Source of the DNA: Thermococcus eurythermalis
GTDB lineage: Archaea; Methanobacteriota_B; Thermococci; Thermococcales; Thermococcaceae
NCBI RefSeq assembly: GCF_000769655.1
Contig: NZ_CP008887.1
Span: forward strand, 1,674,001 to 1,738,000
Reading direction: 5' to 3'
Length of the DNA stretch: 64,000 nucleotides
This document shows positions 1 through 64,000 of this stretch, one piece after another (the first letter of the stretch is position 1; each line of letters starts with the position of its first letter). The notes under the pieces are model-generated. The model was not told the origin of the DNA. It saw only the letters and a program-made list of their open reading frames with translations, and searched no databases. The position numbers were made by a program, and so were the translations under genes.

Positions 1-1065
1 GGAAAAGCCAGGGACCAATAGTGTTAAGGAACAGTGGCAAGGACATGGTTCTCTGGAACCCATATTTGTTCCCAACAGTCACAGAGAGGTCGTTGATAGT
101 AATTGTGAGCTTATTGGTATTGAACTGATGGTACAATTTTGCTTCTACATCGGCTACCACTTTCTCCAAGGCATCCTTCGCAAGCTGGTAGTAAGTTAGC
201 TTCAAGTCTTCCGGTTCCTGAATTGCATACTTAAGTATCCTCTTAATCCTGTGCTTTCTGTTTTCAGGAAAGTTGAATGTCTCCATGACGAGTTCATTAA
301 GGGAGTAAATCTTATCTGCAAGACCACCTTTGGAGTGAGTCCAGATTGTGTATTTCCTCCTTAGTGATTCAATCTCAATGGAAGGCTCGAACATTGGCTC
401 AAGCTTCAGAAACTCCCTTACTACCCCAAAGTTAGTCTCAAGCCTTGGATATGCGGTTAGCAGATACTTGTAGTGAATGTTCCTCGTGCTGATGATAAAG
501 AACGTGTAGTAGTTGTGAGCTGCACTAAAGTTTGCGGATGCCAGATATAGTTCCCCGATAGCTTTTACAAACTCACGGGGGTTCCTAACGAGGTCATATG
601 GAGAAAAACTCGTGGGTACCGTGATAAGAGCCTTTGAAAGGATATCTTTCGAAAGGTGGTTTGCTTTTTTGAGGAATTTCAGAAACTCAACTGAGTCCTC
701 ATCAATAAAGCGAACTTGACAAATTTGGAGTGCACCTTCATGTTCATTGGCTTTTAGCATATCTCTGAGCTTGTCAAATTCTGTAATCCCTGCTCCATAT
801 ACCGACCACACAAGCCATGAAAGAGCATTTTCAGAGGGCCCCTCCTCTGTTACTCCCCCTATGAAAAACTTTCTGTATTCTTCAGGAACCTCAGAAAGCC
901 TTTCTCCCTCCCATGTCTTAAGATGCTCCCTAAACTGTAGCAACGCTTCAGTAATGGTGTATATCCTGCCAATGTACTTCTCTATGTACTTCCTCCAAGC
1001 ACTTACATCCCAATAGCGGAACTCAGGTACATTGTCATAGTAGCTCTCCATGTCTCTCACCATGG
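1..1065 (-). CDS. Hypothetical protein, 3' end beyond the window
   Basis: An uninterrupted minus-strand frame of 355 codons runs from an ATG at 1065 to the left edge of the window, so the C-terminus is missing. A second in-frame ATG lies at 1053. The protein looks soluble, rich in aromatic and charged residues, with no signal peptide, membrane segment or motif I recognise. An archaeal TATA-like stretch (TTTAAAAC on the minus strand, about 1080-1090) lies just upstream, which suggests a very short leader. The gene is visibly more AT-rich than the housekeeping genes that follow, which is compatible with recent transfer. No function is proposed. Confidence 0.7.
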
Positions 1066-1123
1066 TGGGGTTCGTAAGTTAAGTTTTAAACATTTATTCT
1101 TGCTCAGAGATATTCTAAGATAA

Positions 1124-1258
1124 TCACGAAGTTGGTCTTTGCGTAACATTCTCTTTGGAGCTCTCGCAACGTCCACGACAAGTCTTCGCTCCTAGGGCTC
1201 TTCTCATCTCCTCACTCCAACCCTCAGGGACGGTTATCCTGAGCAATATCTCGCCCAT
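1124..1258 (-). pseudogene. Small antitoxin-like ORF, probably frameshifted
   Basis: A 44-codon frame begins MGEILLRITVPEGWSEEM, which resembles the N-terminus of short archaeal VapB-like antitoxins (a beta strand followed by a PEGW turn and a charged helix). After about residue 22 this frame turns into unlikely sequence, while the neighbouring frame continues plausibly as ERRLVVDVARAPKRML. Reading CTAG-GAG with one fewer base would join the two. I see no companion PIN-domain toxin gene next to it. The family call is inference from a short segment and is weak; the frameshift is read directly from the bases. Confidence 0.35.
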
Positions 1259-1293
1259 TCCATCACCCACCGTATTTTTTGCCCTGCCCCTAT

Positions 1294-1941
1294 TTACCTT
1301 TTCTCCTTTCTTAGCCCAAACCTAACCCAGTAATACCTCCTGCTCTCCCCTCTGGACAGGACTTCGATGTCAAAGCGCCCCTCAAAGAGCGGAGAAGCCA
1401 GGACGACGGTGTGGAACTCCCCGAACTCGCCAATTGGGTCAGCATCGGGATTCCGCTCAAGGAAGCGCTCCAAATCTCCGAGGGAGCGGAAGGTGTAGCC
1501 GAGCCACTCTTTGCCGAGCTTCTCCTGGTTCACGGCTATAATCGCGTACTCAAAGCCAGCCCCCAGGATTTCCCCGGCCAGTCTCTTAGTATCCTTGCCC
1601 CATAAGGGCTCAAGGGCTTTAACCCCAGCTTCCATAGCAAGGCGCTCAACCCAGCGATAGTGATCCTCAAGGAGGACGTCCCCCGCGATGAGGTAGTCAA
1701 CGTCGAGCGAGGAGATAAACTCGGCCAGCGCTCCGCTACCCCGCGCCATGTCAAACGTGAGGAGTTCCTTCCCCATGGCCCTCGCTAACGCCTCAAGGGC
1801 CGAGAAGTTCTCCCAGTGGGGGGAGGCTCCTATCGTCGTTTTAAGCGCAATTAAGTATGGGACATCTATTCCGCTTTTTTGGGCAAGGTGGAGCGCGTAG
1901 AGGCCATCTTTCCCGCCCGAAAAGAATGCTACGCCCTTCAA
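1294..1941 (-). CDS. dph6: Diphthine--ammonia ligase (Dph6/DUF71 family)
   Basis: The 215-residue protein catalyses, by family, the last step of diphthamide synthesis: ATP-dependent amidation of diphthine on elongation factor 2 in the cytoplasm. The N-terminal PP-loop SGGKDG lies at residues 8-13, in the adenine nucleotide alpha-hydrolase fold. The family hallmark GEFGEFHT lies near residue 172. Length matches archaeal members. Its ATG overlaps the TGA of the upstream zinc-ribbon gene by four bases (ATGA), so the two are probably translated together. The PP-loop has Gly where many relatives have Ser (SGGKDS). Other N-type ATP pyrophosphatases share the loop, but the C-terminal motif favours Dph6. 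Confidence 0.85.
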   Translation of the reverse strand: MKGVAFFSGGKDGLYALHLAQKSGIDVPYLIALKTTIGASPHWENFSALEALARAMGKELLTFDMARGSGALAEFISSLDVDYLIAGDVLLEDHYRWVERLAMEAGVKALEPLWGKDTKRLAGEILGAGFEYAIIAVNQEKLGKEWLGYTFRSLGDLERFLERNPDADPIGEFGEFHTVVLASPLFEGRFDIEVLSRGESRRYYWVRFGLRKEKR

Positions 1942-2189
1942 ATCCTTCCCTCCAGCTTTAACTGCTCGTACTCCTCTCTAAGCTTTGCAACCGTCTCGGC
2001 ATCAACGTAGGGTATCAACGCCCCGCAATCGAGGCAGAGCCAGCCCTTCCCGTAGACGGCACCCTTCAGCAGGCCCGTGGTCTTGCTCTTCCAGGGCGGA
2101 ACCCAGAAGTAAGTGGAATACCCGTGGCTCTCAGTTTTGCTCGGCACCATCGTCCCTCCGCAGAACGGACACTTCCTTGTCTCAACCAC
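1938..2189 (-). CDS. Small zinc-ribbon protein of unknown function
   Basis: An 83-residue protein with two CxxC knuckles, CPFCGG near residue 7 and CLDCGALIP near residue 50, separated by about 40 residues, which is the pattern of a zinc ribbon. The longer frame reaches an ATG at 2264, but I prefer the GTG at 2189: it has a GGTGG ribosome site six bases upstream and a TATA-like GGATAAAAAG about 30 bases upstream, while the extra residues look non-coding. It overlaps dph6 by four bases. Similar small two-knuckle proteins are common in Thermococcales and uncharacterised. No function is proposed. Confidence 0.7.
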
Positions 2190-2294
2190 CGGAACCACCA
2201 AACCTATAAACCCCCCGGACTTTTTATCCATTATGCCCAACTCGTGAAGGAAACACAATACCAAGAGTCACCATTAAACAAGGGAGGCCACAAA

Positions 2295-3179
2295 ATGGAG
2301 CCAACTGCCATTTTCCTCCTTGCCCTGCTATGGGACTTTCTCCTCGGGGAGCCGCCGGCCAAACTCCACCCCGTAGTGTGGTTCGGGAGCATAGCGGGCT
2401 TTCTAGACAGGAGATGGAAGAGAAGAGGCCCAGTTCTCGATTTCCTCGCAGGAGCTTTTACAACCCTCATTGTGGTGGCCTTTGCCCTTGTGCTCTCAAC
2501 AGTCCCATTTTACCTCCCGTTCCCTCTCAACTACGCCCTTGCGGTTTACCTCCTCAAAAGCTCCTTTGCAGTGAGGAGCCTGTACAAGCACGTCGCAAGA
2601 ACAGTAACAGAGGACATTGAGGAAAAGCGGAAGGCCGTCTCGATGATAGTGAGCAGAGACACCAGCACCCTCGACGGGGCCCACCTGAACTCGGCCGCGA
2701 TAGAGAGCCTTGCCGAGAACCTCAACGACTCCGTTGTTGCCCCGCTCTTTTACTTCCTCCTTTTTGGTCTTCCAGGGGCATTAGTTTACCGCGCTGTGAA
2801 CACCCTCGATGCCATGCTCGGGTACAGGAACGAGCGCTACGAGTTCTTCGGCAAGTTCCCGGCGAGAGTTGACGACGTCCTCAACTTTATCCCTGCTAGG
2901 CTGACGGTTCTCCTCTACCTCCCGCTCGGCGGAAGGAAGGTATTCGGGCACTACCTCCTCGCGAGATTCAAACTCAACTCCGACAAGCCCATTTCAGCCA
3001 TGAGTGCCGTCCTCGACGTGTGGCTTGAAAAGCCCGGCCTCTATCGGTTTCCTGGCAGGACGCCGAAGAACGAGGACATAAAGCGGGCGTTGAAGGTTTA
3101 TCTGATCGTTGTTGGAGAATGGGTCGCGATCGTCCTGATACTTCTAATGCTGGAGGTGGTTCCATGCTTGAGCCCGTGA
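2295..3179 (+). CDS. cbiB: Adenosylcobinamide-phosphate synthase CbiB/CobD family
   Basis: A 294-residue integral membrane protein matching CbiB, which joins aminopropanol phosphate (or ethanolamine phosphate) to adenosylcobyric acid in cobamide synthesis or salvage. The N-terminus [19 protein letters not shown] and the central block [20 protein letters not shown] are characteristic, the latter an acidic, probably catalytic loop. Several hydrophobic segments lie at about 60-85, 150-165, 205-220 and 265-285. The ATG at 2295 follows a GGGAGG site; upstream codons in the longer frame lie in the divergent promoter region. It overlaps the next gene by 16 bases, and that gene supplies the predicted substrate. 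Confidence 0.88.
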
Positions 3180-4132
3180 AGTTCTCGGCCTATCACGGCG
3201 GTGCGAGGGAGGAAGGACTGCTCGACTTTTCCGCGTCGCTGAACCCCTACCCCCCTGAGTGGCTCGACGAGATGTTTAAGCGCGCGAAGGAGATAAGCAA
3301 CCACTATCCCTACTACAAGGGGCTTGAGGAGGAACTGGCTGAGCTTGTAGGCGAGCCGCTGACGGTCACCGCGGGCATTACTGAGGCGCTCTACCTCATT
3401 GGAATCCTAGCGCTACGGGGTAGAAAGGTCATAATCCCCCGCCACACCTACGGCGAGTACGAGCGCGCGGCGAGGATTTTCGGGGCGGAGGTCATCAAAG
3501 GCCCGAACGAGCCCGAAAAGCTGGCCGAGCTCGTTGAGAGAGATTCTGTGGTGTTCTTCTGCAACCCGAACAACCCTGACGGGAAGTTCTACCGCGTTAG
3601 GGAGCTCAGGCCGCTCCTCGATGCGGTGGAAGAGAAAGAGGCGCTCCTCGTCCTGGACGAGGCCTTCATAGACTTCGTGCAGAAACCGGAGAGCCCAGAA
3701 GGGGAAAACATCGTGAAGCTTCGAACCTTCACAAAGAGCTACGGCCTGCCGGGGATAAGGGTCGGCTACGTCACCGGCTTTGAGAAGGCCTTCAGGAGCG
3801 TGAGAATGCCCTGGGGCATAGGCTCGACGGGGGTTGCTTTCCTTGAGTCCCTTATCAAAGATGGCTTCGAGCACCTCAGGAGAACTATGCCCCTCATCTG
3901 GCGCGAGAAGGAGAGACTTGAGAAGGCACTCGGCGTGAAAAGCGACGCGAACTTCTTCATCAAGCGTGTTGGGAATGCGGGAGAGTTCGTGAGGGCGATG
4001 AAAAAACGGGGAATCCTGGTGAGGAGCTGTGAGAGCTTCGGCCTGCCGGAATACATCAGATTTTCAGTCAGGAGGCCAGAGGAGAACGGCATCTTAATTG
4101 AGGCCTTCAGGGAGCTTGGGGAAAGGTTTTAA
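3164..4132 (+). CDS. cobD: PLP-dependent threonine-phosphate decarboxylase (CobD/HisC-like)
   Basis: A 322-residue fold-type I PLP enzyme. The Schiff-base lysine is Lys191 in [17 protein letters not shown] (near residue 131) and DEAFIDF (near 170) are cofactor-binding motifs. By sequence alone it could be a histidinol-phosphate aminotransferase, but it overlaps cbiB and the YHGG motif near the N-terminus is common in Salmonella-type CobD, which decarboxylates L-threonine O-3-phosphate to (R)-1-amino-2-propanol phosphate. The ATG at 3164 has a strong GGAGGTGG site. Aminopropanol phosphate is the substrate of the upstream enzyme, so the pair probably acts together on the nucleotide-loop arm of cobamides. 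Confidence 0.75.
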
Positions 4133-4163
4133 CCTGAACCACGTTTCAAGTTTTGGTGGTGCG

Positions 4164-4910
4164 ATGCACGAGCTCTACACCGTTCTGGCTGAATACTACG
4201 ATGCGATTTACAGAAGGAGAGTGGAGCGGGTTTCCAGGGAGATAGACTTCGTGGAGGAGCTCTTCCAGAAGGAGGCAGAGCGCGAGGTGAAGAAAGTCCT
4301 CGACCTCGCCTGCGGGACGGGAATCCCGACGCTTGAACTCGCGAGACGCGGATATCAGGTCATCGGCCTTGACCTCCACGAAGAGATGCTCGCGGTTGCG
4401 AGGAGAAAGGCCGGGGCGGAGGGACTCAACATCGAGTTCGTTCAGGAGGACGCTCTCGAAATCGGCTTTGAGGAGGAGTTTGACGCCGTGACGATGTTCT
4501 TCTCATCAATTATGTATTTCGATGATTCTACAATTCAGGAATTATTTAATTCTGTAAAGCGGGCCATAAGACCAGGCGGGGTCTTCATAGCAGACTTCCC
4601 GTGCTGGTTCTACGGCGGGAGCGACGGCCCGATAGTATGGGACGAACGGAAGGGCGACGAGCGGCTGGTGATTACCGACTGGCGCAAGGTTGAACCCGCA
4701 TTCCAGAAGCTCCACTTCAAGAGGCTCGTGCAAATTTTAAAGCCTGACGGGAGCGTTAAGGCCTTCATGGTGGACGACGAGCTCAACATCTACACCCCGA
4801 GGGAGATGAGACTTCTGGCGGAAAAGCACTTCAGGAAGGTCAAAATCTACGGGGACGGGCACGAGCTGAGGCCCAACGACCGGCGTTATTGGTTGGTGAC
4901 GGTGAAATGA
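4164..4910 (+). CDS. Class I SAM-dependent methyltransferase
   Basis: A 248-residue cytoplasmic methyltransferase. Motif I is VLDLACGTGIPTLELARRG (around residues 47-65), followed by the acidic end of strand 2 in VIGLDLHEEML and motif III/IV segments around VTMFFSSIMYF and PGGVFIADFPCW. This is the Methyltransf_11/25 pattern; the substrate cannot be deduced. The ATG at 4164 has a GGTGGTG site and a TATA-like GGTTTTAACC about 35 bases upstream, so it has its own promoter despite starting only 31 bases after the previous stop. Confidence 0.8.
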   Translation: MHELYTVLAEYYDAIYRRRVERVSREIDFVEELFQKEAEREVKKVLDLACGTGIPTLELARRGYQVIGLDLHEEMLAVARRKAGAEGLNIEFVQEDALEIGFEEEFDAVTMFFSSIMYFDDSTIQELFNSVKRAIRPGGVFIADFPCWFYGGSDGPIVWDERKGDERLVITDWRKVEPAFQKLHFKRLVQILKPDGSVKAFMVDDELNIYTPREMRLLAEKHFRKVKIYGDGHELRPNDRRYWLVTVK

Positions 4911-4970
4911 TGCAACTTTAAAAAGTAATCTCCTTTTGATTGCCTTCACCGTGTTAATATTTTCGATAGA

Positions 4971-4983
4971 AAACTTTTAAGAT
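4971..4983 (+). promoter_or_regulatory. TATA box of the toxin/immunity-like cassette
   Basis: AAAACTTTTAAG preceded by an A-rich BRE-like stretch. Transcription starting about 25 bases downstream would give a leader of roughly 20 bases before the GGAGGTGA site of the signal-peptide ORF. I see no comparable TATA box between the later genes of the cassette, so this is the likely single promoter for 5025-7125. Confidence 0.5.
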
Positions 4984-5024
4984 CTGGATTTATTATCTGC
5001 ATGAACAACATTGGAGGTGAATCC

Positions 5025-5138
5025 ATGGGTGGGAAGAAGTTTTTAGCCTTGGCTTTGGTGGTCCTCTTCCTTGGAATGACAATCAGCGGGGCAAGTGCCA
5101 CTGCCACCTTTGTTAATTCAACCGCTAATAGCATGTGA
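5025..5138 (+). CDS. Orphan signal-peptide ORF coupled to the toxin-like gene
   Basis: A 37-codon frame with a strong GGAGGTGA site five bases before its ATG. Residues 1-24 are a textbook Sec signal peptide (MGGKKFLALALVVLFLGMTI, then SGASA), followed by a short Asn/Thr-rich tail. Its TGA overlaps the GTG of the next gene in GTGA, so translation is probably coupled. One extra G at ATG|TGAAG would fuse it in frame to the downstream protein and give that protein a normal export signal. It is therefore either a tiny secreted peptide or the detached first exon-like piece of a frameshifted secreted toxin; I favour the latter. Confidence 0.6.
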   Translation: MGGKKFLALALVVLFLGMTISGASATATFVNSTANSM

Positions 5139-6052
5139 AGCTTCCGTCAAAACCCCATCCAAAAAAGCCAGGAGACGAGATACGGCCTCAATTTGCGTGG
5201 ATTCCAATAATAATAGCAGTGGGATATTTAATATATACTTTCACTGTCCATGATGACGTTGTAAAATGGTTAAAGGAACACTTCGGTGATAAAGTCGCAA
5301 AAACTTATGACCTAGCAGTGTTTGCGTTGGGATTCGTTATACCATCGGGTGAAATCAGATGGGAGGCAGAGATAGTAAAGGACGGGAGCAGACTCACAAA
5401 ACTTATAATCAAAGCAAAGAATACTGCTGGGGAAGTACTAAAAACCGTATCTTTCTCCAAGGGAGCAATCGACAATCTAGCAAAGGCAGGGTTACTGCAG
5501 GAAACTGCAGAAAACAAGCAAATATGGATAAATCTCGTAAAGTATTCTGAAAAGTTCAGGCTATCCACTGACAAAACTGCCAGGATAATATCAAAAATTT
5601 CCGAGAAGGGAGTCAAAAAAGGATATATACGCGCAATGTTGCGGAGAGGTACAAATCCAAAGGCGCTCGAAAAGCTCGCAAATGAATATTTGCCATACTG
5701 GAGAGGTACTGTCTCAGGAGTCCATCAGATTGTGGACGTTTTTGAGGCCAAGGGTATAACAACTAAAGTCGGTGGACATAAAATCCAAAACTTTGCTGTA
5801 CTCAAGCAGGGCAATTATAAGTTTGGGGGGATTCACATATTCCAGAAACATGCCACAGATTTTGATAAGGTGTTTTACACACAGACTGGAGATGACATTA
5901 TAAACTTAATCCGCAAAACACTCGAGAACCCTGACGAAGTTAAATACCTCCCCAATGAAGTCCAAGTAACGAAGAAGTTTGGCCTGTACTTCGAGAACGG
6001 CAAGGCTTATGTCAGAGAAGTCGTAGTTTCTATTAACAAAATGGGAGTATAA
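5135..6052 (+). CDS. Predicted BECR-fold ribonuclease toxin, C-terminus frameshifted
   Basis: A 305-residue, lysine- and isoleucine-rich protein starting at a GTG. It has a hydrophobic segment at residues 20-38, a weaker one at 58-72, a middle helical region and a C-terminal domain from about 225. That domain carries GGIHIFQKHATDF (His234, His239) and DDIINLIRKTLENPDE, the pattern of Barnase-EndoU-ColicinE5/D-RelE-like phage and polymorphic toxin nucleases. The frame ends in NKMGV, but the next frame continues SITTAYPKLEK, matching the conserved T-A-Y-P end of that fold, and stops at 6132, just before the next gene. One missing base in GGG at 6043-6045 explains this. The gene is AT-rich compared with neighbours. 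The family call is motif-level inference without a profile search. Confidence 0.6.
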   Translation: MKLPSKPHPKKPGDEIRPQFAWIPIIIAVGYLIYTFTVHDDVVKWLKEHFGDKVAKTYDLAVFALGFVIPSGEIRWEAEIVKDGSRLTKLIIKAKNTAGEVLKTVSFSKGAIDNLAKAGLLQETAENKQIWINLVKYSEKFRLSTDKTARIISKISEKGVKKGYIRAMLRRGTNPKALEKLANEYLPYWRGTVSGVHQIVDVFEAKGITTKVGGHKIQNFAVLKQGNYKFGGIHIFQKHATDFDKVFYTQTGDDIINLIRKTLENPDEVKYLPNEVQVTKKFGLYFENGKAYVREVVVSINKMGV

Positions 6053-6154
6053 CAACGGCGTATCCTAAACTTGAGAAAATACGAGGGCCCACTCCACGTT
6101 CGTACAATCCTTATGGAATTAATGGAAAATGACAGTTCCCGGAGGGTTCGCACC

Positions 6155-6718
6155 ATGTACGAAAACTTTATAGTGCCCAGCAGGCTTTTGCTCCTTTCTT
6201 TTACCTCATTTAGAGATTACAGTGGGACAATTCACTCAGGAGAAGCAGTGTTCCTTGTAGAACCGCTAGGCGTCAAAATAAGCATCTTCATCCCAGTTGG
6301 AGAGCACGCTGAAAAACTCTCAAAACTTGAAGGCCAGTACGTTGATATGGAAATCGACCCGCCCTACTTTGAAGCCTTCGGGCCAATGAACGCTGAAGAG
6401 CCATTTATCACTTTGGAACCGTCCGCTTCCGGGACTACGGCACTGCGCTACCGTTTGATAGGTCTTTTCAAAATCTTTGAGCCAGAGTGGGGCATCTTTG
6501 AGTGTGGAAACCTGAGGTTTCCAATCCAAGGGCGGTTGGAGACTCAAAACGGTAAGGCCCTCTTTGTGCGCGATGCCCTCAGGATAGACCTTTCGGATAT
6601 AAAAGAATGGCCCAGGAAGCCAGAACCTGTGAAAAGTGCGTGGGTTGAGCTGAGGAAAGTTAGGTTTTATGGTTACGTGTTGGAGGACTTCAGGAGGGTT
6701 AAGATATGGAAATCATAA
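6155..6718 (+). CDS. Immunity-like protein 1, paralogue of the next gene
   Basis: A 187-residue, apparently cytoplasmic protein without signal peptide. It aligns with the downstream gene along its length: LLLLSFTSFRDYSGTIHSGE against LKLISLHPFKDYTGVVHSGD, then VFLVEPLG against LFLVEPVG, and FECGNLRF in both. I choose the ATG at 6155 because GGAGGG lies eight bases upstream and because it matches the start of the paralogue; the longer TTG frame from 6071 runs through the end of the predicted toxin domain. Two tandem paralogues directly after a toxin-like gene is the usual layout of polymorphic toxin immunity genes. I do not recognise the family. Confidence 0.65.
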   Translation: MYENFIVPSRLLLLSFTSFRDYSGTIHSGEAVFLVEPLGVKISIFIPVGEHAEKLSKLEGQYVDMEIDPPYFEAFGPMNAEEPFITLEPSASGTTALRYRLIGLFKIFEPEWGIFECGNLRFPIQGRLETQNGKALFVRDALRIDLSDIKEWPRKPEPVKSAWVELRKVRFYGYVLEDFRRVKIWKS

Positions 6719-7125
6719 CCAGCAGGCTTAAACTGATATCTCTGCATCCTTTTAAGGACTATACTGGAGTTGTTCACTCCGGCGATGCCCTTTTCCTCGT
6801 GGAGCCCGTGGGAAAGATCCTGGTGGCGTTCCTGCCCGATTCAGAGGACGTTTTAAGACTTGTTGGGCGGGAAAACTCGTACGTGGATGTAGTGATTGAT
6901 TTGCAGTATTTTGAACTCGCAAGGCCTGCAAGAGAAAAGAAATTCTTGTTGGAGGAAGAACAACAAGAACGATACCGTATAACTGGACGCTTTAGAAAGG
7001 TTAAGGGAGACTGTGGTGTATTTGAGTGCGGGAACCTGAGGTTTGAGGAGTGTTTTAGCGAAGAGAGTGAATGGATTGAAATACTTGGGGCACGGTTCTA
7101 TGCCTATCTACCTGAAAGCGATTGA
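6706..7125 (+). CDS. Immunity-like protein 2, paralogue of the previous gene
   Basis: A 139-residue homologue of the upstream protein, shorter because it lacks most of the segment between FECGNLRF and the C-terminal strand. Shared features are the DYTG-VHSGDALFLVEP block at about 18-35, a middle Y-V-D-V segment, and FECGNLRF near residue 108. Its ATG sits 13 bases inside the previous gene with its own GGAGGG site, so expression is coupled. It is acidic overall, as many immunity proteins are. The role in neutralising the upstream nuclease-like protein is inference from position and duplication only. Confidence 0.65.
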   Translation: MEIITSRLKLISLHPFKDYTGVVHSGDALFLVEPVGKILVAFLPDSEDVLRLVGRENSYVDVVIDLQYFELARPAREKKFLLEEEQQERYRITGRFRKVKGDCGVFECGNLRFEECFSEESEWIEILGARFYAYLPESD

Positions 7126-7346
7126 GAAGTCCTTTCGCTCTTTGACCCCAAACTTTTTAAACCCCCGGTCCGTTTTTATACCTCGGTGGTGCATATCGTC
7201 CACCGTAACGCTGATTTCGACCTTTGAATTCCACGCGTTCCGCGCTTCTCGGTTAGCCTTTACTCCAGCACCACCGGCGTTGCTAAGATTTTTAAGGCTC
7301 CCTTCTGAGGGTATCCCATCTTTAGAAAACCGAAAGGGTGATGCCC
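7126..7346. other. Intergenic region with two TATA-like boxes before valS
   Basis: No gene is visible. CTTTTTAAACC at about 7151-7162 and TTTTTATACC at about 7174-7183 could start a transcript whose first bases include GGTGG-N10-CCACC, a small hairpin. GATTTTTAAGGC at about 7287-7298 is well placed for the valS promoter, giving a leader of roughly 30 bases. Whether the first box drives a small RNA or a longer valS leader cannot be told from sequence. Confidence 0.4.
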
Positions 7347-10019
7347 ATGCTCCCGAAGAACTACGACCCGAACGAGATTGAGCCCAAGTGGCAGAAGTTC
7401 TGGCTGGACGAGAAAATCTACAAGTACGAGCTCGACGAGAAGAGGCCGAGCTACGCGATAGACACTCCGCCTCCGTTCACGAGCGGAACGCTCCACCTCG
7501 GTCACGTGCTCAGCCACACCTGGATCGACATCATAGCCCGCTACAAGAGGATGACCGGCTACAACGTGCTCTTCCCGCAGGGCTTCGACAACCACGGGCT
7601 TCCAACGGAGCTAAAGGTCGAGAAGGAGTTCGGAATCAGCAAGGATGAACCGGAGAAGTTCCTCCAGAAGTGCGTTGAGTGGACATGGCAGGCCATTGAG
7701 GCCATGCGCAACCAGTTCATCCGTATAGGCTACTCCGCCGACTGGGACCTTGAGTACCACACTATGGACGACTGGTACAAGGCCGCCGTCCAGAAGTCCC
7801 TCCTTGAGTTCTACAAGAAGGGCATGCTCTACCGCGACAAGCACCCGGTCTACTGGTGCCCGCGCTGTAGGACTAGCTTGGCCAAGGCAGAGGTCGGCTA
7901 CGTCGAGGAGGAAGGCTTCCTCTACTACATCAAGCTCCCGCTTGCTGATGGTTCCGGCCACGTCCCGATAGCCACCACGAGGCCAGAGCTGATGCCCGCC
8001 TGTGTTGCCGTCTTCGTCCACCCGGAGGACGAGCGCTACAAGGACGTTGTGGGTAAGAAGGTTAAACTGCCAATATTCGAGAGGGAAGTACCGGTTATAG
8101 CCGACGAGGACGTTGACCCGAGCTTTGGAACCGGAGCGGTCTACAACTGTACCTACGGTGACGAGCAGGACGTCGTCTGGCAGAAGCGCTACAACCTCCC
8201 GGTCATCATAGCCATCAACGAGGACGGCACGATGAACGAGAACGCCGGGCCGTACGCTGGCCTCAAGACCGAGGAGGCGAGAAAGAAGATAGCCGAAGAC
8301 CTCGAGAAGATGGGCCTCCTCTACAAGAAGGAGAAGATAAGGCACCGCGTCCTCAGACACACCGAGAGGAGCTCCTGTATGGCCCCCATCGAGCTGCTCC
8401 CCAAGACCCAGTGGTTCATCAAGGTGAGGGACTTCACCGACGAGATAGTGAAGGTCGCCGAGCAGATCAACTGGTACCCAGAGGACATGTTCTTAAGGCT
8501 TAAGGACTGGGCCGAGAGCATGGACTGGGACTGGGTCATAAGCAGGCAGCGCGTTTTCGGCACGCCGATTCCCTTCTGGGTCTGTAAGAACGGCCACGTG
8601 GTTCCGGCAAAGGAGGAAGACCTCCCCGTTGACCCGCGCTTCGACAAGCCGCCCGTCGAGAAGTGTCCGGTCTGCGGTGCCGAGCTTGAGCCGGTCACCG
8701 ATGTCCTCGACTGCTGGGTCGACTCAAGCATAACCCCGCTGATAATCAGCAAGTGGCACGAGGCCATCAAGGGCAACGAAGAGGCCAAGCGCTGGTTCGA
8801 GCACAACTTCCCGACCGCCCTCAGACCGCAGGGAACCGACATCATCAGGACGTGGGCGTTCTACACGATATTCAGGACTTACATACTCACCGGCGAGAAG
8901 CCCTGGCACGACGTCCTCATCAACGGAATGGTGGCCGGGCCTGACGGCAGGAAGATGAGCAAGAGCTACGGCAACGTCGTTGCCCCGGACGAGGTCATTC
9001 CGAAGTACGGCGCCGATGCCCTGAGGCTCTGGACTGCTTTAGCGCCGCCCGGAGAGGACCACCCGTTCAAGTGGGAAACTGTAGACTACAACTTCCGCTT
9101 CCTGCAGAAGGTCTGGAACATCTACCGCTTCGCCGAGAGACACTTAGAGGATTTCGACCCGGCCAAAGCGCCCGAGGAGCTCGAACCGCTCGACCGCTGG
9201 ATTCTCTCAAGGCTCCACAGGCTCATCAAGTTCGCCACCGAGGAGATGGAGCGCTACCGCTTCAACCTGCTCACGCGCGAGCTGATGACCTTCGTATGGC
9301 ACGAGGTCGCTGACGACTACCTTGAGATGATCAAGTACCGCCTCTACGGCGACGACGAGGAGAGCAAGCTGAAAGCCAAAGCGGCGCTCTACGAGCTGCT
9401 CTACAACATAATGCTCCTGCTCGCTCCATTCGTTCCGCACATCACCGAGGAGCTCTACCAGAACCTCTTCCGCGAGAGGATTGGTGCCAAAAGCGTCCAC
9501 CTCCTCGACTGGCCGAAGTTCAGGGAGGATAGAATCGACGAAGAGGCCGAGAAGCTCGGTGAGCTCGCCCGCGAGATAGTCGGTGCAATGAGGCGCTACA
9601 AGAACTCCCACGGCTTAGCTCTCAACGCCAAGCTCAAGCACGTGGCCATCTACGCCACCGAGGGCTACGACAGGCTCAAGGCCATCGAGAAGGACATCGC
9701 CGGAACAATGAACATCGAGAGGCTGGAGATAATCAGGGGTGAGCCTGCTCTGGAAGAGCGCATCACCGAGATAAAGCCCAACTTCAGAACGGTCGGGCCG
9801 AAATACGGCAAACTCGTTCCGAAGATTACCGCCTACCTCAGGGAGCACGCCGAAGAAGTTGCCAGGGCCCTCAAGGAGACCGGAAAGGTCGAGTTCGAGG
9901 TCGATGGAGAGAGGGTCGAGCTGAGCAAGGAAGACGTCGTACTCAGGAAGGCCGTCTTCAGCGAGGGCGAAGAGGTAGAAACGGCGGTTGTCGAGGACGC
10001 GGTTATAGTGTTCTTCTGA
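7347..10019 (+). CDS. valS: Valyl-tRNA synthetase
   Basis: An 890-residue class I aminoacyl-tRNA synthetase that charges tRNA-Val in the cytoplasm. The HIGH-type motif is in PPFTSGTLHLGHVLSHTW (around residue 52) and KMSKS is at about residue 536 in DGRKMSKSYGN. FDNHGLPTELKVEKEFGI and CWVDSSITPL are ValS-specific. A CP1 editing domain (TTRPELMPACVAVFVHP) and two zinc knuckles (CPRCRTSLAKAE; CKNGH-CPVCGAE) are visible, and the anticodon-binding and C-terminal helical arm follow. I chose ATG 7347 (MLPKNYDPNEIEPKW) with GGGTG six bases upstream; an ATG at 7341 and a GTG at 7338 are alternatives. Length is normal for archaeal ValS. Confidence 0.97.
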   Translation: MLPKNYDPNEIEPKWQKFWLDEKIYKYELDEKRPSYAIDTPPPFTSGTLHLGHVLSHTWIDIIARYKRMTGYNVLFPQGFDNHGLPTELKVEKEFGISKDEPEKFLQKCVEWTWQAIEAMRNQFIRIGYSADWDLEYHTMDDWYKAAVQKSLLEFYKKGMLYRDKHPVYWCPRCRTSLAKAEVGYVEEEGFLYYIKLPLADGSGHVPIATTRPELMPACVAVFVHPEDERYKDVVGKKVKLPIFEREVPVIADEDVDPSFGTGAVYNCTYGDEQDVVWQKRYNLPVIIAINEDGTMNENAGPYAGLKTEEARKKIAEDLEKMGLLYKKEKIRHRVLRHTERSSCMAPIELLPKTQWFIKVRDFTDEIVKVAEQINWYPEDMFLRLKDWAESMDWDWVISRQRVFGTPIPFWVCKNGHVVPAKEEDLPVDPRFDKPPVEKCPVCGAELEPVTDVLDCWVDSSITPLIISKWHEAIKGNEEAKRWFEHNFPTALRPQGTDIIRTWAFYTIFRTYILTGEKPWHDVLINGMVAGPDGRKMSKSYGNVVAPDEVIPKYGADALRLWTALAPPGEDHPFKWETVDYNFRFLQKVWNIYRFAERHLEDFDPAKAPEELEPLDRWILSRLHRLIKFATEEMERYRFNLLTRELMTFVWHEVADDYLEMIKYRLYGDDEESKLKAKAALYELLYNIMLLLAPFVPHITEELYQNLFRERIGAKSVHLLDWPKFREDRIDEEAEKLGELAREIVGAMRRYKNSHGLALNAKLKHVAIYATEGYDRLKAIEKDIAGTMNIERLEIIRGEPALEERITEIKPNFRTVGPKYGKLVPKITAYLREHAEEVARALKETGKVEFEVDGERVELSKEDVVLRKAVFSEGEEVETAVVEDAVIVFF

Positions 10020-10162
10020 ACCTCTTTTCTATTGTTCCCCCATTTTATTTGGTGGTACCGTAAGTTACCTACGGGAGCATAAGTCGGGAATCAGCTTTTT
10101 AACACAGTTGCCACCACGGGATCCGCTATTTTGTATCTCTCGTGAAAAATTAGATGATTGAC

Positions 10163-11278
10163 TCAGCAGTTGTAGCACAGCATCGCGGCCTTCTTGAGGA
10201 GGATTACCCTGTAGAGCTTGCCGTTGATTACCCTCGCGTTTGAAATCTTGTTGAGGTGGTGCATTCTCTTCCTTTCGAGGGCAACGAGGTCTAGCTCCCT
10301 AAGCACCTTCACGAAGTCCTCCCAGCGGATTTTGAGCCAGCTGGAGTAATATTCGAACAGCTCCTTCTCCACGACGCGGTAGGTCTTGCCGTCCACCTTG
10401 TACCTGACTGCCCTCTTTGGAAGCTCCTTCCTCAGGCGCCAGCGGGCGTGTAACGGTTCCTGGAGCTCGTAAACGGCCTCGTCCATTGACTTGCCCTCAA
10501 CCATCATCTTGAGGATTATGCCGAGGATGCGGTTTATCCTGTCCGGGACGCCGATGACGTCCCCCCTGAGGACGATCTTCCTCCTCCTGACGCGGATTCC
10601 AGCGCTCTCAAGCTCCTCGCCTATCTTAGGCGTCAGCTTCTTGTCCCTGCCGGTGTCAACTATCCCGCCGATTACGAAGGCATTAACCTCAAAGTCCTTC
10701 TCGCTCAGAACCTCGTCCGCCCAGGGGTCGAGGAGGACAACTTCGTCAATCCCCTTCTCCTTCAGGAACTCGGCGGTTGGGCCTTCGTAGGTGGTAATTC
10801 TGTCAAGCGGGCCGTGGAACATTGACCTGAACTCCTCGCCGGCCCAGGTCACGGCCAGCTCTCCGCCGGTGAAATAGTCCCTCAGCAGGCCGTAGCTCTG
10901 GTTTATCTGGAGGCAGACCTTGCCCTTCTCCTTCCCGGTGTGCTTGTCCCAGAGCTGGAGGTCTATTATAAAGTAGGGCCACTCCGGGAGCCTGGAGCGG
11001 AGCTCCTCAGGGGTAAGAACCGGCTCGAACTTCTCCATCATGCACAGCGGGGCGTAGGCGTAGTATGAGCCCTCAACGCGTTTCCCGCTCAAGTCCCACG
11101 CGACCGCGGTCTTCTCGGGGACGCGAAAGATTGCGCCCTTGCCGTGGACTATCTCAACCGCTATGTCCTGGAGCTTGTTCTTTGACTTCCTGAAGCGCTT
11201 GGAGAGGGTTCCTATGCTCTCGATGCCCTTCTCCCTCAGGGCTTCCCTGAAAACATCGGCGAGCGTCTTCATGGCCAT
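10163..11278 (-). CDS. trm10: tRNA (adenine/guanine-9-N1)-methyltransferase Trm10
   Basis: A 371-residue archaeal Trm10, a SPOUT-class methyltransferase that modifies purine 9 of tRNAs; Thermococcales members are known to act on both A9 and G9. The central SPOUT part contains FIIDLQLWDKHTGKEKGK, LLRDYFTGGELAVTW, and the SAM-knot region VVLLDPWADEVL followed by NAFVIGGIVDTGRDKK and RRRKIVLRGDVIGVPDRIN, all typical. A basic C-terminal region ends in MLCYNC. CCTTTTAACC about 25 bases before the ATG implies an almost leaderless mRNA, which suits the absence of a ribosome site. An ATG two codons downstream (11272) is an alternative start. Confidence 0.88.
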   Translation of the reverse strand: MAMKTLADVFREALREKGIESIGTLSKRFRKSKNKLQDIAVEIVHGKGAIFRVPEKTAVAWDLSGKRVEGSYYAYAPLCMMEKFEPVLTPEELRSRLPEWPYFIIDLQLWDKHTGKEKGKVCLQINQSYGLLRDYFTGGELAVTWAGEEFRSMFHGPLDRITTYEGPTAEFLKEKGIDEVVLLDPWADEVLSEKDFEVNAFVIGGIVDTGRDKKLTPKIGEELESAGIRVRRRKIVLRGDVIGVPDRINRILGIILKMMVEGKSMDEAVYELQEPLHARWRLRKELPKRAVRYKVDGKTYRVVEKELFEYYSSWLKIRWEDFVKVLRELDLVALERKRMHHLNKISNARVINGKLYRVILLKKAAMLCYNC

Positions 11279-11383
11279 CGGGCGGGGGAAGCGGGTAGGG
11301 GGTTAAAAGGTTTTTGTGTGGGTATGAGGAGATAAGTCTTAAAAGATTGTAAATAAATACCACAAATCTGGGGGAATAAATCC

Positions 11384-13003
11384 ATGAACAGGGTGTTATT
11401 TTATGCGATAGTTCCCGTCCTCTTAGTTATGGTCCTTGTGATTAACCTGAAATCTATTCCAGGACCTCCCTACGGTGGTGACCTATACTTCCACAATGGA
11501 ATCGCTGAAGCAATATTCCATGGCACTCCCGTCTTTCATGACCCCACAAACTATGAAGGCTATGCTTTTTACCCTTGGCTCTATCATTCCATTGTAGCGC
11601 TTCTTGGTCATATTGTTGGGGCTGTAATGCCAGTAACAGTCTATATAATGCCAATTCTCATACTTCTCCTGTCAATTATCATAATATATCTTCTCGTAGG
11701 TGAATTGACATCAAAACATGCGGCTGTGTTGAGTCCTTTGCTTCCCCTTGCGTTCCATTTCCCGGATCCACATCCTCATACTCTTATGTTGATGGTGTTT
11801 GTTCCCCTCTTTTATCTTGCTCTTATTCGTTATTTAAAAGAACCATCCATTAAAAATGGAATATTCCTAGGTACTACATGGGCTCTTGCAGGTCTAACTC
11901 ATGTTTTAGGGACCTTTGGAATTGGAGCTGTGATTGTTGTGAATGTGATTTGGGACGTTGTCCGAGATAGAGCCCTCTCTGCAGTAAAAAGATGGATTGT
12001 ACCGTTTTTTGTTGGCATCCCCTTACTGTTCCTCTATTGGGGGCCTCTCCTGTTTGTGTACCACGCTCAAACTCCCAATCCATATCAAAGCTTAGTCTGG
12101 GCTCATTACACAATTGTTGACTTCACAGTGGATATGGCAACATTTTTTGTATTTTACTCTTGGAAGGGAATACTCTCCCTTCTTGCCATTGTCGGTTTGT
12201 ACATCATTGTAAAAATCCAATCTCATCCTGCGCGTAGAATCATTGTTTCATCACTCCTTGGCATGTATATAGGAGGAGTCATATTCATATTGCTTGGAAA
12301 TCCACTAATTGCAAAAAAGCTGAGCCTATACTTCTTTACATTAGATATTATTTTGGTATCCCTTGGGGTTGCATACATTACCTCCAGATTTCCCAAAGGA
12401 AAAGCACTAGCCGCGATAACCGTTATGCTCTTGGCAATCTCTGGAGTCACTGTAATAGAGTTCGCATCTAGTCCATGGGTTCAGATTGGTTTTCATGAGT
12501 TTCCCTTTGACGAACTTCGAACATGGCTTATTGAAAACACTGACGTTAACGATGTTATTTTGAGCAATTATGAGGCATCATTCATGCTGTTTTCTATATC
12601 CGGAAGGAAAACGGTACTGTTTAGAAGAACCCATGCATCTCCTTTTGTTGACTACAATAAGAGAAGTGCCGATATAATGGTGGCATTATTAGGAAATAAC
12701 ACCACAAAAGCCCTTCAAATCTTAAAGGAATACCATATAAAGTATGTTTACATAGATAAGTCCACTTCTGCTGATCCTCTTTGGGTTCCTATCTCCTATA
12801 GAAAATACCTTGAAAACAATGGTGTCCCCTGTCACATTGAGCAAGTGAGATACGATCCAGCTGATCCTAAAAGTGTGAAAATCGAAGCGTGTGTCTCAGA
12901 GTTTAACATTTCCAAATTGATGCCATATCTCGAAGAGAGATTCAATAAACGTGATTCTGTGTTATTTGAGATACACTATCCTGACGAACTCGCAGAGATG
13001 TAG
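11384..13003 (+). CDS. Multi-pass GT-C-like membrane glycosyltransferase homologue
   Basis: A 539-residue integral membrane protein with about ten or more hydrophobic segments in the first 360 residues and a soluble C-terminal domain of about 150 residues. The first external loop GGDLYFHNGIAEAIFHG, with Asp and His residues, and the loop FHFPDPHPHTL resemble GT-C/PMT-like dolichol-phosphate-dependent transferases such as relatives of oligosaccharyl transferase. Substrate is unknown. The gene is clearly AT-rich (many ATA, TTA, AAA codons), unlike trm10 and trm5 on either side, and ends next to tRNA-Glu, which suggests acquisition. A GGGGGA stretch nine bases before ATG 11384 is the only ribosome-site candidate. 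Confidence 0.6.
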   Translation: MNRVLFYAIVPVLLVMVLVINLKSIPGPPYGGDLYFHNGIAEAIFHGTPVFHDPTNYEGYAFYPWLYHSIVALLGHIVGAVMPVTVYIMPILILLLSIIIIYLLVGELTSKHAAVLSPLLPLAFHFPDPHPHTLMLMVFVPLFYLALIRYLKEPSIKNGIFLGTTWALAGLTHVLGTFGIGAVIVVNVIWDVVRDRALSAVKRWIVPFFVGIPLLFLYWGPLLFVYHAQTPNPYQSLVWAHYTIVDFTVDMATFFVFYSWKGILSLLAIVGLYIIVKIQSHPARRIIVSSLLGMYIGGVIFILLGNPLIAKKLSLYFFTLDIILVSLGVAYITSRFPKGKALAAITVMLLAISGVTVIEFASSPWVQIGFHEFPFDELRTWLIENTDVNDVILSNYEASFMLFSISGRKTVLFRRTHASPFVDYNKRSADIMVALLGNNTTKALQILKEYHIKYVYIDKSTSADPLWVPISYRKYLENNGVPCHIEQVRYDPADPKSVKIEACVSEFNISKLMPYLEERFNKRDSVLFEIHYPDELAEM

Positions 13004-13039
13004 ATGAGATACCAAAACAGAAAAACAGAAACAGAATTC

Positions 13040-13117
13040 TGGTGCCCCGGCCGGGATTTGAACCCGGGGCGCGGGCTCGAAAGGCCCGCATGTTTGACCG
13101 GGCTACACCACCGGGGC
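13040..13117 (-). tRNA. tRNA-Glu (anticodon TTC)
   Basis: On the minus strand the acceptor arm GCCCCGG pairs with CCGGGGC, followed by discriminator A and an encoded CCA. The anticodon stem CGGGC/GCCCG encloses the loop CTTTCGA with anticodon TTC. The T arm CCGGG-TTCAAAT-CCCGG is perfect. A TATA-like TTTTTAAA about 25 bases upstream (13140-13147) is the likely promoter. The gene is intact. Confidence 0.95.
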
Positions 13118-13231
13118 TCGATATTAGGGAAGGAAGAGCGTTTAAAAATCTTTCGCCGCTGGGGCCCGGGTGCAGGGCCCACCTGGAGCCAGAACGGCAA
13201 ACCTTTTGAACCCCCCGCTTAACTAGTCCCG

Positions 13232-14293
13232 ATGCTCGCCGTCAGAGTCCCCAAGAGAGAGGCCGAAAAAGCGAGGAGGAAGCTCATCGAACTCGGCGTT
13301 CTGGCTAAGGGATACGCCGTTAAGCGGGAGGGTGAGTTCATACTCTTCCCAGTCACAGGGCCAGCGGAGGGTTTTGAACTCGTAGAGGCCGATTTTGAGA
13401 GACTTGAGAAGAGGCCCCACAGCTACCGCGAGGTCGTTGACGTCCCCGAAGAAGTTAGACCGCTCCTTCCGAGTTCTTTCGATATAATTGGCGACATTGC
13501 CATAATCGAAATCCCCGAGGGGCTTGTGAAGTACGGAAGGGCCATTGGGAAGGCAATCCTCAAAGTCCACCGCCACATAAAGGCCGTCTTCGCAAAGGGG
13601 AGCAAGGTCTCCGGCGAATACCGCGTGAGGGAGCTGATCCACCTCGCGGGAGAAAAAAGGACTGAAACCCTCCACCGCGAGAACGGGATAAGACTGAAGC
13701 TCGACGTAGCGAAGGTCTACTTCTCCCCGAGGCTCGCCACCGAGAGGATGAGGATTTTCGAGAAGGCCCGGCCTGGAGAGGTAGTCTTCGACATGTTCGC
13801 CGGCGTCGGCCCGTACGCGGTGCTCTTAGCGAAGAAGGCAAAGCTCGTCTTTGCCTGCGACATCAACCCCTGGGCGATACGCTACCTTGAGGAGAACATC
13901 AGGCTGAACAAAGCCAGCAACGTCGTGCCAATCCTTGGGGACGTGAGAAAGGTCGCCGGAAAACTAGAAGCCGACCGCGTCATAATGAACCTCCCCAAGT
14001 TCGCCGACCGCTTCCTGAGGGAGGCCATGCTGAGTGTTAAGGACGGAGGAGTTGTCCACTACTACGGCTTCGGCCCGGAGGAAGACCTCTTTTCGGAGCA
14101 CGAGGCGAAGATTAAGGCCGTAGCGAGGGAGCTTGGCTTTGAGGTCGAGTTCCTTGACCGGAGGAAAGTCCGCCCCTACGCCCCGAGGCAGTTCAACATC
14201 GCGATTGACTTCAGGGTCTTGAAGTCTCGAAGCGATGTTTTGTGCGGAGAACATGAGCTTAAAAGCGAGTGTTTTCTTGATAAAACACCCTAA
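13232..14293 (+). CDS. trm5: tRNA (guanine-37-N1)-methyltransferase Trm5
   Basis: A 353-residue enzyme that forms m1G37 next to the anticodon, which prevents frameshifting. The N-terminal D1 domain (about 1-110) is followed by a D2 segment and a Rossmann methyltransferase fold with [18 protein letters not shown] (motif I, near residue 188), [13 protein letters not shown] and the catalytic NLPK motif near residue 253, plus [14 protein letters not shown] near the end. The last 25 residues beyond that point look like a poorly conserved extension. There is no ribosome site; CCTTTTGAACC 25 bases upstream implies a leaderless mRNA starting at ATG 13232. Confidence 0.9.
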
Positions 14294-14336
14294 AAGTTAG
14301 AAAAAGGAAAGACTGAGAGTTAAAGTCAAGTCAAAG

Positions 14337-15662
14337 TTACTTTCCAGCGATTTTCACGTTTTCGAACTTGATGAACGGCGTTATGATTGTGGTGCTGGAG
14401 GGCATTACAGTCTGCTCCTTCGTAACTTCACTGGCCTGCCCGAGGAGCTCGTAGACGTTGCCGGCTATAAGGAAGACACTTGAACCAACTACTTCCCCGT
14501 CCTCGATGAGGAATGCCGGGTTCGCCGTGACTGCGAAGTTTCCGTTGTCCGGGTTGCTTGAGTGCGCACCCTGCACACCGTCCACGAGGTAGCCGCGCTC
14601 GATTTCCGCTATGATGTCCTCCAGCGAGCGCTTTCCGTTCTCGATGACCATGCTGTGGAAGCCAATGCTGATTCCGCCGCTGTTCAGGTCGCGCTTGCCG
14701 TTTCCGGTGCTCTCCGTGCCGTAAACCTTTGCCCAGTAGTTGTCCCAGACGAAGCCCTTGAAGGTACCGTTCTCGACAAGGACGTTCTTCCTCGTCGGAA
14801 CGCCCTCGCCGTCGGCTATGACCGGATTAAGCGAGAGCTCGTGGAACGGGTCGTCGTAGAGCGTTATTATCTCGCTCGCCACCTTCTCGCCGACCTTTCC
14901 GGCGAGTGGAGTCGTCTCTTTGACTAAGCGCTCACCGCTGAAGGCCGGGAAGAGCGCGTAGCTGAAGAGGCCCGCTATCGCCCACGGGCCGAAGATTACC
15001 GGCACTTCCTCGTTCCTGCTCGGCTTAACGCTGTAGGCCCAGCCGACCTTCTGCACGGCCCTCTCCACGACGCCCTCCACGTCGAGGTCGAGGCTGCGCT
15101 TAGCGTCGAAGTCGAAGATTCCCGGCGTCACGACGCCCTCTTTCCTGCCGACAAGCTCAAGGAAGAAGAACGCCGCACCGCCTTCCTGAAAGACGTCTAT
15201 CCCGTGGGAGTTGACTATATGCCTCTCCTCCCACTCCACGCCACCCTCTCCACCGGCGACGATGGCGTTCTTGTCCTTCTCGCGGGCGAGCTTTATGCCG
15301 CGGACGAGCATCTCAACGAGCTGGTCTGGAGAAGCCTCCTTGAGCTCGTAGTTCGGCTTCGGCTTTTCGCGGTACATGCCGGGCTCGGGCAGGGAGACCC
15401 ACTTCTCGTCCCTGGTGTTCAGCTTTGCCATCTTCGCCGCCTGCTCAATCGCTTCCTTAACGCGATTCTCCTCGTCGCTGTCCACTATAGCTAAACCGAG
15501 GCGCTTGTCCTTTATACCGCGGATTATCGTTACGGCACCGCTCCTCGTCGAGGCCATCGAAATCTCGTTGAGCTCGACGCTCGCGCTGACCTCCCTCGAG
15601 CGGTAAACTGCAATCTCAACCTCATCGAAGAGCTTCTCAGCGTAGTGTATGAGGTTCTCCAT
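14337..15662 (-). CDS. pmbA: TldE/PmbA, regulatory subunit of the TldD/TldE protease
   Basis: A 441-residue member of the TldD/PmbA family that forms a heterodimeric peptidase with TldD in the cytoplasm. It carries the family folds: an N-terminal domain with VEIAVYRSREVSASVE, a central helical part, and a C-terminal barrel with STGNGKRDLNSGGISIGFHSMVIENG and VQGAHSSNPDNGNFAVTANPA. It lacks the HExxxH zinc site, as expected for the TldE half. The ATG follows GGAGGG and lies two bases after the DUF2283 gene, which separates it from tldD. Operon order on this strand is tldD, DUF4258, DUF2283, tldE. Confidence 0.9.
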   Translation of the reverse strand: MENLIHYAEKLFDEVEIAVYRSREVSASVELNEISMASTRSGAVTIIRGIKDKRLGLAIVDSDEENRVKEAIEQAAKMAKLNTRDEKWVSLPEPGMYREKPKPNYELKEASPDQLVEMLVRGIKLAREKDKNAIVAGGEGGVEWEERHIVNSHGIDVFQEGGAAFFFLELVGRKEGVVTPGIFDFDAKRSLDLDVEGVVERAVQKVGWAYSVKPSRNEEVPVIFGPWAIAGLFSYALFPAFSGERLVKETTPLAGKVGEKVASEIITLYDDPFHELSLNPVIADGEGVPTRKNVLVENGTFKGFVWDNYWAKVYGTESTGNGKRDLNSGGISIGFHSMVIENGKRSLEDIIAEIERGYLVDGVQGAHSSNPDNGNFAVTANPAFLIEDGEVVGSSVFLIAGNVYELLGQASEVTKEQTVMPSSTTIITPFIKFENVKIAGK

Positions 15663-15664
15663 CT

Positions 15665-15892
15665 TTAACCCTCCGCTTCAATTTTGCCAGATTCAACTCC
15701 CAATTCCTTCAAACGCCTCATAATTTCTCCGAGGAGAACTTCACGGGCACGCCATATCTCGATTCCCACGATGTTGCCGCTTTCATCGTAATCCACGAGG
15801 ATATCTTCGTCAATTTCAACGGTCTCGGCTACCTTTGAGGGGGAGACCTCGATGTAAAGGATGTCCCCCTGCGGGTCGTAGCGAACCTTCAT
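15665..15892 (-). CDS. DUF2283 family protein, probable antitoxin
   Basis: A 75-residue protein with the DUF2283 signature: MKVRYDPQGDILYIEVS, then VDYDESGNIVGIEIWRA, which forms a small beta sheet. Such proteins are often encoded beside DUF4258 toxins of the RelE-like superfamily, as here. The start at ATG 15892 is fixed by a GGTGAG site and by the ATGA overlap with the DUF4258 stop; a GTG at 15904 is less likely. A charged C-terminal helix (about 50-75) may bind the partner. Function is inferred from family and neighbour. Confidence 0.75.
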   Translation of the reverse strand: MKVRYDPQGDILYIEVSPSKVAETVEIDEDILVDYDESGNIVGIEIWRAREVLLGEIMRRLKELGVESGKIEAEG

Positions 15893-16161
15893 ACTCTCAC
15901 CCACCTGCCCTTTCTTAGGCGGTTTTCTATTTGAGCCTTTCTCGATGCCTTGTAAACGGTCACCACTTCTATGCCTCCAAGCCGGGCGTCATAAACAACT
16001 ACCAGGGCTTTACCGTTGCCCTTCACTGCAACGAAGTGTCCCGTGAGCGTGTCTATTGCCTTGATGTCCGGGTCTTCAAGGGTTTCAATGACTTCCTCTG
16101 GCTTGATGTTCCTCTTTTTCATTGACTCAACGGCGTGCCCTGTGAAGTGAACCTCAGCCAA
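15889..16161 (-). CDS. DUF4258 family protein, probable RelE-like toxin
   Basis: A 90-residue basic protein that begins with a TTG. The N-terminus FTGHAVESMKKRNIKPEEVIETLEDPD is the typical DUF4258 start (F/T-x-H-A-x-x-R/K-M), followed by strands ALVVVYDAR and IEVVTVYKA. Families of this fold are linked to RNase toxins paired with small antitoxins; the DUF2283 gene follows with a four-base overlap. The gene also overlaps the end of tldD by eight bases. GGGGGAA about ten bases upstream may serve as ribosome site. Toxicity is inference. Confidence 0.75.
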   Translation of the reverse strand: MAEVHFTGHAVESMKKRNIKPEEVIETLEDPDIKAIDTLTGHFVAVKGNGKALVVVYDARLGGIEVVTVYKASRKAQIENRLRKGRWVRV

Positions 16162-17521
16162 TCAGTATTCCCCCGTCAAACCTCATGTGCGGGCCACCTG
16201 AGCTGACAAAGGCGGTCTGTCCCTTGCCACAGAAGCCGACCTCGAGGCCGAAGTCCTTTCCAACGGCGCTTATCTTCTTCAGAGCCTCTATGGCAACGCC
16301 GGTAATCGAGGTGTCCCTTATCGGCTCGGCTATCTCGCCGTTCCTGATGACGTAGCCCTCCTGGATGCCGACCTGGAAGGCGCTGTTGAGCTGGGCCTGG
16401 CCACCGCGGAAGTCAACGACGTAGTAGCCGAACTTGATGTCCTCGATGAGCTCTTCGAAGGAGTGGTCGCCTGGCTCGAAGACCGTGTTGCGCATCCTGA
16501 TTATCGGCGGGTAGCGGTAGCTTTCAGCTCTGGCATGGCCGTTCGGATCCATTCCCCACTTCGCCGCGTACTCGCGGTTGAGCATTATCTCCTTCAGGAT
16601 TCCGTTCTCGATGATGTGGATGTCCTTAACCGGAACGCCCTCGTCGTCGTACTTGTCGTTTCCAAAGCCGCCCTTGACATAGCGCTCGCTCATCGTGACG
16701 TACTCCGGAGCTATCTGCTTGCCGATGAGGTCTTTGAAGGGCGAGTTTATGGTAAGGTCTGCCTCCGCGAGGTGGCCCAAGGCCTCGTGGGCGATGATTC
16801 CGACGACTATCGGGCCGGCAACGATGGGCCACTCACCGCGCTTCGGAGCCACTCCTTTCAGCTGGCTGTGCATCTTCCTGAGAAGCCTCTCCTTCACCTT
16901 CTCGTTCGGCTCTATCTCGGTCATCAGCTCCCAGCCGTAATCAACGGCTCCAATGCTGTCCCTCGCCATCGCGAGCTTCCCGTCGGCCTTTCCGGTTACG
17001 TATGCCCCCTGGTAGAGGTAGTTGTAGTCCCACTCTATCCTCGTGCCCTCATTTGTGAGGACGGCCTTTTTCCCGCTGCCGTCCTCGTAGCGAATCTGGA
17101 CACTCTTTACAGCGTTATCCTCCCTGAGGAGCCTCTCAAGCTCCCTGAGGTGGGAAACTTTCTCCTCGATGTCCACTTCCCTTGGCTTGAGCTTCATCCT
17201 GCTCTTCACGAAGTCCTCGACCGGCTTTATCTCGGCCAGCTGGATTTTCTCCTTCTTCGTCTGTGCGGCCGCCTTAGCGAGCTTGTAGGCCTCTTCAATC
17301 TTTTTCTCGAGGTTCTCAAGCTCGCTTGTCGAGGCGAAGCCCCAGGCGCCGTCCGCTAAAACCCTTATGGCAACGCCCCTGTGGAGCTTCCCCGTGAAGC
17401 TCGTGAAGACGCCGTCCTTGAGGCCGAGCGTGGTCTTTCTCAAATCCTCGTAGCGTAGCTCGATGTACTCGGCCTTCAGGTTTTCCTCAGCCCACTTAAG
17501 GGCCCTTTCAAGTGCCTCCAT
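16154..17521 (-). CDS. tldD: TldD metalloprotease, catalytic subunit
   Basis: A 455-residue zinc peptidase subunit. The metal motif HEALGH lies at about residue 247 within GIIAHEALGHLAEAD; the third ligand is probably the Cys of EVGFCGKGQ near the C-terminus. Other family blocks are GKLHRGVAIRVLADGAWGFAS and SYRYPPIIRMRNTVFEPGD. With TldE it degrades small peptides after larger proteases. The longer frame reaches 17566, but ATG 17521 (MEALERALKWAEENLKAEY) has a GGTGGTG site and fits the family start. It leads an operon that also contains the small toxin-antitoxin-like pair. Confidence 0.92.
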   Translation of the reverse strand: MEALERALKWAEENLKAEYIELRYEDLRKTTLGLKDGVFTSFTGKLHRGVAIRVLADGAWGFASTSELENLEKKIEEAYKLAKAAAQTKKEKIQLAEIKPVEDFVKSRMKLKPREVDIEEKVSHLRELERLLREDNAVKSVQIRYEDGSGKKAVLTNEGTRIEWDYNYLYQGAYVTGKADGKLAMARDSIGAVDYGWELMTEIEPNEKVKERLLRKMHSQLKGVAPKRGEWPIVAGPIVVGIIAHEALGHLAEADLTINSPFKDLIGKQIAPEYVTMSERYVKGGFGNDKYDDEGVPVKDIHIIENGILKEIMLNREYAAKWGMDPNGHARAESYRYPPIIRMRNTVFEPGDHSFEELIEDIKFGYYVVDFRGGQAQLNSAFQVGIQEGYVIRNGEIAEPIRDTSITGVAIEALKKISAVGKDFGLEVGFCGKGQTAFVSSGGPHMRFDGGILIG

Positions 17522-17673
17522 GTCCACCACCGTTGACGTTTGTCCAATCCATTGTGGGATGGACAACTATAAAAGTCTTTTGAGCCTTTCGATGGGGGTC
17601 GAAAAGAATCCCAGTCTGGTTTTAAACCTCTGGTTGGAGTAACACTTATATATTTTGGCTATTATATCCGGTA

Positions 17674-17745
17674 ATGAAAGAACGGTACATTGAGGGAAAA
17701 GCGGCGTTCGAGCTGGATGGAGACAGGAACTGGAGGCTTGGGTGA
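17674..17745 (+). CDS. Possible 23-residue leader peptide
   Basis: ATG at 17674 opens a 23-codon frame (charged, soluble) whose TGA overlaps a GTG in the frame of the next gene as GTGA. A good TATA box (ACTTATATATTTTGG, about 17645-17659) lies upstream, so this frame is probably transcribed. There is no clear ribosome site, which may fit a leaderless or near-leaderless transcript. It could be a coupling leader or a chance frame. Confidence 0.25.
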   Translation: MKERYIEGKAAFELDGDRNWRLG

Positions 17746-17750
17746 GCGGC

Positions 17751-18806
17751 ATGAAAAAATACTCCGTGGTGATTTTCTTCTTTCTCATCCTCCTGGTCGC
17801 GATTTTTAGCGAGAGTTCTCATAACACCCCGGGGCCAAACACTAAGACTGAGGACGTGGAGTTCGCGGGTGGGGTGTATTCAAAATCCCTTGAAGTGCTC
17901 GACAGCACGGGGTACACCATCCACATTCTCCTGTGCTCACTGGCCGGCGGAAGGGTGTCCGTCAACATAACCCCCCGGAAATGGATAGATGATAGAGCCG
18001 CTACCTATGTCCTTCTTCCACCCGGCGCGTATCCGCCGGGGTTTCTCGAAAATATCCCCAAGGAAGTAGGAAAGTTTCGTATGGCCAACACCACAATCTC
18101 CGACTTCAGCTATGAAAACGGGACGATAAGGTACAGGGGATACCTGAGAAAAGGTGAATGTACAGTTCTGTCCATAAGGGCAGTGTTCAGGGAAACGGGT
18201 CTCCCGCAGAGGATAGAGGTCAGCGGGCTGAGTGCTAACGAGCTCACACTACCCGATGCCGCTCTCGGGGGAGAGAACGGCAGTTATACCCTTAAAATCT
18301 CGGTTCCCTGGGATTACGGCAACTGGTCGCTGTCCGTGCTGGTCCCTAAGAGGCTCGGGAGAAACAAGACCTACCGGCTGGAGCTCGAAGGCTATATATC
18401 CTCGATGCTCGGCGGGCTCAAAAAGGGCATCCACCCCCTGAACGCCCTGAAGAGGCCGGACTCAAAAGGCCCCGAGCCGCCCGGTAGCTACTGTGCTGAG
18501 CTCTCCGCTCCCGGGGATTTGGTGTACACACAGCGCCCGCTCGACTTCTCAGGCCTCTACAGCGACGGGGCCTACTACGAGAAGGACTTCTCGGGGAACT
18601 CGTCGGGACAGCTGCGCCTGAACCTGACCGCAGGAGGCACCTGTGAGCCGGCCGTTTGGATAAAGTTCCACGGAAGGGTGCGGAACATGCTCACGGGGCC
18701 CCTCCTTTCAGAGGTGGCCCTGTCCGGGGCGAGTGGCCGGGGGGTGGTCTTCGACTCGGAGCTTGACGTGGTTGAGGATTTGGTCGTCGAACCGGATACG
18801 GGGTGA
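17751..18806 (+). CDS. Secreted or membrane-anchored protein, paralogue of the gene at 62496-63629
   Basis: A 351-residue protein with an N-terminal hydrophobic segment (about residues 5-20) and an otherwise extracytoplasmic character. It is clearly homologous to the protein encoded at 62496-63629: shared blocks include LDSTGY, the Cys in LLCSL, ECTVLS near a FRE motif, VPKRLGR, YCAEL, YSDG-YY and CEPAVWIKF, with four cysteines conserved, which suggests disulfides. ATG 17751 follows GGTGA; a GTG at 17742 is possible. I do not recognise the family; it appears to be a Thermococcales surface protein. The C-terminus LDVVEDLVVEP also matches the paralogue. Confidence 0.75.
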   Translation: MKKYSVVIFFFLILLVAIFSESSHNTPGPNTKTEDVEFAGGVYSKSLEVLDSTGYTIHILLCSLAGGRVSVNITPRKWIDDRAATYVLLPPGAYPPGFLENIPKEVGKFRMANTTISDFSYENGTIRYRGYLRKGECTVLSIRAVFRETGLPQRIEVSGLSANELTLPDAALGGENGSYTLKISVPWDYGNWSLSVLVPKRLGRNKTYRLELEGYISSMLGGLKKGIHPLNALKRPDSKGPEPPGSYCAELSAPGDLVYTQRPLDFSGLYSDGAYYEKDFSGNSSGQLRLNLTAGGTCEPAVWIKFHGRVRNMLTGPLLSEVALSGASGRGVVFDSELDVVEDLVVEPDTG

Positions 18807-18833
18807 TTGGGCCGCATAAAGAAAGGAGAGAAA

Positions 18834-19045
18834 TCACCGGCGCCTTGAGAGGGCCGCCGGGAGAAGCGCGAGCAGGGCCATCAGGGCCGGTCCGCAGAGG
18901 CCCTTCTTTTCCACCTTCGCCTTGGCGTGGATTGGATGTTTGGAGGCCGTGTAGAGGTTCCAGTGCCACTCGGCCCTGTTCCCCTCGACGCAGCAACAGC
19001 GAGGAACACCAGGCCCGGCACGAGAAGCGGGAGGTGTTTTCCCAC
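18834..19045 (-). pseudogene. Small CGP-CTERM protein, frameshifted
   Basis: Two overlapping minus-strand frames together give a sensible small secreted protein. The first, from GTG 19045 after a GGTGG site, encodes a signal-peptide-like LPLLVPGLVFLAVAA. The second, entered about codon 22 by a one-base shift, continues CVEGNRAEWHW, then ends in a CGP motif, a hydrophobic stretch of about 14 residues and a final SRRR. That ending is the CGP-CTERM sorting signal known from Thermococcales surface proteins. Supplying one base near GCTGCGTC would restore a protein of about 70 residues. It is either a young pseudogene or a sequence error. The 18807-19130 interval holds nothing else I can see. Confidence 0.6.
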
Positions 19046-19130
19046 CGGAACCACCTGAAAATATACGCAGGAGCACTTCAAAAAGTTACCGTCCCGTCAT
19101 GTTTTTATTCTCCGCCCCCATCCAACAATC

Positions 19131-19475
19131 ATGAAGGCCGAAATCAAGAACCTCATAGACAGGGGCACCTACAGGAAGCTTCCGCTCTTCGAGGGCGAAC
19201 TGCCCGAGGGGAGCTACGCCCAGATAGTCGAGGTGAAGCCGGGGCAGACGGTTAAGAAGCACTATCATCTCCACCAGTACGAGCTGTTCTACATAATAAG
19301 CGGCGAGGCGAAGCTTGGTATCGGCGAGACCGAGTACCATGCAAAGCCCGGTGATATATTCCTCGTCAAGCCTAAGACTGTCCACTGGGTCGTCAACGAG
19401 CGCGACGAGCCCTTCAGGCTCTTCGTCGTGAAGCTGAACTACTATGGCGACGACTCCGTCTGGCTGGAGGAGTGA
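19131..19475 (+). CDS. Small cupin-domain protein
   Basis: A 114-residue single-domain cupin. Metal-binding motif 1 is [19 protein letters not shown] (about 43-60) and motif 2 is [18 protein letters not shown] (about 80-97), supplying three His and one Glu. Substrate is unknown. It overlaps the following racemase frame region by the GTGA type junction and probably shares its mRNA. Upstream GTTTTTATTC may be the TATA box, which leaves a short leader. Confidence 0.8.
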
Positions 19476-19477
19476 GG

Positions 19478-20176
19478 ATGGCCGAGAAAATCATCGGCAT
19501 CCTCGGCGGAATGGGCCCCCTCGCGACGGTCGAGCTCTTCAGGAGGATAGTCGAGAAGACGCCAGCAAAGAGGGACCAGGACCACCCGAGGATAATAATT
19601 TACAACAACCCCAAAATCCCGGATAGGACGGCGTTTATCCTTGGAAACGGCGAAGACCCGAGGCCCAAGCTGATAGAGGGCGCGAGGAAGCTTGAGAGCT
19701 GGGGGGCAGACTTCATCATAATGCCCTGCAACACGGCCCACTTCTTTGCAGAGACAATACAGAAGGCCATAAGCATACCCCTCGTCAACATGATAGAGGA
19801 GACCGCGAAGAAAATCGAGGAGATGGGGCTCAGGAAGGTTGGCCTCCTGGCAACTGACGGGACGATAAAGGGCCTCATCTACCACCGTGCGCTCCTCAGC
19901 AGAGGAGTCCAGATAGCGGTGCCCAACAAAAATGACCAAAAACGCGTCATGGAGGCCATCTATGAGGGCGTTAAGGCAGGAAACCTTGAGCTGGGGAGGA
20001 AGCTCCTTTTGGAAGTCGCCAGAAAGCTTGAACGCAGGGTTGATGGAATCATAGCTGGCTGTACTGAGGTAAGCGTTGCGCTTAAGCCTGACGACCTGAG
20101 TGTTTCCCTAATAGACCCCCTCGACGTGATAGCCGAGAAGGCTGTCAGACTCGCACTCGGCCTTGAGGAGCTCTGA
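19478..20176 (+). CDS. Aspartate/glutamate racemase family protein (two catalytic cysteines)
   Basis: A 232-residue cofactor-independent racemase. The proton-exchanging cysteines are Cys84 in MPCNTAH and Cys195 in [22 protein letters not shown] opens the first domain. Structure of the family is two Rossmann-like halves with one Cys from each. Aspartate racemase is the likely activity in Thermococcales. I prefer ATG 19478 with GGAGTGAG upstream; GTG 19472 is the alternative and would overlap the cupin stop. A second family member at 30095-30775 has lost the first cysteine. Confidence 0.85.
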
Positions 20177-20250
20177 GCCTTTTTCTTCTCCCATAGGTTT
20201 CTGGCCGAAACCCCTTAAAACCCTCCTTCCAACTTGGCCCGGTGGGAGAA

Positions 20251-21444
20251 ATGGAGATAGGTGTCGTCGGAAAGCCAAACGTTGGAAAGTCGACATTCTT
20301 TTCAGCGGCCACCCTCGTTGACGTTGATATAGCCAACTACCCGTTCACGACGATAGACGCGAACGTCGGTGTCACCTACGCAATAGCGGAGCACCCCTGC
20401 AAGGAGCTCGGCTGTCAGCCAAACCCCCAGAACTACGAGTACAGAGACGGAAAGGCCCTGATTCCAATAAAGATGATAGACGTTGCCGGTCTCGTCCCTG
20501 GAGCTCACGAGGGGCGTGGACTGGGCAACAAGTTCCTCGACGACCTGAGGATGGCTTCCGCTCTAATCCACGTCATCGACGCGACCGGCAGGACAGACGC
20601 CGAGGGTCAGCCGACAGACTACCATGACCCAGTTGAGGACATCGAGTTCCTTGAGAGGGAGATAGACTACTGGATTTACGGGATACTCAAGAAGGGCTGG
20701 GAGAAGTTCGCGAAGAGGATAAAGCTCCAGCACATGAAGCTTGAGCAAGCGATAGCAGACCACCTCTCGGGCATTGGGGTTACCGAAGAAGATGTCTGGG
20801 AAGCGGTTCACAAGGTTGGCCTCCCAAGCGACCCGACGAAGTGGAGCGATGAGGATTTACTCGCCTTCGTCCGCGAGCTCAGGAAGACCAACAAGCCGAT
20901 TATCATAGCGGCCAACAAGGCCGACGCCGCAACCGACGAGGGGATAAAGAGGCTCGTTGAGGAGGGCAAGAAGAGGGGCTATATCGTCATTCCAACTAGC
21001 GCCGCCGCTGAGCTCACCCTTAGAAAGGCTGCCAAGGCGGGCTTTATTGACTACGTGCCGGGCTCAAGCGACTTCAAAATCCTCAAACCGATGAGTCCCA
21101 AGCAGGAGAAGGCCCTCATGCTCATAAAGGAGAAAGTACTCGACCGCTTTGGCTCGACCGGAGTCCAGGAGGTCATAAACAGGGCGGTCTTTGAACTGCT
21201 CAACCTCATACCGGTCTACCCGGTTCAGGACGAGAACAAACTCACGGACCAGTTCGGCAACGTCCTGCCGCACGTCTACCTTCTCCCAAAGGGCTCGACG
21301 CCCAGAGACTTGGCCTACAAGGTTCACACCGACCTCGGAAAGACGTTCCTCTACGCAGTGAACGCCAGGACAAAGAGGCGCGTCGGAGAAGACTACGAGT
21401 TGCAGTTCAACGACATAATCAAAATCGTCGCAACGGCAAAGTGA
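20251..21444 (+). CDS. ychF: YchF/OLA1-type P-loop NTPase
   Basis: A 397-residue Obg-family NTPase associated with ribosomes. G1 is GKPNVGKST (residues 7-15), followed by [24 protein letters not shown] (G3 region), NKAD (G4) and a C-terminal TGS domain ending [10 protein letters not shown]. The helical insertion between G3 and G4 is large, as in archaeal members. Nucleotide preference is uncertain: YchF proper prefers ATP through a non-canonical G4, but NKAD here is canonical and suggests GTP. ATG 20251 with GGTGGGAG upstream is preferred over GTG 20242. Confidence 0.9.
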
Positions 21445-21481
21445 GGCCTCTGAACTTCCTTTGTGTCTCCCGTGCTCGGCT

Positions 21482-22000
21482 TCACTTTTTCCCGCTTTTG
21501 GCTTCCCTCAGGAGCTCCTGGTAAAGCCTCGGCTCGACGTCCTCCTCGCTCAGGCCGAGTTCCCTAGCGACTTCCCAGATTTTTCTCTTGGCATCGTTCA
21601 CGTCCTCAGAAATCACCTCTATGTCGAGGAAGCCGCCGAGGCCCTCAACGTCGTTGAGCTCAAAGGTGACATCGCCGAGCCTGTAAACGAGCCTCTTTTT
21701 CTTTACAACGATATCCTCTTTGAAGCCGAGGCGCCTGAAAATCTCAACGGTTCTGTCAAAGTCCGAGACCTCGACCTCAATCTCGTCGAACTCCTCGTTT
21801 CTGCCGGGGTCTTTAATCTCCTTGTACGTTAGAAAGGCCTTTCCAAGGTTCCCAAGCTTCCTCACGCGGAGGAGTTTTGGGAGGGGCAGGGAGAAATAGA
21901 TATCCTCCTGGAGCTCCTCTCGAACGAAGGCGGCACCAAGAGACTCAATTTTTTGCTTCGCGTCTTCAAAATCGACTCTGAATTTGACCTCAACTTCCAT
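21482..22000 (-). CDS. CYTH domain protein (CyaB/thiamine-triphosphatase-like)
   Basis: A 172-residue CYTH (triphosphate tunnel) protein. It opens with the ExExK signature in MEVEVKFRV and shows the usual alternating charged strands: LRVRKLG, AFLTYKEIKD, EEFDEIEVEVSD, VVKKKRLVYRLGDVTFELNDVEGLGGFLDIEVI. Archaeal relatives are annotated as class IV adenylate cyclases but may hydrolyse triphosphates. It starts one base after the Lrp-family stop and shares its operon with the regulator and ubiX. Confidence 0.85.
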   Translation of the reverse strand: MEVEVKFRVDFEDAKQKIESLGAAFVREELQEDIYFSLPLPKLLRVRKLGNLGKAFLTYKEIKDPGRNEEFDEIEVEVSDFDRTVEIFRRLGFKEDIVVKKKRLVYRLGDVTFELNDVEGLGGFLDIEVISEDVNDAKRKIWEVARELGLSEEDVEPRLYQELLREAKSGKK

Positions 22001-22001
22001 A

Positions 22002-22484
22002 TCAGACCCTCACAAGGAACCCAATAACGTCGCCGCCCTTGACGAGCTCCGTTAGGGGTATTACTTCCACGCGCTTCAGCGTTGGGAGCACCCTTATGGT
22101 CTCGTCAATGAACTTGTTGAGCTTCTCCTCGTTTTCCTCTCCCACGAGCGCAACGAGGCTGTCTTTAGTGCTCCTTGCAACGGCGAGGACGTTGGGCAGA
22201 ATCGAGAGGGTCTTCATGATGTGGTTGATGTACTTCTCAAGGAAGTCCTCGATGATTGGAGTCTCCACCTGGATGTAGACCAGAGCAACCGCTTTGGGCC
22301 GGAGAGCCTCTCCAAGGACTATGGTGTACCTGTCGATTATGCCCCTCTCCTGGAGCTTCTTGATTCTAAAGTGAACAGTTGATTCTGGTCTGTTTAGCCG
22401 CTCCGCTATCTCTGAGATTGTCAGGCGAGCGTCTTCCTTTAGCAGTCTGAGTATGGCCCTGTCAAGGTCGTCTAGCTGCACCAT
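22002..22484 (-). CDS. Lrp/AsnC family transcription regulator
   Basis: A 160-residue regulator with an N-terminal winged HTH ([34 protein letters not shown] as the core, written here only in part: [18 protein letters not shown]) and a C-terminal RAM/AsnC ligand domain. It is probably an octamer or dimer responding to an amino acid or metabolite, but no ligand is evident. The start lies 23 bases inside ubiX. Its target genes are unknown; autoregulation is common in the family. Confidence 0.87.
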
Positions 22485-23019
22485 GGGGAGTCCCCCAGCG
22501 CTTGTAAATTTCGTTTTGTATTCCCAGAACGTCTAAGATTTTGCCGATTATAAAGTTTATTATATCATCTACAGTTTTTGGTTTTGTATAAAATCCAGGC
22601 GACGCTGGCATTACAACAGCACCTGCACGGGTTGCCCGGAGCATATTTTCAATGTGTATCAGGTTCAAAGGAGTTTCCCGTATGAGGAGCACAAGCTTTC
22701 GTCTTTCTTTCAACGCAACGTCCGCCGTCCTCGTTATCAGGTTGTCAGCGTAACCGTTGGCTATCGCGGACAGGGTCTTCATGGAGCAGGGTGCGATGAC
22801 CATGGCGTCGAAGGGATAAGAGCCCGAGGCAGTTGGGGCAAACAGGTCATCTTCATAGTAGTCGGGCTCGATTTCAACACCGAGCTCGTGCCTGGCAACT
22901 TTTATCCCGGTTTTAGTTGCAAGGAGAATAACATCATGGCCGAGCTCGCGGAGAACGCTGGCCAGTCTCACACCGTAAACGGCCCCGCTCGCACCGGTTA
23001 TTGCAACAACTACCTTCAT
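22462..23019 (-). CDS. ubiX: Flavin prenyltransferase UbiX
   Basis: A 185-residue flavoprotein that makes prenylated FMN, the cofactor of UbiD-type decarboxylases. [14 protein letters not shown] (residues 7-20) is the FMN-binding start, and [26 protein letters not shown] and [26 protein letters not shown] (partly quoted) are diagnostic. Length is normal. It heads the ubiX-lrp-CYTH operon. A UbiD partner is not in this window. Confidence 0.92.
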
Positions 23020-23085
23020 GAAACCACCGCTCCCACTTCCCCGCTAGCTTTTTATACTTTTTTGGGCCAAAAGGGCTGAAGGGTC

Positions 23086-23883
23086 ATGAAGACGTATCAA
23101 GTCCTCATAGAGAGCGCCCTGAAGATAGCTGAGAAGCTCGGCGCCAAGGCACTCGTGATAATGAAGGAGATAGAAGAGGACAAAATACCTGAAACAGACC
23201 TGTCAATCATTATCGTCGGCTCCTCCTTCGACGTCGAGGACGAGAAAATCAAGAGGGTCTCCGTCCCCCAGAACCTCGACCTGAACAACGTGCTCAACCT
23301 GATTTCAGCGTTTCTCATAGAGCAGGACATCGTAAAAGAGGGGGACTCATTTGTCTACGTTACGGAGGACGCGATAGGCATCAAGACGGTCAAAAAGGGA
23401 ATTCTGGCAATGAAGAGCTTTTTTGCCCAGAACCAGAACGTCCTGCAGAGAATGCTGGAGATTGCAATCGAACTCAGCATCGAGGGCAGGGAAGGGAACC
23501 CCGTGGGGACGATATTCGTCATCGGGGACACGAGGAGAGTCCTGAAGCACTCCCACCAGCTGATTCCAAACCCGTTCAAAGGGCATAAAATAAACGTCAT
23601 GGACAGGGACAGCAAGGAGATAATAAAGGAGTTTGCCCAGCTCGACGGGGCCTTCATCATAAAAGAGGACGGGAGAATTGTTGCGGCCGGAAGGTATCTG
23701 GAAGTTGAGCCGAAGGTAATCGACCTCATGCTGCCCCCCGGCCTTGGGAGCAGACACATAGCGGCCGCGGGAATAACAAAGCTCACAAAGGCGATGGCGA
23801 TAAGCCTCTCCGAAAGCGGGACGATAAGGATTTTCAAGAACGGGCTCATGCTGCTGGAGTACAACCCTAGGCTAAAATATTAA
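23086..23883 (+). CDS. dacZ: Diadenylate cyclase DacZ
   Basis: A 265-residue archaeal c-di-AMP synthase. The C-terminal DAC domain has the catalytic DGAF (in LDGAFIIKEDG) and the RHR-like motif GLGSRHIAAAGITK; the N-terminal 110 residues form the alpha/beta domain typical of DacZ. c-di-AMP is an essential osmotic signal in studied euryarchaea. It has its own promoter, CTTTTTATAC about 30 bases before ATG, and is divergent from ubiX and convergent with pyruvate kinase. Confidence 0.9.
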   Translation: MKTYQVLIESALKIAEKLGAKALVIMKEIEEDKIPETDLSIIIVGSSFDVEDEKIKRVSVPQNLDLNNVLNLISAFLIEQDIVKEGDSFVYVTEDAIGIKTVKKGILAMKSFFAQNQNVLQRMLEIAIELSIEGREGNPVGTIFVIGDTRRVLKHSHQLIPNPFKGHKINVMDRDSKEIIKEFAQLDGAFIIKEDGRIVAAGRYLEVEPKVIDLMLPPGLGSRHIAAAGITKLTKAMAISLSESGTIRIFKNGLMLLEYNPRLKY

Positions 23884-23901
23884 ATGGAGAGCAGGGAAGG
23901 C

Positions 23902-25338
23902 TCAGACGTTGAAAATACGTATCGTGTTCGTTCCTACCGTTTTTCCTATGGGGGTTCCCTTGGTCAGCAGCACTGTGTCCCCTTCTTTTACGAGTCCAAG
24001 GCCCGTTATCACACGGATTATCTCCTCTTCACTAGTCTCTTCCACTTTGAACGGGTAGACTCCGTAGGAGAACATCAGCGTGTTGGCGACCCATTCGTTG
24101 GTCACAAAAGCCAGAATCCACTGCCTAGGTTTGAACCTCGCGATGAGCCTCGCCGTTTGTCCAGTCCTTGTCGGCGTCAGTATGTACTTGATGTCGAGGG
24201 AGTTGAGGGCCTCGATGATGCTCCTTGCTATCGCGTCCTTTATGGTGCCTTTGGCGGGCCCGCGTCCCTTCAGCTCGTTCATCTTCCACTCAACCGTCCT
24301 GCTGGCCCACATGCTGTCAAGGTAGGCCTCGGTTGTCCTGGCAATCTTTGCCATCATCTTCACGGCCTCAACCGGGTACTTTCCGACGGCAGTTTCCTCG
24401 GAGAGCATGACAGCGTCCGTTCCGTCGAGAATGGCGTTGGCCACGTCCGTAACCTCTGCCCTCGTCGGGAGCTTCTCATGGGTCATGCTTTCGAGCATCT
24501 GGGTGGCCGTGATGACCGGCTTGCCGGCGCAGTTGGCCCTCTTGACGAGCTTCTTCTGAAGTATTGGGAGCTTCTCAATCGGCATTTCCACGCCAAGGTC
24601 TCCCCTCGCAATCATGACACCATCGGCGGCGTTTAAAATCTCGTCAAAGTTCCTGACCGCATCTGGGCGCTCTATCTTGGCGACGAGGAAGAGGTTGCCG
24701 TTGTGGGAGTCAACGAAGCGTCTCACCTTAAGAACGTCGTAGGCCGAGCCGACGAAGCTTATTCCAACCGCGTCAATACCTGCTTCGAGGGAGAACTCAA
24801 TGAACTCCAGGTCTTTCTTCGTCACGGCGTCTATTGCGAGCCTCGCCTTCGGAATGTTTATGCCCTTGTGGGAGAACAGCGTTCCCCCAACGAGGACCTT
24901 ACATATCACGTCCTGATCCCTGACCTCCTCGACACGGAGCGCTATGAACCCGTCGCTGAGGTAGATGATATCTCCCTTCGAGACGAGCTTCGGGAAGTCT
25001 TTGAACTGCACCGGGATTACCGACTCGTTTCCGGTGACGTTCCTCGTCGTCAGCGTCACAGTCTGCCAGCGCCTGAGGTTTACCGAACCGCCCTCGATTT
25101 CCCCAACGCGAATCTTGACACCGGGAAGGTCGCCGAGTATCGCAATAGGCCTGTCAAGCTTCTCTGAAACCTTTCTGACGAGCTTTACCGCCTTCTCATG
25201 CTGTTTTAGGTCACCGTGGGCAAAGTTGAGCCTTGCGACGCTCATTCCTGCACGAACCATCGCGGACACTGTCTTCTCCTTGAGCGACGCGGGGCCGAGT
25301 GTCGCTATAATCTTTGTCTTCTGCCCTGGGAGCCTCAT
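23902..25338 (-). CDS. pyk: Pyruvate kinase
   Basis: A 478-residue glycolytic enzyme, converting PEP and ADP to pyruvate and ATP. Diagnostic blocks are KTKIIATLGPAS at the N-terminus, the active-site stretch VAKIERPDAVRNFDEIL, MIARGDLGVEMP with the Lys/Glu metal site, and KPVITATQMLESMTHEKLPTRAEV (in part). The B domain and the C-terminal domain ending VGTNTIRIFNV are complete. ATG is preceded by GGTGGTAGC. A short hairpin-forming stretch (GTCACTGC to GCAGTGGC, about 25397-25435) lies upstream and may end amzA transcription. Confidence 0.95.
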   Translation of the reverse strand: MRLPGQKTKIIATLGPASLKEKTVSAMVRAGMSVARLNFAHGDLKQHEKAVKLVRKVSEKLDRPIAILGDLPGVKIRVGEIEGGSVNLRRWQTVTLTTRNVTGNESVIPVQFKDFPKLVSKGDIIYLSDGFIALRVEEVRDQDVICKVLVGGTLFSHKGINIPKARLAIDAVTKKDLEFIEFSLEAGIDAVGISFVGSAYDVLKVRRFVDSHNGNLFLVAKIERPDAVRNFDEILNAADGVMIARGDLGVEMPIEKLPILQKKLVKRANCAGKPVITATQMLESMTHEKLPTRAEVTDVANAILDGTDAVMLSEETAVGKYPVEAVKMMAKIARTTEAYLDSMWASRTVEWKMNELKGRGPAKGTIKDAIARSIIEALNSLDIKYILTPTRTGQTARLIARFKPRQWILAFVTNEWVANTLMFSYGVYPFKVEETSEEEIIRVITGLGLVKEGDTVLLTKGTPIGKTVGTNTIRIFNV

Positions 25339-25448
25339 GCTACCACCTAAAAGAGACTACGTGCTTCTGCTAAAAAACGTTTCCGGGCGCGTCACTGCTT
25401 ATTGTTTGGGGGCCTGAGAGGTCGCAGTGGCACGTGTTGTAGAGAACC

Positions 25449-26159
25449 TCAAAGCTTTCGAGGCTCAAAAGAAAAAGTCAAACTCTCCCTGAGCTTTTTC
25501 ATGCACGAGCCGCAGAAGAACGCCGGCCGGGTGTCCCACAGGGCCATCGTGCCGGGGGAATTCATAACGCAGTAGCCGGAGCAGTGTTCAAGACCAAAGG
25601 CGTGGCCGACCTCGTGAAGGATACCCTTGAGCAGGCGCATCTTGAACGTTTCAAGCTCGCGGGAGAGGACGCGCCTCGCAAGGCGCTTGACGTCTTCATC
25701 AACGTGAGGGCTCTCAAGGGCACGCAGAGCCATCTTGAGGGCATCGGACTCGAAGGGCTTCATGGATAGCACCATTATCTTCCTGCCGAGTCTCTCGGTC
25801 TCGAACCCCAGAAAGCTTTCGTAGAAGTCCAGATACGGGTTTCGTGATGCGAGAGGGAAGCTTATCAGGCCGAGTATCTTGTTCATAACAAAGCCATTGT
25901 CCTTCTCCATCTCGACCTTGAGCCTGTAGTCGAGGAAGTCAATGAGAACTTCGAGGGGATAGAGCCTCACGGTCTCCTCTGGGGTCTTTACGCTGATAAG
26001 GTAGCCCGGCTCAAGAGTAAGGCTGTCGAGGTAGAGAAACCGTACTCCCAAGTCCCAGTCCCTGAGAAGTCTGTTGGCCTCGTCAACTACTTCGAACATA
26101 GCTTCCTTTAGGGTGTTTTCAAGGAAATTAGTGACGTATGTGAAGCCTATGAACTCCAT
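25449..26159 (-). CDS. amzA: Archaemetzincin metalloprotease
   Basis: A 236-residue zinc protease. The extended motif HEVGHAFGLEHCSGYCVMNSP begins near residue 182 (HExxHxxGxxHC, then C and the Met-turn) and is followed by FFCGSCMKKL, the extra CxxC zinc site that defines archaemetzincins. Natural substrates are unknown. Its promoter region (GCTTATAAATTCC on this strand) is divergent from the fluoride riboswitch promoter. Confidence 0.92.
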   Translation of the reverse strand: MEFIGFTYVTNFLENTLKEAMFEVVDEANRLLRDWDLGVRFLYLDSLTLEPGYLISVKTPEETVRLYPLEVLIDFLDYRLKVEMEKDNGFVMNKILGLISFPLASRNPYLDFYESFLGFETERLGRKIMVLSMKPFESDALKMALRALESPHVDEDVKRLARRVLSRELETFKMRLLKGILHEVGHAFGLEHCSGYCVMNSPGTMALWDTRPAFFCGSCMKKLRESLTFSFEPRKL

Positions 26160-26228
26160 GTTTTACCCTCTCTCAAGTGTAGTGAGTGCGGAATTTATAA
26201 GCGTTCTTTTAGGAGGGCAACCGAGAGG

Positions 26229-26237
26229 TTTTTAAAT
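26229..26237 (+). promoter_or_regulatory. TATA box of the fluoride riboswitch transcript
   Basis: TTTTTAAAT centred at 26233. The archaeal spacing of about 25 bases puts the transcription start at about 26258, exactly where the aptamer begins (GGGCGATGG from 26259). That agreement supports both calls. Confidence 0.65.
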
Positions 26238-26258
26238 CCCTTCCCAAAATGGAGCCCT

Positions 26259-26318
26259 GGGCGATGGCGTCCGCCCGGGGCTTCGAGCCCGAACCGCCCG
26301 AAAGGGCTGATGACGCCT
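26259..26318 (+). ncRNA. Fluoride riboswitch (crcB RNA)
   Basis: The stretch fits the fluoride aptamer closely. Hairpin 1 is GGGCG (26259-26263) with CGCCC (26272-26276). Hairpin 2 is GCCC-GAAA-GGGC (26296-26306) preceded by GAACC and followed by the conserved CTGATG. The pseudoknot is GGCGTC (26266-26271) with GACGCC (26312-26317), a perfect six pairs. It differs from the well-known bacterial aptamer by an inserted hairpin GGGC-TTCGA-GCCC (26278-26290) between hairpins 1 and 2. The downstream stretch CTCCGCTAAAAGC (26322-26334) can pair with the GGGAGG ribosome site at 26337-26342, so control of translation is likely. The next gene but one is crcB, the fluoride exporter. Confidence 0.9.
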
Positions 26319-26349
26319 GTTCTCCGCTAAAAGCTTGGGAGGCGGTAGA

Positions 26350-27216
26350 ATGGGCTCGAAGCTTCGCAGACTTGGACGTTACGTTAACGTCAATGCCGTC
26401 TTACGCTACGTTGAGGAGAGACGGCACGAGGACGGTGGGTACTGCTTCGTGAGCGTACTCAGTGACACCAACGTGAACGACACCTACTACGCGGTCAAAA
26501 TCTACAAGCTCCTCGGTCTAGAGTTCCCCAAACCTGAGAAAACGATTGAGTTCCTGGCCAGCGCAATTCAGCCGCAGACGGCCGTGGTTGCGATAGCGAT
26601 GGCCCTCGAAGGCCTCGCCCTGCTTGGGGCAAAGGACACAGCGAGGGAGAAGACTGAGATAGTCTTCACCAAGTACAATCCTTCAGAAGGCAAGTTCGCC
26701 GTTGGGCTGGGTGGAAGCGAGGAGTTCGGGACGGCAACGCCCCTCGAAGCCACCTACTGGGTCACTAAGGCTTTTGATGCAGTTGGCTTGAAGTTCAACC
26801 CAGATGAGAGAGATGCCATAAGGGAGTTCGTGATGAAGTTCCGCAACGGAAACGGCTACGGCGTCAAGCAACCAACGACGACGATGACATACCAGGCGCT
26901 CTTCACCCTCTATATCCTCGGCTACCGGCCGCCCAAGAGCCCACACTTCAGGAACTGCGAGCTCTGCGGTGACTGGGGCGGCTTCACCGAGGTGCCCTAC
27001 AGCCTTCCCCCGTACCTTGAGCCAACCTTCTACGCTACAAGGGGACTGGAGCTTCAGGACGAAACGCCAACCTGCCCAAGAAGGCACGTCTGGTTCATAC
27101 GCCAGCTTTGGAACTCCAACGGCGGCTTCAGGAGGAGCCTTGAGCTCGGAATATCCAACTTTCAGAACACCTACCGCGCATTGGCAGTGGTTGACTTCAT
27201 GAGCAGGTTCGTGTGA
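26350..27216 (+). CDS. Prenyltransferase/squalene-oxidase-repeat-like protein under a fluoride riboswitch
   Basis: A 288-residue protein with repeated helix pairs and G-G-F/Y turns typical of the alpha/alpha toroid of protein prenyltransferase beta subunits and terpene cyclases: EDGGYCFV with NDTYYAVKIYKLLG near the start, EATYWVTKAFDAVGL in the middle, NGYGV, WGGF, and NSNGGFRRSLELG with NTYRALAVVDF at the end. A CELCGDWGGF segment and CPRRH could bind metal. No DxDD cyclase motif is seen. ATG 26350 has GGGAGG seven bases upstream, immediately after the aptamer. Its function in fluoride response is unknown; it may be a helical scaffold rather than an enzyme. Confidence 0.7.
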   Translation: MGSKLRRLGRYVNVNAVLRYVEERRHEDGGYCFVSVLSDTNVNDTYYAVKIYKLLGLEFPKPEKTIEFLASAIQPQTAVVAIAMALEGLALLGAKDTAREKTEIVFTKYNPSEGKFAVGLGGSEEFGTATPLEATYWVTKAFDAVGLKFNPDERDAIREFVMKFRNGNGYGVKQPTTTMTYQALFTLYILGYRPPKSPHFRNCELCGDWGGFTEVPYSLPPYLEPTFYATRGLELQDETPTCPRRHVWFIRQLWNSNGGFRRSLELGISNFQNTYRALAVVDFMSRFV

Positions 27217-27356
27217 GGAGAACTGCCCTACCCACTCAGGAGAAATAAGACCAAAGTAAAAACCCGCGATGAAACCCAAAAATTTAAATGTTCCATCTTC
27301 GCTGGAGATGAGAGTCTTCTCAAAAGAGCGAGATAAGCAAAAGGAGAGGTGAGACA

Positions 27357-28113
<757 letters not shown>

Positions 28114-28153
28114 AGACATAACCTAAAGATTAATAAGACTGCTAGACTATTAC

Positions 28154-28177
28154 ATGACATACTAAATGACATACTAA
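28154..28177 (+). repeat. Perfect 12-bp tandem repeat at a promoter
   Basis: ATGACATACTAA occurs twice head to tail, followed by ATGTAAGC, a partial third copy. A TATA-like AGATTAATAAG lies about 25 bases upstream, so the repeat covers the expected transcription start of the gene at 28207. It could be a binding site for a regulator or a slipped duplication. Confidence 0.6.
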
Positions 28178-28206
28178 ATGTAAGCTGTACATGTGGGGGG
28201 TCAAAT

Positions 28207-28725
28207 ATGGTGTTACTGGAGTTCGAAGTACCCCTAAAAAGACTCAACGACGTCATGGACGTCATAGTTAGAGAGGACTCCAAGCTCCAGAGAGTTTACT
28301 ACCGCGAGGACACGAACAGCGTTATTATACGGACGGTGGTCTCAAAGAGCGCCCTCCAGGTGTTCCTCCTCAAGCTCGCCGCAGTCGTTGATGTCCCCGT
28401 TGAGGTTACAATAGTCGATGAGAGGGAAGTCGGCAAGGCAATTCACGAGGCCTTCCTTGTCAGGGTGGATGTTGCAGAGAAGTCCTACCCCGTCGCCATA
28501 CTGCTCCTGTACAACATCAGCAAGTTCTATCCGGACACCCTGATAGTGGGCACCTCCGCAGACGCTCCCCGCGAGCTTATAGACGCAGTCCTCAACCTGA
28601 CGATTGGTAAAATCAACCTTCTCAAAGCAGAGAAGGTCAGGAGCTCAATAATCGAGGACGGGCTTTTCGTCCAGTTCAGAACCAGCGTGGCAAACGCCTC
28701 TACTAATGGTGTTGTCTTTGTGTGA
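28207..28725 (+). CDS. Hypothetical protein, 172 residues
   Basis: A soluble protein of mixed alpha/beta character with many valines and no recognised motif. The first part (1-45) reads like a ferredoxin-like beta-alpha-beta unit, VLLEFEVPLKRLNDVMDVIV then SVIIRTVVSKSALQVFL. A later segment, YPDTLIVGTSADAPRELIDA, could be part of a Rossmann-like half. GGGGGGTCAAAT precedes the ATG. It lies between DUF190 and coaBC but both neighbours appear to have their own promoters. Confidence 0.7.
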   Translation: MVLLEFEVPLKRLNDVMDVIVREDSKLQRVYYREDTNSVIIRTVVSKSALQVFLLKLAAVVDVPVEVTIVDEREVGKAIHEAFLVRVDVAEKSYPVAILLLYNISKFYPDTLIVGTSADAPRELIDAVLNLTIGKINLLKAEKVRSSIIEDGLFVQFRTSVANASTNGVVFV

Positions 28726-28776
28726 CACAGTCAGAAGTTTCTTAACTTCCCCTCCCAACCTTTTCTGGTGGTCGTG

Positions 28777-29988
28777 ATGCTTCACCACGTCAAACTTATC
28801 CACGCAACGAAGAGCAGGAAGCTCGTCGGTAAGAAAATAGTCCTCGCTATTCCAGGAAGCATAGCGGCAGTGGAGTGCGTCAAGCTCGCTAGGGAGCTGA
28901 TAAGGCACGGCGCCGAGGTTCACGCGGTCATGAGCGAGAACGCCCAGAAGATAATCCATCCCTACGCGATGGAGTTCGCTACGGGGAACCCGGTAGTGAC
29001 GGAAATCACGGGCTTCATCGAGCACGTTGAACTGGCTGGAGAACACGAGAACAAGGCAGACCTGGTACTCGTCTGTCCAGCAACGGCCAACACGATAGGG
29101 AAGATTGCCAACGGCATAGATGACACGCCGGTTACGACCGTTGTAACGACGGCTTTCGCCCACACACCCATTATGATTGCCCCAGCAATGCACTCCACAA
29201 TGTACCAGCACCCGATAGTCGTTGAGAACATTGAGAAGCTTAAGAAACTTGGTGTAGAGTTCATAGGGCCAAGATTTGAGGAGGGCAAGGCGAAGGTCGC
29301 TTCAATAGACGAGATAGTCTACCGCGTTATCCGGAAGCTCCACCCCAAGACCTTGGAGGGTAAGCGCGTCCTCGTGACTGCGGGTGCAACGAGGGAGTAC
29401 ATAGACCCGATCCGCTACATAACCAACTCGAGCAGCGGGAAGATGGGCGTTGCCATCGCCGAAGAGGCAGACTTCAGGGGGGCCGAGGTAACGCTCATCA
29501 AGACGAAGGGAAGCGTTCCCAGCTTCGTGGAGAACCAGATTGAGGTTGAGACCGTCGAGGAGATGCTCCATGCTATAGAGGACGAGTTGAAGAGCAAGAA
29601 GTACGACATCGTTGTCCTAGCCGCGGCGGTGAGCGACTTCCGTGTCAAGAACAAGGCGGACAAGAAAATCAAGAGCGGAAAAGAACTAACCCTTGAGCTC
29701 GAACCCACGCCGAAGATAATAGACCGCGTCAAGGAACTCCAGCCAGATGTCTTCCTCGTTGGGTTCAAGGCGGAGACGGGCCTCAGCGAGGACGAGCTCA
29801 TAGGGGCCGCGAGGAAGCAGATGGAGAGGGCGGGAAGCGACCTGGTGGTGGCCAACACGCTAAAGGCCTTCGGAAGCGACGAGAACGAGGTCGTACTCGT
29901 GGGTAGGGACTTTACGAAGAAACTGCCCAAGATGAACAAGCGCGAGCTCGCCGAGAGGCTCTGGGAAGAAATCGAGAAGCTTCTTTAG
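28777..29988 (+). CDS. coaBC: Bifunctional phosphopantothenoylcysteine decarboxylase / phosphopantothenate--cysteine ligase
   Basis: A 403-residue fusion acting in coenzyme A synthesis. The N-terminal CoaC flavoprotein half has AIPGSIAAVECVKLAREL, the catalytic His in the AFAHTPIMIAPAMHSTMY region (partly quoted), and PATANTIGKIANGI. The C-terminal CoaB half has LVTAGATREYIDPIRYITN and SSSGKMGVAIAEEA, then AAVSDFRVK, and ends in the nucleotide-binding ANTLKAFGSDENEV. Archaeal CoaB uses phosphopantothenate made by the archaeal PoK/PPS route, not encoded here. ATG 28777 is preceded by GGTGGTCGTG. Confidence 0.93.
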   Translation: MLHHVKLIHATKSRKLVGKKIVLAIPGSIAAVECVKLARELIRHGAEVHAVMSENAQKIIHPYAMEFATGNPVVTEITGFIEHVELAGEHENKADLVLVCPATANTIGKIANGIDDTPVTTVVTTAFAHTPIMIAPAMHSTMYQHPIVVENIEKLKKLGVEFIGPRFEEGKAKVASIDEIVYRVIRKLHPKTLEGKRVLVTAGATREYIDPIRYITNSSSGKMGVAIAEEADFRGAEVTLIKTKGSVPSFVENQIEVETVEEMLHAIEDELKSKKYDIVVLAAAVSDFRVKNKADKKIKSGKELTLELEPTPKIIDRVKELQPDVFLVGFKAETGLSEDELIGAARKQMERAGSDLVVANTLKAFGSDENEVVLVGRDFTKKLPKMNKRELAERLWEEIEKLL

Positions 29989-30030
29989 CATTTCTGTTTT
30001 TGCAATCTCTCTTTGCTCAACGTTATTCCC

Positions 30031-30056
30031 AACCTTTTGTTTCAAACCAAAAGGTT
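30031..30056. promoter_or_regulatory. Perfect inverted repeat with a SurR-like core
   Basis: AACCTTTTG (30031-30039) and CAAAAGGTT (30048-30056) are perfect inverted arms of nine bases with an eight-base loop. The middle contains GTTTCAAAC, which fits the GTT-N3-AAC core described for the Thermococcales redox regulator SurR. It lies immediately before a TATA-like TTCATAATTG of the downstream racemase gene. It may instead act as a coaBC terminator hairpin. Confidence 0.45.
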
Positions 30057-30094
30057 CATAATTGCATTGCGTCTACTTTTCCCGGTGGTTCGCC

Positions 30095-30775
30095 ATGAAA
30101 AAGATAGGCCTCATAGGTGGAACGACGCCGGAATCAACCTGTTACTACTACCGGAACTACATCAGGCTGAGCAGAGAAAAGTTCGGGCCGTTTACGTTTC
30201 CGGAGCTGATAATCTACTCGATAAACTTTGATGAGTTCAAAAACAACCCGCGTGGCTGGGAGGGGCGGAAAGAGATACTGATCAAGGCCGCGAAGGCCCT
30301 TGAGAAGGCTGGAGCTGAGATAATAGCCTTGACCGCTAACACCCCCCACATCGTCTTCCCGGAGGTTCAGAAAGCCGTCAATGTGCCAATGGTGAGCATA
30401 ATCGACGCCCTCATAGAGGAGATGAAAAGGAGGGGCGTCAAGAAGGTTCTCCTCCTCGGGACGAAGACGACGATGACGGCGGACTTCTACAAGAACGCCC
30501 TCCGCGAGGCGGGCTTTGAGGTAATAACCCCCAACGAAGAAGAGATTGACGAAATAGACAGGATAATCTTCGAGGAGCTGGCCTTTGAGAACCTCAAGAG
30601 CAAATCATATCTAATCAATCTTGTTAAGAGGTACGCACAAGAAAAGGGCGTTGAGGGGGTCATCCTCGGCTGCACCGAGCTCCCGCTGGCCATAAAGCAG
30701 GGCGACGTGCCGGTCGAGGTCTTTGACACGGCTGAAATCCACATGAGGGAGCTCATCGAGCTCGCGGCCGAGTGA
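30095..30775 (+). CDS. Aspartate/glutamate racemase family protein with Thr in the first catalytic position
   Basis: A 226-residue homologue of the racemase at 19478. IGLIGGTTPESTCYYYR begins the first domain. The second-half catalytic cysteine is present (Cys193 in LGCTELPLA), but the first-half residue is Thr80 in ALTANTPH instead of Cys. An E. coli L-aspartate/glutamate-specific racemase (YgeA) shows the same Thr/Cys pair, so one-directional racemisation of L-amino acids is possible. ATG 30095 follows GGTGGTTCG. Its 3' end overlaps the convergent carbamoyltransferase by 23 bases. Confidence 0.85.
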   Translation: MKKIGLIGGTTPESTCYYYRNYIRLSREKFGPFTFPELIIYSINFDEFKNNPRGWEGRKEILIKAAKALEKAGAEIIALTANTPHIVFPEVQKAVNVPMVSIIDALIEEMKRRGVKKVLLLGTKTTMTADFYKNALREAGFEVITPNEEEIDEIDRIIFEELAFENLKSKSYLINLVKRYAQEKGVEGVILGCTELPLAIKQGDVPVEVFDTAEIHMRELIELAAE

Positions 30776-32408
30776 TTTCATTCTTTTTCCACACTGCAAA
30801 CCCTTCGACCACAAGGACGTCCAACCCGGCGTTTCTGAACGTCTTCAGCGCGTCCTCCGGCGAGCATACTATCGGCTCGCCGTGCATGTTGAAGCTCGTG
30901 TTCAGGATTGCTCCAAGGCCAGTCTTTCTCTCGAAGGCCTTGATGACTTCGTAGTAGCTTGGGTTTATCTCCTTCCTTACCGCCTGTGGCCTCGTCGTGC
31001 CGTCAACGTGCACAACCGCAGGAGCAAGCTCCCTGAAGACATCGCTGGCAGTGTAGCTCATCGTCATGAACTCGTTCGGCTTCCCCCCGAGGTCTTCGAG
31101 GTACTCCTCAGCCCTCTCCCAGAGCATTGACGGTGCAAAGGGCTGGAAGACGTCCCTCTTGAGCGCTAAATTGAGCCTCTCCTTGACGCCCTCGTCAGAG
31201 GGGTCTGCGAGGATTGAGCGGTTGCCTAAAGCCCTCGGCCCGAACTCCATCGCCTCCTGGAAGAAGCCTACGAGCTTCCCTTCGGCAAGGGCGTCAGCGA
31301 CGAACTTCTCATCTACCTCCTCGAATTCAAGGCCTTCTTTTCTCAGGAAGTCCTCGACATAGGCCTCATCGTAGGAGGGACCTATATAGACGTGCTCAAG
31401 CTTGAATGGCTTCCATCCGCCGTCGAGCCTCTCAAGCTGGGCTTTCACAAATGCCGCCGCACCGAAGGCCAGCCCCCCGTCGTCCATAGCCGGAAAGACC
31501 CAGAGGTTGTCGTCCCCAACGATGTTCCTCAGTACGGCGTTGGCCTTGACGTTCTGGGCAACACCGCCGGCGTAGGTCAGGGGAAAACCTTTCGATTTGA
31601 GCTTCATGCCCAGCTCCTCGATGAGCTTCTCAAGGTGCGCCTGGGAGCTCGCGGCTATCTCGATGGCCTTCCTCTGGAGCTCGCCGTCAAGCTTTCCGCG
31701 CTTCATCTGGTTCGCAATCTCCTTTGCCTGGGAGAATGGATAGCCAAAGAAATCCGCCAGTTTTCTTGTCGCTTCAACGCCGATGACCTTCAGGTGGTTT
31801 TCAAAGCTCAGCCCGTTGAGCTCTATTATCGCGCTCAGGTCGTAGGTGGGTCTTCCATATGCCGCTAAGCTCATGACCTTGCCCTCGTGGCGCATCGGCC
31901 TGAAGCCCAAAAGCTCTGTCACAGAGGCGTAAAAGTCGCCGAGGGAGTCAATGTAGGTGCTCTGGGCTATCCGTATCATCTCCCCGTCCCTTGCAACGTA
32001 GATTGACGAACTCAGGCCGTCCCCTGCTGCGTCTATGCTCAGGGCCAGGGCCTCGCGCCAGCCGGAGGTATAGTAGGCGCCAGCGGAGTGGGCGAGGTGG
32101 TGCTCCACGAAAAGCACCTTCCTCTTGAATTCCGGCCCAAAGATCCCCTTCAGCCCCGCCTCAAGCTCCAGAAGCCGTGACTGCTTCCTGAAAATCCCCG
32201 CGACAGCTATCACATCAACGTCCTCGGGGCTGGCACCGGCCATGTTGAGAACCGCCTTGATGCTGAGCTCGGGGAAGCCCCTGTACTTCTTAACCCTGTT
32301 GAGGCGCTCCTCGTTGACCGCGAAAATCCTTTCGCCGTCTATCAGCACCGCTCCCGCGTCGTGGCCGTCGTGGACTCCGAGTATCATGGTGGCGTGTTTG
32401 ACGTTCAT
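30753..32408 (-). CDS. NodU/CmcH-type carbamoyltransferase
   Basis: A 551-residue O-carbamoyltransferase of the NodU/TobZ family, related to the YrdC/Kae1-like domains. The N-terminal ASKHA-like domain has LGVHDGHDAGAVLIDGE, HHLAHSAGAYYTSG with metal-binding histidines, and SIDAAGDGLSSSIYV; the C-terminal domain has GFFQEAMEFGPRALGNRSILAD (in part) and NTSFNMHGEPIVCSPEDAL. It transfers carbamoyl from carbamoyl phosphate to a sugar or other hydroxyl; the acceptor is unknown. ATG 32408 with TATA GTTTTTAAAC 30 bases upstream; ATG 32387 is the alternative. No nodulation or antibiotic genes lie nearby. Confidence 0.9.
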   Translation of the reverse strand: MNVKHATMILGVHDGHDAGAVLIDGERIFAVNEERLNRVKKYRGFPELSIKAVLNMAGASPEDVDVIAVAGIFRKQSRLLELEAGLKGIFGPEFKRKVLFVEHHLAHSAGAYYTSGWREALALSIDAAGDGLSSSIYVARDGEMIRIAQSTYIDSLGDFYASVTELLGFRPMRHEGKVMSLAAYGRPTYDLSAIIELNGLSFENHLKVIGVEATRKLADFFGYPFSQAKEIANQMKRGKLDGELQRKAIEIAASSQAHLEKLIEELGMKLKSKGFPLTYAGGVAQNVKANAVLRNIVGDDNLWVFPAMDDGGLAFGAAAFVKAQLERLDGGWKPFKLEHVYIGPSYDEAYVEDFLRKEGLEFEEVDEKFVADALAEGKLVGFFQEAMEFGPRALGNRSILADPSDEGVKERLNLALKRDVFQPFAPSMLWERAEEYLEDLGGKPNEFMTMSYTASDVFRELAPAVVHVDGTTRPQAVRKEINPSYYEVIKAFERKTGLGAILNTSFNMHGEPIVCSPEDALKTFRNAGLDVLVVEGFAVWKKNEITRPRAR

Positions 32409-32479
32409 TTTTTAAACGTTGGGGCGAAGGGAAGAGTTTAAAAACAACCCAATGGACACATTTAGCGGAGGTGAAGACT

Positions 32480-32884
32480 ATGAAAAAGGTCGCAGCATTC
32501 TTTGCCGTCCTGATGGTGATGCTGGTCCCGCTCTCCGGGGCGGTGGCCGCGGAGGACGTCCAAGAACAAAAGAACAGCATGAACAGTGTGATATGGCAGG
32601 CCAAGCTCTGGTACTACCTCTATATCGGAAGCGAGTCAAAGCTCCAGGAACTCCACGAGAAGAGCGTCAGCGCGGGCGTTGACGATGCCGTTATTCAGAA
32701 GGCCATGGAGCTCTACGAGAACGCCAGCGCCGAATACGAGACCGCCATGTCCTACGGTAACCCCCTCCAGTCCAAGACCATGGCCTGGCTCCCGTTCATC
32801 GTTCACATGAGGCAGGCCGTCATAACCCTCCGGGACGCCGTCTCCCTGCTTGAAAACGCCCTCACCGAAGCTCAGAGCGCCTGA
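32480..32884 (+). CDS. Small secreted helical protein
   Basis: A 134-residue protein with a signal peptide (MKKVAAFFAVLMVMLVPLSG, cleavage likely after AVAA) and an almost all-helical mature part rich in Ala, Glu and Tyr. The ELYENASAEYETAMSYG segment recalls the helical repeats of the secreted proteins at 38066 and 40295. GGAGGTGAAGACT precedes ATG 32480. It stands alone between two oppositely oriented genes. Function unknown. Confidence 0.7.
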   Translation: MKKVAAFFAVLMVMLVPLSGAVAAEDVQEQKNSMNSVIWQAKLWYYLYIGSESKLQELHEKSVSAGVDDAVIQKAMELYENASAEYETAMSYGNPLQSKTMAWLPFIVHMRQAVITLRDAVSLLENALTEAQSA

Positions 32885-32939
32885 GCTCTATCTTTTCTCT
32901 TTTCATAGTGCAAAGCGGAAAGAAAAGGAAGAAGTTTGC

Positions 32940-34391
32940 TCAGTAAGTCCTGGCAAAGCGTGCTATGAACTTGGCCTCCCTACCGCAGACCGGGCACTTC
33001 TTGCCTTCGATGCCTTCCCTGGCTTTCTCCTCAGGGTAGGGCGTTCCGAGCATCTTGGCGTCGAGTTCCTCCTCCATTTTAAGCCCGCACTCCTCGTCAC
33101 CGCACCAGGGAATCTCGACTATACCGCGCCTGTCCTCGAAGACTGCCTTGGCTTCCTCAATCGTGTCAACGCGCTTGATGTGGCTCTCAAGGAACCCCTT
33201 GGCGCGGTTGTAAAGGTTCTCGTGAATCGCGTCGAGGGTCTTCTTCACCTCCTCGACTATAGCGTCGCGCTCGACGGGAATCTTTTCAAAGGTGTCACGC
33301 CTGGCAAGGACTGCCTTTCTGCCCTCGACGTCCCTCGGGCCGACCTCTATTCTCAGGGGAACGCCCTTCAGCTCCCAGTCGTAGTACTTCCTGCCCGGCC
33401 TTATGTCGCGCTCGTCAACGTGGACACGGAAGCCAGCCTTCCTCAGCTCCTCCGCTATCTCCCTCGCGTAGGCGAAGACGTCAACGCTCGCATCTTTCTT
33501 CGGAATGGGTACGATAACGACCTGAATCGGAGCTATCGTCGGCGGGAGAACCATTCCGCTGTCGTCGCCGTGAACCGCTATAACTGCCGCGAGAAGCCTT
33601 TCGCTCATTCCGAAGGTCGTCTGGTGCACAAATTCGTGGTCGCCCGTCTCGGTCTCGTACTGGATGTTGTAGGCTTTGGCGAAGTTCTGCTTGTAGTTGT
33701 GCATCGTGCCAATCTGGAGCGTCCTCCCGTCGGGCATCATTATTTCCGCTCCCAGTGAGTAGAAAGCTCCGGGGAACTTGTCCCAATCGGGCCTCTTTGA
33801 GATGATGTAGGGCAAAGCAAGGAACTTCGCGAGGCGGTCGAATATCTCGAGGTCCTCCTTTATCTGCCTCTCGGCGTCCTCGAAGTCAACGTGAGCTGTA
33901 TGCGCCTCGAAGAACCTGCTGATTTCCCTAACGCGGATGAGGGGCCTCGTGTGCTTGGTCTCGTAGCGGTAGACGTTGACTATCTGGTAGACCTTGAAGG
34001 GCAAATCCGCGTGGGAGCGAATCCAGAGGGAGAACATCGAGTACATCGCGGTTTCGCTCGTCGGGCGGAGGATGAGCCTCACGTCGAGCGGGTCGAGGCC
34101 CGCATGAGTTACCCAGTAGACCTCGTCCTCAAAGCCCTTTATGTGTTCGGCCTCCTTCTGGAACTCGGTTTCAGGGATGAGCGCTGGAAACAGAACCTCC
34201 TCATGGCCGGTTCTGTTCATCTCGGCCCTTATGAAGGCCTCGATGTTGCGCATGATTTTCAGCCCGTACGGAAGCCAGACGTTCATTCCCTTGACGGGGT
34301 AGCGCTTGTCAATAATTCCGGCGGTCTCAAGGAGCTCGTTGTACCACTCGCTGAACTCGTTGCTCCACCTCTCACGCTTTACCTTCCCCAT
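32940..34391 (-). CDS. proS: Prolyl-tRNA synthetase (archaeal/eukaryotic type)
   Basis: A 483-residue class II synthetase for tRNA-Pro. Motif 2 ([19 protein letters not shown]) and the motif 3 region around [20 protein letters not shown] are clear. It lacks the bacterial editing insertion and has the C-terminal zinc domain with CGDEECG and CPVCG, ending in a Tyr, as in archaeal and eukaryal ProS. ATG 34391 ([13 protein letters not shown]) has GGTGGTG upstream and is preferred over GTG 34400. Confidence 0.96.
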
Positions 34392-34508
34392 CTGCACCAC
34401 CTAAAGGGAGAACTGGAAGGAGTTTTTAAGCTTTCTCAGGTGAGATTTGCCACTTCATCAGGAGAAACCTTATTAGGTTCGTTTCGATATGGGTCTTAAG
34501 GTGATAGC

Positions 34509-35510
34509 ATGAGGCCGAAGGTGGCCGTTCTCTTTAAGATGAAGAGCAAACCCCTTGAGGAACTCAAGAAATGGGCGGACGTTGATGTGATTCTGTACCC
34601 AAGCGTTGAGGAGCTTAAAGAGGTCATCGGCAAATACGATGGGGTGATTATTTCCCCGACAAATCCCCTCCCGAAGGAAGTCCTTGAGAGGGCCGAGAGG
34701 CTCAAGGTCATAAGCTGTCATTCAGCAGGCTACGACCACGTTGATATTGAGACCGCAACCAAGAAAGGAATCTACGTTACCAAGGTCTCTGGAGTCCTCA
34801 GCGAGGCCGTTGCCGAGTTCGCCGTTGGCCTGACCATAGACCTCCTCAGAAAGATTCCCTACGCGGACAGGTTCCTAAGGGCAGGAAAGTGGGAGTCACA
34901 CAACACCGTCTGGAGCGGTTTCAAGGGGATTGAGACGGTCTACGGCAAGAAAGTCGGAATCCTCGGAATGGGCGCGATAGGAAAGGCCATAGCGCGGAGA
35001 ATGAAGGCTATGGGCACGGAGATACTCTACTGGTCGCGCTCGCGGAAGCCAGACATTGGGAATGAAGTGGGTGCGAAGTACCTCCCGCTCGACGAGGTTC
35101 TGAAGGAGAGCGACATCGTTATTTTAGCCCTCCCTGCGACCAAGGAGACGTACCACATCATCAACGAGGAGAGGCTGAAGCTCCTTGAGGGGAAGTACCT
35201 GGTGAACATCGGGCGCGGAACGCTGGTGGACGAGAAAGCCCTCACAAAGGCCATCGAGGAAAGAAGGCTGAAGGGCTACGCGACCGATGTCTTCGAAAAC
35301 GAGCCTGTTCAGGAGCACGAGCTCTTCAAGTACGAGTGGGAGACTGTTTTAACCCCCCACTACGCGGGCCTCTCGAAGGAGGCGATGGAGGACATGGGCT
35401 TCCAGGCGGTTAGGAACCTGCTCGCCGTCCTCCGCGGCGAGGTTCCGGAGGCTCTGGTGAACCGCGAGGTTCTCAAAGTCCGCTCACCTAAGGAGGTAAA
35501 GATGCTCTGA
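34509..35510 (+). CDS. D-2-hydroxyacid dehydrogenase (glyoxylate reductase-like)
   Basis: A 333-residue NAD(P)-dependent dehydrogenase. The Rossmann motif GILGMGAIGKAIARRM lies near residue 155; catalytic Arg, Glu and His are in NIGRGTLVDEKAL, ATDVFENEPVQ and LTPHYAGLS. The family includes glyoxylate, hydroxypyruvate and phosphite dehydrogenases, and exact substrate is uncertain. ATG follows GGTGATAGC and a TATA-like stretch lies near 34470. A short unknown gene follows eleven bases downstream. Confidence 0.85.
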   Translation: MRPKVAVLFKMKSKPLEELKKWADVDVILYPSVEELKEVIGKYDGVIISPTNPLPKEVLERAERLKVISCHSAGYDHVDIETATKKGIYVTKVSGVLSEAVAEFAVGLTIDLLRKIPYADRFLRAGKWESHNTVWSGFKGIETVYGKKVGILGMGAIGKAIARRMKAMGTEILYWSRSRKPDIGNEVGAKYLPLDEVLKESDIVILALPATKETYHIINEERLKLLEGKYLVNIGRGTLVDEKALTKAIEERRLKGYATDVFENEPVQEHELFKYEWETVLTPHYAGLSKEAMEDMGFQAVRNLLAVLRGEVPEALVNREVLKVRSPKEVKML

Positions 35511-35520
35511 GGTGGTGGAG

Positions 35521-35979
35521 ATGGAATGGAAGGAAAAGCTTAAGGCCCTTCTCGAACCGTACGGCGAAATTACTGAAACCGAGAAGGGGTTAATCTTTGA
35601 GTTCGGCGACGACGAAGGGGACTTTTCGGACAGACTTGCCTTCATCATTGAGAAACCTGAGGAGTGGCCGCTGGTAGAAGTTGCTGTAAAGGCGATAGCG
35701 GATTTAACGGACCACGACGTCCCGGGCAGGAACCTCTTCGCCTTCGGATTTACCCCGGACTTCAAGGGAACCGTTCTTAGACTCGGTCTTTTTGACGGAA
35801 AGCCCGGGGCGGGCCCCGTGATTGGGGACGTCCCTGAGAAGGCTGTCAAAATAGCGGAGCGCAACGACATTGAATACCAGCGCGGAAGCGGTGACGGAAT
35901 CGGCCTTCCGGGGAACTTCACCGAGAAAGACTTCGAGGCTTTGATAAAGCTCGTGGAGGCGATAGCCTTCGAGTGGTAA
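35521..35979 (+). CDS. Hypothetical acidic protein, 152 residues
   Basis: A soluble acidic protein without signal peptide. It looks like a small alpha/beta domain: EWKEKLKALLEPYGEITETE, then IIEKPEEWPLVEVAVKAIAD, NLFAFGFTPDF and GTVLRLGLFDGKPGAG. No motif is recognised. ATG 35521 follows GGTGGTGGAG and starts eleven bases after the dehydrogenase stop, so the two are probably co-transcribed. Confidence 0.7.
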   Translation: MEWKEKLKALLEPYGEITETEKGLIFEFGDDEGDFSDRLAFIIEKPEEWPLVEVAVKAIADLTDHDVPGRNLFAFGFTPDFKGTVLRLGLFDGKPGAGPVIGDVPEKAVKIAERNDIEYQRGSGDGIGLPGNFTEKDFEALIKLVEAIAFEW

Positions 35980-36083
35980 CCTTGTAAATACCCGGAACCA
36001 ATGCAGAAATGATAGGGAATGGAAACAGGGTTGCGAAAAAACAATATTAGATTATTAGATTAGTGTTTAAACTTTCCGCTAGC

Positions 36084-36146
36084 GCTTCGTGGGAAGCGAA
36101 GCTTCCCGACGTGTTGGGGCTTTGTCCCAACATGCGGAGCAAAGGG
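36084..36146 (+). promoter_or_regulatory. Structured leader of the TauE/SafE genes
   Basis: Between the TATA-like GTTTAAACTT (36065-36074) and the permease start are several strong inverted repeats. GGGAAGC-GAA-GCTTCCC (36091-36107) competes with GCTTC-GTGG-GAAGC (36084-36097), since both use GGGAAGC. TGTTGGG-N7-CCCAACA (36112-36132) follows, then GAGC-AAAG-GGCTC (36137-36149). Such mutually exclusive stems before a transporter gene resemble a regulatory RNA. I know no class that matches. Confidence 0.5.
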
Positions 36147-36162
36147 CTCTGAAGGTGATTCC

Positions 36163-36927
36163 ATGCTGAAATATCTTGGCTACTTCGCGGTTGGAATCTT
36201 CATCGGCATCCTCGCGGCCATGTTTGGCCTCGGGGGTGGGTTCCTCGTAGTGCCAACGCTCAACCTGCTCGGCGTTGAGATACACCACGCAGTCGGAACG
36301 TCGAGCGCGGCGGTGGTCTTCACATCGCTCAGCTCTGCAGTAGCGTACGCAAGGCAGGGAAGGATACACTACAAGGCCGGTCTCCTGCTGGCCTCAACCG
36401 CAGTAGTCGGTGCCTACATCGGCGCGTGGATGACGGGTTTCATAAGCTCTTCCCAGCTGAAGGTCATCTTCGGTCTCGCGCTGGTCGTCGTTGCAATAAG
36501 GATATACCGCAAGAAGACCGCGGAGCCAACCGAGGTAAGGCTTGAGGACGTTGAGATTAACTACAAGCTGGTACCCGTCGGTGGTTTCTTCGCAGGGATA
36601 GCGAGCGGCCTCCTCGGCGTCGGGGGTGGAATAATCAACGTGCCCTTCCTGACATACCTCGGCCTGCCGATACACCACGCAGTTGCCACCTCAAGCTTCG
36701 CGATAGTCTTTACGGCAACGGCTGGAGCGCTCAAGCACTACATGATGGGCAACGTTGAAGTTCAGTGGCTCGTCCTCCTCGTGCCGGGTCTCATCGTCGG
36801 CGCCCAGCTCGGCGCGAGGATCGCGAAGAGAACGAAGGCCAGCGACCTCAAGAAGGCCTTTGCGGTCGTTATGGCCCTGCTCGCGCTGAGAATGGTCCTA
36901 AAGGGGCTCGGATTTGGGGTCCCGTGA
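36163..36927 (+). CDS. TauE/SafE family (DUF81) permease 1
   Basis: A 254-residue membrane protein with about eight hydrophobic segments in two homologous halves. Each half begins with a glycine-rich loop, AMFGLGGGFLVVPTLNLLG and GLLGVGGGIINVPFLTYLG, followed by HHAVGTSS or HHAVATSS. Family members export sulfite, sulfoacetate or related anions, or carry other sulfur compounds. GGTGATTCC precedes ATG. It is followed 31 bases later by a paralogue. Confidence 0.87.
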   Translation: MLKYLGYFAVGIFIGILAAMFGLGGGFLVVPTLNLLGVEIHHAVGTSSAAVVFTSLSSAVAYARQGRIHYKAGLLLASTAVVGAYIGAWMTGFISSSQLKVIFGLALVVVAIRIYRKKTAEPTEVRLEDVEINYKLVPVGGFFAGIASGLLGVGGGIINVPFLTYLGLPIHHAVATSSFAIVFTATAGALKHYMMGNVEVQWLVLLVPGLIVGAQLGARIAKRTKASDLKKAFAVVMALLALRMVLKGLGFGVP

Positions 36928-36958
36928 AGCTTTTAAACGGCCCTTTCCACCCTTTTTT

Positions 36959-37690
36959 ATGCTCCAGTACCTCCTCGACCTCATCATCGGCCTCGGCATC
37001 GGGTTCATAGCCGGCCTCCTCGGCGTCGGCGGAGGATTCCTGATAGTGCCGACTCTCGTCCTCTTAGGTGAGCCCATACACCTGGCCATAGGGACGAGCC
37101 TGGCCTGCATCGTCCTCAGCTCGCTTTCCGCTTCAATAACCCATATTAGAAGAGGCGCCGTCCTCTACCGCGTCGTCCTTCTCAAAGAAATCTTTTCGGT
37201 ACCCTTTGCAGTTCTCGGCGCGTACTTGTCGTCACTAATTGCGGGGGAGAAGCTCAAGCTGATTTTTGCGCTTCTCCTGCTGTATTTGGCCTACAAAATG
37301 GCCAGAAGAGAGGGGGGCATTGAGGAGAACGGTGGCGAAATCCACAACTCCCGCGTTCCAATTGTTGGAATCCTCTCCGGCCTCGTGAGCGGACTTCTGG
37401 GGATAAGCGGGGGGGTTCTCAACGTTCCGCTCTTCCATACGTTCGTGGGCATGCCAATGAGATACGCCGTCGGGACATCGAGCTTTGCCCTGTTTTTCAC
37501 CGCCCTGGCGGGGGCAATTGAGCACTACCAGCTCGGACAGGTGGACGTCCACACGGCGGTTCTGCTCGCCCCGGGCCTCATAATCGGCGGGAGGCTCGGC
37601 GCTCTGACGGCCCACAGCGTCCACCCTGAGACCCTGCGGAGGGCCTTCGCAGGTGTTCTAATTCTGGTCGCTCTCAAGATGCTCCTGTGA
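36959..37690 (+). CDS. TauE/SafE family (DUF81) permease 2
   Basis: A 243-residue paralogue of the upstream permease with the same duplicated layout: GLLGVGGGFLIVPTLVLLG with HLAIGTSLA, and GLLGISGGVLNVPLFHTFVG with RYAVGTSS. The longer frame reaches 36914, but ATG 36959 begins the first membrane helix and lies about 25 bases after TATA AGCTTTTAAACG, which indicates a leaderless mRNA. Tandem TauE genes could form a heterodimer or have separate substrates. Confidence 0.85.
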   Translation: MLQYLLDLIIGLGIGFIAGLLGVGGGFLIVPTLVLLGEPIHLAIGTSLACIVLSSLSASITHIRRGAVLYRVVLLKEIFSVPFAVLGAYLSSLIAGEKLKLIFALLLLYLAYKMARREGGIEENGGEIHNSRVPIVGILSGLVSGLLGISGGVLNVPLFHTFVGMPMRYAVGTSSFALFFTALAGAIEHYQLGQVDVHTAVLLAPGLIIGGRLGALTAHSVHPETLRRAFAGVLILVALKMLL

Positions 37691-37722
37691 AGGTTTATTA
37701 ACCGCCGTGCAAAGTTTGGTCG

Positions 37723-38004
37723 GTGAAAGCGGTGAGGGAGCTAATTGAGAAAGTTCGTGAGAAGTTTGGTTTTGAAGTCAAGGACATGGCCGACGCCTGG
37801 AGGCTCGTTGAGTGGCTTGAGGAGAGGGGTTGGGTCGTCTACATCATAACTGCCAAAGGAAGAAAGCAGGTCGATGCGTGGCACCCAAACTATGGGACGC
37901 TTTTTGCCCAGTTCGGCGAGAGTCCGAACTTTGAAAGCATATTGGAGGGCATATTGACTGTATCTCTGCTTGCAAAGGAGCTTGAGGAAAAAGGAACGCT
38001 CTGA
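37723..38004 (+). CDS. Hypothetical protein, 93 residues
   Basis: A small soluble protein starting at a GTG, with TATA AGGTTTATTAACC about 25-30 bases upstream. The N-terminal helix is followed by WLEERGWVVYIITAKGRKQVDAW, then FGESPNFESILEGILTVSLLAKELEE. No family is recognised. It is followed by the secreted-helix cassette, but on a transcript that may be separate. Confidence 0.65.
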   Translation: MKAVRELIEKVREKFGFEVKDMADAWRLVEWLEERGWVVYIITAKGRKQVDAWHPNYGTLFAQFGESPNFESILEGILTVSLLAKELEEKGTL

Positions 38005-38065
38005 AACGTTCGTTTCACCGGAGTCCTCAAATATAACAACGCCCCAGTGTTCATCGGTGATGGCG

Positions 38066-39292
38066 ATGGTGGGAACAAGGGGCCTGGCAATGGCCCTTGT
38101 GATACTGCTGGTTAGTAGCGCACTGCCCCTCAGCCTTGCGGAGGGCAGCGACGCGGGGGCAAACGGCACCGCTCCAGAGCCCTACGGAGACCTGGCCCTC
38201 GACAACAGCACCAGAGAGATGGTGATAGCGGGCCAGCTGATTGAGCAACTCCAGAAGCTCAGCAAGCTCGCGGAGAACAAGATAGAGCCCATAAAGGATA
38301 AACTTCCTGAGAACTCAACGATACTGACCCACTACAAGCTTGCAGAGGAGTATAAAGAGAGAGCAGTTAGTGAGTACGAGGCCAGCGACTGCTACAACTC
38401 CATCCGCGATAGCCTAACGGCCATGCACCACTACAAAGTTGCTCTTTCGGGCCTCAAGGAAGCAAAGGGCAGGGGTCAAGACGAGTGGGCGCACATAAGG
38501 CTGGAAATCGAGCGCATGGCGGAGTACTTCAGGTTCGTCGAGAAGACAATAAGGCTGGCGGAGAACCAGGGAATAGACGTGGGCAACCTCAAGGAGCTCT
38601 ACAACGAGACTAGAGATGCGTACAAAGCAGTGCTGGACGACCTCAAGGCCAGGGACTACGAGAAGGCAAAAGAGGACTACGAAACCGCCCGGGAAAAGAA
38701 GGCCCTCCTCGATGGGGAGCTGAAGAAGGTCCGCGAGGAGCTCGCCTATGCAAACGCTGATAAAATCGTCAAGGACTTCCTGGCCAAGGGCGGGGAGGAA
38801 ATTGAGATAGCCCAGAACGCCATCGAGAAGGGGATTGAGAACGGCTACAACGTGACAAGACTTCAGGAAAGCCTCAACGCGTTCTTGGACGTCTACAACG
38901 AAGCCAAAAGCTTGGCAGAGGAAGGCAAATGGGAAGAGGCCTTGAAGGCCATACCGGACAACAGGGAGACGATAGCCCAGTTCCACAGGGCCGTCGAGTT
39001 CGTTCTCAGGAAGGCCCGCGAGGGGGAGCTCGAAGAAAAGCTGAAGGACGTCCGTGCCTTCATCAGGGAAATGAGCGACAGGGTTCAGAAGGACTGGAAA
39101 GCGCTCCGCGAGCTTAAGGGCAGGGGCATAAACACCCAGAGGGCCGAGGCCCAGCTGAGGGCGGCCGTCCAGGAGCTCAGAACCGGCCTCCACCTCCTCA
39201 AGACGGAGAAACCGCTTGGGGCCAAGCCCCACTTTGCGAAGGCATTGGACATGCTCCGCAGGGTCGAAGAGTTTATCTCCGCCCACTCCTGA
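38066..39292 (+). CDS. Secreted alpha-helical protein 1 (cassette A)
   Basis: A 408-residue secreted protein with a signal peptide (GLAMALVILLVSSALPLSLA) and a long, charged, almost wholly helical mature part that looks like TPR- or spectrin-like helical hairpins with coiled-coil potential. It is homologous to the protein at 40295: YNSIRDSLTAMHHYKVAL matches YNESINEALQAMRLYRSAL, and LKELYNETRDAYKAVLDDL matches LEAWYNQTLFAYNAVKTSL. It is followed 32 bases later by a membrane HTH gene. Several in-frame starts exist (38060, 38066); GGTGATG favours 38066. Confidence 0.75.
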   Translation: MVGTRGLAMALVILLVSSALPLSLAEGSDAGANGTAPEPYGDLALDNSTREMVIAGQLIEQLQKLSKLAENKIEPIKDKLPENSTILTHYKLAEEYKERAVSEYEASDCYNSIRDSLTAMHHYKVALSGLKEAKGRGQDEWAHIRLEIERMAEYFRFVEKTIRLAENQGIDVGNLKELYNETRDAYKAVLDDLKARDYEKAKEDYETAREKKALLDGELKKVREELAYANADKIVKDFLAKGGEEIEIAQNAIEKGIENGYNVTRLQESLNAFLDVYNEAKSLAEEGKWEEALKAIPDNRETIAQFHRAVEFVLRKAREGELEEKLKDVRAFIREMSDRVQKDWKALRELKGRGINTQRAEAQLRAAVQELRTGLHLLKTEKPLGAKPHFAKALDMLRRVEEFISAHS

Positions 39293-39324
39293 CCTTTCCT
39301 TTTTCGTTGGGAGGGATGGCCAAG

Positions 39325-40164
39325 ATGAAATCCAGGGCCCTGCCCATCATAATGATCGCGTTGCTTCTCCTGCCCCAGGTTAGTGCCTATACCATCTCGT
39401 CGCTCGTTCTGGCCGTCTACCCCGACGGTTATGTTAAGACCGAATACGAAATACTGCCTGAGGATTACTCCTCCCAGATTGAGCTCCCCCTCATCGGTGG
39501 GCATTACGAGAACGTTATTGTTGAAGACGAGAACGGAAACCCCCTTGACTTCAGGCTCGAAAACGGAACTCTTTTCATCTATCCCGGGGACGCTGAGATC
39601 GTTACGGTGTCCTATTACACCCCCGACATCACCTCCAAGGAGGGGATAGTCTGGACGGTCAACGTTTCTTCCGGGGTTCCCTTTGAGGTCGTCCTCCCTG
39701 AAGGCACCGTTGTCGTCGATTTAAGCGATGTGCCCCTAGAGATAAACGGGACTTCAATAACAATGCCCCCCGGAAACCAGAGCATCTCCTACGTCCTTGG
39801 GGAGTCTCGTTCCTATGAAGGCACTACAGACGAAGACACCAGCGGTAGTGGCATTCCCGTTAAGGCCCTACTGGCAACCGTGGCCGTTTTGGCCGGTGGG
39901 GCAGTGGCAGGTTACTGGTTCAAAATCAGGGGAAGGAAAATAGACGTTGAAGCCCTCTTGGAGAGTGATGAGCTCAGAGACGAAGAGAAGCAGGCGATTA
40001 GATACCTCCTGGAGCACGGCGGGAGGGCCAGCCAGGCGGAGATAAGAGACGCCCTTGGGCTTCCGAAGACAACGGCCTGGAGAATGTTCAGGCGCCTTGA
40101 GGAGAAGGGGTTTATCAAAATCATCAGGGGCAGGAAGGAGAACTGGGTGGAGCTGAGGCGGTAG
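39325..40164 (+). CDS. Membrane-anchored winged-HTH regulator 1 (cassette A)
   Basis: A 279-residue protein with signal peptide or signal anchor at the N-terminus, an external beta-rich domain of about 150 residues (YPDGYVKTEYEILPEDY, TSKEGIVWTVNVSSG, VVVDLSDVPLEING, MPPGNQSISYVLG), one transmembrane helix (VKALLATVAVLAGGAVAGYW) and a cytoplasmic winged HTH with GLPKTTAWRMFRRLEEKGF, ending in KENWVELRR. This is a one-component receptor layout: sensing outside, DNA binding inside. Start at ATG 39325 with GGAGGG nine bases upstream; ATG 39316 is the alternative. The paralogue at 41215 matches along its length. Confidence 0.8.
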   Translation: MKSRALPIIMIALLLLPQVSAYTISSLVLAVYPDGYVKTEYEILPEDYSSQIELPLIGGHYENVIVEDENGNPLDFRLENGTLFIYPGDAEIVTVSYYTPDITSKEGIVWTVNVSSGVPFEVVLPEGTVVVDLSDVPLEINGTSITMPPGNQSISYVLGESRSYEGTTDEDTSGSGIPVKALLATVAVLAGGAVAGYWFKIRGRKIDVEALLESDELRDEEKQAIRYLLEHGGRASQAEIRDALGLPKTTAWRMFRRLEEKGFIKIIRGRKENWVELRR

Positions 40165-40294
40165 AGAAAACGTTATATCTTTTCTCCCCAACTTTATCCG
40201 TCTGAAATCAAGAGGAACTTGAGGAAACGTTTTAAGCCCTCCGTTCCACCGCTTCCCTAATTAGGTGCGGGGGCAACTTAACACGGTGATAACG

Positions 40295-41218
40295 GTGAGG
40301 AGAGCCCCACTCCTGCTTATCCTGGTGATGCTCATCTCCACCATTCCCCAGACCGGCGGGGTTAGTTCCGAGACCGCCTCGGCCTCAGAGCGTGCAAACG
40401 GACTTCTCATGGCCCTGGAGAGGCTGGCGAACTACACCCACCAGATTGGATGCATTTCCGACGAGGCTGATGCCCTGCTGGAAAGGGCAAAGGAGCTCTA
40501 TTGGGCCGGTCAGTACAACGAGAGCATTAACGAGGCCCTCCAAGCAATGCGCCTCTACCGCTCTGCACTAAAGGCCTGTGGGGGGGAGAGAAGCGACTCA
40601 GAAAGCGGGGGGACCAACTGGGTATCGGTTGCCGAGAGCGAGGTTGAAGTTACTGCCAACGTCCTTGAGTACGCCAGAAAGCTCATCGAGTCCGGCGAGC
40701 TGAGTGGGGAAGACCTGAAAAATCTCGAAGCATGGTACAACCAGACCCTCTTCGCTTACAACGCCGTGAAAACGTCTCTTGAAAAGAACGACACCCAGGA
40801 CATCGTTCACAAGATTGCCTTCCTCGTAACATCGAGGGAAAAGCTTGAGAAGGCGATAAACCTCGCGGTCAAAGGCGCTGTCGAGAGGAAGGCAAAGCTG
40901 CTGGGAGATGCCCAGCTCCGCAGAATTGATATACTCATCGAGAGAGGCGCCAATACAACGGAGCTCCTCACCCTAAAAGTGGAGCTTGAAGAGGCCATCA
41001 AGAGCGGCGACACCGGGGAAATCCTGAGGATCCTCAAGGAAGTCCCGAGAATTATGAGGGAACTGAAGCAGAAAGGCGGGATTGGTGGAGCGGCCCGGCG
41101 CGGCCAGGGACAGTCACCTCAACCAGGAAACAGCGACAGAGGCCCCAACGGCGCCCCTCCACAGAACGTCTCCAATCAAACTCCAGGAAAGGGAAGAACG
41201 CGGGGGGAAGGTAGTTGA
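40295..41218 (+). CDS. Secreted alpha-helical protein 2 (cassette B)
   Basis: A 307-residue homologue of the secreted protein at 38066, shorter by about one helical repeat. The signal peptide is RRAPLLLILVMLISTIP. Mature helices contain YNESINEALQAMRLYRSALKAC and SREKLEKAINLAVKGAVERK (in part), and the C-terminus is a Gly/Pro/Asn/Gln-rich tail of about 45 residues absent from the first copy. GTG 40295 follows GGTGAT; GTGs at 40286 and 40265 are alternatives. TATA CGTTTTAAGCC at about 40229 gives it its own promoter. Its stop overlaps the next TTG. Confidence 0.72.
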   Translation: MRRAPLLLILVMLISTIPQTGGVSSETASASERANGLLMALERLANYTHQIGCISDEADALLERAKELYWAGQYNESINEALQAMRLYRSALKACGGERSDSESGGTNWVSVAESEVEVTANVLEYARKLIESGELSGEDLKNLEAWYNQTLFAYNAVKTSLEKNDTQDIVHKIAFLVTSREKLEKAINLAVKGAVERKAKLLGDAQLRRIDILIERGANTTELLTLKVELEEAIKSGDTGEILRILKEVPRIMRELKQKGGIGGAARRGQGQSPQPGNSDRGPNGAPPQNVSNQTPGKGRTRGEGS

Positions 41219-42204
41219 GAAAGCTCGCGGCAGCGGTGCTCCTGATGGTATTCCTGCCCCTTGTTGCTGGACAGGCCACCGTTGAGATAGTTTTGGTCGA
41301 GGTCTATGAGAGCGGTTACGTTAAGGTGACGCAGGTCGTCCTCCCCTCGGAGTATTCGGTGGCGGTTGAAGTCCCTGTTCTGGGTGGGAACATCACGGGG
41401 CTTTCCGTTCTGGACGAGAGTGGAGACCCCCTGCTCTTTGAGGTGAACGGGAGCTCTCTAACGGTCTACGCCCTCAACTCCACGACAAAGATTAGAATCA
41501 CGTACTTCACGGCCTCTCTCACATCAAAGGAGGGGGAGCTCTGGAACCTGAGCTACAGCTTTCCCTATCCCGTAACGGTAAAGCTCCCCACTGGGGCGGT
41601 CGTGGTCGACCTGAGCGACCTTCCCTTCACGATAACCGCAAACACCATAACTATGCCCCCCGGAAACCAGTACGTCTCCTACATTCTCCCTGCCCCCACG
41701 TCCACGCCGGAACCGACGCCGACCACGACAACCACGACATCGGACACGCAGTCCACCCCCACAAACACGACCTCCAGCTCGACCTCTTCAACTACCTCAA
41801 CGCCCCAGCCGACCTCAACAACCCCTGAAAGCACGACGCCCGAAAGCCCCGACACGTCCTCAACGGCAGGTATAAAGAGCCTGCTCCCGCTGATTGGCCT
41901 CATTGCCATCGTTGGGGTCAGTGCACTCGCATACTGGAGCAAAAAGAAAACGGGCACCGGAGACCTGCCGGTCTCAAGGGACGAGTTCAGGGAGAAGCTT
42001 GAGTCGCTGGGACTCACTGAGGGGGAAATCAACGCGCTCCTCTACGTTTACGACCAGGGCGGGAGGGCCAAACAGGCGGACGTCAGAAAGGCCCTTGGGA
42101 TTCCGAAGACCACGGCGTGGAGGATGTTCAAGCGCCTCGAAGAGAACGGCCTCGTCAAGGTCTACAAAAGGGGAAAGGAAAACTGGGTGGAGCTCAAGTT
42201 TTAA
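41215..42204 (+). CDS. Membrane-anchored winged-HTH regulator 2 (cassette B)
   Basis: A 329-residue paralogue of the protein at 39325. It has a signal peptide (KLAAAVLLMVFLPLVAG), an external domain with the same blocks (TSKEGELWNLSYSFPYP, VVVDLSDLPFTI, MPPGNQYVSYILP), then an added linker of about 55 residues made almost only of Thr, Ser and Pro, a transmembrane helix (SLLPLIGLIAIVGVSALAYW) and a winged HTH with GIPKTTAWRMFKRLEENGL. TTG start overlaps the previous TGA as TTGA, after GGGGGGAAGG. The linker is probably O-glycosylated and lifts the sensor away from the membrane. Confidence 0.8.
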   Translation: MRKLAAAVLLMVFLPLVAGQATVEIVLVEVYESGYVKVTQVVLPSEYSVAVEVPVLGGNITGLSVLDESGDPLLFEVNGSSLTVYALNSTTKIRITYFTASLTSKEGELWNLSYSFPYPVTVKLPTGAVVVDLSDLPFTITANTITMPPGNQYVSYILPAPTSTPEPTPTTTTTTSDTQSTPTNTTSSSTSSTTSTPQPTSTTPESTTPESPDTSSTAGIKSLLPLIGLIAIVGVSALAYWSKKKTGTGDLPVSRDEFREKLESLGLTEGEINALLYVYDQGGRAKQADVRKALGIPKTTAWRMFKRLEENGLVKVYKRGKENWVELKF

Positions 42205-42242
42205 AGAATGGGTTTGTTTGGGCTTTGCTTTTCCACTATACC

Positions 42243-43616
42243 TCACTCTTTGCGGGCAAACCTCTTGAAATCTTCCAAGTCCCAGGTGAAGTGGCCTCTC
42301 TCCCTAAGGCGTTCTTTGTTCTCAACTCTCCGTGCCACTATCCCGTGGTTTGCCTCCCATCCCTTCAACCCCACAAGCTCGGCCTTTCTCTCCAAGTCCT
42401 TCAGAATTCCCATGGCTTCCCTCTCGCTCAGGTCTTTCCACTTGACCTCGACGAAGAGGGCTTTCCTACTCCGTTCGTCCAGTGCAACTAGGTCTACCTC
42501 TTCACCCTTCCGCCACCACCTGCTGATCTTGGCTAAGCGAAACGGCAGCTTGCCGGCTCTGTTAAGCCTGAGGATGAATTCCTTTGCAACGTCCTCAAAG
42601 ACTCCTCCGAGGTAGTGGTTGTAATCCCTCAAGAAATCGTCCCAGAAGCTGAGGTCCTCAAGCTCTATCTCGTTCCTGTAACGCTCGACGAAGCGGAAGT
42701 AGAAAGCCAAGTAGTTGTCGTCAATCCTGTAAAGGGTGTTTTTAGTCTTCGGCTTCGCTGTTATCGGGATTTCCCGTTTAAGAAATCCGAGCCTCTCAAG
42801 AACCTCAACGTACTTAAAAAGGTTTGAACGCGGGATTCCTGTATAGGTGCTTATCTCGTTGAACCTCCTCTTCCCTTCAGCTACTGCCTTGAGGATGAGC
42901 CTGTAGACCCTCGGCTCCCTCAGCTCGCTTGAGAGAAGGAAGTCGCCCTCGGCATAGAGAAAGCCCCTCTTGTCAAAGGCCAGCCTCTTCACGTCCTCGA
43001 ACCTCTCGAAAAGCTCAAGGTACGCCGGAATTCCGCCGGTTACCCCGTATATTTGAACCGCCTCTTCAACGTCAACCCCGAGGAGCTTCCATGAGTCAAA
43101 GAACCCGAGCGGGGAGAGCTTTATCTGCCCGTCCCTCCGGCCGTAGAGCGGGCTCTTCTGGCTCAGTACGTGCTCCTCCATCATGCCGACGGATGAGCCA
43201 ACGAGTATCAGGTGGAGGTTTGATGTCCTGACTATCTCGTCCACTATGTACTGGAACTCGCTCAGAACCCTTTTGTCGGACTGGATGAGGTAGGGGAACT
43301 CGTCTATAACGACCACGACCTTTCCCTTCTCTGTCAGGTATCTGAAAACGTCCGAAAAGCTCGAAAACGACGTTTCGCTCAGAAAAGCTAAGGGAAATGC
43401 CTCAAGCACCGCCCTCGAAAACTCCCTCAGGTTGTCGGAGTAGGTGCTGTTCCGAGCAAGGTAATAAACGGAGGGCTTGTTCCGCATGAACTCCTTGATG
43501 AGCCTCGTCTTCCCTACCCTTCTCCTCCCGTAGACCGGGAGGAAGGAGTTCTCCTTCTCCCACAGCTCCTCGAGGAACTCAAGCTCCCGCTTTCTGTCCA
43601 CGAAAGTTATTGCCAT
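42243..43616 (-). CDS. Archaeal AAA ATPase with DUF234 nuclease-fold domain
   Basis: A 457-residue member of the archaeal ATPase family common in Thermococcales. Walker A is GRRRVGKTRLIKEF (near residue 30), Walker B VVVVIDEFPYLI, sensor VGSSVGMMEE. A winged HTH lies around YTGIPRSNLFKYVEVLERLG, and the C-terminal DUF234 domain has GEEVDLVALDERSRKALFVEVKW, the D-E-K arrangement of restriction-endonuclease-like folds. Biological role is unknown; these genes are often mobile or redundant. It has a TATA-like region around 43633-43640 and stands alone. Confidence 0.87.
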   Translation of the reverse strand: MAITFVDRKRELEFLEELWEKENSFLPVYGRRRVGKTRLIKEFMRNKPSVYYLARNSTYSDNLREFSRAVLEAFPLAFLSETSFSSFSDVFRYLTEKGKVVVVIDEFPYLIQSDKRVLSEFQYIVDEIVRTSNLHLILVGSSVGMMEEHVLSQKSPLYGRRDGQIKLSPLGFFDSWKLLGVDVEEAVQIYGVTGGIPAYLELFERFEDVKRLAFDKRGFLYAEGDFLLSSELREPRVYRLILKAVAEGKRRFNEISTYTGIPRSNLFKYVEVLERLGFLKREIPITAKPKTKNTLYRIDDNYLAFYFRFVERYRNEIELEDLSFWDDFLRDYNHYLGGVFEDVAKEFILRLNRAGKLPFRLAKISRWWRKGEEVDLVALDERSRKALFVEVKWKDLSEREAMGILKDLERKAELVGLKGWEANHGIVARRVENKERLRERGHFTWDLEDFKRFARKE

Positions 43617-43735
43617 GGTATAATACTCTGCCTATAACTTTTTAAGAGTTTCGGAGCCTAAGCCCTGATGAACCTTTCAAGGAAATTTTCAGCCCTCTGA
43701 AGGTTACGGAAGAAAAGAAAAGGGTTTCGAAGGCC

Positions 43736-45964
43736 TCACCTTATCCTCGCGCCGAGCTTTATCTCCTTGTCCGGCATGAGCAGGGCGACGTTCTCGCCGT
43801 CGTCGGCGGCAAGGAGCATTCCCTGGCTCTCTACCCCCCTGAGCTTCTTGGGCTCGAGGTTCGCTATGATGACGACGTAGCGGTTGAGGAGTTCTTCCGG
43901 CTTGTAGTACTTCTTCAGACCGGCGACGAGCTGCCTGACCTCGTCTCCGAGGTCGACCTTGACCACGTAGAGCCTGTCGGCGTTCGGGTGGTCTTTGACC
44001 TCGATTATCTTTCCAACGCGGAGGTCGAGCTTCGCGAAGTCGTCAAAGCTAACGTACTCCATGCTTTCACCACCTTTTTCCTTCTTTACCTTCTCCTTCT
44101 TGGAGGCATTTCCGGCCTTCTCGGACTTGGCCCCGATTTCATCACCGTAGATGCTCTTAAGGATTGCCATGGCCTCTTCCCTGCGCTTTTCGCCAAACTT
44201 TTCGAGGGTCACCCTCACAACGTCGTCCTTCTTGTAGTATTTGTTAAGGAGCACCCTGGCACTCTCGGGGTTGCCCCTGGCTATGTAGTTGACGATGAAG
44301 TAGATTATGTCCTCGTCGGTGACCTTCCTGAACATCGGGGTGGCCTTCCTAACGCGGTGACCTGCCGGAAGCTCGGTGAACTCCCAGCGCTTGAGCTCCT
44401 CCAAATTGAGGAGGTGCCATATCTTCTCGCTGGCGTCGGGCAGGAACGGCTCAAGGATGATTCCGAGGGCCTTGACGATCTGGAGCGAGACGTTCACGGT
44501 TGTTGCCGTCCTCTCGCGGTCGGTCTTGGCGGTCTTCCACGGCTTCTGGTAGTCGAAGTAGCGGTTGCCGAAGATTGCCAGCTCCATGACACGCCTGAGG
44601 GCGTCCTTGAAGCGGTACTGGCTTATGAGCTCGCCGACCTCCTCGAAGGCCCTCTCAATCTCTTCGAAGGCCTGTTTGTCGAGGTCGTTCAGCTCACCCC
44701 TCTCAGGCACGACTCCGTCGAAGTAGCGGTTCACGAACGTTAAAGCCCTGTGCACAAAGTTTCCGAGGTTGTTCACCAGCTCCTCGTTTATCTTGCTCTT
44801 GAAGTCGGCGAAGTTGAAGTCGCTGTCGCGAGTTTCAGGCATTATCGCGGTGAGGTAGTAGCGGAGGTAGTCTGCCGGGAACGCGTCAAGGAACTCGTGA
44901 ACCCATATGGCCCAGTTCCTGCTCGTTGAGAACTTCTTGCCCTCAAGATTTAGGTACTCATTGGCCGGGATGTCGTAGGGCAGGTTCCACTCAGCCTCGA
45001 CTTCCCCGTCCTTGTATTTGCCGTAGGCCATCAGGAAGGCCGGCCAGAATATCGCGTGGAAGGGTATGTTGTCCTTTCCGATGAAGTGTATGACCCTCGT
45101 CTCGCCGTCGATGTTGAGCCAGAACTTCTTCCACTCGTCCTCTCTTCCGGCGCGCTTGAGGGCCTCGATGGTTATGGAGATGTATCCTATTGGTGCTTCA
45201 AACCAGACGTAGAGCACCTTGCCCTTGACATCCTCGTCGTCGAGCGGAACCGGGATCCCCCAGTCGAGGTCGCGCGTGATGGCCCTCTCCTCGAGTCCCT
45301 CGTTAATCCAGCCGAGGACGGTGTTCTTGACGTTGGGCTTCCAGGGCCTGCTCTCAATCCACTTCTTGAGCCTCTCCTCGAAGTCCTGCATTTTGATGTA
45401 GTAGTGAGCCGAGTCCTTGAAGGTTATCGGGTTGCCACAGATGTTACAGCGCGGGTTGATGAGGATTTCCGGCGTTAACGGCCTCCCGCAGACCTCACAC
45501 TGGTCGCCGCGCTGGTTCTCGGCACCGCAGTAGGGGCAGGTTCCGATGACGTATCTATCTGGTAAAAACATCTTGTCGTGCTCGCAGTAGGCCTGCTTGG
45601 TGACCTTCTTGACGAGGTGGCCGTTTTCAAGCGCCTTGAGGAAGAACTCCTGGCTTATTCTATAGTGAACTGGCAGTTCAGTCCTTCCGAAGTAGTCAAA
45701 GCTTATCTTTGCCCGCTCAAAGGTTGTCTTTATGTGCTCGTGAAACTCGTCAACGATTTCCCTCGGGCTCCTGCCCTCCTTGAGCGCGCGGAAGGTTATC
45801 GGCGTCCCGTGCTCGTCGGTGCCGCAGATGAAAAGCACTTCCTCTCCCTTGAGCCTCAGGTACCTGACGAAGATGTCCGCCGGGAGGTACGCTCCGGCCA
45901 GGTGGCCCGCGTGAATCGGCCCGTTCGCGTAAGGGAGTGCAGAGGTTACCATGTACCTAACCAT
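43736..45964 (-). CDS. metG: Methionyl-tRNA synthetase
   Basis: A 742-residue class I synthetase with a C-terminal tRNA-binding OB domain. The HIGH-type motif is NGPIHAGHLAGAY (residues 13-25), the KMSKS equivalent KKFSTSRNWA is near residue 343, and two zinc knuckles CPYCGAENQRGDQCEVCG and CNICGN follow the catalytic core start. A lysine-rich linker (KSEKAGNASKKEKVKKEK) joins the anticodon domain to the EMAPII/Trbp111-like domain beginning YVSFDDFAKLDLRVG. ATG 45964 with GGTGG upstream is preferred over 46021. Confidence 0.96.
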   Translation of the reverse strand: MVRYMVTSALPYANGPIHAGHLAGAYLPADIFVRYLRLKGEEVLFICGTDEHGTPITFRALKEGRSPREIVDEFHEHIKTTFERAKISFDYFGRTELPVHYRISQEFFLKALENGHLVKKVTKQAYCEHDKMFLPDRYVIGTCPYCGAENQRGDQCEVCGRPLTPEILINPRCNICGNPITFKDSAHYYIKMQDFEERLKKWIESRPWKPNVKNTVLGWINEGLEERAITRDLDWGIPVPLDDEDVKGKVLYVWFEAPIGYISITIEALKRAGREDEWKKFWLNIDGETRVIHFIGKDNIPFHAIFWPAFLMAYGKYKDGEVEAEWNLPYDIPANEYLNLEGKKFSTSRNWAIWVHEFLDAFPADYLRYYLTAIMPETRDSDFNFADFKSKINEELVNNLGNFVHRALTFVNRYFDGVVPERGELNDLDKQAFEEIERAFEEVGELISQYRFKDALRRVMELAIFGNRYFDYQKPWKTAKTDRERTATTVNVSLQIVKALGIILEPFLPDASEKIWHLLNLEELKRWEFTELPAGHRVRKATPMFRKVTDEDIIYFIVNYIARGNPESARVLLNKYYKKDDVVRVTLEKFGEKRREEAMAILKSIYGDEIGAKSEKAGNASKKEKVKKEKGGESMEYVSFDDFAKLDLRVGKIIEVKDHPNADRLYVVKVDLGDEVRQLVAGLKKYYKPEELLNRYVVIIANLEPKKLRGVESQGMLLAADDGENVALLMPDKEIKLGARIR

Positions 45965-46539
45965 TTTAACCACCGATGGCCGTTGTTTCCTGCGCTTATA
46001 AGACCTGCGGGTTTTAAGCATTACGGTAGGTTATTAAGTTGAGGACAAAATATGCAAGGTTTGATATAAAATCAACCAGCACTCTTTCCAAGATATCACG
46101 ATGAGAAAAGGCCGAGACTCGAAAGGCCCCTTCTGAATGGAAAATTCGGAGAGAAATGATGGAAGAGGCTGTTGGAAATCGAATTCAATGAATTTGAAAA
46201 TGTGACATAATGTTCCAGATTCACCGATTAAATGTCACGAAATTTTTTCGGAAAGTGGAAACACCACTGGAGAAAACGACTTTCGGGAAGAACCCAATTG
46301 AAACTTGACCATTCCTTTAAACATGTGCAGAGAAGAGGCTAAGTAAGAATTAAAGGGCCCTTAGGTGTTTGGAAGTCGCGGGTAGTTTCTCCAACGGGCC
46401 CTCAAAACTGGTTATCACCAATCCAAGAGCTACCGTGAGGCCGAGCAGAGGTCGCGATGATGAGGGGGATTTCCAGAAAGGTTTAAATATTGGGACGTTC
46501 TTCTTTCTCCATTAGGCTAAAGGGCGAATTTCACGCTCT
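45965..46539 (+). other. CRISPR leader region
   Basis: A gene-free stretch of about 575 bases between metG and the first repeat, low in complexity and A/G-rich in parts. AAGGTTTAAATATT (46478-46491) is a good BRE/TATA pair that would start the pre-crRNA near 46511, about 30 bases before the first repeat. Leader position upstream of the perfect repeats and the degenerate repeat at the far end agree with transcription on the plus strand. I see no protein gene in it; the first 60 bases include the metG promoter. Confidence 0.75.
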
Positions 46540-47978
46540 GTTGCAATAAGACTCGAAGAGAATTGAAAGCTTTTCAGGAGCACGCCCCACACGCTGAGGA
46601 GCATTGCGTTGCAATAAGACTCGAAGAGAATTGAAAGTGGAAGCCTCGCGAAGGCTCTCGAAGACACGTACCAGGTTGCAATAAGACTCGAAGAGAATTG
46701 AAAGTCAGCGTGGTGAACGGCAGGTCGAGGAGCCTCGCCTCGTTGCAATAAGACTCGAAGAGAATTGAAAGAGGTTATGCTTTTGTTGTCAATTGTTGAC
46801 GAGTTTAAGGTTGCAATAAGACTCGAAGAGAATTGAAAGGGGCTTCGGCGACGACGTGGGCTTTTTGTCGAGGGCTGTTGCAATAAGACTCGAAGAGAAT
46901 TGAAAGAACTTTTGTTTAAGGTCCAGGTCGTGTATAAGCTCCTCGTTGCAATAAGACTCGAAGAGAATTGAAAGTCATGTGCAATCATATACGTAATAGA
47001 TAAATCTACCAGTTGCAATAAGACTCGAAGAGAATTGAAAGAATTGTTCGTGGCGTCGTAGGCCTGCACCCTTGGGAGTTGCAATAAGACTCGAAGAGAA
47101 TTGAAAGGTGGACATCTTTATGCTCGCGGCCCAGCACGACGAGGTTGCAATAAGACTCGAAGAGAATTGAAAGTGAACGGTGGGCCTGTCGTGGCGGGCG
47201 AAGTCCACGTAGGTTGCAATAAGACTCGAAGAGAATTGAAAGAGCGGTATCGCCTGCGTCATCACAATGTGCTTACGTGGTTGCAATAAGACTCGAAGAG
47301 AATTGAAAGTTCTGAGCTGGAAATACGGTGCTCCACGTAGCTAACTGTTGCAATAAGACTCGAAGAGAATTGAAAGCCTAAACGGGTTGTTGTCCTTCGC
47401 ATACGCCTCGTCGAGTTGCAATAAGACTCGAAGAGAATTGAAAGGTACTCACCCCATAAAATGAGGCAGAGGGCGGCGAGGTTGCAATAAGACTCGAAGA
47501 GAATTGAAAGCGCGTAGTTGTCACCTTTGTGGTTGTCGTGGTTGCCTGTTGCAATAAGACTCGAAGAGAATTGAAAGCTTACCTCCGCCGTTATACGCAC
47601 AGCCCGTCCGCTCTTGTTGCAATAAGACTCGAAGAGAATTGAAAGCCTTCATTCGATTACCTCCTGTGCCTCCTTTTTCAGGTTGCAATAAGACTCGAAG
47701 AGAATTGAAAGTTTGTAGTGAAACTTTACCATACTTCTTGATTACCAAGTTGCAATAAGACTCGAAGAGAATTGAAAGCAGCAAAAAATTTCAAAACCCG
47801 GAATAGGACATACCCGTTGCAATAAGACTCGAAGAGAATTGAAAGTAGTGTTTAATGTTTTCAAGAATTTCTTTTGCGAGTTGTTGCAATAAGACTCGAA
47901 GAGAATTGAAAGTTCAAGAGATTCTCAGCAACGCCGAACCGCCGAGGTGTTGCAATAAGACTCGAAGAGAATTGAAAT
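46540..47978 (+). CRISPR. CRISPR array, 22 repeats and 21 spacers
   Basis: Repeats are 30 bases, beginning GTTGCAATAAGACTCGAAGA and ending GAATTGAAAG. I read starts at 46540, 46608, 46675, 46742, 46810, 46877, 46945, 47012, 47078, 47144, 47213, 47280, 47347, 47415, 47481, 47548, 47616, 47682, 47749, 47816, 47883 and 47949. Spacers are 36-39 bases and all different. Only the last repeat is altered (final G to T), which marks the leader-distal end. The repeat is of the Thermococcales type used with type I and III systems and gives the GAAAG 5' handle. No cas gene lies in the window. Confidence 0.98.
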
Positions 47979-48014
47979 AAGTTTGAATTCCCCGCTTGAG
48001 GTATCAAGTTAAAC

Positions 48015-48032
48015 GCTACAATAAGACCAAAG
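48015..48032 (+). repeat. Eroded CRISPR repeat beyond the array end
   Basis: GCTACAATAAGACCAAAG aligns with the first 19 bases of the repeat (GTTGCAATAAGACTCGAAG) with three mismatches and one deletion. The interval from the end of repeat 22 to this point is 36 bases, within the spacer size range. It therefore looks like a decayed 23rd repeat, with its spacer still in place. Confidence 0.6.
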
Positions 48033-48074
48033 ATTTCTCAGAACAAAAATGGGACATTCAAGGAAAAAGAAACC

Positions 48075-49505
48075 TCAAACCTTAATCCTCTTCCAGACCG
48101 TTCCCTGCGGTGTGTCCTCCAGCTGGATTCCGAGCTTTCTTAGCTCCTCCCTGATTTTGTCGGCTAAATCGAACTTCCTCTCCTTCCTGAGCTGGGCGCG
48201 GACTTCAACGAGCAGGTTTATTAGTTCCTCCTCGTTTCCGGCCTTCTGCTCCTTAAAGTAGTCCTCGAACAGACCAAAGACCTCGCCGACGTCCTTGAAG
48301 AACTCCCAGGCCTTCCTAAGGATGCTCTCCTTGGGCCTCTCGACCTCGGTGAGGTAGCGATTTATTGCGTTGCTGACCTCGAAGACCGCCTTTAAAGCCT
48401 CGGCCGTGTTGAAGTCGTCGTCCATCGCCTCGTAGAACTTCCTCCTCGCGTCCCTTATGGCCTCGTAGGCCCTGAACTCGGGCTCGTCCCAGCGGAAGGA
48501 AATCTCCGCCTTGCTCATCGCCACGCGGATGTTTTCAAGCGTGTTGTAGAGCCTCTCAAGGTTGTTCTTGGCGTGCTCAATGCCCTCCTCGCTGTAGTCG
48601 AGGGGCGAGCGGTAGTGCCTCTGGAGGACGAAGAGCCTGATTACCTCCGGGTCGTAGCGCTTGAGGAGCTCCCTAACGGTCACGAAGTTGCCGAGGCTCT
48701 TGCTCATCTTCTCGCCGTTCACCATCAGGAAGCCGGTGTGCATCCAGTAGTGAACCCACTCGTGGCCGAAGCAGGCCTCGCTCTGGGCTATCTCGTTCTC
48801 GTGGTGTGGGAAGATGAGGTCGTTTCCTCCGCCGTGGATGTCGAAGCTCTCGCCGAGGTACTTACTGCTCATCGTGGAGCACTCTATGTGCCAGCCGGGT
48901 CTTCCCTCTCCCCAGGGGCTTTCCCACTTGGGCTCGCCCGGTTTGGCCTTCTTCCAGAGGGCGAAGTCCTCGGGGTTCTTCTTGCCCTCGCCGGGCTCAA
49001 CGCGCGCGCCTTTAACGAGGTCCTCGAGCTTTATCTTGCTCAGCTTTCCGTAGTCCTTGAACTTCCTGACCTCGAAGTAAACGCCGTCGCTACCTTCGTA
49101 GGCGTAGCCCTTTTCCTGGAGCTTCTTCACGAAGTTAATGATGTCATCCATGTGCTCGGTGACGCGGGGATAAACGTCGGCCGGCTTGACCTTTAAAGCT
49201 TTCATGTCCTCGAGGAAAATCCTCAGGAATTTCTCTGCCAGTTCCTTTGGGTCTTCCCCTGTCTCGTTGGCGCGCTTGATGATTTTATCGTCTATGTCAG
49301 TGAAGTTCATGACCATGAGGACGGTGTAGCCCTTGTGCTCGAAGTAGCGCCTTACAACGTCAAAGGCTATGTAAGTCCTAGCGTGGCCGAGATGAGGGTA
49401 ATCGTAAACAGTCGGACCGCAGACGTACATTCTAACCTCGCCTTCTCTCAAGGGCTTGAACTCCTCCTTCTGCCTCGTCAGGGTGTTGTATATCCTAATC
49501 GCCAT
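48075..49505 (-). CDS. cysS: Cysteinyl-tRNA synthetase
   Basis: A 476-residue class I synthetase. HIGH-type motif [15 protein letters not shown] (around 32-46) and KMSKS in [10 protein letters not shown] near residue 266. Zinc ligands are the Cys of YVCGPT, Cys and His in the GWHIECSTM and [14 protein letters not shown] regions. DALR anticodon domain and C-terminal helix complete it. ATG 49505 with GGTGGTGGG upstream is clear; the frame extends far upstream without coding character. Confidence 0.96.
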
Positions 49506-49616
49506 TCCCACCACCAGGCCATGTTGGGGGCGCCTTTTTATTAGCTTATCGTTGCGGGAAAGCTTAAAAACCAACTCCACAACTCGGTTTAGAGCCCGAA
49601 AGAGGAGGGTAGAAAG

Positions 49617-50651
49617 ATGGTCAAGGTTGAGAAGGGAGACGTCATAAAGCTCCGCTACACCGGGAAGATTAAGGAGACCGGCGAGATTTTTGACACAACC
49701 GAGGAGGAGGTCGCCAAGCAGGCTGGCATCTACAAGGAGAACGGCGTTTACGGCCCCGTCCCAATCGCGGTTGGAGCGGGTCACGTCATCAAGGGGCTCG
49801 ACGAGGCCCTTGAGGGCCTTGAGGTCGGCAAGAAGTACGAGATAGAGGTTCCACCCGAGAAGGGCTTCGGAAAGCGCGACAGGAAGCTCATCAAGACCTT
49901 CACCCTTGGCCAGTTCAGGAGGCAGGGCATAATCCCGTTCCCAGGAATGCCGGTCGAGATTGAAACCGAGAGCGGAAGGAAGCTCAAGGGAAGGGTTCTC
50001 ACCGTCAGCGGAGGCCGCGTTAGGGTTGACTTCAACCACCCCTACGCCGGCAAGCACCTCGTCTACGAGGTCGAGGTCGTTGAGAAGATTGAAGACCCGA
50101 TAGAGAAGGTCAAGGCTATGATTGAGCTCCGCCTCCCGAGGGTTGATGCCAACAAGGTCATCATCGAGGTCGGCGAGAAGGACGTCGTCGTTGACTTCAC
50201 CCCCGTCAAGGACGAGGTTGATAAGGGAACCATGGTCCTCGGCGAGATACTCCTTGAGAGCGACCTGAAGTTCCTCGGCTACGAGGAGATAACCTTCAAG
50301 CCAAGCGTCGAGGAGCTCCTCAAGCCACCGGAGGAAGCCGAGAAGGAAGAGGCCGCCGAAGAGGAGAAGGTTGAGACCAGCGCTGAGGAGACCGCCGAGC
50401 GCACAGAGGAGCAGAAGGAGGGGCCTGCAGAGGAGAAGACTGAGAAGACCGAGGAAACCGGGGAGCCCGAAGCAACAGAGGAGCAGGAAAAGACCGAAGA
50501 AGCAGAGGGGCAGGAGAAAGAGGCCGAGAAAAAGACCAAGAAGAAGACCACCAGAAGGAGCACGAAGGGCAGGAAGACCAGGAGGACTACCACCAGGAAG
50601 ACCACCAGCAAGAAGAAAACCAAGGCCGCTGAGAAGGAGAGCTCTGAGTGA
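49617..50651 (+). CDS. FKBP-type peptidyl-prolyl isomerase with charged tail
   Basis: A 344-residue protein. Residues 1-150 are an archaeal FKBP with IF (insert-in-flap) chaperone domain: DVIKLRYTGKIKETGEIFDT, GAGHVIKGLDEALEGLEVG, KGFGKRD, GRVRVDFNHPYAGKHLVYEV. Residues 150-235 are a further domain found in the long archaeal type. From about 240 a low-complexity tail of over 100 residues follows, first glutamate-rich (EEAEKEEAAEEEK and similar) then strongly basic (TTRRSTKGRKTRRTTTRK). The tail is unusual and could bind nucleic acid or ribosomes. ATG follows GAGGAGGGTAGAAAG. Confidence 0.9.
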   Translation: MVKVEKGDVIKLRYTGKIKETGEIFDTTEEEVAKQAGIYKENGVYGPVPIAVGAGHVIKGLDEALEGLEVGKKYEIEVPPEKGFGKRDRKLIKTFTLGQFRRQGIIPFPGMPVEIETESGRKLKGRVLTVSGGRVRVDFNHPYAGKHLVYEVEVVEKIEDPIEKVKAMIELRLPRVDANKVIIEVGEKDVVVDFTPVKDEVDKGTMVLGEILLESDLKFLGYEEITFKPSVEELLKPPEEAEKEEAAEEEKVETSAEETAERTEEQKEGPAEEKTEKTEETGEPEATEEQEKTEEAEGQEKEAEKKTKKKTTRRSTKGRKTRRTTTRKTTSKKKTKAAEKESSE

Positions 50652-50694
50652 AGTTTTTAACTTCCTCCTTTTCTCTATTCATTAGGGGATACTC

Positions 50695-51597
50695 ATGGAC
50701 AGCCGCCTTGAAATTCTGCTTAAAGACTTGGAAAGTCGGTTCAGCAGGGAAGACGTACCCAAGATTAGGGATGCACTCCTCGCCCTGAGGCGCGTTATGG
50801 AGCTCCCGGTATCGTACCTGAACCCATCAAGCGGTTATCACCCTGTTGTCATCTTCAAGAAACGCTTTGGACGAATTCAGAAGGAAGTTCCAGTCTCTCT
50901 CCTCGACCTTAAGGTGCTCAACCGCTACAACATGCCCGGCTGGAGGAGGGAAGTAGAGTTCTGGCTCGACAACGACGTTGCCGTCAAGGACACAATTAGC
51001 GGTATTGAGACCCTCCTGATTGGGGACCCTAGGGGTCTGAACAGGCTTTCAGACGTAATAAGAAGGCTCGTCCAGTACATGAGAATACGGCCATCAAAGC
51101 TGGCTCTTTTTTACAACACGATTTACCTGGACTACGGGAACAACCGCTACATCCAGCTCCTCCTCAGGGGCAACGACCTCGAGGTCAGGCTCATAAGGAT
51201 GAAGCTCAGCGAGGCCGCGAGCTACCTCGGCAAGGCCATCGAGTACATGGACTCGGCCTTCGGCAACAAGAACGTTGAGTTCTACAAACTCCTCTTCGCC
51301 TATGCCTCCGAAACGTACAGCTCATTCGACTGGTTCTTCCACCGCTACCTATACCCCAGGCTAAACCCGGAGCAGAGGGAATTCTTAGAGGAGATGCAGG
51401 ACTACCGGAACTTCCTCAGACTGCTCTACGACTATATCAACAGGCTCAACAAGGACAGAATCGGTGAGGAGATCGGAATCCGCGTCATTAGAAGGGCGAA
51501 CCCCAAGAGGCCCCTTGAAATAGGAATAGCCTTCACCAACCGCGGAATAGAGATTAGGCGCTATCCCACTACCGTCCAAATAAGCTTCATGGTGTGA
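50695..51597 (+). CDS. Hypothetical protein, 300 residues
   Basis: A soluble, helix-rich protein with no recognised motif. The start MDSRLEILLKDLESRFSRED and the Tyr/Arg-rich C-terminal half (FDWFFHRYLYPRLNPEQREF, NFLRLLYDYINRLNK) suggest an all-alpha fold ending in a small beta hairpin (IGIAFTNRGIEIRRYP). A TATA-like TTTTTAAC lies near 50654. It ends three bases before the CPBP gene, so the two may be co-transcribed. Confidence 0.75.
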   Translation: MDSRLEILLKDLESRFSREDVPKIRDALLALRRVMELPVSYLNPSSGYHPVVIFKKRFGRIQKEVPVSLLDLKVLNRYNMPGWRREVEFWLDNDVAVKDTISGIETLLIGDPRGLNRLSDVIRRLVQYMRIRPSKLALFYNTIYLDYGNNRYIQLLLRGNDLEVRLIRMKLSEAASYLGKAIEYMDSAFGNKNVEFYKLLFAYASETYSSFDWFFHRYLYPRLNPEQREFLEEMQDYRNFLRLLYDYINRLNKDRIGEEIGIRVIRRANPKRPLEIGIAFTNRGIEIRRYPTTVQISFMV

Positions 51598-51600
51598 GGG

Positions 51601-52200
51601 ATGAGAAGGGCTTTGCTTCTCTATTCCATTCTCTTTCCCCTAAGCTTCGTCCCCCCGTTAATCCCCGCATCCTTCTGGGAACACGTTTTAATCGTCTTCA
51701 CTGCTTACCTTCTCGTCCCGGCCGTCATCTCAACTGCGCTCGGGTTCAGGCCGGAGGAGCTTGGGCTGAAGCTTCCGAACCGGAATGGGCTCAAGCTCTT
51801 TGCACTCCTGTTTGTCCTCTCAGTCCCCCTGAGTATCTATGGGACAACCGTTCCTTCAATGAGAAGCTACTACCCCGTGTTCCCGTATTCAGGCGTAGTT
51901 GGCTTCGTTCTTGGCGAGCTGGGCATGGGCATAATAATGCTCGCCCACGAAGCGTTTTACAGGGGCTTTCTACTCTTTCCACTCGCAAGAAAGAACGTGT
52001 GGCTGGCGATATTTCTCCAGAACGTCCCCTACACAATAGTCCACAGAGGAAAACCGGCGATAGAGGTGCCGTATGCTTTCATCGCGGGAATAATTTTCGC
52101 AAAAATGGACTTGGAAGGTGAGAGCTTCGTCCCGAGCTTCCTCCTCCACTGGCTCGGCTCGGCCCTCTTCGACGTCCTGTGTGTCGTCGTAACCCCTTAA
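51601..52200 (+). CDS. CPBP (CAAX-protease-like) intramembrane protein
   Basis: A 199-residue membrane protein with about six hydrophobic segments. Motif 1 appears as HEAFYRGFLLFPL (near residue 119), where the family usually has EExxxR; the first Glu is His here. Motif 2 may be the His in PYTIVHRG and motif 3 LLHWLGSALFD near the C-terminus. Such proteins cleave within membranes or act in peptide maturation or immunity, but the altered motif leaves activity uncertain. ATG follows GTGTGAGGG. Confidence 0.75.
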   Translation: MRRALLLYSILFPLSFVPPLIPASFWEHVLIVFTAYLLVPAVISTALGFRPEELGLKLPNRNGLKLFALLFVLSVPLSIYGTTVPSMRSYYPVFPYSGVVGFVLGELGMGIIMLAHEAFYRGFLLFPLARKNVWLAIFLQNVPYTIVHRGKPAIEVPYAFIAGIIFAKMDLEGESFVPSFLLHWLGSALFDVLCVVVTP

Positions 52201-52239
52201 CAGCAGTGCACTCTAATGGGGAAGAAAGAATAAAACCAT

Positions 52240-54183
52240 TCAACCGATGCCGGCCAGGCTACTCCGATTTCCTGCCTTTTCGGATTTTCCTTTGTCCTCG
52301 ACCCTTGCCGTGCCGTAGCCGACAAACAGCACCCTGTCCGGGTCGAGGGCCTTCAGCACTTCTGGCCTGTGGGTGATTATCAGGGCAGTTATGCCGGCCT
52401 CGCGGATTATCTCCGCAACTTTCTTCGCCACGCGCATCGCCGTGAGCGTGTCAAGATGTGCCGCGAACTCGTCAATGAGGAGGAGGTTGGGCTTTTCCGC
52501 AAGGAGGGATGCTATCCTTGCCCTCTCCTTCTGGCCGGTGCTCAGCTCGCTGTACCTAGCACGGTAAAGGACTGCATCGCTCAGACCGGCCCTGTTGAGA
52601 ACCTCCACCGCGGCGTTGAGGTCGCTTATCTTCCTGTAAACGTGCTCCAAGATGCTCTCCGTCCCGAAGGTCGGCTCGAACTCACCGGGAATCATGACCG
52701 AGACCTTGGCGTTGTTTGGAACCTCAATCTCACCCTCCGTCGGTCTAAAGCGCTCCTCCCACCAGCCGTTGGCCGCTCCAAGAATTAGCCTGAGAAGTGT
52801 CGTCTTTCCGGCCCCGCTCGCTCCGACAACGGCTATTAGCTCGCCCGGCTGGATTTCGAAGTTTAAATTCCTTAAAATTGGCCTCTGGATGACGCGGTGC
52901 CTGACGCCGAAGGCCTTTAGCAGTTCCTGAATCTCCTCGGGCAGGCCCTTGATGTCAAGCTCGCTCTCGAAGACCTTGCCCACGTTCCTGAAGACTATCG
53001 GCCCAGCTAAAGGCTCAACCTTCCCGTAGCTCGGCTTCCAGAGCTTACCCTCAGGAGGCGCGTAGGGGTCTTCGCGAAGGAAGCGCTCGATGTACTCCTT
53101 AGCTTCTTCCGTCAGCGGGTAGAAGAGGACGGGCCTCCCGCTCGCGGTCTCCCAGAGGAACTTGAAGCCTACTTTCTCGAAGAAGGGATTGTAGCGGGCC
53201 ATCTGGGCTATGGTCTCGACGACCTGCTTCCTCTTCCTCATTTCGGGAATCCTGCGCTCGGCTATCCACTCGAGGGCCGACTTGACGCTTAACTGTCCCA
53301 GCCCGTCGGAGCGGTAGTCCGGGTGGACCACAACCCTCGCAATCCTCGCGCCTGCCGTATTGGTCTCTGCTAAAGCTTTCCACTTGGCCTGCTCCCAGAG
53401 GTAGGAACGGGCTATTCTCCTCTTCCCGTACTTCCTCTTCAGCTCCTCATAGAGTTCCTTCATTATGCGCTCCGGCCAGAAGGCGGGGTGGAACCACTCC
53501 TCGGGAAAGACCTTCTCGCGGATGTTCTTCTCAATTTCCCCGTTCAGAAGCCGGCGGTGCATGAGCGGTATCGGCGGGTCAACGCGGACGTAGCTGAGAA
53601 TCCTCGGCTCGTATTCTTCCCTCTCGACGAGCTCGAAGATGAGGAAGCGCGACGCTGGAGTTGAGCCCTTTATCTCGAGTATGTGGCTTTCAGCCCCGCA
53701 GATTGGGCATCTCTGCCTGGTGTTGGCCTCGAAGATGTGGCCGTTCTCACAGCGCCAAAGAGCGACTTTCTCCTTCTGGCTCGCGTAGTGGTACTGCTCC
53801 AGCTCGGCTATCGCCTCGAAGTCGGACTCGTATTTTGCCTCCCTCGCCCTGATTTTGTAGGTGTAGAGGAGCTCGCCCGTCAAAGGTGAGTAGCGCTTGG
53901 CCTCAACGGTTTTCTCAAAGAGGGGCCACACAGGAATCCTGTCGCCCTCGTAGAACTTCCACAGCTTATAATCGTCGAAGTCGAGAACCTTAACGCCGTC
54001 CTTCCCATTCGGTTTGTTGAGGATTTCAATTTCCACCTCATCACCGTTCAGAAACCACTGGGCGACGTTGCCCGTCATGTAGAGGCGGTATTTCTCCCCC
54101 TCGGCTTCAACTTCGAGGATTCCGAACCAGCGGTGCTTGAAGCGCGGGATTTCGCTACCCGTAACCTTTCCCCTTATGAGCAT
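52240..54183 (-). CDS. GNAT acetyltransferase-like / ABC ATPase fusion
   Basis: A 647-residue soluble protein in three parts. The N-terminal 180 residues end in a zinc ribbon (WRCENGHIF and RCPICGA). The middle (about 185-360) has a GNAT-like core with ARIARVVVHPDYRSDGLGQLSV. The C-terminal part is an ABC ATPase with Walker A GASGAGKTTLLRL (near residue 455), signature LSTGQKERARIASLL, Walker B LLLIDEFAAHLD and the switch His in LIITHRPEVL. There is no membrane domain or transporter neighbour, so a role on RNA or protein is more likely than transport. Function is unknown to me. Complete, with its own ATG 54183 after GGTGG. Confidence 0.8.
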   Translation of the reverse strand: MLIRGKVTGSEIPRFKHRWFGILEVEAEGEKYRLYMTGNVAQWFLNGDEVEIEILNKPNGKDGVKVLDFDDYKLWKFYEGDRIPVWPLFEKTVEAKRYSPLTGELLYTYKIRAREAKYESDFEAIAELEQYHYASQKEKVALWRCENGHIFEANTRQRCPICGAESHILEIKGSTPASRFLIFELVEREEYEPRILSYVRVDPPIPLMHRRLLNGEIEKNIREKVFPEEWFHPAFWPERIMKELYEELKRKYGKRRIARSYLWEQAKWKALAETNTAGARIARVVVHPDYRSDGLGQLSVKSALEWIAERRIPEMRKRKQVVETIAQMARYNPFFEKVGFKFLWETASGRPVLFYPLTEEAKEYIERFLREDPYAPPEGKLWKPSYGKVEPLAGPIVFRNVGKVFESELDIKGLPEEIQELLKAFGVRHRVIQRPILRNLNFEIQPGELIAVVGASGAGKTTLLRLILGAANGWWEERFRPTEGEIEVPNNAKVSVMIPGEFEPTFGTESILEHVYRKISDLNAAVEVLNRAGLSDAVLYRARYSELSTGQKERARIASLLAEKPNLLLIDEFAAHLDTLTAMRVAKKVAEIIREAGITALIITHRPEVLKALDPDRVLFVGYGTARVEDKGKSEKAGNRSSLAGIG

Positions 54184-54221
54184 GGGACCACCAGGATAAA
54201 TAGGAAAAAGGAGTTAAAACG

Positions 54222-55505
54222 TTAGCCCAAAAGCTTCCGCACCCTCTCCACGACCTCCCCCGCGTCCCTCCCGAAGATTAGAACCATTGGCTCCTTGCCC
54301 CAGTCGCCGAGGTGGTAAACCATGTCGGGCCTTTTTCCTGCCCTCTTTACGGCCGTCTCGATGCCCCATTCCATAGTTCCCCTCTCTGCCCTCTTCACCT
54401 CCTCGGGCTCCTCCCTGCGGTCATAGAACGAAACGACGAGGCCGAGTTCCTTCGCCTTCTCTATCAGCTCCTCCGAGTAGCGGAGGTTCAGCACGGCCCT
54501 GACCTCGGGGTAGAACTCGCGCATCTTGAGGAGGGCTCTCCTGAGGTGGTCGCTGGCGTTGAGCTCAACGGGGCCGACGGGCTTTACGGTCTTCCCGTAG
54601 CGGACGATTCTGCCCTTAACGGCGAAGACCTCTCCAAGGGGAGTTGCTAAGGCGAAGTTCGTCCCGACTTCGGCGACGTGAGGATTGAGCTTCTCTCCAA
54701 AGACCACCAGCTTCTCAACAGCTTTTTCAAGCTCTTCCTTAGCCCTCCAGCGATAAGAGTTTCTCTCCAGCTCCCAGAGGGGGTTAACAGCCTTCGCCTC
54801 TGCATTGGAGAACCTTATCGAGCCTTCAACGAAGCGCTTGGCCCTCTCAACGGCTTTAGGGAGCTCAAGTCCTTTGGCAAGGAACGTCGCCAGAGCCGAG
54901 GAGAAGGCACAGCCGGTTCCGTGGGTGAAGCCCTCGGCCTTTTCTCCCGGAAACTCGTAGAGCCTCCCTTTCCAGTAGAGGACGTCGGTAAAGTTTAGGT
55001 GTCCCCCCGTTACGACCGCGCCCTCGGCGCCAAGGTTTTCCACGAGAACCTTTGCGGCTTTTCCCATATCTTCAACCGAGCGGATTTCGATGCCGGTCAG
55101 CGCTTCGGCCTCGTGGACGTTTGGCGTGACTATCGAGCCCTCGACGAGTGTCCTGAGGGACTCAACGTCATCAATGAGCCTAGAGCCAGAGCTTGAGCTC
55201 AGCACCGGGTCGAAAACCCTGATAAAGCCCGAGGTCTCTTCCTTAACCACCTTTGCAATCTCCCCGCTCCCGAGCATTCCGATTTTGACGGCTTTGATTT
55301 CAAAGCTCGCCTTAACGGCCCTTATCTGCTCCTGCACTGCCTCTGAAGGGAGGGGGTAGTAGCCCCTCACCTCGGAGGGGTTCTGGTAGGTCACCGCTGT
55401 GAGAACCGGAAGCGGGTGCTCGCCCAGGGCTGAGACCGTCTCGATGTCGGCCTTTAAACCGGCCCCGCCACCCGTGTCGAGGCCCGCTACAATCAGGACG
55501 GCCAT
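54222..55505 (-). CDS. thiD: Hydroxymethylpyrimidine (phosphate) kinase fused to ThiN thiamine-phosphate synthase
   Basis: A 427-residue bifunctional thiamine enzyme. The ThiD half (1-255) is a ribokinase-like kinase: AGLDTGGGAGLKADIETVSA, DPVLSSSSGSRL, TPNVHEAEALTG, GFTHGTGCAFSSALATF. The ThiN half (about 260-427) joins HMP-PP and thiazole phosphate: VAEVGTNFALATPL, PVGPVELNASDHLRRALLKM (in part), FYDRREEPEEVK, VYHLGDWGKEPMVLIFG. This fusion replaces ThiE in many archaea. Thi4 lies four bases upstream, so both are in one operon. Confidence 0.93.
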   Translation of the reverse strand: MAVLIVAGLDTGGGAGLKADIETVSALGEHPLPVLTAVTYQNPSEVRGYYPLPSEAVQEQIRAVKASFEIKAVKIGMLGSGEIAKVVKEETSGFIRVFDPVLSSSSGSRLIDDVESLRTLVEGSIVTPNVHEAEALTGIEIRSVEDMGKAAKVLVENLGAEGAVVTGGHLNFTDVLYWKGRLYEFPGEKAEGFTHGTGCAFSSALATFLAKGLELPKAVERAKRFVEGSIRFSNAEAKAVNPLWELERNSYRWRAKEELEKAVEKLVVFGEKLNPHVAEVGTNFALATPLGEVFAVKGRIVRYGKTVKPVGPVELNASDHLRRALLKMREFYPEVRAVLNLRYSEELIEKAKELGLVVSFYDRREEPEEVKRAERGTMEWGIETAVKRAGKRPDMVYHLGDWGKEPMVLIFGRDAGEVVERVRKLLG

Positions 55506-55509
55506 TCCA

Positions 55510-56262
55510 TCACCTCAGCTTCTCAAGGATTTCGAGGGCCGCTTTTCTTCCGCTCAGGAACATCCCGCCGAATATTGGCCCCATTCTCGGGGCCCCAGCG
55601 AGAGCGTTCGCGGCCATGCCGGTGACGTAGAGACCCGGGAAGACCTCCCTCGTGTTCTTCACCGTCAGCTCCTCGCCCTTCTCGGCCCACATCGGGCCCT
55701 CGCCCGGAACCTGGAGGAGGCCGCGCTTCACGAGGTGCCCGCTTACCTGCGCCCCGTGGCCTGTCGAGTCAACTACAAACTTCGCCTCAACGGTGAGCGG
55801 GTCGACGTGCAGACCTGTCATCATCACCGGCGTCCAGTTGATCACTATTCCGGCGACGCGGTTCTCTTTAAGGACAAGGTCTTCAACCTCTACCATGTTG
55901 AAGAACTTAACCCCCGCCTTCACTGCCCTGCTCGCTATCGTCGTTGCCGTCTCGATTGCGTCAGCGACGTAGAGCCCGTTTTTAAAGGGCCTGTAATCTA
56001 TCCCGAACTCGTCGAGGATTTCCTTCGCCTCTTCCTGGACGACGATTTTGTTGAAACCCATTGCACCGCCCCAGATTCCACCACCGATGGAGAGCTTCTT
56101 CTCGAAGATGGCAACCTTTGCGCCGTTCTTGGCCAGGTAGTAGCCGGCGACCATTCCAGAGGGACCGGCACCGACGATAGCGACGTCGAGGCTCAGCCTC
56201 TCAAGAAGCTCGTTCATGTAGGTCTCGATTATCGCCCTGCTTATCTCAATCTCCTTAAGCAT
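55510..56262 (-). CDS. thi4: Archaeal thiazole synthase Thi4 (sulfide-dependent type)
   Basis: A 250-residue FAD/NAD-fold enzyme making the thiazole phosphate of thiamine from NAD and glycine. The dinucleotide motif is [19 protein letters not shown] and [13 protein letters not shown] follows. The residue matching the suicidal Cys of yeast Thi4 is His, in [11 protein letters not shown], as in methanogen enzymes that use free sulfide and turn over repeatedly. The C-terminus [20 protein letters not shown] is typical. ATG 56262 has GGTGGTG upstream; 56271 is the alternative. Confidence 0.92.
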
Positions 56263-56293
56263 CGCCACCACCCAAAACCTTTTAAGTTGCGTT

Positions 56294-56308
56294 CAAAACT
56301 TAGTTTTG
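56294..56308. promoter_or_regulatory. Palindrome in the divergent thi4/thiC promoter region
   Basis: CAAAAC-TTA-GTTTTG is a perfect inverted repeat between two divergent promoters. GGAATTTAAAAACTT (56307-56321) lies directly beside it and can serve as TATA for both directions. A thiamine-responsive repressor bound here could control both thi units. The regulator is not identified. Confidence 0.5.
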
Positions 56309-56350
56309 GAATTTAAAAACTTTGTTATAAACAGGTTATCGGTGGTAAAA

Positions 56351-57631
56351 ATGACCCAGCTGGAAGAAGCCAAGCGAGGGGTAATTACCGAGGAGATGAA
56401 ATTTATCGCCGAAAGGGAGGGCATAAGCGCCGAAAAGCTCAGGCGGAGCGTGGCTAAGGGCCACACCGTAATCTTCCGCAACGTCAACCACGACTGGGTA
56501 AAGCCCGTGGCAGTTGGCAACGTCGTCCGCGTCAAGGTGAACGCGAACATCGGAACCTCCCGCGACATAGTTGATGTTGATGCGGAGATAGAAAAGGCTA
56601 AGGTCGCTGTCAAGTACGGCGCCGATACCATAATGGACCTCTCCACCGGCGGTGACCTAGACTCTATAAGGAAGGCCATAATGCACGCCGTTGATGTGCC
56701 CATCGGAACCGTTCCAATCTACCAGGCCGCCGAGGAGATGTTAGCCAAAGGGAAGGCCATCATCGAGATGACCGAGGACGACATGTGGAAGGCCGTCGAG
56801 AAGCACTTCAAGGACGGCGTTGACTACACCACGATTCACGTTGGAGTGACCAAGGAAGTCGTCGAGAAGATGAAGCGGACGAAGAGAGTCGTCGGCATGG
56901 TCTCGCGCGGTGGAACTTTTCTCGCGGCGTGGATTCTCCACTGGGACGAGGAGAACCCGTTTTACAAGGACTACGACTACCTGCTTGAGCTCGCGAAGGA
57001 GTACGATGTCGTTCTGAGCCTTGGTGATGGTTTAAGGCCCGGTGGACTTCCCGATGCCGGAGACGAGCTCCAGATCGCCGAGCTCTACACCCTCGGAAGG
57101 CTCGTGAGGCGCGCGAGAGAGGCCGGAGTCCAGACAATGGTCGAGGGGCCGGGCCACGTGCCCATTGACCAGATTCCCGCCCAGGTGAAACTCGCCAAGA
57201 TTGCAACCGACAACGCGCCCTTCTACGTCCTCGGTCCGCTCGTCACGGACATCTTCCCCGGCTACGACCACATCACCGCGGCGATAGGCGGTGCTATAGC
57301 GGCCATGAACGGCGCAGACTTCCTGTGCTACGTCACTCCGGCGGAGCACCTCGGACTGCCGACGGTCGAGCACGTCCGCGAGGGTGTCATAGCGGCGAAG
57401 ATAGCCGCCCACGCGGTCAATTTGACCCGCTTCGAGGCCGACTTCAAGAAGGACTACCTCATGAGCCTCGCGCGCGGAAGGCTCGACTGGGCGGGGCAGT
57501 TCGAGCTGAGCGCCGACAGGGACAGGTTCATCGAGATAAGGAAGGAGAGGCCCACAAAGACAGAGGCATGCTCGATGTGCGGTGATTTATGCGCGATAAA
57601 GCTCATCAACGACATGCTCAGGAAGGGGTGA
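56351..57631 (+). CDS. thiC: Phosphomethylpyrimidine synthase ThiC
   Basis: A 426-residue radical-SAM enzyme that rearranges AIR (5-aminoimidazole ribotide) to HMP-P for thiamine. Diagnostic blocks: VNANIGTSRDIVDVDAEIEK, TIMDLSTGGDLDSIR, LGDGLRPGGLPDAGDELQ, MVEGPGHVPIDQI and ADFLCYVTPAEHLGLP. The C-terminal cluster motif is CSMCGDLC, spaced CxxCxxxC as in other short archaeal ThiC; bacterial enzymes have one more residue. ATG 56351 follows GGTGGTAAAA; the longer frame runs into the promoter. purC starts four bases after its stop. Confidence 0.95.
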   Translation: MTQLEEAKRGVITEEMKFIAEREGISAEKLRRSVAKGHTVIFRNVNHDWVKPVAVGNVVRVKVNANIGTSRDIVDVDAEIEKAKVAVKYGADTIMDLSTGGDLDSIRKAIMHAVDVPIGTVPIYQAAEEMLAKGKAIIEMTEDDMWKAVEKHFKDGVDYTTIHVGVTKEVVEKMKRTKRVVGMVSRGGTFLAAWILHWDEENPFYKDYDYLLELAKEYDVVLSLGDGLRPGGLPDAGDELQIAELYTLGRLVRRAREAGVQTMVEGPGHVPIDQIPAQVKLAKIATDNAPFYVLGPLVTDIFPGYDHITAAIGGAIAAMNGADFLCYVTPAEHLGLPTVEHVREGVIAAKIAAHAVNLTRFEADFKKDYLMSLARGRLDWAGQFELSADRDRFIEIRKERPTKTEACSMCGDLCAIKLINDMLRKG

Positions 57632-57635
57632 GAGC

Positions 57636-58295
57636 TTGAGGCTCGTCTATTCAGGCAAGACGAAGGACGTCTACGAGGACGGTCCCTACCTCGTCTTCCA
57701 CTTCAAGGATACCGTTCTCGGTAGGGAAGGCAGGGAAGACAGCGGGGGCAACGAGGTTATAGGAGAGAAGGAGGGAAAGGGAAGCCTCGTTTTAAAGCAG
57801 ACAGAGTTCTTCTTCAGGCTCCTTGAGGAGAACGGTATAAAGACGCACTTCGTTGAGCGGATTGACGAGAGGCGGGCGCGCTTCCTGAGGGCGGAGAGAA
57901 TCCCGCTTGAGGTCATCTACCGCGAGCTTGCCTACGGGAGCTTCCTGAGGCGATACAGAGGGTGGGCAGAGCCGTTTCAGAGGCTCGGGATAGTGGAGTT
58001 CACCCTCAAGGACGACTCGCTTGACGACCCCATAATTGTGGAGGAAGCCGTTAGGGCCCTTGGAATCGCGAGCAAAAACGAAGTAGATGAGATGAAAGAG
58101 ACCACCAGGAAGGTCGCCGGGGTTTTAAGGGAATTCCTCTCATCGAAGGGGCTCCAGCTCGTGGACTTCAAGCTTGAGTTCGGAAGGCTCAACGGCGGTC
58201 TAATCATCATAGACGAGCTGAGCGGGGACACGATGCGCGTTGCGAAGGACGGGAGGATTTTAACGCAGGAAGAGCTGTCGGGGGTGATAAGGTGA
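57636..58295 (+). CDS. purC: SAICAR synthetase PurC
   Basis: A 219-residue purine enzyme joining aspartate to CAIR. Signature MRLVYSGKTKDVYEDGPYLV, with HFKDTVLG, FRLLEENGIKTHFVERID, IPLEVIYRELAYGSFLRRY and LVDFKLEFGR and IDELSGDTMRV. The start is a TTG after GGGGTGAG. It shares the intermediate AIR pool with ThiC encoded just upstream, which draws AIR toward thiamine. Stop overlaps purP by four bases (GTGA). Confidence 0.95.
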   Translation: MRLVYSGKTKDVYEDGPYLVFHFKDTVLGREGREDSGGNEVIGEKEGKGSLVLKQTEFFFRLLEENGIKTHFVERIDERRARFLRAERIPLEVIYRELAYGSFLRRYRGWAEPFQRLGIVEFTLKDDSLDDPIIVEEAVRALGIASKNEVDEMKETTRKVAGVLREFLSSKGLQLVDFKLEFGRLNGGLIIIDELSGDTMRVAKDGRILTQEELSGVIR

Positions 58296-59224
58296 TACTT
58301 TCGACGATAGCGTCTCACTCCTCCCTCCAGATACTACTCGGAGCGAAAGAGGAAGGATTCAGGACTCGGCTCTATGTAAAGCCGGAGAGGAAGGCCTTCT
58401 ACGCATCAACCGGTCTTGCAGATGAGCTTGTAACAACAAAGGACATGAGCGCAATCCTCAATGACGACGGAATAATAGTCCCCCACGGCTCCTTTGTGGC
58501 ATACCTCGGTCTTGAGGCAATAGAGAATGCAGAAGCGAGGTTCTTCGGCAACAGGCGCTTCCTCAAGTGGGAGACGGCCTTTGAGCTCCAGGACAGAGCC
58601 CTCGACGAGGCCGGAATCCCAAGGGTGAGGGTCATCAAGCCCGAGGAAGTCGAACCAGAAGAGTTCTACTTCGTCAGGACAGAAGGGCCAAAGGGGGGAA
58701 GCGGGCACTTCATAGCGCGCGGGGAAGAGCTCGAGGAAAAGTTAGAGGGACTTAAGGAACCCCATAGAATCGAGGAGTTCATACCGGGGGTCTACCTGTA
58801 CGTCCACTTCTTCTACTCGCCAATTCTTGAGCGCCTTGAACTGCTCGGGGTGGACGAGCGCGTGGTCATAGCGGACGGAAACGCCCGCTGGCCGGTTAAG
58901 CCCCTGCCGTACACGATAACCGGAAACGTCGGAGTCGCCCTCAGGGAGTCGCTCCTGCCGAGGCTCTACGACTACGGGCTGGCCTTCGTCGAGGCGATGA
59001 GAAAGCTCGAACCTCCGGGGATTATCGGGCCGTTCGCGCTCCACTTCGCCTACGACGGGGCCTTCAGGGCGATAGGCTTCGCATCGAGGATTGACGGCGG
59101 TTCCAACGCGCTCCACTGGTACGGAAGGCTCTACTGGAGAGAGCCTATGAGCATGGGCAGGAGGATAGCGCGCGAGATAAACCTCGCCCTCAAAGAGGAG
59201 AGGCTTGAGGAGGTGGTATCTTGA
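58292..59224 (+). CDS. purP: FAICAR synthetase PurP
   Basis: A 310-residue ATP-grasp enzyme that formylates AICAR with formate and ATP in archaea, replacing the bacterial PurH transformylase step. ASHSSLQILLGAKEEGFRT near the start, DDGIIVPHGSFVAYLG, RTEGPKGGSGHFIARG and IEEFIPGVYLYVHFFYSP are typical, ending with FASRIDGGSNA. GTG start in a GTGA overlap with purC; its TGA overlaps the purO TTG. Confidence 0.95.
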   Translation: MILSTIASHSSLQILLGAKEEGFRTRLYVKPERKAFYASTGLADELVTTKDMSAILNDDGIIVPHGSFVAYLGLEAIENAEARFFGNRRFLKWETAFELQDRALDEAGIPRVRVIKPEEVEPEEFYFVRTEGPKGGSGHFIARGEELEEKLEGLKEPHRIEEFIPGVYLYVHFFYSPILERLELLGVDERVVIADGNARWPVKPLPYTITGNVGVALRESLLPRLYDYGLAFVEAMRKLEPPGIIGPFALHFAYDGAFRAIGFASRIDGGSNALHWYGRLYWREPMSMGRRIAREINLALKEERLEEVVS

Positions 59225-59814
59225 CCTACACGGGCAGAACGCTTGGAATCGGTCTGATGAAGGGCAAGCCCTTCGCCTTCTACCTTCTCTGCTCCCGCTC
59301 TTTCCCAAGGAGGAGGGCAATCGTGAGGGAAAACGCCGTCTACATCGAGAACCTAACCCAGACGGACAACCCCTACGTCAGCTACCCGGTCGTCAGGCTC
59401 CTTGAAGACTACGCGGTCGTCACCAACGGACTCCAAACTGACTTCATCGCCCAGACCCTCGAGTGGGAGAGCCCGAAAAAGGCCCTAATCCACGTTTTAG
59501 ACGCGCTCGACTACGAGAGGGACGACTACAACACCCCAAGGATAGCCGGGATAATAGGAAAAGACGGAAGGGGCTGGCTCGGCTTCGCTGGAAAGGACGA
59601 GTTTTGGGTAAGGGAGCTGGAGCTGAAAGAAGGCAAGGCCTTCGTCACGGCCACGTACAACCTCGGCTTCACAGAGATAGAGTTTCCGCAGTTCAACACT
59701 GCCCAGGAACTGGCTGAGAAGACCATGGAGCTCCCGTTTGAGAACAAGGTGCTCGCTATCGGAATTCTACGCGGGAAAAACTGGGAGCTCGGCTGGAAAA
59801 GAGCTTCAGAATAG
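59221..59814 (+). CDS. purO: IMP cyclohydrolase PurO
   Basis: A 197-residue archaeal-type IMP cyclohydrolase closing the purine ring from FAICAR. Start TYTGRTLGIGLMKGKPFAFY, with RSFPRRRAIV, then NPYVSYPVVRLLEDYAVVTN and NTPRIAGIIG, all typical. TTG start in a TTGA overlap with purP. ThiC, PurC, PurP and PurO form one transcription unit by spacing. Confidence 0.93.
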   Translation: MTYTGRTLGIGLMKGKPFAFYLLCSRSFPRRRAIVRENAVYIENLTQTDNPYVSYPVVRLLEDYAVVTNGLQTDFIAQTLEWESPKKALIHVLDALDYERDDYNTPRIAGIIGKDGRGWLGFAGKDEFWVRELELKEGKAFVTATYNLGFTEIEFPQFNTAQELAEKTMELPFENKVLAIGILRGKNWELGWKRASE

Positions 59815-59872
59815 CTTTAAAAGCTTTTATTCTCCCCTTTTAACTTCTTTGGTAGTCAAAAGGAAAAGGAGC

Positions 59873-60610
59873 TCAGCGCGGCATTTCCTTTATGTGAACC
59901 CCCATCTGCGGGAACGGTATCTCAATTCCCTCCCTCATATAAGCCTCGTAGATGGCCTTTGTGAGGTCGCCCTTAACGGTTCCGTAGTCCTCAATCTTGG
60001 CCCATGCCCTGAGCTGCAGGTTTATCGCGGAGTCCCCAAGTCCAGTTATGACGACGGCCGGCTCGGGATCCTTCAGCACCTTCGGGTGGCTCTTCATGAT
60101 GTCCATCGCAACCTTTATCGCCTTATCGAGGTCTGTGCCGTAGGCGACGCCGACGTCAATGCTGACCCTGCGCGTCGGCATCTTAGTGTAGTTAGTTATC
60201 ACGCTTCCCCAGACGAGCTTGTTCGGTATTGTTATGAGGACGTTGTCAGGTGTCAGGAGCTCCGTGCTCATAACTCCAACAGCTTCGACCTTTCCCGTCT
60301 GGCCGGCGACGGTCACAAAGTCTCCCTTGTCAAAGGGCCTCAAGGCGGCGAGCCACACTCCTGCCGCGAGGTTTGTGAGGGTGTCCTGCATTCCAAAGCC
60401 GAGTATCAGGCCTATCACAGCCGAGAGGCCGAGGACGACCGAGCCAACGCCGATTCCCAGCGCGCTGACCGCGAGAAGGATCACCGCGACGTACAGGAGC
60501 GCGCTCAGAAACCTGCCGAGGAACTCCACAACTAGTTCTGGAAGCTTGGTCTTCTTCAATCCCCTCTTGAAGGTACCGACGAGTATCTTTGTTACCACCC
60601 ACCCTATCAC
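59873..60610 (-). CDS. MscS-family mechanosensitive channel, N-terminus probably frameshifted
   Basis: A 245-codon frame beginning at GTG 60610 with the MscS core: three hydrophobic segments, the pore helix region GFGMQDTLTNLAAGVWLAAL and the beta domain FDKGDFVTVAGQTGKVEAVG with LITIPNKLVWGSVITNYT. The frame starts inside the first membrane helix. A better N-terminus lies in the neighbouring frame from ATG 60684 (MVAFDKPLPYVGVTP) with a GAGGCGAT site; one more base in the run of five G at 60640-60644 would join them as VTPLQIATAVAILVIGW. The real protein may thus span 59873-60684. Confidence 0.85.
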   Translation of the reverse strand: MIGWVVTKILVGTFKRGLKKTKLPELVVEFLGRFLSALLYVAVILLAVSALGIGVGSVVLGLSAVIGLILGFGMQDTLTNLAAGVWLAALRPFDKGDFVTVAGQTGKVEAVGVMSTELLTPDNVLITIPNKLVWGSVITNYTKMPTRRVSIDVGVAYGTDLDKAIKVAMDIMKSHPKVLKDPEPAVVITGLGDSAINLQLRAWAKIEDYGTVKGDLTKAIYEAYMREGIEIPFPQMGVHIKEMPR

Positions 60611-60792
60611 AAGAATCGCTACCGCAGTAGCTATCTGGAGGGGGTCACCCCCACGTAGGGTAGAGGTTTATCAAAAGCCACCATGGTATCGCCTCACAGT
60701 ATATTGGGAGCGTTCCATTTAACACTTTTCCAGAGGACCCTCAAAGGGTAGAAAAAAGGCAGTCTTGTCAAGCGAAGTAATGAGAAATTCAA

Positions 60793-61257
60793 TCAACTCT
60801 CTAGCTTTTTCATCAGGTTCGCCATCTCCAGGGCCGCCATGGCGTACTCGAATCCCTTGTTGCTCTTCACTCCTGCCCTGTTGAAGCCCTGCAGTTCGTC
60901 CTCGACCGTTATAACGCCGAAGATAACAGGAACTCCAGTGTCCAGGGATACCTTGGCGACTCCTTTGGCGACTTCGTTGGCGACGAGGTCGAAATGCTTT
61001 GTCTCGCCCCTCACAACGGCCCCAAGGGCCAGAACCGCGTCGTATTTGCCGCTTTCGGCCATCTTCTTGGCAACCAGCGGAATCTCAAAGGAGCCGGGAA
61101 CCCTGACAACCTCAACTTCCTCGACCCCGTGCCTCTCAAAGCAGTCGAGCGCACCCTTCAGGAGCTCCTCAGTGAGCAAATCGTTGAAGCGGGCGACCAC
61201 CACGCCCATCTTCAAGCCGGTTCCGATAAAGCCACCTTCAATCGTTCTTACCTTCAT
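60793..61257 (-). CDS. ribH: 6,7-dimethyl-8-ribityllumazine synthase
   Basis: A 154-residue lumazine synthase that forms the penultimate intermediate of riboflavin. Signature [54 protein letters not shown] (His active site), [18 protein letters not shown] 61257 with GGAGGTG fits; a GTG or ATG at 61275 would overlap ribBA. It follows ribBA with about 17 bases between stop and start. Confidence 0.95.
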
Positions 61258-61274
61258 AGGCACACCTCCAAACA

Positions 61275-62441
61275 CTAAACCTCAAACGGGAGCCTGTGGC
61301 CGAGCTTCTCGACCTTAACCTTCAGGTACGGCCTGTTGTGCTCCGTGATTTCTGGAGGGGCCGGGATGATCTCAACGACCTCAATCCCGAACTCCTCCAG
61401 GGCCCTGGCCTTCGCCGGGTTGTTCGTTATGAGCCTTATCCTTGAAACGCCCAGCGCGCGAAGCATCTGGAAGGCCGCTTCATAGGTTCTTTCATCAGCC
61501 TTGTACCCAAGCGCCTCGTTAGCCTCAACGGTATCGAGCCCCTTGTCCTGAAGTTCGTAGGCCTTGATCTTCTCCTTCAGACCTATTCCCCTGCCCTCCT
61601 GGTCCATGTAGAGCAGTATCCCGCCTTCCCGGGCTATCATTCTAAGTGAATTTGCCAATTGACTTCCGCAGTCGCACTTGAGGGAGGCGAGCGTGTCTCC
61701 GGTGAGGCACTTCGAGTGAATCCTGACGAGCGGAACGTCGCCGTAGGGCTCCTTGACTATCGCGGCGTGCTCCTTGAAGTCCAGCTCGTTCTCGAAGGCT
61801 ATAATTCTGAACTCCCCGTATCTCGTGGGAAGCCTCGCGTTCGCGTAGACCCTTATCAGCTGCTTCCTCTTCACGAACTCCTTCCAGACGTCGTCGGTGG
61901 TGATGACAGGCAGGTCGTGTTCCTCTGCGAACTTAAGGGCGTACTCGCGGTTGTGGGAGTCGCCCCTCTCGTCGAGAATCTCGATTATTAGAGCATAGCG
62001 CTTGAAGCCGAGGAACTCCATGAGCTCGAGCGAGCTCTCGGTGTGGCCGCGACGCCTGTTGAGCCCTATCCCTCCGAGGAGGTGAAGGTGCCCGGGGTAG
62101 CGGAAGGCCTCAACGCCCAGCCCCCCGGCGAGTTTTCTAGCGGTAAGGGCCCTCTCTTCCGCGGTTACGCCGGTAAAGGTCTCCTTGTAATCGACTGGAA
62201 TCAGAAAGTTGGTCTCGCCTTCTTTGCTTGGCAGGCGGAAGAAGCCCCGCTTTAGGGCCTCGTCCATATCCATCGTGAGGCACAGCAGGCCCTTTGCGGA
62301 GAGCATGAAGTTGACTACCTCGGCTGAGGCTATCTCGGCTGGATAAATCAAATCGGCCTCGAACTCCCTTCTGTCGTCGATGAGAACCACAGGCTTTCCA
62401 TCGAGAACGGCCTTTCTAAGTTCTCCCAGGTTCATAGGCAT
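61275..62441 (-). CDS. ribBA: Bifunctional RibBA: DHBP synthase / GTP cyclohydrolase II
   Basis: A 388-residue fusion. The RibB half (1-200) has [19 protein letters not shown] and [22 protein letters not shown], making dihydroxybutanone phosphate. The RibA half (about 205-388) has [20 protein letters not shown] with the zinc cysteines and [20 protein letters not shown] (in part), opening GTP. The bacterial-type GTP cyclohydrolase II differs from the archaeal ArfA route. TATA ATTTTTAAAAAT about 25 bases upstream implies a leaderless start at ATG 62441 or 62435. Confidence 0.94.
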
Positions 62442-62455
62442 CAGGTTCTATAAGA

Positions 62456-62482
62456 GGAACATTATTTTTAAAAATTTGTTCC
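62456..62482. promoter_or_regulatory. Inverted repeat around the ribBA TATA box
   Basis: GGAACA (62456-62461) and TGTTCC (62477-62482) form perfect six-base arms with 15 A/T bases between them that contain the TATA box TTTTTAAAAA. A repressor bound to the arms would block TBP. It may be a riboflavin or FMN-responsive operator; the protein is unknown. Confidence 0.5.
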
Positions 62483-62495
62483 AAAAATGGAAAAA

Positions 62496-63629
62496 TCACC
62501 CGGGCTGGACGACGAGGTCCAGGACGAGGAAGCCCTCAAAGTCTGGCATTAGCGGACCATCGCCATCGTCGTTGTGGACCGAGATGTTTCCGAAAACGCC
62601 GAAGAGGGACCTAACGTGTTTTCCCTCCCAGACGTCCTCTGCAGCAACGCCCCGGGAGAACATGTTCAGCCTCCCTGTAAAGGCCACCCACACAGCAGGT
62701 TTGCAGCCCGTGGAGTTGAAGCTTACAGAAATCACCCTCCCCCCTTTGCCAGAGTAGTCAAAGCCGTAGTAGCCGCCGTCGCTGTAGAGGCACGAGTTCC
62801 CGATGAGCCGGGCGGAGTAGACCTCGCTCCCGTTCGCCCCCAGCTCGGCACAGTAGTCCTCCGGGGGCCGGGGCTCCTCGGGGACGTCCATCTGGGCGAG
62901 CTCTTCCGCAGTGGTTACCCTCTTTCCCACGAGGGAGATAAGGTTCTCGCGGTATTCCGTGCACCTGCGCAGAAACTCCTCGCTCCTCCCGAGCCTCTTG
63001 GGAACCATTATGGGGGCGTTCCAGGCATTAAAACCGTCGGGGACGGTCAGTGTGAGAAGCCATTCTTCATTTCCCGAAAGTGACGCTGAGGGAAGCTCCA
63101 GAACCTTTCCGTTCCTCAGATAGACCTTTTTCGGCATTTCTCTGAAGACTCCCTTGAATGAGAGGACGGTGCACTGGCCCGCCTTCAGTTTGGCCGAGTA
63201 CGTGAACTTCCCCTTCGAGTGGCCAACCTTATCGAGTGCCGGCTTAACGAACTCCACCTTCCCTACGGAGAGACCTAGGTCGCGGCTCACATTGAGAACC
63301 CGCTCCCTTATGCCGTCCCACCGGAGTCCCAGGTAGTCCGCGCCGGGATAGAGGATGTAGAAGGCCACATTGGAGTCAATCCACCTAGGCACTTCAGCGC
63401 TGAAGATAACCCTCTGGTCTTTCAGCGAGCAGGCGAGCACTTCGACCGAGTATCCGGTGCTGTCGAGCCTCTCCGCCGAGAAGACGAGAAGGTCGCCGTT
63501 GGCCGTTGCGGAAATAGCCTCATCCGGTCTTTCCGGCTTTTTGCCGTTGGTATCAGAAAAGGCCACTGCACCTGCTACGATAAGAAGTAAGAGCAAAAAA
63601 ATAAGGGTTGGTCTCCCTTTCTTTGCCAT
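62496..63629 (-). CDS. Secreted or membrane-anchored protein, paralogue of the gene at 17751-18806
   Basis: A 377-residue protein with an N-terminal hydrophobic segment (TLIFLLLLLIVAGAVAF). It matches the protein at 17751 in LDSTGY, the CSL motif, GQCTVLSFKGVFRE, VPKRLGR, YCAELGANG, YSDGGYY and CKPAVWVAF, with four shared cysteines, and ends LVLDLVVQPG. It lies between riboflavin synthase and ribBA on the same strand, but the ribBA promoter lies in between, so it need not be part of the rib operon. ATG 63629 after GGTTGTGAGT; the longer frame reaches 63677. Function unknown. Confidence 0.75.
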   Translation of the reverse strand: MAKKGRPTLIFLLLLLIVAGAVAFSDTNGKKPERPDEAISATANGDLLVFSAERLDSTGYSVEVLACSLKDQRVIFSAEVPRWIDSNVAFYILYPGADYLGLRWDGIRERVLNVSRDLGLSVGKVEFVKPALDKVGHSKGKFTYSAKLKAGQCTVLSFKGVFREMPKKVYLRNGKVLELPSASLSGNEEWLLTLTVPDGFNAWNAPIMVPKRLGRSEEFLRRCTEYRENLISLVGKRVTTAEELAQMDVPEEPRPPEDYCAELGANGSEVYSARLIGNSCLYSDGGYYGFDYSGKGGRVISVSFNSTGCKPAVWVAFTGRLNMFSRGVAAEDVWEGKHVRSLFGVFGNISVHNDDGDGPLMPDFEGFLVLDLVVQPG

Positions 63630-63752
63630 ACTCACAACCTCCAGTCTTCGTACACTACTACCATCAATAATAGACAAACTCTTAATATTTAAACTTTCTG
63701 TTAAGAAATTTTGTTAAACTCCTCTGGGACATATAATCCATTGCGGTCCCTT

Positions 63753-64000
63753 TTACCTCCACATTAGGGCTCTCCTAACGTACCTCGCTAAAACGTCAAT
63801 CTCGTAGTTCACCCTGTCCCCGGGCCTCAGGTGGCCAAGGTTCGTCATCTCGAGCGTGTAGGGGATTACCTGAACCCAGAAGCGGTTCGCCTCGACCCTC
63901 GCGACGGTTAGAGAAACGCCGTTAAGCGCTATCGAGCCCTTCTCAGCTATTCCCCACCTCTCACGGGGCATCTCAAATGCCATCCAGGTCGTGTTCCCGC
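63753..64000 (-). CDS. ribE: Riboflavin synthase (lumazine-binding, bacterial RibE type), partial
   Basis: The C-terminal 82 residues of a riboflavin synthase; the N-terminus is beyond the right edge. GSIALNGVSLTVARVEANRF and IPYTLEMTNLGHLRPGDRVN are the second lumazine-binding domain, ending EIDVLARYVRRALMWR. The frame stays open to base 64000 (reading GNTTW before the first methionine), so no start is in the window. It would complete the riboflavin pathway after RibBA and RibH. Confidence 0.88.
   Translation of the reverse strand, partial: GNTTWMAFEMPRERWGIAEKGSIALNGVSLTVARVEANRFWVQVIPYTLEMTNLGHLRPGDRVNYEIDVLARYVRRALMWR

Follow-up and report, generated by a model that had tools for sequence, protein, structure and literature searches.

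Which gene is served by the fluoride riboswitch that, in the 64,000-nt stretch of Thermococcus eurythermalis DNA analysed here (the window), stands in front of a gene coding for something other than an exporter? A corresponding arrangement was described in 2014 for T. kodakarensis, where an 86-nt crcB RNA was found "surprisingly" upstream of TK0513 and not of TK0514 (crcB), which has a separate transcription start; the leader RNA accumulated in growing, not in stationary cells (PMC4247193). The TK0513 locus shares with the window an orthologous riboswitch, an orthologous first gene, and a crcB gene lying behind it with its own start; the 2014 account called the location surprising and went no further. 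The passage of a 2021 article in which Speed et al. 2018 is cited describes a fluoride-responsive riboswitch of T. kodakarensis "presumably regulating the translation" of export genes, and according to the article it is the sole natural archaeal riboswitch that had been determined experimentally (PMC8241225). The association of the riboswitch with the first gene is thus already published for T. kodakarensis and is not new. In the literature searched, which did not cover Speed et al. 2018, the true target of the riboswitch has been an open point since 2014, and no joint account of fluoride, crcB and a prenyltransferase was found, and TK0513 turned up in a single paper. What is added here is the family-wide retention of the riboswitch with its first gene, a homologue of this gene in a fluoride locus outside the family, a testable anti-start expression platform, and a second class of riboswitch; retention, platform and second class were not found in the same literature, again with Speed et al. 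2018 not covered.

The Rfam covariance model RF01734 matched positions 26251–26326 of the plus strand with 48.5 bits (gathering score 34; E 2.1e-10), the model starting 8 bases 5' of position 26259, at which the first-pass annotation had let the element begin and which is the first base of P1. The P1 stem GGGCG/CGCCC (26259–26276, + strand; 26259–26263 paired with 26272–26276) carries the pseudoknot strand GGCGUC (26266–26271) in its loop. An extra hairpin, GGGCU-UCG-AGCCC (26278–26290, + strand), separates P1 from the P2 stem GCCC/GGGC (26296–26307, + strand; 26296–26299 paired with 26304–26307), which is closed by a GAAA loop. The CTGATG core (26307–26312) and the 3' pseudoknot strand GACGCC (26312–26317) together occupy 26307–26317 of the plus strand, and the pseudoknot comprises six Watson-Crick pairs between 26266–26271 and 26312–26317. 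P1, P2 and the loop–3' pseudoknot of RF01734 are all present; the two hairpins, the CTGATG motif and the six-pair pseudoknot claimed earlier are confirmed. The core, the pseudoknot and the GAUG are shared with the bacterial RF01734 riboswitches that precede crcB or eriC-F; unlike these, the window aptamer contains the extra P1–P2 hairpin as a putative anti-start strand, and its first gene does not code for an exporter. A terminator platform was not identified for the window riboswitch. In the whole genome of 2.1 Mb, one fluoride riboswitch and one CrcB were found.

A TATA-like box, TTTTTAAAT, is located at 26229–26237 (+ strand), and boxes in related leaders are similarly placed 5' of the aptamer. 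Transcription probably starts at about position 26258, close to the first base of P1, given that the RNA of the T. kodakarensis orthologue has 86 nt and the leader from P1 to ATG at that locus (L071) measures 85 nt; the annotated start of the aptamer at the predicted transcription start fits this 5' RNA. Divergent from the riboswitch, at 25449–26159 on the minus strand, lies a gene for an archaemetzincin-type peptidase (M54), and the pair is kept in most of the examined Thermococcus loci.

The first gene under the riboswitch (26350–27216, + strand) codes for a protein of 288 amino acids, the orthologue of TK0513. Its ATG at 26350 is conserved throughout the family; the mechanical list of open reading frames reaches further, to a TTG at 26335. 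The Shine-Dalgarno region GGGAGGCGGT is found at 26337–26346 (+ strand). After a gap of 140 bases, which holds the TATA-like sequence AAATTTAAAT (27280–27289, + strand) as probable crcB promoter, follows the gene of the CrcB (Fluc) fluoride exporter at 27357–27728 (+ strand), present as a single copy in the genome; the assignment to the CrcB/Fluc family rests on PF02537 (99.5 bits, cut-off 32.9; E 1.6e-28) and on a TIGR00494 score above cut-off. The placement of crcB behind the first gene with a TATA box of its own, as originally annotated, agrees with the Pfam match, the box in the gap and the published start of the orthologue TK0514. A gene for a PII-like DUF190 protein (27733–28113, + strand; PF02641, E 1.1e-38) comes next, and a DUF190 gene follows crcB in the examined loci where crcB is near the first gene.

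We consider it probable, at roughly 0.7, that the riboswitch is a fluoride-sensing translational ON switch targeting the first gene, and that the product of this gene acts in fluoride tolerance beside CrcB. The protein itself matched PF00432 (Prenyltrans) with 41.4 bits (cut-off 26.5; E 1.5e-10), consistent with the annotation of a protein resembling an alpha/alpha-toroid and not an exporter; NCBIfam has no model for it. Its AlphaFold2 model (pLDDT 90, pTM 0.90) retrieved squalene-hopene cyclase and the beta subunits of RabGGTase and FTase as best Foldseek matches (E 8e-6 to 1e-3), with TM scores by query mostly of 0.55–0.73 and identities of 11–19%. Model and matches identify the alpha/alpha-toroid fold, which the protein shares with protein prenyltransferase beta subunits and squalene-hopene cyclases. 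Unlike these enzymes, it lacks both the Asp-x-Cys zinc pair, which is absent from the window sequence and has no invariant counterpart among 47 members, and the DxDD motif of class II terpene and squalene cyclases, which occurs neither in the sequence nor among the conserved columns. The sites at which zinc ligands would be expected in the C-terminal repeats are presumably E224-P-T226 and Q272, positions assumed without a structural superposition. For want of these motifs, zinc prenyltransferase or terpene cyclase activity was rejected; the toroid protein belongs to neither enzyme group in its canonical form, and the label "prenyltransferase-fold" holds for the fold and fails as an enzyme class. 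The segment of lowest model confidence, residues 118–128, contains the invariant LGGSEEFG loop, which suggests that this loop may be a ligand-dependent lid. Intact family members share 62–91% identity with the window protein.

Among 94 Thermococcaceae genomes, the riboswitch was detected in 88, the toroid protein in 90 and CrcB in 82. Of 87 distinct leaders that were compared, 85 have the aptamer immediately 5' of the toroid gene, and the two are kept together in all six genera; riboswitch plus toroid gene is a trait of the family. In the Pyrococcus-type genome G012, an intact toroid gene follows a decayed leader in which GATGGCGCCTATTCT remains, and neither a riboswitch nor CrcB was detected; a remnant of the 3' half of the aptamer is seen upstream of the gene (L087, 2600–2663). 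Genome G080 has a broken toroid gene (L088, 2025–2620) and no riboswitch, and no surviving aptamer was found in the decayed leaders of these two genomes. In G076, a broken copy (G076:C1:165164–166007), possibly due to a sequencing error, retains the riboswitch.

That the toroid protein has a housekeeping function independent of fluoride, such as one in the metabolism of lipids or isoprenoids, and owes its induction to the inhibition of its pathway by fluoride, appears doubtful to us. Its near universality in the family and its persistence in G012 after loss of the recognizable aptamer and of crcB would fit such a function, and among the genes known to be under fluoride riboswitches are those of enolase, pyrophosphatase and formate hydrogen lyase; the canonical enzyme motifs of the fold are missing, however, and G080 and G076, with the reservation about sequencing stated for the latter, live with a broken copy. 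A role in fluoride tolerance is likely from the comparative evidence: it gains support from the riboswitch staying with the toroid gene in six genera, even where, as in Pyrococcus-type genomes, crcB is remote, and from a fluoride locus in another family that contains a distant homologue (see below). Co-location alone does not prove this role. The product would be soluble and would contribute to tolerance not by zinc-dependent prenyl transfer but through binding to, or modification of, some target.

How fluoride might reach the gene is suggested by complementarity between the aptamer and the start site. The segment GCUUCGAGCCC (26280–26290), part of the extra hairpin, is the exact reverse complement of 26352–26362 (+ strand), that is, of GGGCUCGAAGC, which comprises the G of the AUG and codons 2–5. 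Close by, ACCGCC (26293–26298, + strand), made up of the junction and the 5' strand of P2, is complementary to GGCGGU (26341–26346) of the Shine-Dalgarno region. Without fluoride, the extra hairpin and the 5' strand of P2 (GCUUCGAGCCC-GA-ACCGCC) would come apart and form a duplex with GGCGGU-AGAAU-GGGCUCGAAGC, hiding the Shine-Dalgarno sequence, some of the AUG and codons 2–5, so that the toroid gene would not be translated. Binding of Mg-fluoride would lock P1, P2, the hairpin between them and the pseudoknot, the anti-start strand would be held in the aptamer, and the start site would be free. The alternative fold, in which the aptamer strand pairs with the Shine-Dalgarno and start region to the exclusion of the ligand-bound fold, is predicted as well as conserved, and a translational ON switch is what this arrangement predicts. 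We infer both this mechanism and the role of the protein.

Folding of 26256–26374 without constraints gave a minimum free energy of −58.0 kcal/mol, corresponding to the OFF fold with both helices, as compared to −32.5 kcal/mol with the aptamer helices enforced, a value in which the energies of the pseudoknot and of fluoride are not counted. The 11-pair helix persisted in the minimum-energy fold at 85 °C, a temperature at which the folding parameters are poor. An 11-bp Watson-Crick helix was reached by 4 of 5000 shuffles and, among 55 start sites of the window, at one; the toroid gene had not been filtered out of these and is presumably the one concerned. Direct pairing of the pseudoknot strand with the Shine-Dalgarno sequence (CGCCU with AGGCG) amounts to five pairs only and was discarded as superfluous beside the longer helix.

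Conservation of the pairing extends into the coding sequence. A helix of at least 10 pairs is kept in 72 of 85 leaders, and in the 85 genes codon 2 is GGC for all 81 glycines, codon 3 is TCG for 78 of 82 serines, and codon 4 is AAG for all 78 lysines; with entropies of 1.2–2.0, 1.0–2.3 and 0.9–1.0 bits for the other conserved Gly, Ser and Lys codons of the toroid gene, respectively, codons 2–4 are the most uniform of all, a synonymous constraint at the target of the anti-start strand. Across 84 leaders, the codons are kept in 71 of 71 with intact pairing and changed in 7 of 13 with an altered or missing hairpin (Fisher p 4e-7, which overstates independence, the leaders being related); the remaining six altered leaders keep the codons. 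On a FastTree phylogeny, at least 5 codon changes and at least nine losses of the pairing are required. Double-sided covariation was not observed in the main 10-bp helix, the variants of which are all G-U-compatible.

It is unlikely, in our estimate, that the platform acts on transcription or RNA stability instead of translation, with the start-site complementarity arising incidentally from hairpin similarity. Since the extra hairpin comes close to a palindrome, it looks much like its own complement, and the 86-nt leader RNA of growing T. kodakarensis cells could reflect termination or processing. Against this reading stand the synonymous constraint on codons 2–4 and the fact that hairpin pairing and codons are lost together, and a second class of riboswitch follows the same logic via a different strand.

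This second class was found in 15 genomes of the family (L072–L086). It lacks the extra hairpin and precedes an operon with complex-I-like subunits (PF00146, PF00361, PF00346) of a membrane hydrogenase of the formate-hydrogenlyase type, which fits the known association of fluoride riboswitches with formate hydrogen lyase. In all 15 leaders, the 5' strand of P1 together with its loop (UUCCGGG..GGCGUC) can pair with GACGCC..CCCGGAA around the start codon, the start sites being of the GGAGGTGACGCC(N)TTG type. At L076, two outer pairs, U-A and U-A, are replaced by A-U and C-G, with changes on both sides and hence two compensatory changes. Pairing by the P1 strand suggests that the principle of setting an aptamer strand against the start site has been reused with a different strand.

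Outside the family, a profile of the toroid protein was run against 21 other genomes of the class and gave a single weak homologue, that of G099 (242 aligned columns, hhalign probability 96%); this protein also passes PF00432. It is encoded about 2 kb downstream of a fluoride riboswitch, which crcB, on the same strand, closely precedes. The case is a single one, yet it is independent of the Thermococcaceae operon. The order on the minus strand of this locus (L182) is crcB, riboswitch, a 570-amino-acid protein in which GTPase-like motifs were recognized by eye, an open reading frame of 101 amino acids, and the toroid protein. A scan of genome contigs for distant toroid homologues gave Thermococcales only. 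An extra aptamer hairpin is also present in other families of the class, and the idea that it is specific to Thermococcaceae was dropped. Candidate anti-start helices of the riboswitches of G110 and G111 have 10 pairs, three of them G-U in each case, and about 3% of shuffles equal them; that of G099 is no better than shuffles, and no such platform is claimed for these genomes.

Gene order behind the toroid gene varies within the Thermococcaceae. Genome G023 shows the order of the window. In part of genus g4, crcB begins 21–31 bases after the toroid gene and both are probably cotranscribed, which means that crcB is not transcribed separately in every genome. In many Thermococcus genomes, the two are separated by a DUF6062 gene and by a gene for about 140 amino acids that fits no known family, and in several a Na+/H+ exchanger gene lies there on the opposite strand. 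The DUF6062 gene, whose product has CxxC motifs, starts about 12 bases after the toroid gene (L104, L105, L116, L127 and others). These two genes, missing from the window, are likely further members of the riboswitch operon. The protein of about 140 amino acids has no Pfam match, and a likely counterpart follows the toroid gene in Pyrococcus-type genomes, too. In genus g3 (Pyrococcus by inference), crcB lies away from the toroid gene, which retains its riboswitch. Three crcB loci away from the toroid gene were scanned, and no riboswitch was detected at the two of Pyrococcus type (G004, G006) or at the one of Thermococcus (G019).

We regard it as quite improbable that crcB is the real target of the riboswitch, controlled through cotranscription or translational coupling, with the toroid gene as a passenger: crcB and DUF190 do come after the toroid gene in many genomes, crcB only 21–90 bases behind it in part of g4 and a few others, and in another family two related genomes have the riboswitch right in front of crcB or of what remains of it, G110 showing the usual order with crcB itself, but the Pyrococcus-type crcB loci are without a detected riboswitch while the toroid gene keeps one, the anti-start strand matches the start of the toroid gene, crcB has its own published start in T. 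kodakarensis (PMC4247193), and in G099 it lies upstream of the riboswitch.

The reading in which the switch targets the toroid gene turns the sequence evidence into a definite mechanism, open to mutation and testable by a handful of synonymous codon changes, and it points to a conserved toroid protein as the product of a gene made on meeting fluoride; if true, the known fluoride response would be widened beyond export. A more general proposal, which we put forward tentatively and at somewhat less than even odds, is that alpha/alpha-toroid proteins are a new type of export-independent effectors of fluoride tolerance in archaea and, at the same time, that archaeal fluoride riboswitches carry a start-site antisense within the aptamer, which arose at least twice with different strands.

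Elsewhere in the window, positions 23086–23883 contain the gene of a DacZ-type diadenylate cyclase (c-di-AMP synthase), and a CRISPR array of 22 repeats, matched to CRISPR-DR6 of Rfam, extends from 46540 to 47978.

Follow-up and report, generated by a model that had tools for sequence, protein, structure and literature searches.

Two copies of a two-gene cassette lie side by side in the 64,000-nucleotide stretch of a Thermococcaceae genome, that of Thermococcus eurythermalis, that was analyzed here (the window; contig NZ_CP008887.1, positions 1,674,001-1,738,000). Each copy encodes a secreted helical protein (H) followed by a type I membrane receptor that ends in a winged helix-turn-helix (wHTH) domain (R). 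As judged by sequence comparison across genomes, the pair is real, widely conserved, and functionally linked, and it is accompanied by a conserved operator. The pair is probably a sensor of the cell surface that regulates its own synthesis via this DNA site. We favor, with moderate confidence, the view that it is a self-regulating archaeal co-component cassette in which R would read the surface via H and set the expression of both genes.

The two cassettes occupy window positions 38058-42204 as four adjacent ORFs on the plus strand, H1-R1 and then H2-R2 (Table 1), and orthologous cassettes occur throughout the Thermococcaceae, which bears out the duplicated two-gene arrangement described in the earlier note. 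H1 starts at 38058/38060, 6-8 nt ahead of the coordinate given there, if the transcript is leaderless. H2 has a probable GTG start at 40286, the longest ORF beginning at 40265, and the start of R2 overlaps the H2 stop by 4 nt. Hydropathy analysis assigns H1 and H2 a single N-terminal hydrophobic segment and no further transmembrane (TM) segment, and R1 and R2 a signal segment plus one internal TM helix with basic residues after it. The C-terminal tail of H2 is rich in Gly, Pro, and Arg, and alignment reveals a long Ser/Thr/Pro stalk in R2 that is absent from R1. Both members are homologous between the copies, again as the earlier note had it: the match between R1 and R2 is 41% in the ectodomain and 44% over the TM-HTH portion (E 1e-37), and that between H1 and H2, which spans 111 aa, is 32% (E 9e-10). 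A chance arrangement or artefact is ruled out by the wide recurrence of orthologues and of a common operator. A recent simple duplication was likewise ruled out; the two cassettes are separate old lineages that are co-inherited across genomes.

Table 1. Features of the two cassettes, in window coordinates.
Feature	Position	Strand	Basis
Operator 1	37993..38017	+	GGAAC half-site at 37993, 10 bp from GAAACG; inverted repeat
BRE/TATA-like element ending CTCAAATATAA	38022..38036	+	Sequence; putative promoter role
H1, secreted all-helical protein, ~410 aa, signal peptide and tandem helix bundles	38058..39292	+	ORF, hydropathy, model
R1, type I membrane winged-HTH receptor, 282 aa	39316..40164	+	ORF, Pfam, hydropathy, AF2
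R1 ectodomain, residues 25-161, beta fold	39388..39798	+	AF2 pLDDT mostly 93-98
R1 transmembrane helix, residues 183-204, basic residues after	39862..39927	+	Hydropathy, AF2
R1 winged HTH, residues 211-280, DUF7343	39946..40155	+	Pfam E 8e-9; fold match
Operator 2 and TATA-like region	40214..40264	+	Sequence and promoter comparison
H2, secreted helical protein	40286..41218	+	ORF, homology to H1, promoter context
R2, type I membrane winged-HTH receptor, 329 aa, TTG start	41215..42204	+	ORF, Pfam, homology, hydropathy
R2 Ser/Thr/Pro-rich stalk, ectodomain to TM helix	41692..41859	+	Sequence and alignment
R2 winged HTH, residues 262-328, DUF7343	41998..42198	+	Pfam E 3e-8

The wHTH domains of both receptors score above the gathering cut-off of Pfam DUF7343 (35.7 and 33.8 bits vs 27.6; PF24034) and also match MarR, TrmB, and HTH_24; a DUF7343 match at E 0.01 or better is present in 32 of 32 aligned receptors. 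Searches of Pfam, NCBIfam, and PDB sequences returned no named family for H. Among the neighboring features, a 93-aa ORF without a Pfam match (37723-38004) terminates within operator 1, whose inverted repeat opens with the TGA stop codon of this ORF. An archaeal ATPase_2/DUF234 protein is encoded on the opposite strand downstream of R2 (42243-43616), between the cassettes and metG, and a CRISPR array at 46540-47978 holds GTTGCAATAAGACTCGAAGAGAATTGAAAG in 22 copies, one every 66-69 nt; the ORFs called across this array are spurious.

The AlphaFold2 model of R1 (pLDDT 86.7) is confident and, together with the sequence, supports the layout first proposed for the receptor, namely a beta domain on the outside, a single TM helix, and a wHTH in the cytoplasm. 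The predicted ectodomain resembles the N-terminal domain of ribophorin I/OST1 (8agb_E; VIA Z 13.4, 2.5 Å over 140 residues) and the N-domains of M1/M61 peptidases, corresponding to the saddle domain of M1 aminopeptidase (Z 9.7-11.5), and no sequence match of the R ectodomain to solved structures was found. R thus shares a predicted fold with ribophorin I/OST1 and M1 aminopeptidase but has no catalytic domain, and the likeness of the modeled ectodomain to these proteins says nothing of function. For the modeled wHTH, the fold matches are to MarR proteins and to TFE (Z about 10). For H1, the model (pLDDT 84.8) predicts a chain of helical hairpins and bundles; its matches to DUF357, talin, and catenin (Z about 10) were discarded as lying within the chance range for helical bundles. 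The relative arrangement of domains is unreliable in the models of both R1 and H1 (pTM 0.55 and 0.49, respectively).

To follow the pair across genomes, 94 Thermococcaceae genomes were searched separately with R1 and with H2, and ∼130 loci around receptor matches were annotated using ectodomain, wHTH, and H profiles. The resulting R-H linkage is not circular, because receptors were sampled by similarity to R1 and independently of the presence of H. H lies directly upstream in 100 of the 107 wHTH receptor loci with upstream room, mostly at a gap of 0-100 nt, a count slightly blurred by gene fragments, where a gene is cut by the edge of a locus or frameshifted. The first count, 98 with H and 9 without, was revised on inspection, when one locus in which H was masked by a longest-ORF start (L115) and one with a divergent secreted helical ORF upstream (L096) were reassigned as paired. 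The seven wHTH receptors without H comprise L147 and one orthologous group confined to a single genus (L110, L114, L124, L126, L128, and L140), in which a DUF134 HTH gene lies directly beside the receptor (for this neighbor in L126, Pfam E 1e-26). Two R1 orthologues, L104 (G026) and L123 (G028), are split into two ORFs and are apparently frameshifted or decaying.

A variant of the receptor lacks the HTH altogether: 11 loci encode the ectodomain, the TM helix, and few further residues (∼195 aa), and a full H gene lies upstream in every one of them. Since the ectodomain-H pair is kept without the HTH, the ectodomain functions with H independently of DNA binding, and the arrangement of these genes favors a physical association of H with the ectodomain. 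The earlier note had held that frequent receptors without the helical gene would speak against its proposal; with H upstream in 100/107 and 11/11 loci, this is not the pattern found. Beyond the Thermococcaceae, a scan of named genomes and of the phylum located receptors in other Thermococci families, Hecatellales, Bathyarchaeota, Geocrenenecus, Wolframiiraptor, Vulcanisaeta, and Caldivirga. Gene order is H-R in six loci (L239-L244) from two further families of Thermococci and in one bathyarchaeal/hecatellal locus (L201), and R-H with H adjacent in five bathyarchaeal/hecatellal loci (L190, L198, L199, L200, and L202); in L191, L196, and L203, H is upstream of the receptor with other genes intervening, and no H was seen beside the receptors at L195 and L197.

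The two proteins are also co-inherited. The R and H distance matrices show a correlation of r = 0.90 (n = 109 pairs), a value that derives in part from shared species and gene history, and the R and H clusters coincide (ARI 0.95 at ten groups). The matching of paralogues in loci with two cassettes is free of the genome-history effect and was concordant in 27/27 informative cases. In addition, seven receptors from Bathyarchaeota/Hecatella contain an extra H-type helical hairpin between the ectodomain and the TM helix. It matches the H profile weakly (9-16 bits), scoring above all 300 shuffles in six of the seven, and this resemblance is suggestive of an H-like module in cis.

These observations bear on a different reading of the locus, in which H has a structural role at the surface and R is merely a neighboring autoregulator that senses temperature, sugar, lipid, or peptide and makes no contact with H. 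Such a division of labor would suit the receptors that lack H, the orphan H genes that retain the operator with no receptor alongside, the tie of the promoter site to H, and an ectodomain fold like that of substrate- or peptide-handling domains. It sits poorly with the HTH-less ectodomain-TM protein found beside H in 11/11 loci, with the very tight co-inheritance of R and H, and with the helical hairpin that some receptors have in cis, and we regard it as unlikely, if the most serious of the alternatives. We retain the reading in which R monitors H, for which the role of H as ligand or co-sensor suggested in the earlier note is plausible.

The second and most telling line of evidence is the promoter element, which had escaped the earlier note. 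Operator 1 contains a perfect inverted repeat, TGAAACG-TT-CGTTTCA (38002-38017), with the BRE/TATA-like GAGTCCTCAAATATAA directly downstream, where YCCTMAAATA is conserved in orthologues. Operator 2 consists of a GGAAC-N5-GAAACG direct repeat (40214-40229) together with inverted GTTCC (40243) and TTCCC (40253) and a TAATTAG. Most cassettes have a conserved element, either TGAAACG-NN-CGTTTCA or GRAAC repeats at exactly 10-bp spacing, that abuts the TATA region, and the larger cassette groups follow one grammar of GRAAC repeats 10 bp apart plus an inverted GTTYC beside the TATA element. Of the 135 regions upstream of H, 72 contain the operator 1 site with ≤3 mismatches, in most cases at -52 to -55. 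GRAAC-N5-GRAAC occurs in 67 of 86 non-redundant H promoters (shuffle expectation 0.03; 2.4% of random windows), and the distances between GRAAC pairs are 10 (80 times), 20 (13), 30 (3), and 40 (3), with two others only, up to 40. Outside the Thermococcaceae, the 16-mer precedes H in six loci from two other Thermococci families, a bathyarchaeon (L201) has GAAACG...CGTTTC and GTTCC ahead of H, and the Hecatellales promoters (L188, L190, and L202) carry a different palindrome, GGATGGATAATCCATCC, with one base changed in L188. The operator also stands ahead of HTH-less cassettes and of three orphan H genes; therefore, regulation in trans must occur. Given that the operator is shared, autoregulation is the main output visible in sequence.

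Use of the operator is nearly private to the cassettes. In the host genome, the only match to the 16-mer with <3 mismatches is at H1, and GRAAC-N5-GRAACG occurs four times, at the two cassettes and at two sites within ORFs. A relaxed repeat pattern gave 22 matches in the host genome versus 31 in the control, and only the two cassettes carry the repeat ahead of a TATA element. A large regulon was not found in the host genome, where the remaining repeat matches fall inside ORFs or have no promoter setting; since the site is confined to cassette promoters, the main visible target is the cassette itself. In some relatives, the site precedes a gene for a small protein of ∼105-125 aa (L295, L296, L301, and L305, in four genomes) that gave no Pfam match for the two tested and most homologues of which lack the cassette operator.

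The assignment of this element to R merits scrutiny, as binding of R to the GRAAC element is our inference and the element also occurs ahead of genes with no adjacent receptor. An unrelated cytosolic factor could bind the site, with R regulating other genes or serving mainly to anchor H. We consider this improbable: the element is found again and again with paralogous R-H operons, which have the wHTH of R in common, it is limited to R-H operon promoters in the host genome, one genome (G076) has neither R nor H, and another (G073) has no H and at most one marginal R match.

On the self-regulating reading, H would be exported and fold into a rod of tandem helical bundles, and R would span the membrane, the beta ectodomain facing outward and the wHTH inward. 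The ectodomain would read how much H is present, or how H is attached or strained at the surface, and the signal would cross via the single TM helix of R. Several R wHTH domains may then bind the array of GRAAC half-sites and the inverted repeat at the BRE/TATA element; with the 10-bp phasing, consecutive half-sites share one face of the DNA, as would be anticipated if several tethered wHTH domains bind together. The position of the operator upstream of the BRE/TATA element fits activation, which is the most likely mode, and repression could act through the last half-site, which is in contact with the BRE. The output of H and R would in this way follow the state of the cell surface. An alternative route for the signal is release of R by intramembrane proteolysis, with H controlling cleavage and the free wHTH acting as regulator. 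The type I topology of R and the variable stalk between its ectodomain and TM helix would accommodate cleavage, and both features also occur in other cleavage-controlled regulators. Known transmembrane regulators of the ToxR kind, however, act from the membrane, and we think release of R very improbable. The most specific form of our proposal, a previously undescribed surface-reading complex present in several phyla, in which a secreted helical rod and a ribophorin-fold receptor control the gene for the rod through cooperative wHTH domains on 10-bp-phased half-sites, is put forward tentatively, as something we doubt slightly more readily than we accept.

The earlier note knew of no described system of this form, which was too strong, as transmembrane transcription regulators (TTRs) are widespread in archaea and the bacterial co-component systems ToxR/ToxS and VtrA/VtrC follow the same logic. 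According to a survey (PMC10269533), TTRs have been reported in archaea, make up a high share of Thermococci signalling genes, and like R combine a DNA-binding domain and a TM region in one chain; its passages on these proteins do not describe an R-type ectodomain, a secreted partner, or the operator. R, with its DUF7343 wHTH and one TM helix besides the signal peptide, has the composition of a TTR. Pfam defines DUF7343 by the wHTH alone, and R1 and R2 pass its cut-off; we take them to be COG2512-type membrane-associated regulators. The open-licence literature yielded no published function for DUF7343/COG2512 and no paper on the R-H family.

In VtrA/VtrC and ToxR/ToxS, the HTH is N-terminal and the sensor C-terminal. 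These systems (Kinch et al., 2022, PMC9214523) pair a membrane-anchored wHTH protein with an extracytoplasmic partner that is encoded next to it, in some cases by an overlapping gene. The H-R cassette resembles them in its gene logic and fast evolution. H and R are likewise adjacent or overlapping genes, conserved as a pair. Topology is inverted in R, where the ectodomain is N-terminal, with a predicted ribophorin/M1-like fold, and the HTH C-terminal, and whereas the partner in VtrA/VtrC and ToxR/ToxS is a lipocalin-like beta protein, H is all-helical and secreted. The cassette is an analogue of these systems and not a member of their superfamily, which is characterized by an N-terminal OmpR-like wHTH and a lipocalin-like partner; the wHTH of R is C-terminal and MarR/TrmB-like. 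R is also like ArnR and ArnR1 of Sulfolobus in being an archaeal membrane-bound HTH regulator, these two having the HTH in the N-terminal region and belonging to the archaellum regulatory network according to PMC13286277 (which cites Lassak, 2013 and Bischof, 2019). The ArnR type combines an N-terminal HTH with TM helices, whereas R has a C-terminal HTH, a single TM helix, and a signal peptide. We know of no secreted helical partner for ArnR or ArnR1.

The H-R cassette thus falls within the transmembrane transcription regulators, with sensor parts unrelated to those of ToxR/ToxS and VtrA/VtrC. Because it occurs in several phyla of archaea, the system is likely to be old, and the predicted fold of the R ectodomain resembles subunits of the eukaryotic oligosaccharyltransferase. 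Surface sensing and transmembrane signalling are poorly known in archaea; the cassette supplies a conserved receptor together with a candidate partner and a precise operator, all within a genetically tractable group, the Thermococcales, making membrane-tethered control of archaeal transcription directly testable.
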